Shown: in pieces, positions 1 through 21,446 of the stretch | How positions within the stretch are numbered: position 1 is the stretch's first letter | Layout of the letters: every line of letters begins with the position of its first letter | Source of the DNA: a virus | Strand: one strand, 5' to 3' | Virus record (IMG/VR): IMGVR_UViG_3300017720_000082 | Coordinates: 1 to 21,446 of that record | Length of the DNA: 21,446 nt | Program-made: the position numbers and the translations under genes | Notes under the pieces: model-generated | Databases searched by the model: none | What the model saw: only the letters and a program-made list of their open reading frames with translations | Told to the model about the DNA's origin: nothing

Positions 1-1611
1 AACTCCATTAATAGTAATTCTATCTCCTATGTTTGGACTACTAGTATATCCATCAACATTTAATGTTGAACCTGATTGAGAAGCACCATTGACTAATGGA
101 GTGCCTTGTTGATTGACTGTAGTTGCTCCAGAACAATCTAATGTTAAATCATCTTGTTCAGCAAATTTTTCTAAAGTGTATTGTGTAGATCCTTCTAAAT
201 TTCTTTCAACAACACAAAATAAATTTTCATTGATTGCAGTTATACTAGTATACTTATCTCCTGTCTTTGTTTCCCATTGTGTCCAACCTGCTATCTTTTC
301 TGCTCTAACACTATGGAATAATGCAAGTGTTCCATCATTGTTAGTAAAGAAAGCAAACTGTTCTGGTCTAGTTGTTGAACCAGTTATCATAGTCATATCT
401 ACTGGTGATTTAATTAACTGTGATGCTAATATAGAAATAGATGTAGATGCATAAGCATTTTCAACATCACTAAATAAATATTCACGAATAGATTTACCAT
501 TCTTTTGTGCATATAAAGTTGCACCATCAAATACTATTGGCTTTGCTCTGCTACATCCATATGGTGTTTGTCTTAAAAATGTTATATTAGCTGGTGTTAC
601 AGCAGAAGTATCTGTGGATGTCGGCACAAAATATTCACCACCATCTGTTAATACTTGTAAGTTTCTTGAAGATACTAAATGTCTAATTTCGTTTACTCTA
701 TCGCCAGACACAAATACATTTACAGCTTCATCAGCATTACCTGATCCTACATCAAAATTAAAATACCCACCTACTTGTGATCCTATTACAGCAGCAGGAG
801 CATCTCTTACTCCAGCAAAATATAATCTATTATCATGGAAAGTAACTGCTTGTGGAAAACCTCTAACAGCAGATATTAATTGTTCTTCCCAATCTGCTTC
901 AGCAGTAGTTCCAGCTAATGTTTCTAATATTGTAATAGTAACTACGGTTGCACTTGTATATCCAGTTATCTTTGCTTGTTTACCACCAATTGTTAAATAC
1001 GTACCATTATGATTTACATCCCAAGTATTAGCACTAGCTGTAAGTGTAACGCCTGTTCCACTTGTAGCAGAAGGAGTAACTGTTACTGATGTAGGTGCAT
1101 ATTTGTAAAAAGGCTGTGTAGTTTTATTAATACCACTTACTTGTACTGTATCATCATCTTCAAACTCAAATAAAGAAACAGTAAAATTACTAGCACTAGT
1201 TCTTTTGATTTCAATAATAGGATTATTTCTATGTGTGAGAAATACCGTATCGCCGAACTGTGCAAAGTTTAATTCAAATAATTGAGCTGTAGTCCAATTA
1301 CAATTAGATGTTATATTAGCTTGTATACTTGCACCTGAACTATCAAATATATCTAATCTATTATTTGATAATGCAAAAACTGCTAGTTCATCATTAGAAA
1401 AAATAAAAGGTATGATTCTTGATTTGCCTGGTAATACAGATTTAAATGTAGTTCCAGGTCTACGCATAATACCACCTTCATCTAATAAATACCAATTACG
1501 CAAAGTTTTAGCACCATTGAAGTATGCATTAGCATCTGTTCTAGTAACAAGTGATGAGTTAAGTTCACCACTTGAAAAGTTGGTGTATACTGTTCTTAGG
1601 ACACTAGCCAC
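1..1611 (-). CDS. Tail tubular protein B-like (T7 gp12-type nozzle), partial at left edge
   Basis: I translated this frame by hand: 537 codons are open from a GTG at 1609-1611 to base 1, so the C-terminus is missing. The start follows an AGGGGG Shine-Dalgarno and shares one base with the stop of the upstream tail tubular A gene (TAGTG), which implies translational coupling. The N-terminus contains NFSSGELN and, near residue 50, EGGIMRRPGT, a signature I associate with T7 gp12-like tail nozzle or stabilisation proteins. The remainder is beta-rich, with many Thr/Ser/Gly and repeated aromatic strands, as expected for a propeller-like nozzle. Its place directly after tail tubular A matches T7 order (11-12). 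In the virion it would extend the tail tube below the connector and channel DNA. Codon usage is AT-rich like its neighbours. The function is inferred from motif and order; the main alternative is a P22 gp10-like tail stabilisation protein. Confidence 0.8.
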   Translation of the reverse strand, partial: MASVLRTVYTNFSSGELNSSLVTRTDANAYFNGAKTLRNWYLLDEGGIMRRPGTTFKSVLPGKSRIIPFIFSNDELAVFALSNNRLDIFDSSGASIQANITSNCNWTTAQLFELNFAQFGDTVFLTHRNNPIIEIKRTSASNFTVSLFEFEDDDTVQVSGINKTTQPFYKYAPTSVTVTPSATSGTGVTLTASANTWDVNHNGTYLTIGGKQAKITGYTSATVVTITILETLAGTTAEADWEEQLISAVRGFPQAVTFHDNRLYFAGVRDAPAAVIGSQVGGYFNFDVGSGNADEAVNVFVSGDRVNEIRHLVSSRNLQVLTDGGEYFVPTSTDTSAVTPANITFLRQTPYGCSRAKPIVFDGATLYAQKNGKSIREYLFSDVENAYASTSISILASQLIKSPVDMTMITGSTTRPEQFAFFTNNDGTLALFHSVRAEKIAGWTQWETKTGDKYTSITAINENLFCVVERNLEGSTQYTLEKFAEQDDLTLDCSGATTVNQQGTPLVNGASQSGSTLNVDGYTSSPNIGDRITINGV

Positions 1612-2207
1612 TAGTACCCCCTGGTCGTTAATCTATTTGTTATAAATCTTTTTGAATTTAATCTCTTTGTAGAAACTTCTTGGCTCTCAATATTCTTAGA
1701 TATTAATATTTGTCTTTCTGCTAAATCAGAAAACTGTTTTATCATAGCTGCATCTCTTGCTACTGATCCTGCAAAGATAGATGCTAATTGATATTCTAAA
1801 CATAGTTGAAAGTATGCTGGAAACTGTGATTCATCTTGTCTGAATACATAATCAGCAATAACTGCAGAAGAAGAACCATATCCATTTAAAAAAATTTTAT
1901 CACCATATCTTGCATATTGAATAGGCACATCAGCAACAGTTAAAGTATTTAGTTGTAATAAATCTGGTGAAGTTGGTAACTGATAAGCAAATTCATATCT
2001 ACCAGTTGGTGTTGCTGTTAATAAACTTAATTGTTGTTGTTCTGTAGCAAAGGTCCATCTATGTCTAGATAGTGTAGACTCTACAATATTCTCATAAATA
2101 TTTGATGCTACTAGAGCTTCTGTACTTCCATCTGAAAATGAAGATATTGGTTGAGCACCAATCATAATTAATGCTCTTGCACATATGTCTACTTTAGTAC
2201 TTGCCAT
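1611..2207 (-). CDS. Tail tubular protein A (T7 gp11-type)
   Basis: This 198-aa protein has the usual length and opening of the tail tubular A family: MASTKVDICARALIMIGAQPISS, then a helix ending in LSRHRWTFA and a central motif around YARYGDKIFLN. T7 gp11 forms a dodecameric ring between portal and nozzle and is the head completion or adaptor protein; this gene should do the same. It lies between capsid-associated genes and the nozzle gene, as in T7. No Shine-Dalgarno lies directly before the ATG: the 25 upstream bases are taken up by a G6/C6 hairpin (2215-2233), so initiation may be weak or depend on read-through. The stop overlaps the GTG of the next gene by one base. Confidence 0.9.
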   Translation of the reverse strand: MASTKVDICARALIMIGAQPISSFSDGSTEALVASNIYENIVESTLSRHRWTFATEQQQLSLLTATPTGRYEFAYQLPTSPDLLQLNTLTVADVPIQYARYGDKIFLNGYGSSSAVIADYVFRQDESQFPAYFQLCLEYQLASIFAGSVARDAAMIKQFSDLAERQILISKNIESQEVSTKRLNSKRFITNRLTTRGY

Positions 2208-2214
2208 ATTTAAA

Positions 2215-2233
2215 GGGGGGAATAAATCCCCCC
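2215..2233 (-). terminator. G6/C6 hairpin between head and tail genes (weak terminator or attenuator)
   Basis: On the minus strand six G pair with six C, plus one inner A-T pair, around a 5-base loop. The hairpin is followed by TTTAAAT, a short U tract of only three. It sits between the 82-aa head gene (stop at 2241) and the tail tubular A ATG (2207). T7 places its main terminator, T-phi, at the matching point between genes 10 and 11. The U tract is too short for a textbook intrinsic terminator, so partial termination, RNA processing or 3'-end protection are all possible. Confidence 0.55.
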
Positions 2234-2240
2234 AATATCA

Positions 2241-2489
2241 TTATGATAATAATGCGACTGTTACTGTAGAGGATGTTGCTGCTGATACTATTACAATATC
2301 TACAACACCATTTGATCCACCACTGTTTACAATGATTACATCACCAGCATTCAGGTCGCCTGTCGCTGCTAAAAAGTAATCTGCATCATCAATAGTTCCT
2401 ATAGCATCTCCGTCAGAGTAGTACCATAAGGAATTGCTATCTCCCATTTGAGAGATCTTCTTAATTGGATTTGAAGTTGCGTATGCCAT
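2241..2489 (-). CDS. Small head or decoration-like protein (82 aa)
   Basis: The gene starts 9 bases after the capsid gene stop, with an AGGAG site in the gap. The protein opens with MAYATSNPIKKIS, followed by LWYYSDGD, a DADYF strand and GDVIIV, then a Val/Ser/Thr-rich C-terminal strand. This pattern (an aromatic strand with a DA turn, a YF segment, then a GDxI(I/V)V strand) recurs in small proteins encoded next to capsid genes of many podoviruses and siphoviruses; I recall them as capsid-associated or of unknown function. It is probably a small beta-domain that decorates or stabilises the head. No catalytic motif is visible. The gene is almost certainly real from its spacing, ribosome site and composition; the decoration role is inferred from position. 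Confidence 0.7.
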   Translation of the reverse strand: MAYATSNPIKKISQMGDSNSLWYYSDGDAIGTIDDADYFLAATGDLNAGDVIIVNSGGSNGVVDIVIVSAATSSTVTVALLS

Positions 2490-2498
2490 TATTTACTC

Positions 2499-3332
2499 CT
2501 ACTCTGCACACTTCTGGATTCTTACACCATCACCATCAATTAGGACTGCTCCCATTGACATATATGAAGTTGTAAGGTGTGCTACTTTCTCAGGGATATA
2601 GTTAACTTCAGTTCTTACGTCTGAACCTACACCCATACCTAGAGATGATTTATGGAAAGCCATAGTGTGTCTATCTGTTGAACCAGATGTTGGTAGACCA
2701 CTAAAACCCATCCACATGAAAGACAACCATCTTTTAGCTGTCATTCCACCTTTGTAAGGTAGATCTGCTTCACCGATATATTCAGCTCTTGAGAACTGAT
2801 CTATATCTAATAGGTCAGACCACTGTTTTGGACCGACTACCCAGTATCTTTGTCCATCATCTGGAACATCATTGTTTCCAAAGATTTCAAAAACATTCTG
2901 AGCTTTGTCTAAGTTCATACCAGTAGTTGTACCAGCAGAGTTATTTGCTAGTGCAGTTGCACCTGAATTGTAAGTATCTGTGATGATTTCATCAGTCTTA
3001 CGACCTAAAGCATATGCAGCATTTTGTGCTACAATGTTTCTCTCATCAATATTTACTTTCAATTCGTCTAGTTTGTCTACGTAATCAGCAGCATAAAAGT
3101 CTGATAGTGTTGCAGTTACATTTGAGTGTACTGAGTTCATAGCGACAACCTCAGCGTGTCTTGCTTTAGTTGAAGCAGAACCTTTCGCTACTTTTTGGAA
3201 CTGAACAGTATTTCCTTTTACACCATTGACATTACGTACCATGGACTTCAATTTTGAGCCCATACGTTGATAAGCCATGTGAACTTCAGCTTCAAACTGT
3301 TTCACAAATGCTTGATCTATTGTTGCTGTCAT
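2499..3332 (-). CDS. Major capsid protein
   Basis: This 277-aa protein lies just downstream of the scaffold region and has the pattern of podoviral capsid proteins. It begins MTATIDQAFVKQFEAEV, a helical N-arm, and then has KGNTVQFQKVAKG, a stretch around DKLDELKVNIDERN with AYALGRKTDEII, and a C-terminal beta-rich part. Such proteins share the HK97 fold and form the icosahedral shell around the gp9-like scaffold. The 106-base leader upstream (3333-3438) contains an AAAGG ribosome site and a small hairpin (ACTGG/CCAGT, 3395-3399 with 3407-3411) about 63-79 bases before the ATG. I see no convincing sigma70 promoter in the leader. It is the widest gap in the virion operon, which fits separate control of a highly expressed capsid gene. 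Confidence 0.88.
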   Translation of the reverse strand: MTATIDQAFVKQFEAEVHMAYQRMGSKLKSMVRNVNGVKGNTVQFQKVAKGSASTKARHAEVVAMNSVHSNVTATLSDFYAADYVDKLDELKVNIDERNIVAQNAAYALGRKTDEIITDTYNSGATALANNSAGTTTGMNLDKAQNVFEIFGNNDVPDDGQRYWVVGPKQWSDLLDIDQFSRAEYIGEADLPYKGGMTAKRWLSFMWMGFSGLPTSGSTDRHTMAFHKSSLGMGVGSDVRTEVNYIPEKVAHLTTSYMSMGAVLIDGDGVRIQKCAE

Positions 3333-3438
3333 TGTGTTTTACCTTTCATTGTTAAATCCAAGTTGTCGTCATAAACATTTCTTAGTTATCCATTACTGGG
3401 CAAAGTCCAGTTTAAATCGGCTTGTTAATTCAGATATA

Positions 3439-3693
3439 TTATATTTTTGTCAGCTTTACAAGACAAGATGCAGGAAAAACATTGACATCAGCGTATGTGT
3501 ATGATCCATCGCTTTCCCTGATATAACTTGCAAATGTCTTGATATACTTCTTATTCTTTGAATAAATGTATGCTTCTGTAGTAATAATAGCTGGAGATAA
3601 ATGTTCCATATCTTTATCAGACATCCATCCACTATCTCCAGTAGGATCTTCCCATATAAGTATATATTTCTTATATGGAAACTTCTTAGCCAT
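3439..3693 (-). CDS. Conserved-looking small phage protein between scaffold and capsid (84 aa)
   Basis: The protein opens with MAKKFPYKKYILIWEDPTGD. It has a GDSGWMS turn and a strand with TEAYIYSKNKKYIKTFASY, and ends in a DVNVFPASCLVKL strand. The alternating hydrophobic pattern suggests a small all-beta domain. I recall similar proteins (KFPYKKY, GDSGW, TEGYI, KTFA) in marine podoviruses near the capsid gene, always without a function. The start overlaps the scaffold stop by 8 bases, which points to coupled translation. It may be a minor head protein or an assembly factor. The gene call is strong; the function is unknown. Confidence 0.75.
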   Translation of the reverse strand: MAKKFPYKKYILIWEDPTGDSGWMSDKDMEHLSPAIITTEAYIYSKNKKYIKTFASYIRESDGSYTYADVNVFPASCLVKLTKI

Positions 3694-4435
3694 ACTTTTT
3701 CTGATATAGATCAGTTACTTTTCTAATATATGCAGGATCTTTTGTACCTTCTTTCCAGTATCTTGGATCTTGCATCATAGATTGTAAATCTCTTTCATCT
3801 AGTTCTACATCTACTACAGTATTGGTATTAGGTAATGCTTTGTTTTTAGACAAAGACATTATTTCTTCTAGAGCTTTAACGCCTTCAGCAGTAGCAGCCA
3901 TATTGGCAATAGCATTATAGGCATCAGTAGATAGATACTTTTTACTCCAAAGATCAGCAGCTTCAATACGTTGTTTTGCATTATCTCCCAACTTGCCCAT
4001 TTCTTCTTGTAGATTCGGCAAACCAGCAATTTCATTATTAACAAAAGCCTCCACTCCCTGGTTGAATACATCCTGTGATAACCCATTATCTTTACAAATT
4101 TGTTCCCAAGACTTAACAAGTGCTTGTTCTGGATCAACGGATATTTCAACATCTTCTGGTATCTCTGGTAGCTTTATTTCATATGATTCAGGAACGCTAG
4201 ATTTTCTTTCTGATTCCAAATCTTCACGTAATTGTTTCGTAAGATCTTCAGTTCGCATCCCAAGTTTTTGCTCCAATGCTTTGTATGATGCACCCAGTTC
4301 TTCAACTTTAATTTCATTTCTATCTGTATCCCAAAATTTCTCTGGAATATACTCAGGTATTTGAACTTCAGTAGTGTTTTCTTGAGATACCTCTTGTGTT
4401 GTTTCTTGTGTTTCTTGTATTTGTTCTTCTGACAT
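3686..4435 (-). CDS. Scaffolding (capsid assembly) protein, T7 gp9-like
   Basis: This acidic protein of 249 residues has a disordered Gln/Glu/Thr-rich N-terminus (residues 1-25), the motif IPEYIPEKFWD near residue 30, and a long helical middle with Glu/Lys-rich coiled-coil character. A helical C-terminus contains DPRYWK followed by KDPAYIRKVTDLY. The PEKFWD segment and the DPRYW(K)...DP.(Y/F)I..V...Y tail are what I associate with T7-like scaffold proteins; the C-terminal helices of such proteins bind the capsid protein during procapsid assembly. It lies between portal and capsid, as in T7 (8-9-10). Its ATG overlaps the previous gene's stop (TAATG). Confidence 0.88.
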   Translation of the reverse strand: MSEEQIQETQETTQEVSQENTTEVQIPEYIPEKFWDTDRNEIKVEELGASYKALEQKLGMRTEDLTKQLREDLESERKSSVPESYEIKLPEIPEDVEISVDPEQALVKSWEQICKDNGLSQDVFNQGVEAFVNNEIAGLPNLQEEMGKLGDNAKQRIEAADLWSKKYLSTDAYNAIANMAATAEGVKALEEIMSLSKNKALPNTNTVVDVELDERDLQSMMQDPRYWKEGTKDPAYIRKVTDLYQKKYG

Positions 4436-4710
4436 TATGCCTCCTTATCAGATTCGATTCTTTTCTTGATGATAAAATATAAATATCTCATCCCTTCAAG
4501 ATGTCGTAAATGTTCGTTGCTAACATCTTTACCTGCAACTGCATCTACTGTTATGGATCTTAAATAATCCAACATTTTTTCACCAACAACGGTGCTAAAA
4601 ACTGCGTTCATCTCTGAATTAAGTTCTTTTTCTTTTTCTTCTGTTCGATAAAATCCATCAATAGATAGATGGCTTCCTTTAGGTTTGTTCTGGAGCTGCT
4701 CCCAACTCAT
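4435..4710 (-). CDS. Bbp19-like small phage protein (91 aa)
   Basis: A helical 91-aa protein lies between portal and scaffold, overlapping the portal's 3' end by 32 bases and the scaffold ATG by one. The core reads MNAVFSTVVGEKMLDYLRS, followed by a variable segment and then a helix with HLRHLEGMRYLYFIIKKRI. The pattern (VF.T..G..vL..L, then a GxR.....I helix) resembles the Bbp19 family found beside portal genes in many phages, whose role is unknown. It may assist portal or procapsid assembly; that is inference from location. Composition matches the neighbours. Confidence 0.7.
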   Translation of the reverse strand: MSWEQLQNKPKGSHLSIDGFYRTEEKEKELNSEMNAVFSTVVGEKMLDYLRSITVDAVAGKDVSNEHLRHLEGMRYLYFIIKKRIESDKEA

Positions 4711-6256
4711 TTGTTCCTCCTTGTTGTTGCATTACTTGTTGCATTTGCTGTACTACTTGTTGTTGTTCAGCTGCATCTCTAATTAGTTTTTCAGGAAGGT
4801 TCATTTTTTCTGCCAAGTACCTAGCTACTTCTTCTTGTTTTACAATAAGATTAAGTACTTGTGGTCCAAATGTTTGACCTAGCGTTGCGTTGAATCTGTT
4901 TACATCTGCAATATCTTGCTCGTTTTGTGCTCTAGACAATGGTGATTCTGGAACAATTTTTATTTCTTTGTTATTCAAAGAAGGTAATTCTATTCTGCCT
5001 TGTTTCTTTAAAATATAAATAACACGTCTAATTAATGGCATAATAAATTCTGATTGTAATCTTCCAAATGAAGATCCAATCTGTCTAGATAAATCTGCCA
5101 TTCTTTCTGCTACTTCAGTAGCTGACATTGGTGTACCTTTGGTTGGACCTAATGTTTCCATGTATAATGCTTTACGAATATTCTGCCTCATATCATCTAA
5201 TACTAACTGTGCAACATCAAATCTACCTGCTCCATTAATAGGAACTAGTCCTCTAGATCCAGGAGCTACTGGAATAATTGTGCCAGGCACTAATGAAATG
5301 TTATCTGGATTAATAACTCCATCATCTTCTAGTTGATAAATACCAGATATATTCATCTGTGCATTTTCTAAAATTAATTCGATAGTTAAGTTTGTAGTCT
5401 TGATAGCAGACATAGCATTAAATACTGGACCACGACCATATACTTCACCACTAGCTTTATTCCATCTAAATGTAATAAATGGATTAGAACCTTGTCCTTC
5501 AAAAGTATCTTCAAGAATAACTGCTTCCATATCTTTTACACATACTACATAATCATAAACTTCTTTATTTGGATCTTTATAGTTTCTCATTGTACCTTCG
5601 ATTACAGTACACTTGACATCTGGATCATTTAAAATCTTATCTTCTATATCTTCAAAGTTTCCATCTGGATATAAAACTTTTAAATCACCTAATCTGATAT
5701 TTCTTTTTCTATAAATACAATCTACTCTATTATCTGGACCTGTATTTAAATATACATGAGGTAATGGTATAGAATTAAATACTACTGGATTAGTTGATGT
5801 ACCTTCATTCACTAACATTACACCTGTACCAATAGCTAAATCCATAAATGATTCATGCACTTCTTGATTAAAGTTAGATGAATGTAATATCTCAAATATA
5901 TAATTAGTTATTTCATCTAACTGTGCATCTATCTGTGGTGCTATTTGTGGAGGTATTTCTATACCTGCTTTTAAATTAATCCATCTTCCAAATGTAGGAG
6001 TGATACCTGCTTGTAGTCTTGAAGCAAACTCTTGAATACCTACAACAGCTGTTTCATCAAAGATTCTATCTGTTCTTTTTTCTCCAGGAGCTTCTTCATA
6101 AAATGCTTCTCTACCTGGCATAGTATATTCATATGCTTCTTCAAACTTTGGAATCCAATGAGATTTTAATTGTTCTGATTGTGCAAACTTTTTCAAAAAA
6201 GATTTAGGATTCATTACTCCAGTATTTGGAGCAGATCTATAATTAAAACTGTACAT
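4679..6256 (-). CDS. Portal / head-tail connector protein (T7 gp8-type)
   Basis: The length of 525 residues is typical of podoviral head-tail connectors. Visible features include an N-terminal region with WIPKFEEAYEYTMPGREAF, then RIFDETAVVGIQEFASRLQAGITP, a well-known type of segment in this family in which the trigger and small terminase-facing parts begin. Further on are FITFRWNKASGEVYGRGPVF and a C-terminal Gln-rich tail (QQQ-rich from about residue 495). The dodecamer forms the vertex through which DNA enters and leaves. Its start shares bases with the preceding stop (TAATG). A second in-frame ATG at 6214 (MNPKSFLKKF) has GGAG very close before it, so the true N-terminus could be 14 residues shorter. 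Confidence 0.93.
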   Translation of the reverse strand: MYSFNYRSAPNTGVMNPKSFLKKFAQSEQLKSHWIPKFEEAYEYTMPGREAFYEEAPGEKRTDRIFDETAVVGIQEFASRLQAGITPTFGRWINLKAGIEIPPQIAPQIDAQLDEITNYIFEILHSSNFNQEVHESFMDLAIGTGVMLVNEGTSTNPVVFNSIPLPHVYLNTGPDNRVDCIYRKRNIRLGDLKVLYPDGNFEDIEDKILNDPDVKCTVIEGTMRNYKDPNKEVYDYVVCVKDMEAVILEDTFEGQGSNPFITFRWNKASGEVYGRGPVFNAMSAIKTTNLTIELILENAQMNISGIYQLEDDGVINPDNISLVPGTIIPVAPGSRGLVPINGAGRFDVAQLVLDDMRQNIRKALYMETLGPTKGTPMSATEVAERMADLSRQIGSSFGRLQSEFIMPLIRRVIYILKKQGRIELPSLNNKEIKIVPESPLSRAQNEQDIADVNRFNATLGQTFGPQVLNLIVKQEEVARYLAEKMNLPEKLIRDAAEQQQVVQQMQQVMQQQGGTNELGAAPEQT

Positions 6257-7029
6257 TACTTAAATGTTCCACCAAATCCTCTACCCTTAACTGTAAGAAA
6301 TGGTCTTTCATTACTAGATACGTTTCCAATACCATATCCAGCCAAAACTTTTTCTAGCCTTTTTTTTCTTTCATTATCTCTTATATTGCTTTCACTTTGT
6401 TCTATTGGTGCATTACTTGTACTTGTATTATTACTACTATCATTTTTAAAAAAACTAGTTCCTCTTATCGCATTAAAAATAGCACCAACAGGTGATGCTT
6501 CTACTAATCCTGCTTTCCTAACCATTGTTGGTGTATTAGATCCATCTATATATTCTAAAGTATTATATCCAGTTACAGCTCTAGAAATATCACCACCTAA
6601 TTGTTTTAACGTAGGAGCGTTTGCAGTTAGTTGTGGGGTTTGTTTTGAAAGTATAGTTTCACCTTTTTCGTTTTTCATTCCTGTTCCAACAAAACTCATT
6701 CTTTCTACTCCATCAGGACCAGTAAATTTCTTACCACCTAACATTTCTCCTACTTCTTGAGTACGTAAATCTTTTGCATATTTTTCTACATTAGCTGGTC
6801 TACGATATTTAGAACCTATTTCACCGATATTTTTACTAATAGCATTGAAAGATTTTCCTGTAGTTCTATTAATTGTTTCTGCTTGTTTTGTTGTAGCAGT
6901 AGCTAATCCAGTAGTTCCAGACATAGCCAAAGACTGACCTGGACCCATTCCATATACTTTTTTAGGTTTATTTTGATTTTTATTATTTCCTCCGCCGCCG
7001 CCTCCAGATGTTGGTTTACTTGATCCCAT
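6256..7029 (-). CDS. Hypothetical virion-region protein with Gly/Asn-rich N-terminus (257 aa)
   Basis: I do not recognise this protein. The N-terminus is low-complexity and basic: a run of six Gly at residues 9-14, then Asn/Lys/Gln-rich sequence. The rest is hydrophilic, with few aromatic residues, no membrane segment and no enzyme motif. It includes VEKYAKDLRTQEVGEMLGGKK and an acidic-basic C-terminal helix, then a Gly-rich end. It overlaps the portal ATG by one base and abuts the 70-aa gene upstream, so it belongs to the packaging/portal group. Its position and disorder would suit an internal head protein or portal-associated factor, but that is only inference. Confidence 0.65.
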   Translation of the reverse strand: MGSSKPTSGGGGGGNNKNQNKPKKVYGMGPGQSLAMSGTTGLATATTKQAETINRTTGKSFNAISKNIGEIGSKYRRPANVEKYAKDLRTQEVGEMLGGKKFTGPDGVERMSFVGTGMKNEKGETILSKQTPQLTANAPTLKQLGGDISRAVTGYNTLEYIDGSNTPTMVRKAGLVEASPVGAIFNAIRGTSFFKNDSSNNTSTSNAPIEQSESNIRDNERKKRLEKVLAGYGIGNVSSNERPFLTVKGRGFGGTFK

Positions 7030-7241
7030 TATGTTTCTTGTCCTTCTGTAAAAAATCCAGCTCCACCAGCTCTTGAGAACAATGATCTATTACCGAGCTT
7101 ACCTTCGATAAATCTTTTTTTTCTTTTAGCCATAGCTTCTTCTTGTTCTTTTTGTATACGTTCTTCCTCCATACGCTTTTCTTTTAACTGTCTTTCTAGC
7201 TCTGGATCAGGCTTATATTTTGGTGTTCTTAAAAATCCCAT
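7029..7241 (-). CDS. Small charged helical protein (70 aa)
   Basis: The protein has a short N-terminal MGFLRTPKYKPDPE, then an uninterrupted Glu/Lys/Arg/Gln helix (roughly residues 14-45, coiled-coil-like). It ends with a Gly-rich motif, NRSLFSRAGGAGFF. Small proteins with a charged helix and a terminal RSL..GGxGF(F/Y) motif are common beside portal genes of podoviruses, in my recollection without a known function. The gene overlaps both neighbours (13 bases with the 135-aa gene, one base with the 257-aa gene). It could be a portal- or terminase-associated peptide; the function is unproven. Confidence 0.7.
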   Translation of the reverse strand: MGFLRTPKYKPDPELERQLKEKRMEEERIQKEQEEAMAKRKKRFIEGKLGNRSLFSRAGGAGFFTEGQET

Positions 7242-7636
7242 TGTTCACAACCATGTTTCTTTAAGTATTTATATAACTGAAAAGGGGTAATAATCAATCT
7301 ATTTATTCCTAGAACTCTCATAATAACAGTTACACAAGAATGTTCTCTCAACCATGCAGCTTGAAATAATCTCCACTTATGGCGAAATGTCTTGCATTTT
7401 AAAATAATACCACCATGTTGTTTTATATAGACCATCATCTGATCTACTTCAGTACCATCTATAATATTTAAATCTAATCTTCTATGTATGTGTTCTACTA
7501 CTATCCATTTATCTTTTTTTGGAAAGTATGCAAAAGCACCACAATGTGCCATCCCATTTTTTCTGAACCTATGATACCACTCATGGTTAGGTGGATCATA
7601 AAAAAATACTAGCCATTCCTTCGGAAAATATCCCAC
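7229..7636 (-). CDS. Possible permuted papain-fold (NlpC/P60-like) protein next to terminase
   Basis: The 135-aa protein has a His-Cys pair in GMAHCGAFAYF (H31, C32), a WIVVE strand, and a C-terminal helix starting HSCVTVIMRVLGI (C101). It ends with TPFQLYKYLKKHG. A cysteine at the start of a helix of the type CxxxVxxxLGI followed by a TPxxL segment resembles the catalytic-Cys helix of permuted NlpC/P60-like (YiiX/C92-type) domains, in which the His precedes the Cys. That reading is mine from the motif layout, not a confirmed family match. It could be a cysteine peptidase, amidase or transferase-like enzyme, or a catalytically dead structural copy. It overlaps the terminase 3' end by 28 bases. 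Confidence 0.6.
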   Translation of the reverse strand: MGYFPKEWLVFFYDPPNHEWYHRFRKNGMAHCGAFAYFPKKDKWIVVEHIHRRLDLNIIDGTEVDQMMVYIKQHGGIILKCKTFRHKWRLFQAAWLREHSCVTVIMRVLGINRLIITPFQLYKYLKKHGCEQWDF

Positions 7637-9132
7637 TTCTTCCTCCTATTCATTGAAGTACGATCAAATATATTCCAGTTCTTATAAGCATTAGATACTT
7701 GTGGTTTAGCTGGACCTACTGTTAATGATCTACCTTCTCCTGCACCTAGCATTAAATATTGTAATGCATCATGTACGTGTGAAAATTTATTCTTATTAGG
7801 TTTATCTTCATATCTTTCTCCAGATGTTTGTATTCTTCTGTAATGATATCCACCTAAGAATCCTTTACGTAGTGATTTACAAGTTTTATTTAATAAAAAT
7901 CCTGCCTTACCATCTACCATTCTATTCAATGCAGTTTCAACAGATTCTATTCTTAGACCTACATCATTAGATGGTGCAGGAAATGCCTGGATGCCTTGTT
8001 GTCTAAGTATCTGAAAAGGAGTTGTTTCATCTGTTTGTGCTCTAAAATCTCCAGCTGGATCTCCAAATATTTTTAAATCTTTATCTGCACAGTGTTTAAT
8101 TATCTCATGCTTTAATAATTCACCAAACTTAACTGTACCAATATCAAAACAAACTAGTTCATGCAGTATCAACCATCTACCATCAGGTAGCTTTTGACCA
8201 AATACAGCAGAAGGTGTAAGACCAAAGTCTAATCCAATATAAACTGTAGTAGGTGCAAATTCTATTTCATCATCTGCTATGTGTACATCTTCTCTAAATG
8301 AACCATATACTAGTTTACCATCTTCAATAGTTCCTAATTTATTTAAAACGTAAACATCAATCCAAGATTTACTTTTTCCTCTAATGATATTTGGATAGTA
8401 ATTAGGTGTAACATTTTGGATATTTTCTGCTGTATTATTAAGCTCATAACTTTTAATTTTATCATCTTCTTTTTTTTCTATCATGCCTGGAGGTTGTACA
8501 AAAAACTTCCAGTTGTCAGGCTTGACTAACATTAAGGATTCTTCTTGATTCATATGATCTGGTACAGGTACTTCACCAGACATAATGGACCACCAATGAT
8601 CTTCATCAGGTGCATTAGTATCTGCTATAACACCATACCATGAAGGTCCACCATCTTTCATAGAAGGGAATCTACCTACACGCATAGTACACGCATCAAC
8701 AATAGACTTAGGAATCTCTCTTGCTTCATTAATCCATACACCAGTTAATTCTAAAGACAATAATTTTTTAACATCTTCTGGTCTATCTAGTGCTAAGAAT
8801 ATAACTTCTAGCTCTACATCACCTATATGAATGTTATGTGTAAAAGGAACTGAGTACATAAAGTTTCCAAAAGAATTTTCTGGAAACCAATCTAACCACG
8901 TTTTAATAGTTGTTGTTTTTAATTGGGGATTTGTATTTCTTATTACTGCCCATCTAGATTTACGTTTACCATCTTCACTAGGCTTTTGTTTTAAGGCACG
9001 TCTGAATATTTCAATACAACAAGATACAGACTTCCCTGATCCTACTGGACCACGTACACCTCTAAAGAAGGAATCATCCTTCATAAAGGTTTTTATTGTT
9101 TCACCTGGAGCTTTGTAGTTGAGTTCTGTCAA
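7609..9132 (-). CDS. Terminase large subunit (packaging ATPase and nuclease)
   Basis: All core elements are visible in this 507-aa protein. The Walker A motif GPVGSGKS is at residues 28-35, and a Walker B-like strand with catalytic Glu, GVWINEARE, is at 131-139. The RNase H-like nuclease has acidic residues at D302 (IGLDFG), D358 (FGDPAGD) and D455 (HVHDALQYL). It docks on the portal, pumps DNA into the procapsid and cuts the concatemer. The final bases overlap the 135-aa gene, and the start overlaps the 63-aa gene by 4 bases (ATGA). The protein is intact with no missing catalytic residue. Unusually, about 2.1 kb of small genes separates it from the small subunit. Confidence 0.96.
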   Translation of the reverse strand: MTELNYKAPGETIKTFMKDDSFFRGVRGPVGSGKSVSCCIEIFRRALKQKPSEDGKRKSRWAVIRNTNPQLKTTTIKTWLDWFPENSFGNFMYSVPFTHNIHIGDVELEVIFLALDRPEDVKKLLSLELTGVWINEAREIPKSIVDACTMRVGRFPSMKDGGPSWYGVIADTNAPDEDHWWSIMSGEVPVPDHMNQEESLMLVKPDNWKFFVQPPGMIEKKEDDKIKSYELNNTAENIQNVTPNYYPNIIRGKSKSWIDVYVLNKLGTIEDGKLVYGSFREDVHIADDEIEFAPTTVYIGLDFGLTPSAVFGQKLPDGRWLILHELVCFDIGTVKFGELLKHEIIKHCADKDLKIFGDPAGDFRAQTDETTPFQILRQQGIQAFPAPSNDVGLRIESVETALNRMVDGKAGFLLNKTCKSLRKGFLGGYHYRRIQTSGERYEDKPNKNKFSHVHDALQYLMLGAGEGRSLTVGPAKPQVSNAYKNWNIFDRTSMNRRKKWDIFRRNG

Positions 9133-9320
9133 GCAATACCATTATCTACAGATTTTTTAATTAACTTGTAGATAGTTTCTGGTAGTAGAGATTCTATAAA
9201 TTTATCGGCTTCATTATCCGAAAATCGTAAGTCTTTGGGATAATGTTTAAAATGTTCTTTCTTCACTATCTTACGAAGTCTTTGACGATCCTCGTAAGAT
9301 AGCTCCTCTGCATACCTCAT
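9129..9320 (-). CDS. Small helical protein upstream of terminase (63 aa)
   Basis: A charged, helical 63-aa protein: MRYAEELSYEDRQRLRKIVK, then HFKHYPKDL, then NEADKFIESLLPETIYKLIK. I recall similar short proteins (LRKIVKK.H....P..L...EADK.I..I.PET..K.I) just upstream of terminase in marine podoviruses, with no known role. Its stop overlaps the terminase ATG by 4 bases, indicating tight coupling, so a role in packaging is plausible but unproven. Codon use is like its neighbours. Confidence 0.75.
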   Translation of the reverse strand: MRYAEELSYEDRQRLRKIVKKEHFKHYPKDLRFSDNEADKFIESLLPETIYKLIKKSVDNGIA

Positions 9321-9322
9321 AT

Positions 9323-9433
9323 TTAATTAAATATTAATCCTAAGATTACTAAAGTAGGAATAGCACATACAAATATTTTACCTTTGTAATTAAGTCCATC
9401 CCATTTTCTTTTCATTTTTATTATTAAATCCAT
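9323..9433 (-). CDS. 36-aa single-pass membrane protein
   Basis: A short frame begins with ATG at 9431-9433, which overlaps the upstream stop (TAATG), with an AAGGG site just before it. The product is MDLIIKMKRKWDGLNYKGK followed by a hydrophobic segment (residues 20-35: IFVCAIPTLVILGLIF) and a terminal Asn. The positive-inside rule would put the basic N-terminus in the cytoplasm, with the C-terminal helix spanning the membrane. It ends two bases before the next ATG. Such tail-anchored peptides may be lysis accessories or host-membrane effectors. I cannot assign a function. Confidence 0.7.
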   Translation of the reverse strand: MDLIIKMKRKWDGLNYKGKIFVCAIPTLVILGLIFN

Positions 9434-9603
9434 TATGCCCTTGCTTTCTTTTTAGCTGTTGCTGATAGATCTTTAAAGTGAACTATAGGTTTACTTGATG
9501 CAGTATGTGTTTTGCCTGTATGTAGTTTACCATTAGGCATTTTATGATATGCACCTTTATGCTCAGTTCCATTTTTAAAGTAATGTTTTTGATTGGCACC
9601 CAT
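9433..9603 (-). CDS. Small His/Lys-rich protein (56 aa)
   Basis: The frame is 57 codons, starting at the TAATG overlap with the upstream 36-aa gene and ending in a TAATG overlap with the next. The product MGANQKHYFKNGTEHKG continues with KMPNGKLHTGKTH and ends with an Ala/Lys helix. It contains 11 Lys and 6 His in 56 residues and only two acidic residues. The KNGTEHKG/MPNGKLHTG layout recurs, in my memory, in small proteins of marine podoviruses without a function. A nucleic-acid or virion-DNA contact is plausible from the charge; nothing more can be said. Confidence 0.72.
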   Translation of the reverse strand: MGANQKHYFKNGTEHKGAYHKMPNGKLHTGKTHTASSKPIVHFKDLSATAKKKARA

Positions 9604-9713
9604 TACTTTTTCTTTTTACTAGCCATAATCTTTTTCTTCAAAGCAGGTGGTAATTTATTTTGTTTACCCTTTAACTTTTTAGATCCAGCGGCAGGTTTTT
9701 TCATTCCATACAT
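9603..9713 (-). CDS. Lysine-rich 36-aa protein
   Basis: Starts after a clear AGGAGG site (8 bases before the ATG at 9711-9713) and overlaps the stop of the 80-aa gene (TAATG). The product begins MYGMKKPAAGSKKLKGKQ and ends in four Lys: 14 of 36 residues are Lys and none is acidic. A charge this extreme suggests binding to DNA, RNA or polyanionic membranes. It sits in a chain of similarly basic mini-genes between the terminase genes. No family is recognised. Confidence 0.72.
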   Translation of the reverse strand: MYGMKKPAAGSKKLKGKQNKLPPALKKKIMASKKKK

Positions 9714-9955
9714 TATGATACCCTCCTAAAAGGTTTTGTTTTAGCAGATATAGATTTAGGTTGTCTAACAAATTGTTTCCCACTCTTACTGCCTTTTCTC
9801 TTAGCTCTAGTTGTAGCTGCATATTCACTAGCAGTCAATGACTTGATCGCAGCTTCAGGTAAGTAGCGTTCACCTGTTTTTCCAGATGGCTTTCCAGATT
9901 TGGTTCTCCATTTCTGTTTAGTCCATGCTTTCAAACTTCTTTGTGGCTTCTTCAC
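9713..9955 (-). CDS. Small basic conserved phage protein (80 aa)
   Basis: The start is a GTG (9953-9955) that overlaps the preceding TGA in a GTGA four-base overlap. The protein contains KAWTKQKWRTKSGKPSGK, TGERYLPEAAI, and a basic C-terminus with KQFVRQPKSI. I recall the WRTKSGKPS...TGERYLP pattern from small phage-encoded proteins of unknown function in marine viruses. It is strongly basic, with scattered Trp/Phe that could stack on nucleic acid. It is co-encoded with the 58-aa and 93-aa proteins, which also look conserved. A DNA-packaging accessory or DNA-binding role is a guess from charge and position. Confidence 0.78.
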   Translation of the reverse strand: MKKPQRSLKAWTKQKWRTKSGKPSGKTGERYLPEAAIKSLTASEYAATTRAKRKGSKSGKQFVRQPKSISAKTKPFRRVS

Positions 9956-10128
9956 CGATATCCACCACCTTTGGATTTATAAGCCTTAGCTAACATTTGT
10001 GCCTTCCTCGCACTCCATTGTCCAGGATTTCCTCCTTTTCCTCCAGCTTTAATACGATTAAATAAACTTTTTCTCATTCCAGGCTTAGTATAATTACCAG
10101 CCTCATTGACTCTACTCTTTTTTACCAT
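9952..10128 (-). CDS. Small basic conserved phage protein (58 aa)
   Basis: The 59-codon frame starts at 10128, overlapping the upstream stop by 7 bases. It encodes MVKKSRVNEAGNYTKPGMRK, then SLFNRIKAGGKGGNPGQWSA, then RKAQMLAKAYKSKGGGYR. The KAG.KGG.PGQWSARKAQ.LA..YK..GGGY pattern is one I remember as highly conserved in small phage and virus proteins without function. Net charge is strongly positive (10 Lys, 5 Arg, 1 Glu). No ribosome site precedes it, so it probably depends on coupling with the 93-aa gene. Confidence 0.8.
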   Translation of the reverse strand: MVKKSRVNEAGNYTKPGMRKSLFNRIKAGGKGGNPGQWSARKAQMLAKAYKSKGGGYR

Positions 10129-10403
10129 TTTGATTTATTAGCCCAGAACGCAGCTGACATCTTTCCTTTTGCTATATTTTTTCGATGTCTAGCCTTAAAT
10201 GATTTTCTTTTCATCTTCATTCTCTTTGACTCTCCTGATTTAGGCTTACCAGCTGTACTAGCTCCCTGTTCACCATATCTAATAGTCTTGACCTTAGATC
10301 CTTCTTTAGCGACTACGACATGAGATTTTTTAGGGTGTCCTGGAGTTCTTTTAGGTTTGTTGTAACCAGATACACCTATTCGTTTTAATAAACTCTGGCT
10401 CAT
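10122..10403 (-). CDS. Small basic phage protein, resembles DUF6321-type family (93 aa)
   Basis: The sequence begins MSQSLLKRIGVSGYNKPKRT and has the segment HPKKSHVVVAKEGSKVKTIR, then GEQGASTAGKP, and a basic helix FKARHRKNIAKGKMSAAFWA ending NKSKW. This GVSGYNKPKRTPGHP...SFKARH..NI.KGKMSAA.WA pattern is familiar to me as a widespread small phage protein, probably the family called DUF6321; the family name is from memory. The function is unknown. The start overlaps the upstream stop in ATGA. Charge and neighbours fit a nucleic-acid-binding packaging accessory. Confidence 0.8.
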   Translation of the reverse strand: MSQSLLKRIGVSGYNKPKRTPGHPKKSHVVVAKEGSKVKTIRYGEQGASTAGKPKSGESKRMKMKRKSFKARHRKNIAKGKMSAAFWANKSKW

Positions 10404-10630
10404 TTAAATTTACGATTTTGTGGTTTATTTACTTTCTTCAAAGCATTTATTGCTTTCTTCTGATCTTTATTAAACAATGAAAATGTAAAGATAGCTTTAC
10501 CAGTTTTGTTATTAAACAAAGAAAAAGATACTAGATCTTTCTTGTTACCTTTGCCAGGAGGTCCATCATTTAATAATTTCTTTACAGCTTTACTATGTAG
10601 AACTTTTGATTCTGTTTTATCTGTAGACAT
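10400..10630 (-). CDS. Small basic protein with repeated FSLFN motif (76 aa)
   Basis: A 76-aa basic protein whose middle holds two copies of FSLFN (VSFSLFNNKTGKAIFTFSLFNKDQ), a possible beta-hairpin or internal duplication. A Lys-rich C-terminus follows (INALKKVNKPQNRKFK). The stop overlaps the next gene's ATG (ATGA). I do not recognise a family. It belongs to the same tightly packed chain of basic mini-genes. Confidence 0.68.
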   Translation of the reverse strand: MSTDKTESKVLHSKAVKKLLNDGPPGKGNKKDLVSFSLFNNKTGKAIFTFSLFNKDQKKAINALKKVNKPQNRKFK

Positions 10631-10636
10631 AGATGC

Positions 10637-10987
10637 TTATTTTATACTAATTAATAAATTACTAGGATCTTTTACTGCAGATAATATATTATTAGCAAAC
10701 TTCTTAATACTATTATGAATCTTTTTTACACCAATAGTATTGAAATTATCCTCATTCATCATCATAGCTTTAAAACCTAAAGCACCAGTATCTTTAAGAA
10801 ATGAATTCTTTAATGTAGATTTATTATAACCTATCTCTTTAAATGTATTAACTTGTTTATCAGATAAACTAGACCAATACTTATTAAAAACTTCATTATC
10901 TTCCATTAACCTTGTTAATTCTCTTAGTTTTAATTTTTGTGATGTGTTCTTTGCACCTGGCAACATTGATTGTTTTGTTTTAACCAT
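10637..10987 (-). CDS. Hypothetical protein (116 aa)
   Basis: I do not recognise this protein. It is mostly helical and basic: MVKTKQSMLPGAKNTSQKLK, then a helix with RELTRLMEDNEVFNKYWSSL, then Asn/Lys-rich segments and an amphipathic C-terminal helix (IKKFANNILSAVKDPSNLL). There are no Cys, no membrane segments and no enzyme motif. It begins 30 bases after the zinc-binding 75-aa gene; that spacer has a ten-T run on the minus strand but no stable hairpin before it. It is probably expressed with the rest of the operon. Confidence 0.65.
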   Translation of the reverse strand: MVKTKQSMLPGAKNTSQKLKLRELTRLMEDNEVFNKYWSSLSDKQVNTFKEIGYNKSTLKNSFLKDTGALGFKAMMMNEDNFNTIGVKKIHNSIKKFANNILSAVKDPSNLLISIK

Positions 10988-11017
10988 AGGCGTACTTTAC
11001 CCAAAAAAAAAATATAT

Positions 11018-11245
11018 TCAACGCTGTTTGTAATGTTCATAGCATAGGAAGTAATAACTACCTATCTCGTTCTTGATATGAAACGGAGCGAACTCCCCAC
11101 ACTCACAACAACGACAATACTTAATGTGTTCTTTATGTGTCCAGTTTAGTATTTGTAACTGATTGTAACTCGGACCTTTTTCGCTAATAATGTGAGTAGA
11201 GGACCTTTCTCTATGCTGTCGCTCCTGTTTTCTAACCCCCCTCAT
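11018..11245 (-). CDS. Small zinc-binding-like protein (75 aa)
   Basis: The C-terminal half carries a dense Cys cluster, KYCRCCECGEF (C44, C46, C47, C49), then LCYEHY (C68, H71). This is the layout of a treble-clef or HNH-like zinc knuckle of the CxxC...CxxH type. The N-terminus is Arg/Glu/His-rich and probably unstructured. It begins directly after the terminase small subunit stop (TAG then ATG). It may bind DNA during packaging or be a degenerate HNH nuclease; HNH proteins beside terminase are frequent in phages, but the HNH catalytic His-Asn-His is not clear here. Base composition is richer in G+C than the genes further left. Confidence 0.68.
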   Translation of the reverse strand: MRGVRKQERQHRERSSTHIISEKGPSYNQLQILNWTHKEHIKYCRCCECGEFAPFHIKNEIGSYYFLCYEHYKQR

Positions 11246-11629
11246 CTAATCTAGGTCTATCTTGATCGAGAGGTTTCCTCCTACACTGTGCTGTACCTTA
11301 TCAGGAGCTTTGAACCCACTCCTATCTAGTATGTCCTTACTGGCTTCTAGCTTCACGTAATCGGACTTCGCTTCCTGCGCAAGTCTAACGATTGTCTTGA
11401 CTGCTGGGATTGCACCTACCAGTCCTATCTCAGCTACACGTGAGCGGTAGTACTCTTGTACCTTTGGAAGTCGTAGCGTCTTACTAGCAGTTACTCTACC
11501 AGATTCTCCCTTTGCATATCCAGCTATTTGACTAGCTTTTGCTACGGAGCAACCTTCTGCTACGAGGGTATCAATCAACTTGCGTTGCTTATGTGTAAGT
11601 CCGTCAGTTCCTTTTATTTGACTGCCCAT
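11246..11629 (-). CDS. Terminase small subunit
   Basis: This 127-aa protein has the classic layout. GLTHKQRKLIDTLVAEG begins a helical DNA-binding domain. The helix-turn-helix is at about residues 28-45 (SVAKASQIAGYAKGESGRVT), and LRLPKVQEYYRSRV follows. A Lys/Ala-rich oligomerisation helix (KLEASKDILDRSGF) leads into a short acidic tail. It recognises phage DNA and loads the large subunit. It is the first gene of the leftward unit. Candidate sigma70 elements lie immediately upstream, and an AAGG site sits 11 bases before the ATG. G+C is clearly higher than in the other virion genes (29/60 at 11341-11400, against 19/60 at 5161-5220), so it may have a separate origin. Confidence 0.9.
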   Translation of the reverse strand: MGSQIKGTDGLTHKQRKLIDTLVAEGCSVAKASQIAGYAKGESGRVTASKTLRLPKVQEYYRSRVAEIGLVGAIPAVKTIVRLAQEAKSDYVKLEASKDILDRSGFKAPDKVQHSVGGNLSIKIDLD

Positions 11630-11651
11630 AACGATAGATACCTTGCTACGG

Positions 11652-11679
11652 TTTATGTTGTCAAGTAAAAAATTGTAAA
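11652..11679 (-). promoter_or_regulatory. Candidate sigma70 promoter for the leftward virion operon
   Basis: On the minus strand TTTACA (11674-11679) is followed after 16 bases by CATAAA (11652-11657), 23 bases before the terminase small subunit ATG. An overlapping alternative uses a perfect TTGACA (11659-11664) with a TATCTA-like -10 after 18 bases, which would start transcription practically at the ATG. Either would drive the leftward genes. An 8-bp hairpin (11683-11705) lies just upstream. Confidence 0.4.
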
Positions 11680-11739
11680 CAAACGAGAGATGTTCCCTCT
11701 CTCGTGCTCTCTCCCCCTAGAACGTAGACTGTTTAATGG

Positions 11740-11846
11740 ATCAAACGATTGACCTATGTCTTTTCTATTACCTCAGTCAGCTATAGCGATAGCCTCCTTC
11801 GTGTCCTCTATATCTCATATAGCCACAGGCAACCCAATCGTTTGAT
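11740..11846. repeat. 12-bp perfect inverted repeat, arms 83 bp apart
   Basis: ATCAAACGATTG at 11740-11751 is exactly complementary to CAATCGTTTGAT at 11835-11846. Two smaller hairpins lie between the arms (GCTAT/ATAGC and CTATAT/ATATAG). As RNA this folds into a closed three-way element; as DNA it could be a paired operator or an origin element. Confidence 0.7.
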
Positions 11847-12098
11847 TTACTCTCTCTCGATAATGCTCCATTCGTGGCGACAGCATTGAGGGGGTATCAG
11901 CGTGGTACACGCCACGAACTACCAGAAGATTCTTTCACCAGTCAACCCATAAAGGGTACTGTGCAACAAGTTAGCTTGACGTTTATTTCACTTCGTGAAC
12001 GGACAAACAACTGGTCGCACTGACTGTCTTAGAATCTTTGGTTGCTAAAGTGGGCATTAACGAGAGATCGACTCTCATCATATCAAAGGAGATATACA

Positions 12099-12458
12099 AT
12101 GAAGATAACAAGTAACAATATCTATGTAGTTCATACACAATACTATGAAGATTATAATATGGAAGCATCCAATTGGGATGAAGGATATTATAAATTTAAA
12201 GGAGGAGATACATACTTCCTCCATGGTTTTGACAAACTGGCTACAGCTGTAGCATTTGTACATAAGGAACTATGTTATCCAACTGAGTTTCCATCTAGCT
12301 ATGAAGAATATACATATGATGATGCAAGTAAATTATATGGTAAGTATTTGGAAGATGGAGGTGATGTAAAGAAAATAGATTTACATCAGTGGATGGAGTT
12401 AAATGAAGGAGGAAAAACGCATAGCGTATTAAAAGATGAAGGAGGCAGAAATGCATAA
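12099..12458 (+). CDS. Hypothetical protein, first gene of rightward unit (119 aa)
   Basis: I chose the ATG at 12099 because AAGGAG lies 7 bases before it; an in-frame ATG at 12042 has no ribosome site and falls in the hairpin-rich leader. The protein begins MKITSNNIYVVHTQYYEDYN and has a globular middle with DKLATAVAFVHKELCYPTEF. It ends with a hydrophilic acidic stretch (EGGKTHSVLKDEGG). It is rich in Tyr, Asp and Glu. I recognise no family. Being first in the rightward unit and acidic, it is a candidate early host-takeover protein; that is inference from position only. The next gene's ribosome site and start lie inside its 3' end. Confidence 0.75.
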   Translation: MKITSNNIYVVHTQYYEDYNMEASNWDEGYYKFKGGDTYFLHGFDKLATAVAFVHKELCYPTEFPSSYEEYTYDDASKLYGKYLEDGGDVKKIDLHQWMELNEGGKTHSVLKDEGGRNA

Positions 12459-12630
12459 TCCATTAGAAAAAGAAGCCTGTGATATCATAGATAGAATTAA
12501 ATATCTTGAGGAAGCAGGTGCAACTAAAGATGAAATTGATCTTGAAAGACAAAGACTTCAAGGAACAATGTATGGTAAAGAGCTAGAATACAATGATATA
12601 GAGGAGGTAAATTATGTCATACACAAGTAA
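12451..12630 (+). CDS. Small acidic helical protein (59 aa)
   Basis: The ATG at 12451 is preferred over 12436 because AAGGAGG (12439-12445) is correctly spaced before it. The product is a charged helical peptide: MHNPLEKEACDIIDRIKYLE, a TKDEIDLERQRLQG helix, then YNDIEEVNYVIHK. Coiled-coil character suggests it dimerises or binds a partner. No family is recognised. It overlaps the genes on both sides (8 and 17 bases). Confidence 0.7.
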   Translation: MHNPLEKEACDIIDRIKYLEEAGATKDEIDLERQRLQGTMYGKELEYNDIEEVNYVIHK

Positions 12631-13126
12631 ACCAAGACACCTAGAAACTGATGAAGCTAACATCAAAGCCATTACTATGGTAGCTAACCAAGATTGGTAT
12701 CAGATACTAGGACATCTTGTTGATGAAACATCTGATGTAGATGTCAATTACTCACAGTTATTACTGTGGCAGATATACAATTCATCCAAAAGATCTGTGT
12801 TTTCATTCAGCTTCAATGCACAGTATTACAAAGATAAACAGATGAATAGTTATCAGGTTGATAGGGAGTCCACATCAGGACAAGAGATAGCTGAAACCAA
12901 TGCGAACTACATGGTTTTACAAGGTAAAACATGGAACGCATTGACTGACAAATACAAAGCTATCAATGAGGCTAGTATCAAACTATATGAAATGTTGTAT
13001 CAACAACATCCAAAAGATAGGAAGATCACCAAAGTAAGTAAAGGTGAAATGAGAACACTAGCTGACATGACACCACAAGAAGTTAAAAGAATTAAAGAGG
13101 TGAATGATCAGATGTTTGGATACTGA
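12614..13126 (+). CDS. Hypothetical protein (170 aa), last gene before a terminator
   Basis: A perfect GAGGAGG site (12601-12607) precedes the ATG. The protein is mixed alpha/beta: MSYTSKPRHLETDEANIKAI, a region with WYQILGHLVDE and SQLLLWQIYNSSKRSVFSFS, and a long helical C-terminal half (WNALTDKYKAINEASIKLYE). It ends with a basic-acidic helix (TPQEVKRIKEVNDQMF). I do not recognise it. It closes the first rightward unit: a strong intrinsic terminator begins 18 bases after its stop. Confidence 0.75.
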   Translation: MSYTSKPRHLETDEANIKAITMVANQDWYQILGHLVDETSDVDVNYSQLLLWQIYNSSKRSVFSFSFNAQYYKDKQMNSYQVDRESTSGQEIAETNANYMVLQGKTWNALTDKYKAINEASIKLYEMLYQQHPKDRKITKVSKGEMRTLADMTPQEVKRIKEVNDQMFGY

Positions 13127-13143
13127 TCTGAAATAATATTTCA

Positions 13144-13182
13144 GCTAGTGGGGTTTATACCCCATTAGCAAAATTTTTTTTT
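13144..13182 (+). terminator. Rho-independent terminator
   Basis: A 10-bp stem (GCTAGTGGGG with CCCCATTAGC, one G-T wobble) around loop TTTATA is followed by AAAA and nine T (13174-13182). A second small hairpin (CTGAAA/TTTCAG) lies just before it. It ends transcription from the first rightward unit. Confidence 0.88.
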
Positions 13183-13202
13183 CAGCGAGGACCAGGGGTA
13201 TG

Positions 13203-13231
13203 TTGAATATGCCGAGCACTCGTGTTACAAT
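13203..13231 (+). promoter_or_regulatory. Sigma70-like promoter with extended -10
   Basis: TTGAAT (13203-13208), a 17-base spacer and TACAAT (13226-13231), with TGT directly before the -10 (extended -10). It lies 21 bases after the terminator's T run, so the second rightward unit has its own start. The expected transcript start (about 13238) leaves a very short leader that begins at the AGGAGAG ribosome site of the 102-aa gene. Confidence 0.6.
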
Positions 13232-13250
13232 AAAATAGAAGGAGAGTAAG

Positions 13251-13559
13251 ATGATCAAATCAAAAATAGCATTTGATGCAGCAGAACGTGCAGCATCATG
13301 GGGAGTAAAAAAAATAACAGGTGGTAAATTCTCTGCCTATGCTGAGTATATCGGAACATTCTTTCTGATCTACTGTGGCTTAGGTGGTGGCTTTATTGGT
13401 ATGTGTTTATTCCTTGGTATCAATCCAACACTAGTTGTGTCAGTAGTAGCTGCACCAATATGGATTGGTATTGTATTTCTAACTAACAATCTAACAAAGA
13501 TAGCAGTACATCTAAAGGATGTTGATAGTAATCCAACAACCAAGAGAAAGAAAAAGTAA
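13251..13559 (+). CDS. Small inner-membrane protein with two hydrophobic segments (102 aa)
   Basis: AAGGAGAG lies 5-12 bases before the ATG. The N-terminal 30 residues are amphipathic and basic (AAERAASWGVKKITGGKF). Two membrane segments follow: about 34-56 (IGTFFLIYCGLGGGFIGMCL) and 59-78 (TLVVSVVAAPIWIGIVFL). A basic tail (TTKRKKK) should stay in the cytoplasm. It is the first gene after the internal promoter. An early membrane protein could exclude other phages or change host physiology, but no family is recognised. Its TAA overlaps the next ATG (TAATG). Confidence 0.72.
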   Translation: MIKSKIAFDAAERAASWGVKKITGGKFSAYAEYIGTFFLIYCGLGGGFIGMCLFLGINPTLVVSVVAAPIWIGIVFLTNNLTKIAVHLKDVDSNPTTKRKKK

Positions 13560-13744
13560 TGAAGCTATTAGAAGTATCAAAGTGTGAAGCTATACTAAAA
13601 GATCTCATTAAATGTCAAGAAGAAGCTGGAGTCATTATGACTGACGCTAAGTATATACATGAGGCATCTATGGATTTAGATAGAAGAATCAAAGACATAG
13701 GAGATCGAGTAAATAAATTAATACAAGAGAACTTGGAGGAGTGA
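13559..13744 (+). CDS. Small helical protein (61 aa)
   Basis: A charged helical peptide starting at the TAATG overlap: MKLLEVSKCEAILKDLIKCQ, then a heptad-like region with ASMDLDRRIKDIGDRVNKLI. It probably forms a coiled coil. There is no known family. Its stop shares a base with the next gene's ATG (TGATG). Confidence 0.65.
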   Translation: MKLLEVSKCEAILKDLIKCQEEAGVIMTDAKYIHEASMDLDRRIKDIGDRVNKLIQENLEE

Positions 13745-13926
13745 TGGAAATAGAAATAGAAATATCAAAGGATACAATGAAAGCTAGAGTAGAGTGTATG
13801 AGATGTAATGGACTTGGTGTTATACCTTGGGGTGATGCACCAGATGAATCAGATCCCTGTGATGAATGTGAAGGACATGGTGAATGGCTAGAGGTAGTAA
13901 AAAAGAAAGAGGATAGTAATGAATAG
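13744..13926 (+). CDS. DnaJ-type zinc-finger mini-protein (60 aa)
   Basis: The ATG at 13744 is preferred over the GTG at 13741 because GGAGG at 13735-13739 is too close to the latter. The protein has a short acidic N-terminal strand, then two CxxCxGxG motifs: CMRCNGLG (C18, C21) and CDECEGHG (C39, C42). This is half of the cysteine-rich domain of DnaJ and should bind one zinc. There is no J domain, so it is not a full co-chaperone. Phages encode such single modules as small zinc proteins; a role as chaperone mimic or protein-protein adaptor is inferred. The C-terminus is Lys/Glu-rich. Confidence 0.8.
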   Translation: MEIEIEISKDTMKARVECMRCNGLGVIPWGDAPDESDPCDECEGHGEWLEVVKKKEDSNE

Positions 13927-14176
13927 TGAATCAATAAAAGTATTACAACTAAGATGGATTGAATCATGCCAAAAGATGTATGATGCTCTTGATAAAGATG
14001 TAGTACAATTTGATGTCAAGCATAAGTTTGATGATGTTGTATTAGTACATATTGAAATGGTAAAAACACTTACTAATATATCAGATCAAATAGAAGCAGA
14101 GCTTGTACAAACAGCTCATACAATCAAGTATATGAATGAAGCAATATCAAAACTTAGAGAGGATATAAATGGGTAG
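13919..14176 (+). CDS. Helical hypothetical protein (85 aa)
   Basis: The start overlaps the DnaJ-like gene by 8 bases, with GAGG before it. It is nearly all helical: LQLRWIESCQKMYDALDKD, then FDDVVLVHIEMVKTLTNISD, then a long acidic-basic helix (TAHTIKYMNEAISKLREDIN). Heptads suggest an oligomeric coiled coil. No function is recognised. It overlaps the next gene by 8 bases. Confidence 0.68.
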   Translation: MNSESIKVLQLRWIESCQKMYDALDKDVVQFDVKHKFDDVVLVHIEMVKTLTNISDQIEAELVQTAHTIKYMNEAISKLREDING

Positions 14177-14579
14177 ATATTACGAAGGAGATATAGAAGG
14201 TAAGTTTTGGTTTGGTATACAATCAAGTGATGATGCAGACTTCTTTGGATCACAAGGATTTCAACCAGACTATCTTGAATATTACTATGAAGAATCAGAT
14301 ATAAACAAAATAGAACATGGACTAGCTCAATGTTTAGATCATCTTGGATCTAAAAAAGAATTGTTAGATGATTTCTTTACAAAAGCTAATGGTTATACAA
14401 GGGAAGAAATATGTGAGTTATTAGATATTCCTGTACCGATACCAAGTATGTCGTTAGAGGAACATAAGAAAAGTAAATACCAATATTATTTAGAATGGTA
14501 TGCACGATATGAACTTGGTGTGAAAATACTAGATCGTGTTAAGTCAAATAAGTTCTGTTCATTTAGAGCAGAATTATAA
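14169..14579 (+). CDS. Hypothetical phage protein with MGRYYEGDIEGKFWF start (136 aa)
   Basis: The N-terminus MGRYYEGDIEGKFWFGIQSS with DDADFFG is, in my memory, a recurring start among phage proteins of unknown function. A helical middle follows (DINKIEHGLAQCLDHLGSKK), then a segment with TREEICELLDIP and a Tyr-rich helix (YQYYLEWYARYELGVKIL). Ribosome site GAGG precedes the ATG. It ends the second rightward group before a 222-base non-coding gap. The function is unknown. Confidence 0.72.
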   Translation: MGRYYEGDIEGKFWFGIQSSDDADFFGSQGFQPDYLEYYYEESDINKIEHGLAQCLDHLGSKKELLDDFFTKANGYTREEICELLDIPVPIPSMSLEEHKKSKYQYYLEWYARYELGVKILDRVKSNKFCSFRAEL

Positions 14580-14801
14580 GTTTAAAAAGTTTCGTGGTAG
14601 GGGTATAGCTTCCCCTATCGGCTGACTGAACAACTCTTTATCAGAGGGGTAAGGTACACTTGAGATGAAGTATGTGCAAATGCATGAGGTAATCAAGGGT
14701 GGTTGTGAGTAGACAATGAGCAAAATTCTATCTGTAGTCGAAAGCTTGTGGGTGATAAAATAATCCCACGCCTTTAGCGGAAGTAACAAAGGAGGAACAA
14801 T
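14580..14801 (+). other. Non-coding gap with alternative hairpins upstream of the DUF932 gene
   Basis: This 222-base stretch has no gene and is somewhat G+C-rich (25/60 at 14581-14640). Hairpin A pairs GGTAGGGG (14596-14603) with CCCCTATC (14612-14619). AGGGG at 14645-14649, helped by CTGA/TCAG, can instead capture CCCCT at 14612-14616, so two folds exclude each other. A later hairpin pairs GTGGG with CCCAC (around 14748-14768), flanked by AAAG/CTTT. Its loop contains TGATAAAAT (14753-14761), an extended -10-like element. GGAGG precedes the downstream ATG. A leader RNA that controls the DUF932 gene is a possible reading. Confidence 0.5.
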
Positions 14802-15605
14802 ATGTTACCACAAGAACTAATGTTTCAGGTACGTGAAGAACCTGTATACAACCAGCATGGCTCAAGGCTAGATGGCTACAAGCAGTTGGTTAAAGACGAG
14901 AACAATGAACTGATTGCAGTTCATAAAAATACATATCGAGTTATATCACATGACACAGCATATGATAAAGCTAATGATTTTCTTAATGAACATTTTGATA
15001 CCAATGGTATGACTGAGCAACACAAGTGGTCAAATCATGGTGCTGTTATGGCTACCAGATTTACTTTACCAGAGTATCAGATACCATTCAAAGATACATC
15101 CATTGGTCTAGAAGCTGTGATATGGAACAGCTACAATGGTATGCGTTCATTCAGATTTGATCTAGGTTTCTACCTATGGTTATGTCTTAATGGACTTAAG
15201 AGTTCAGTATGGGATATCAGTTTGAATACTGCACATAAAGGTAATAATGAAATTAAACTAGCATTACCTGGTTTATATTCAGCTATGGATGGACTACATA
15301 CTGTACATAACTACATGACTAACTGGTTAGAGGTACCAGTAGATGACAACCAGTTACACGCTGAGGTAGATAGACTATGCTTTCAACCAACACGTACTGA
15401 CAAGAGTCATGTCAATCAGCAGCACAAGAATTATATTCTTGATGAGTACAATGGTAACTATGCACAACAATTTGGACCTAATAAATTCAGTGCATATCAA
15501 GCAATTACACACTGGAGTACACATTATCCTAGCGATTCAGTAAATACTCGCTATGATAGAGAGAGGAAAGTGTCTAATATGTCTTGGTTTAGCCAAGCAG
15601 CGTAG
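14802..15605 (+). CDS. DUF932 phage/plasmid-like protein (267 aa)
   Basis: The opening MLPQELMFQVREEPVYNQHG, with LVKDENNELIAVHKNTYRVI and then FLNEHFDTNGMTEQ, is the typical start of DUF932 (phage/plasmid-like protein). The FRFDLGFYLWLCLNGLKSS stretch with a downstream NTAHKGN also fits. The family is widespread in phages and plasmids and is often close to recombination and SSB genes; its biochemistry is not established. A strong GGAGG site precedes the ATG. Shortly after the stop is an 11-bp hairpin with a CCU-repeat loop (15613-15657). Length is normal and no frameshift is seen. Confidence 0.85.
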   Translation: MLPQELMFQVREEPVYNQHGSRLDGYKQLVKDENNELIAVHKNTYRVISHDTAYDKANDFLNEHFDTNGMTEQHKWSNHGAVMATRFTLPEYQIPFKDTSIGLEAVIWNSYNGMRSFRFDLGFYLWLCLNGLKSSVWDISLNTAHKGNNEIKLALPGLYSAMDGLHTVHNYMTNWLEVPVDDNQLHAEVDRLCFQPTRTDKSHVNQQHKNYILDEYNGNYAQQFGPNKFSAYQAITHWSTHYPSDSVNTRYDRERKVSNMSWFSQAA

Positions 15606-15612
15606 AGATTTA

Positions 15613-15657
15613 GATGGGAGTACACTTCTTCATCTTCCTCCTCCTCGTACTCCCATC
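15613..15657 (+). ncRNA. Hairpin with a CCU-repeat, anti-Shine-Dalgarno loop
   Basis: GATGGGAGTAC (15613-15623) pairs perfectly with GTACTCCCATC (15647-15657), an 11-bp stem. The 23-base loop is almost pure pyrimidine and contains CTTCCTCCTCCTC. This is complementary to GAGGAGGA/GAGGAGG ribosome sites of genes in this cluster (16503-16510 and 12601-12607) and copies the anti-Shine-Dalgarno of 16S rRNA. It sits between the DUF932 stop and a gene that has no ribosome site. No T run follows, so it is not an intrinsic terminator. It is a candidate regulatory RNA element. Confidence 0.6.
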
Positions 15658-15666
15658 ATTCAATCA

Positions 15667-15837
15667 ATGAAAAAAATATTTATTAGTGAAGAAGAAAAAC
15701 AATTACATAAGTGTACCTCTTGTAAGAAATGGAGCACTATGTATATGATGATACAACTAGATCATTATACTAAAGAGAAACAATGTATAAGATGTTTTAA
15801 TAGGAGTAGATATGAAAACAAAAACAAGAGTCGTTAA
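15667..15837 (+). CDS. Small CxxC...CxxC zinc-ribbon protein (56 aa)
   Basis: The frame is open from an ATG at 15553, but that start lies inside the DUF932 gene and would run through the hairpin. The ATG at 15667 gives a clean protein, MKKIFISEEEKQLHKCTSCK, with CTSC (C16, C19) and CIRC (C40, C43) around a Tyr/Met-rich segment, and a basic tail. This is a small zinc ribbon or knuckle, possibly DNA- or RNA-binding. No Shine-Dalgarno precedes 15667, which makes its translation unusual and fits control by the upstream hairpin. The true start is uncertain. Confidence 0.6.
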   Translation: MKKIFISEEEKQLHKCTSCKKWSTMYMMIQLDHYTKEKQCIRCFNRSRYENKNKSR

Positions 15838-16096
15838 GAAACTATGGAAAGGAATGTATATCTCACTTAGAGATTATGAAATACAACAAGCCATTGATAA
15901 GAACTATACTATCCAGGCAGTACATAAAGGTGAAGTAATGATGCTTACACCAAGTAGATTAAAAGATATTGATTTAAGTATAGGCACACCACAAAAATCA
16001 GTATATAGTGGTAAGTCTTATAGATTAATAGATGTGAGGTGGAATCCATATGACAGATCAAATAAATCCGAGTCATTACAAACAAGGAACAATTGA
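15812..16096 (+). CDS. Hypothetical protein (94 aa)
   Basis: AGGAG lies just before the ATG, inside the 3' end of the zinc-ribbon gene (26-base overlap). The protein is basic at its start (MKTKTRVVKKLWKGMYISLR), with a YEIQQAIDKNYTIQAVHKGE segment that looks like a small alpha/beta domain, and then LTPSRLKDIDLS. I recognise no family. Its last 47 bases overlap the next gene. It is probably an early protein transcribed with the recombination genes. Confidence 0.65.
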   Translation: MKTKTRVVKKLWKGMYISLRDYEIQQAIDKNYTIQAVHKGEVMMLTPSRLKDIDLSIGTPQKSVYSGKSYRLIDVRWNPYDRSNKSESLQTRNN

Positions 16097-16250
16097 AACA
16101 TATGATTTTATAATGGATAAAAAACTATCATATCCTCTTGGTAATGTTGTGAAATATATTGTAAGACACAATCATAAAGGAGGAGTTGTAGATCTACAGA
16201 AAGCTATGTGGTATCTACAACGAGCGATAGATGACTACGATAGACGTTAA
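16050..16250 (+). CDS. DUF3310 protein (66 aa)
   Basis: The sequence NPSHYKQGTIETYDFI, KLSYPLGNVVKYIVRHNHKG, then DLQKAMWYLQRAID is the standard DUF3310 signature (xxHY..G.iE..d.i.......f..GN..KYi.R...K....DL.KA..YL.r.i). These small helical proteins are common among phage nucleotide-metabolism and replication genes; some annotations call them nucleotide kinases, with little proof. The ribosome site GAGG lies inside the upstream gene. It overlaps the following gene by 20 bases. Confidence 0.88.
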   Translation: MTDQINPSHYKQGTIETYDFIMDKKLSYPLGNVVKYIVRHNHKGGVVDLQKAMWYLQRAIDDYDRR

Positions 16251-16572
16251 ACTTTTAGTCAGGAAATTTGCAAGTGATAATAAACTACGTAATAAACCTA
16301 AAAAAAATTATAATATGTCAGACCCAATGCAACGTAAGCAGTGGTGGATTGATAAAGTTTGTTACTTTTGTTATCTCAAGCATGACAAAGAAACTGCCCA
16401 AGCATTACGTATAGAACTTACTAAACCATATGTACACCCTACAGCGAAAGCTATGGCGAAAGAACTATGGAATGATAAGATACGATTTGACGAAATAATA
16501 ACGAGGAGGACGAATGAATATACACAAGCAAAAGAAACTTATAGACAGAAACTCAGGACTAGGAGGAAGTGA
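16231..16572 (+). CDS. Hypothetical protein (113 aa) before exonuclease
   Basis: A basic, helical protein: MTTIDVKLLVRKFASDNKLR, KKNYNMSDPMQRKQWWIDKV, then CYFCYLKHDKETAQALRIEL, and a charged C-terminus (TYRQKLRTRRK). A CYFC pair could bind metal but has no partner pair. No strong ribosome site is seen, so coupling with DUF3310 (20-base overlap) is likely. A start at the internal Met (about 16315) cannot be excluded. It overlaps the exonuclease gene by 59 bases. The function is unknown. Confidence 0.6.
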   Translation: MTTIDVKLLVRKFASDNKLRNKPKKNYNMSDPMQRKQWWIDKVCYFCYLKHDKETAQALRIELTKPYVHPTAKAMAKELWNDKIRFDEIITRRTNEYTQAKETYRQKLRTRRK

Positions 16573-17110
16573 TGCTGGTAAAATAGTTGCTGGTAATTGG
16601 AAAGAACTATATGAAATCAAGAAAGGTATAAAAGAAAACGAAGATCTTTCTTTTGTACTACCAGTACAACTTGGTATATATACCGAGGATTTCAATAGAG
16701 ATTGGTTTGCTGCAAACACAGATTTACCAGTTAAAGAATCAAATGAAACTATCACTATCAAGAAATATCCATTCATGTTAGCTAACATTGACGGATATGT
16801 ATTGAATGAGAATCTAAAACCATTAGGTGTATTTGAAGCCAAACACGTACACGCATTTACTAAAGATGATACTATACTTGAAAGATATTACCCACAGATA
16901 CAACACTATATGATCGTATGTAATTTACCTCAAGCATGGTTGTCTATTATCTTTGGTAATAACAAATGGAAATCATTTCATGTACAAGCTGACAAGAAGT
17001 TTCAAAAGAAACTAATCAAGGCAGAGGAAATGTTTTGGCAACATATAACTAATGATGAAGTACCTGCAGATCTTGTAGACTTCGACAGCATAGGAGGAAC
17101 TAATGACTGA
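16514..17110 (+). CDS. YqaJ/lambda-type exonuclease
   Basis: The family's landmarks are present in this 198-aa protein: SGLGGSDAGKI (residues 14-24), E58 in the YTEDF helix, LANIDGYV with D93, GVFEAKHV with E108 and K110 (the E-x-K of the PD-(D/E)xK core), and YYPQIQHYM with Q128-x-Q130-H131. Such enzymes degrade one strand of duplex DNA from 5' ends to make 3' single strands for annealing. A GAGGAGGA ribosome site precedes the ATG. The gene ends 8 bases into the annealing protein gene, a common operon pairing. Confidence 0.88.
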   Translation: MNIHKQKKLIDRNSGLGGSDAGKIVAGNWKELYEIKKGIKENEDLSFVLPVQLGIYTEDFNRDWFAANTDLPVKESNETITIKKYPFMLANIDGYVLNENLKPLGVFEAKHVHAFTKDDTILERYYPQIQHYMIVCNLPQAWLSIIFGNNKWKSFHVQADKKFQKKLIKAEEMFWQHITNDEVPADLVDFDSIGGTND

Positions 17111-17582
17111 TAAAATACTAAACGAACCAAACAAAAGATACTGGGATCAACTAAAAACTACTGATCCTAGATTCACTAAAAGAATCAACAAAGGCTTTGG
17201 TGAACTAACTACCATTGATCCAATGTATCAGATTATGAAGATGACTGAAGTGTTCGGTCCATGTGGTATTGGTTGGGGTTGGACGTGTAACTATACATAT
17301 ACTGATTTAAATGTATTTGCAGAGGTAGGTGTATGGTTAGAAACACCAATCCAAACTTATGGACCAGTATCATCTGTACAATCATTACATAAAACTAATG
17401 GTAAGTTAGATGATGAATGTACTAAGAAAGCTATGACTGATGCATTGACTAAAGCATTATCTCATGTTGGTGTAAGTGCAGATGTATTCTTAGGTATGCA
17501 TGACAACAGTAAGTATGTTGAGAAAATCAAATCAGATATTAAATCTAATGTTGATAAATCAAAAGTTAAGGAGATTGCATGA
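17103..17582 (+). CDS. Single-strand annealing protein, ERF/Rad52-like
   Basis: The protein holds a conserved core I associate with ERF/Rad52-type phage recombinases: LKTTDPRFTKRINKGFGE, then MYQIMKMTEVFGPCGIGWGW, a beta region (YTDLNVFAEVGVWLET), then a helical segment ALTKALSHVGVSADVFLG. It should coat the single strands made by the exonuclease and pair homologous ends. The length of 159 aa is short but appropriate. It is flanked by exonuclease and SSB, which supports the call. Exact subfamily is uncertain without a profile search. Confidence 0.8.
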   Translation: MTDKILNEPNKRYWDQLKTTDPRFTKRINKGFGELTTIDPMYQIMKMTEVFGPCGIGWGWTCNYTYTDLNVFAEVGVWLETPIQTYGPVSSVQSLHKTNGKLDDECTKKAMTDALTKALSHVGVSADVFLGMHDNSKYVEKIKSDIKSNVDKSKVKEIA

Positions 17583-17890
17583 AGTGTATAAGAGCTGGAC
17601 ATTACCAAACAACTATAGCGTATGGGCATAGCCTAAACATTATAGTGAATATAGTGAAGGTAACACCTCGCTTTCAAGACTCTGTTACTAAATGGAGATT
17701 GACTATTGATGATACTCTCATCAAGAATCAACATAAATCTGATTGGGATTCTTACTCAACTGCTAAGAGGAAAGCAATTAGAATGTGTGAAAATCTATTA
17801 ATGAATGATATCATTAAGAAGATTGATAAGGCTTTTCCTAAACCAAAGGTTAAGCCTGAAGAAGATAATCTAGTACAATTAAGGAGGTAA
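17579..17890 (+). CDS. Hypothetical protein between annealing protein and SSB (103 aa)
   Basis: Starts in an ATGA overlap with the annealing gene, with AAGGAG ahead. N-terminal strands (MKCIRAGHYQTTIAYGHSLN) and a KWRLTIDDTL strand lead into a helix (STAKRKAIRMCENLLMNDII) and a basic/acidic tail. The layout suggests a small alpha/beta protein. I do not recognise a family. Its location suggests a recombination accessory, such as a partner of SSB or the annealing protein; that is inference. Confidence 0.68.
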   Translation: MKCIRAGHYQTTIAYGHSLNIIVNIVKVTPRFQDSVTKWRLTIDDTLIKNQHKSDWDSYSTAKRKAIRMCENLLMNDIIKKIDKAFPKPKVKPEEDNLVQLRR

Positions 17891-17891
17891 T

Positions 17892-18299
17892 ATGATTAAC
17901 AAAGTAATATTAGTAGGTAGATTGGGTGTCGATCCAGAGATCAAAGCTACCAGTAAAGGTGATGAATATGCTAACTTTAGTTTAGCTACATCAAAGAAGA
18001 TCAAGACCAAAGATGGTACGTGGCAAGAGAAAACTACTTGGCACAAGATTACTACCTTTGATCCTAATTTAACAAACACTATCAAGACCTATGTATCGAA
18101 AGGTACTATGTTGTATCTTGAAGGTGAGATAGATGTGTCTGAATACACAGATAAAAGTGGTAACAAAAAGTATAATACTTCTATCATTATACCAAGAGTA
18201 ACTGGTGTTTTGAAGATGTTAGGTGGTAAAGGTGATGCTAAACAAGCACCTACTAAAGACATCAATGATGATCTACCAGATGATCCAATACCATTTTAA
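17892..18299 (+). CDS. ssb: Single-stranded DNA-binding protein (SSB)
   Basis: A classical OB-fold SSB of 135 aa. It starts MINKVILVGRLGVDPEIKAT, has FSLATSKKIKTKDGTWQEKT followed by WHKI, a KGTMLYLEGEIDVSEY strand, and an acidic C-terminus ending DDPIPF, the tip that recruits partner proteins. It protects replication and recombination intermediates and completes the exonuclease/annealing/SSB module. AAGGAGG is correctly spaced and overlaps the upstream stop. Length is somewhat shorter than cellular SSBs because the linker is short. Confidence 0.94.
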   Translation: MINKVILVGRLGVDPEIKATSKGDEYANFSLATSKKIKTKDGTWQEKTTWHKITTFDPNLTNTIKTYVSKGTMLYLEGEIDVSEYTDKSGNKKYNTSIIIPRVTGVLKMLGGKGDAKQAPTKDINDDLPDDPIPF

Positions 18300-18438
18300 A
18301 AGTTTCCCCTGCGTTATGTAAGGCAAAACCTTCACCTAGCTAGGTTGTTGGGGAATAAGGTGGTGATACTTTTTCAATTGTTATCTTCGCAAATAATGAC
18401 TCCTAGTATTGCCACCTGTAAAATGATAGAAAGAGTAA
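18300..18438 (+). ncRNA. Structured non-coding gap with a 13-bp stem
   Basis: Two domains are visible. Domain 1: TTCCCC (18304-18309) pairs with GGGGAA (18350-18355), enclosing hairpin AAGG/CCTT (18320-18323/18329-18332) and a perfect 12-bp palindrome, ACCTAGCTAGGT (18334-18345). Domain 2: 18358-18370 pairs with 18405-18417 along 13 bp, including two adjacent G-U wobbles. The wobbles are what an RNA stem would tolerate. Inside it, TTGTTAT (18378-18384) pairs with ATAATGA (18393-18399) around the loop CTTCGCAA. No T run follows. It may be a small RNA or leader of the 77-aa gene. Confidence 0.55.
18396..18424 (+). promoter_or_regulatory. Weak candidate promoter inside the structured gap
   Basis: ATGACT (18396-18401, 4/6 match to the -35 consensus), 17 bases, TAAAAT (18419-18424, 5/6 match to the -10). 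It would start near 18431, only 8 bases before the ATG of the next gene, so the leader would lack a ribosome site. It could be chance in AT-rich sequence. Confidence 0.25.
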
Positions 18439-18672
18439 ATGACAATGATTGTTAAAGGAGAACTTGACGAACTTGTAGACACACTCAATGATTACAGTGT
18501 CTACTTAAAACAATTCGGTTATGATACCGATACTATTTTTGCAGCATATGCCATCATGGCAGCTTCGCTATCAGGCAAAAAAATAAAAAAGAATCAAACT
18601 ACAGATGCTATCAAAGAACGTATGACTGAACTTAATGTTGTTCAGGTTCGTGCTTCAAGTACAATTCATTAG
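18439..18672 (+). CDS. Small helical protein, last rightward gene (77 aa)
   Basis: The protein is helical and acidic at the start (MTMIVKGELDELVDTLNDYS), with a compact core (YDTDTIFAAYAIMAASLSGK) and a basic C-terminus (KKIKKNQTTDAIKERM). A second ATG at 18445 is an equally good start. Only a weak AGAG site is seen. The last 41 bases run into the 3' end of the convergent HNH gene. No known family. Confidence 0.65.
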   Translation: MTMIVKGELDELVDTLNDYSVYLKQFGYDTDTIFAAYAIMAASLSGKKIKKNQTTDAIKERMTELNVVQVRASSTIH

Positions 18673-18934
18673 CATATTCCACTGCATCAAAATTATGATG
18701 TTCCCAAAACTTATGTTCTGGTTTATACTTACCCCATGTCAGATCTGAATGGTGTTCAAAACACAATGGTACTACAAGCTGATTAGATCTATTATGTTGA
18801 ACTTGGCTACCACGTAGATGATGAACATTCATTGGTGTATTTGACATACAACCTGGAACACAACATCCGTGTTCAATTATTTTTATAAAATATTTTTTAT
18901 CTTTAGATGTATACTTTGCCATCCCATGAACCAT
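18632..18934 (-). CDS. HNH-type nuclease, Ref/DUF968-like
   Basis: The 100-aa protein has the zinc and catalytic layout of a treble-clef HNH domain: CCVPGC (C24/C25 and C29), MNVHHLRG (H38, H39), RSNQLVVPLC (C58) and FEHHSDLTWG (H61, H62). The HH-LRG...N..vPLC..HH pattern resembles DUF968 and the RecA-dependent nuclease Ref of phage P1. It should nick or cut DNA. GAGG lies 4 bases before the ATG at 18934, and an internal Met (18922) is an alternative start. It overlaps the phosphoesterase gene by 32 bases and is last in the leftward lysis-side unit. Confidence 0.78.
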   Translation of the reverse strand: MVHGMAKYTSKDKKYFIKIIEHGCCVPGCMSNTPMNVHHLRGSQVQHNRSNQLVVPLCFEHHSDLTWGKYKPEHKFWEHHNFDAVEYANELYLKHEPEQH

Positions 18935-19715
18935 CTTTCCTCAATAACATTGGAACTATAGATGGTACACCATTAGTAATAATACCACAAGATAAGATTG
19001 GTTTAGCCATGTTTACTTTCATGTAAGCCATAGCCATAGATTTTTTATCTACAAGGCAACCTACAGACATACCCCAGTTAAGATGAAAGTCGTTACCTAC
19101 ATACTCTATATTTGACTGGGTATGATAGTGCCCCTGGACAACTGAAGCAGACATCATCTGTACTGCCTTTACAATATTCTTAGATACTTGATGTGCAAAG
19201 TAAACTCTACCCATATCAGTATCTTCCCAATGAGATTCTTTCCATACCCAACCATGACCTACATCTAGTATTTCATTATAGTCTTTGAGAAAGAACTTAG
19301 ACATACCTTTTGCCATAGCACGTCTAAGTATCATAGATCCATGATTAGATTCTAGTATAGTCATTACAGGAAACATAGACTCTAGTTTCTTCATATGATA
19401 TCTACCGATTTCTAGTTCATCAGCAGGACTAGGTAGATCTGGATTGATTATGTGAGAAACATTAATTGAGTGCCAATCCATTTCGTCTCCGATATGAATA
19501 ACATTCGTAGGATTATACTTAGCAGCCAAAGACTCCAAGAACCTATAACTATCACTGTGATGATAAGGAACATGAAGGTCAGAGATAACAAGAATTCTAG
19601 CGTTTTTTTCTCTTTTAAGAGCCGTAGAAGGGGTAATTTCATCCTTCCTAGGTCTACCCCTACCCCTTTTTACTATCTTTAAATCTGTCTGCAACTTTTT
19701 CGGCTGATCTTCCAA
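18903..19715 (-). CDS. Calcineurin-like metallophosphoesterase with N-terminal AT-hook
   Basis: The metal-binding motifs of the family are in order: ISDLH (D46, H48), IGDEMD (G76, D77), ESNHG (N124, H125), AHQ (H175) and GHYH (H196, H198). It should be a dimetal phosphoesterase acting on nucleic acids, nucleotides or phosphoproteins. Before the domain, residues 17-24 read RGRGRPRK, an AT-hook that binds the minor groove of AT-rich DNA, so DNA is a likely substrate. The start is a TTG (19713-19715) preceded by GGAGGG at good spacing, both inside the holin gene; no ATG exists between it and the catalytic domain. The first 56 bases overlap the holin. Confidence 0.85.
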   Translation of the reverse strand: MEDQPKKLQTDLKIVKRGRGRPRKDEITPSTALKREKNARILVISDLHVPYHHSDSYRFLESLAAKYNPTNVIHIGDEMDWHSINVSHIINPDLPSPADELEIGRYHMKKLESMFPVMTILESNHGSMILRRAMAKGMSKFFLKDYNEILDVGHGWVWKESHWEDTDMGRVYFAHQVSKNIVKAVQMMSASVVQGHYHTQSNIEYVGNDFHLNWGMSVGCLVDKKSMAMAYMKVNMAKPILSCGIITNGVPSIVPMLLRKDGSWDGKVYI

Positions 19716-20043
19716 CAGTGTACCCTCCGATTCCCACTAAAATAATATTCAATAGAGAGTTCTGTACAGATTCAGGTATGTTGGGTGCAGTAAATCCAAA
19801 CCAATGAGCTACCATTAAACCAGCAAAGACCAACATCATTATTGGTCGCCAGTTTCTTTGTAAGAATCCTCCTTGTGCTTCTGTTTGTATAATTTTAGCA
19901 GCACCTTCTAAGTGTGCTAGTTCTCCTGCAATAATCTTTTCTTGTACTTTAGCTTTAAGTTTGTCAGCCTCTCCCTTATTATCGACAACTTTATCAATTG
20001 TTTTAAAGACTGCTCCAGCGACAGGTCCGAGTAAATTAAGCAT
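19660..20043 (-). CDS. Holin, 3-TM gene-transfer-release type
   Basis: The 127-aa protein has an amphipathic N-terminal hydrophobic stretch (2-14), a charged helix (DKVVDNKGEADKLKAKVQEK), and the diagnostic FLQRNWRPIMMLVFAGLMV segment. TM helices lie at about 67-84 and 95-112, and the tail is basic (DRFKDSKKG). The LQRNWRP motif before a TM pair marks the 3-TM holin family also seen in gene transfer agents. It forms the membrane lesion that lets lysozyme reach the wall. It lies next to lysozyme (8-base overlap), and its 3' end doubles as the start of the phosphoesterase gene. Confidence 0.86.
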   Translation of the reverse strand: MLNLLGPVAGAVFKTIDKVVDNKGEADKLKAKVQEKIIAGELAHLEGAAKIIQTEAQGGFLQRNWRPIMMLVFAGLMVAHWFGFTAPNIPESVQNSLLNIILVGIGGYTVGRSAEKVADRFKDSKKG

Positions 20044-20461
20044 TGATCTCCTCCATTACTGAGGCTAGAGCTTTTGCCCTGTTCGGTGTTTGATTTGCCC
20101 ATCTTGAGTCTAACATTTCTGTGGCACATTCTGAATACCTTTGTTCTTTAAGATTAGATAAAGCACCTTTGAATTTAGATACACCACCTTCACCCATTTG
20201 AAAAACCATTTCGATAATAACTTCACGAGCTGTGTTATTAATATCATAACCATCAAGAATCCTCGAAGCACCATCAACTGCATTTTGAAAATCTTTCTCA
20301 AATAAATTTTCCCATCCATCTCTGTCTGTCGGTATATCCTCACCAGGTATGATCTTATGTCCATAGCCACCAGTTTCAAATCCCAGTGTATCTTTATAAA
20401 CAGTTTCGCAATATCCTTCATGCTCTTTAATCCTCTCTTTTAAATTATTATATTGTGTCAT
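20036..20461 (-). CDS. Lysozyme / endolysin, GH24 (T4 lysozyme-like)
   Basis: The catalytic triad is spaced exactly as in T4 lysozyme: E15 (KEHEGY), D24 (YKDTLG) and T30 (ETGGYGH), with the GYGH motif after it. The 141-aa length is normal for a muramidase. C-terminal helices contain FQMGEGGVSKFKGAL and DSRWANQTPNRA, which match GH24. No signal peptide is visible, so it needs the holin to reach the peptidoglycan. AGGA precedes the ATG. It is followed by holin with an 8-base overlap. Confidence 0.93.
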   Translation of the reverse strand: MTQYNNLKERIKEHEGYCETVYKDTLGFETGGYGHKIIPGEDIPTDRDGWENLFEKDFQNAVDGASRILDGYDINNTAREVIIEMVFQMGEGGVSKFKGALSNLKEQRYSECATEMLDSRWANQTPNRAKALASVMEEINA

Positions 20462-20654
20462 AATCCTTTTGTGTACAGAAACCTGTTACATACAAATCCT
20501 CGTTATTTCTTAAACTGTATCTAAAGTTATCCACATATGCAAGACAATCTGGTATACTATTAAATGGTTCATATAGCGGTTCTGCTACACAACTTTCTTC
20601 TAAAGGGGATGTTAATGATTGAACACAGAATAAAATAATTAAATAAAACTTCAC
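20448..20654 (-). CDS. Small secreted Cys-containing protein (68 aa)
   Basis: The N-terminus is a signal-peptide-like hydrophobic segment (MKFYLIILFCVQSLTSP) and the mature part holds C22, C37 and C60, which could form a disulphide in the periplasm. There is no lipobox, so it is not an obvious lipoprotein. Sitting next to lysozyme, it could be a lysis accessory such as a spanin-like or antiholin-like peptide, or an exclusion factor; this is unproven. It overlaps both neighbours by a few bases. Confidence 0.68.
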   Translation of the reverse strand: MKFYLIILFCVQSLTSPLEESCVAEPLYEPFNSIPDCLAYVDNFRYSLRNNEDLYVTGFCTQKDYDTI

Positions 20655-20845
20655 TTTATTTGTGTCATTATAATAGCTAGTAAGTTAGAAAATACTAGGA
20701 AACCAACAGACCACATGACTTTCTTAATCATAGATACATCAGATTCAATATGTTTAAGATGATTATTTTTAATAACTTCGATATCCTTTTTGATTAATAG
20801 GATATCTTTATCTAATCTATTTATTCTCTCTGACTGTGTTACCAT
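20651..20845 (-). CDS. Coiled coil plus C-terminal membrane anchor, XhlA-like (64 aa)
   Basis: Residues 5-43 form a heptad-rich helix (ERINRLDKDILLIKKDIEVI, then HLKHIESDV) and the C-terminus is a TM segment (VMWSVGFLVFSNLLAIIMTQ). This coiled-coil-plus-tail-anchor layout is that of XhlA and similar phage lysis accessories, in which the helix bundle faces the cytoplasm. With the holin and lysozyme downstream, a lysis-regulating role is likely. Its start lies in the 3' end of the 99-aa gene and its stop overlaps the next ATG. Confidence 0.7.
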   Translation of the reverse strand: MVTQSERINRLDKDILLIKKDIEVIKNNHLKHIESDVSMIKKVMWSVGFLVFSNLLAIIMTQIK

Positions 20846-21116
20846 TGGGTAATCCTGATGAATTTAAATGTACTTTTTCTTGCATAGATAATTGTTCACT
20901 AATTGATTTTTCTAGAGATGCAGAATATTCAGCTTTAGCTTTCTGCATTAACACAACATCATCTACAGTCATGTTGTTTTTTTCTTCTCTTAACTTAGCA
21001 TTTTTTTCATGTGCTAAATCAAGTCTATCTAATAAAAACTTGTTATGTGTTCTTAGTTCTCTTACTTCTTTCTTAAGAGATCTAAGTTCTTTTTGTACTT
21101 CTTGTAGTGTAGCCAT
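20817..21116 (-). CDS. Coiled-coil hypothetical protein (99 aa)
   Basis: Almost continuous coiled coil in residues 1-47: MATLQEVQKELRSLKKEVRE, then HNKFLLDRLDLAHEKNAKLR. A shorter acidic helix follows (SASLEKSISEQLSMQEK), with an unstructured Asn/Ser-rich tail. There is no membrane segment. It starts in a TAATG overlap with the 72-aa gene. It may be a scaffold-like or lysis-region accessory; no family is recognised. Confidence 0.66.
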   Translation of the reverse strand: MATLQEVQKELRSLKKEVRELRTHNKFLLDRLDLAHEKNAKLREEKNNMTVDDVVLMQKAKAEYSASLEKSISEQLSMQEKVHLNSSGLPNGNTVRENK

Positions 21117-21334
21117 TACTTTACTTTACTCATTGATCTTATAAATTCAACACCTTCTATAGTTTCTATTTGTGCTTCAACTTTAGCACATGATACTCTT
21201 GCAGTATCTGATTGCATATTGCGTTCAATGATTCTTTTCTTTTCAAGACAATCTTTAACACCATCAGTAACAGTATGTTCAATCATAGTTCCACCAGAAA
21301 ATAACAATAATGCTATAATTACTTTAGTTATCAT
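21116..21334 (-). CDS. Small membrane-anchored or secreted protein (72 aa)
   Basis: A short N-terminal hydrophobic segment (MITKVIIALLLFSGGTM) is followed by EHTVTDGVKDCLEKKRIIER, then NMQSDTARVSCAKVEAQIET, and a basic end. Two Cys (C29, C49) frame the helix and could pair in the periplasm. I recall related short proteins (EHTV.DG..DCL..KRI.ERN) in marine phages, with no assigned role. It overlaps the genes on both sides. Confidence 0.68.
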   Translation of the reverse strand: MITKVIIALLLFSGGTMIEHTVTDGVKDCLEKKRIIERNMQSDTARVSCAKVEAQIETIEGVEFIRSMSKVK

Positions 21335-21446
21335 ATCCGTTTGCTCTTACTTTATCTTTTAGTTCTTCTATATCTTCCAGGGCTTTCTCTACATCAGTTT
21401 GTAATCTCATAATATTAACCTTATTATGTGCCATGTTTTCTAGATC
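21324..21446 (-). CDS. Small acidic helical protein at right edge, probably partial
   Basis: The frame reads from the window edge to a TAA at 21324-21326. An ATG at 21432-21434 would give a 36-aa peptide, MAHNKVNIMRLQTDVEKALE then DIEELKDKVRANGYDN. That ATG lacks a ribosome site and four in-frame codons precede it up to the edge, so the gene may continue outside. The visible part is a coiled-coil-like helix. The stop overlaps the ATG of the 72-aa gene. Confidence 0.5.
   Translation of the reverse strand, partial: DLENMAHNKVNIMRLQTDVEKALEDIEELKDKVRANGYDN

Follow-up and report, generated by a model that had tools for sequence, protein, structure and literature searches.

The DNA analysed here, referred to as the window, is a virus record of 21,446 bases and represents a fragment of a podovirus-like phage. 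The phage is marine, and its hosts are likely SAR11-type bacteria; the terminase large subunit protein encoded in the window shares 67% identity with that of the cultured Pelagibacter phage EXVC031P Hodr (host strain HTCC1062). The terminase small subunit gene, terS, belongs to the leftward late genes, and the rightward genes are early ones (RecE-like exonuclease, SSB, DUF932). Between the terS start codon and the first rightward ORF lies a gap, 11630-12098, whose limits and position between the two gene arms had been given correctly in a preliminary description of this DNA. In Hodr both arms diverge from a single junction adjoining terS, and the gap corresponds to that junction. The counterparts of the first rightward gene differ among relatives (L008, L019, L022, L024), with a GYDKA-like motif common to several of the small versions. 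No tRNA gene was found in the window, a TerS search of cellular genomes gave no match, and searching phage records at the DNA level, using the gap as query, gave none either. The features of the locus are listed in Table 1.

Table 1 Predicted features of the gap and its flanking genes (window positions).
Feature	Position	Strand	Remark
Putative structured non-coding RNA, whole element	11683..12079	-	limits taken from the fold; 15 IMG/VR contigs have homologues
P1 closing helix, 5' strand UCUCUCGUUAAUGC	12054..12067	-	pairs with 11853-11866
P1 closing helix, 3' strand GCAUUAUCGAGAGA	11853..11866	-	invariant in class A
Arm A, long and branched	11921..12042	-	sequence swapped between relatives, pairing kept
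Arm B, UUCGUGGCG/CGCCACGAA hairpin, conserved GCUGAU in loop	11870..11921	-	pairing variants in relatives
Purine linker CGAGAGAGAGUAA	11847..11859	-	mostly unpaired in models
Domain 2, 12-bp helix AUCAAACGAUUG/CAAUCGUUUGAU	11740..11846	-	kept via compensatory changes
3' hairpin ACGAGAGAGGGAACAUCUCUCGU then UUUGUUUAC	11683..11705	-	from terminator scan; terminator-like in window
Candidate pseudoknot, CCCCCU in arm B loop	11889..11894	-	partner 11713-11718
Candidate pseudoknot partner AGGGGG, in G-rich linker	11713..11718	-	counterpart in L029
terS, terminase small subunit gene	11246..11629	-	PHROG 2538, E=3e-12; 55% identity to Hodr TerS
First rightward gene, 119 aa	12099..12458	+	without family match; exchanged among relatives keeping the RNA
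Likely terS promoter region	11650..11679	-	TTTACA at 11674-11679; TTGACA at 11659-11664

The preliminary description had singled out the gap for its G+C content (31/60 at the peak, in a genome near 32%) and for its many hairpins. Both traits are real, with corrected values of 35/60 near 11864 and 34.4% for the record, against 43.2% for the gap. The G+C elevation is not peculiar to the gap, however: terS is equally G+C-rich, and the 470-base stretch with the highest G+C (46%), which begins at 11182, consists mostly of terS. The whole gap folded better than dinucleotide-shuffled sequences, with z scores of -3.2 on the plus strand and -3.0 on the minus strand (0/100 and 1/100 shuffles, respectively, folding as well), and trimming it to 420 bases led to z scores of -4.1 and -4.9. 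Coding controls of 420 bases from the same record showed a mean z of -1.4 with one of them reaching -4.6, so that fold energy by itself is suggestive and conservation has to decide. In a local scan of z scores over 240 bases, only the right half of the gap stood out, since the fold is long-range. Low minus-strand z scores (-4.3 to -5.4) were also seen at 9121-9480 and 2641-3000, one of which covers an intergenic stretch among small ORFs next to the gene for the terminase large subunit and the other lies inside the major head protein gene.

Relatives were gathered via TerS, giving 68 viral loci (designated here by L numbers), and the gap is homologous in the nearest of them. By motif scans, the RNA type of the window, class A, was present in 15 contigs, where it adjoined terS in all those checked, and the same terS leader in 32. 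The gaps of the distant Methylophilales phage MEP301 are unstructured. In a consensus fold of six near full-length sequences, 97% of the pair cells are intact. Two-sided compensatory change with pairing kept was found at 18 of the 105 pairs, compared to 9.6 ± 1.8 in shuffles, in a covariation set of six to nine related sequences, which are few and whose kinship alone can beat shuffles without structure. None of 500 shuffles reached 18 such pairs, and slid structures gave at most 6. This was the covariance check called for in the preliminary description; the compensatory changes, together with the minus-strand asymmetry described below and the same position in relatives, indicate that the stretch of about 390 bases is, as judged from sequence comparison, very likely a previously undescribed non-coding RNA with a conserved fold. 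A search of Rfam 15 gave no match at gathering thresholds in the window or in 19 relatives, and none at E<=5 in the gap.

The strand was assigned from the same comparisons. The consensus fold energy is -137.0 on the minus strand and -124.6 on the plus strand, and columns changing from Watson-Crick to G-U versus A-C pairs stand at 10:3 on the minus strand and 5:6 on the plus strand. The minus strand was preferred in 22 of 24 blocks (plus in L010 and L043), these blocks not being all independent and class A being over-represented among them. In the window and in Hodr by themselves the minus preference is slight, so the strand claim rests on the relatives, from which we consider it quite probable that the RNA is read leftward. 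The contigs L018 and L073, which come from one metagenome, end within the RNA block and overlap there; these ends are an assembly break and not a genome end.

From its 5' side, the predicted RNA comprises a P1-closed domain with arms A and B, a purine linker GAGAGAGAG, domain 2, a G-rich linker and a 3' hairpin. The 3' strand of P1 is replaced by UCUCUCGUUG/CAACGAGAGA in L022 and L025. Helices 3-5, in arm A, hold most of the two-sided changes; arm B and the 3' hairpin, like domain 2, keep their pairing through sequence change. The arm B stem, for example, exhibits the variants UUCGUGG/CCACGAA, UUCGUUG/CAACGAA and UUCGCC/GGCGAA across relatives, and the domain 2 helix occurs as AUCAAACGAUUG, AUCUAACCAUUG or AUCUAAACAUUG, each with its complement, and as an 11-bp helix AAAUAAAAUUG/CAAUUUUAUUU in the very divergent L029. 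Inside domain 2 are a junction, GGGUUGCCU...AGGUCAA, and two hairpins. On inspection, the blocks of L010, L015, L024, L025 and L036 also showed a GAGAGAGA-type stretch behind the first domain.

The C run in the arm B loop might form a pseudoknot with the G-rich linker. In L029 the corresponding positions read CUCUUAACG/CGUUAAGGG. L032, L019 and L073 have an interrupted C run; the G run is absent from L032 and L019, and the sequence of L073 ends before its position. L028 keeps the C run although the G run is absent. Each case taken singly was matched by 2-10% of shuffles, so the pseudoknot remains a candidate.

On the terS side, TTGACA or TTGACC is present in nearly all relatives scanned, with TTGACA-17-TATACT in Hodr. 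TTTACA(AT) followed by CTTGACA occurs in all near relatives regardless of the RNA type, and this pair could be two overlapping promoters or an operator. Sigma-70 scans for a promoter of the RNA or of the early rightward genes gave no consistent or convincing site. A TATA-like stretch at the 5' side of the RNA was rejected as a promoter, as it resembles the usual ribosome-site spacer of these phages, and so was a conserved intrinsic terminator: the U run behind the 3' hairpin, present in the window, is not kept in relatives.

In about half of the relatives with this terS leader, other structured RNAs occupy the gap, with different sequences and strong folds (z -3 to -11). L010 and L017 have a different 600-nt block upstream of terS, with z between about -9 and -11 on either strand (that of L010, L010:4364-4964, is 601 nt long with z about -9), and their TerS proteins are nearly the same. 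Exchange also affects parts of blocks, the first 200 nt of L024 being common to L020 and its last 88 to L025, and L015 having only the 3' end part in common with class A. Different RNA types adjoin TerS proteins of 90% identity, and one RNA type is kept beside different first rightward genes. This independence of both neighbours argues against a packaging site recognised by TerS and against a gene-specific leader, and favours a stand-alone, trans-acting phage RNA. The replacement of whole modules at a fixed site, with independent change of the neighbours, suggests either that many different folds can serve the role or that it is under diversifying pressure.

We therefore favour, as a probable though by no means assured explanation, that the gap encodes a stand-alone non-coding RNA with several domains, which is about 390 nt long and, like terS, read leftward. 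Its conserved structure suggests that the RNA would be transcribed during infection, presumably apart from the terS mRNA, terS having its own TTGACA promoter downstream. The folded RNA may act in trans, and the simplest way would be to bind a host or phage factor, a role proposed by likeness to what is supposed for other large phage RNAs. A more far-reaching account, possible but advanced here tentatively, is that in this marine phage group the site is a fixed cassette for large folded RNAs, unrelated or recombined, whose 5' and 3' modules can be exchanged and which act in trans; such RNAs may, for example, be decoys against RNA- or nucleotide-sensing host defence, or serve RNA-only assembly. 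Module exchange of this kind at one site would, if true, be an unusual mode of RNA evolution.

We consider it unlikely that the RNA instead heads a long leftward late transcript and acts in cis, e.g. in antitermination like HK022 put or EAR. Its place directly upstream of terS in the same sense would suit such a role, the late genes of Hodr form a single long leftward run where an antiterminator would help, and a small ORF at 13741-13926 weakly resembles Q-like antitermination proteins (E about 0.01). Elements such as put and EAR lie inside the transcript that they protect; the RNA of the window has the sense of terS, with a terS promoter downstream of it. Against a cis role, this TTGACA promoter separates the RNA from terS in nearly all relatives, and its transcripts would not contain the RNA. 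In the window a terminator-like hairpin also precedes the terS promoter, and put is much shorter than the 390-600 nt of these blocks.

A function of the structure as DNA, with single-stranded hairpins recognised at an origin or packaging site, appears quite unlikely. The gap is, by analogy with Hodr, the sole divergent junction of the genome, and it adjoins terS as many cos or pac sites do. The GC-skew check proposed in the preliminary description did place the minimum of the window in the gap, at 11948, but this coincides with the coding-strand switch, which is a sufficient explanation, and the whole-genome skew of Hodr showed no origin signal at the gap. Very different blocks beside 90% identical TerS also speak against a TerS-specific site, and the tolerance of G-U pairs on one strand suits RNA better, although G-T pairs are partly tolerated in DNA.

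Very unlikely, in our view, is a regulatory 5' leader of the rightward early mRNA. A leader RNA with attenuation was one of three options in the preliminary description, beside an abundant non-coding RNA and an origin. The rightward operon must begin in or near the gap, and sequence inspection showed a weak hairpin around the ribosome site of its first gene. The strand tests, however, favour the strand opposite to the rightward genes, and the RNA stays while the first of these genes is exchanged. A transcription attenuator moreover has conserved, mutually exclusive pairings, whereas the competing pairing described for the gap (CGTGG/CCACG; GCGTG/CACGC inside arm B) is confined to the window, being absent in 8/8 relatives with this RNA type. 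That the hairpins are functionless products of composition and chance, as the one coding control with a similar z might suggest, is hardly credible given the conservation and the excess of compensatory pairs.

The favoured trans-acting RNA was compared with known systems. Like the pRNA of phi29, it is a phage RNA, tied in phi29 to DNA packaging; it differs by the lack of an Rfam match, and the phage has a TerS/TerL terminase whose TerS does not track the RNA type. The staphylococcal cabRNA, which activates a CBASS cyclase, comes from within the terS-terL coding sequence, whereas the RNA of the window lies in non-coding DNA upstream of the terS start codon. The cabRNA shares with it a phage origin in the terminase region, a structured form and a length of about 400 nt, and its sequence also varies between phages (PMC10686824). 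In ICP1 and PLE, very abundant non-coding transcripts arise from ORF-free gaps, that of PLE between two gene clusters (PMC7567579), a setting like that of the gap; their expression is known, whereas the RNA described here is known from sequence. A pelagiphage transcriptome paper makes no mention of non-coding RNA. GOLLD and ROOL are elaborate folded phage RNAs of unknown function, often near tRNA genes, and in GOLLD the 3' part is conserved whereas the 5' part varies (PMC12286853). The RNA of the window resembles them in being a large folded phage RNA; it differs in having no Rfam match, in being shorter (~390 nt) and in keeping to the junction beside terS, away from tRNA genes. The putative RNA falls into none of the families compared and would form a new one within the loosely defined group of large phage RNAs, set apart by its cassette-like exchange.

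Large orphan phage RNAs pose a known puzzle for which tractable hosts are scarce, and the present one is compact, stays at a fixed site and has many interchangeable forms. The cultured phage Hodr has a structured block at the corresponding position, which makes expression and need testable. In the Hodr record (L070, OQ414635.1), the locus tags read EXVC032PBaldr, the name of another phage, which is probably a deposition slip.
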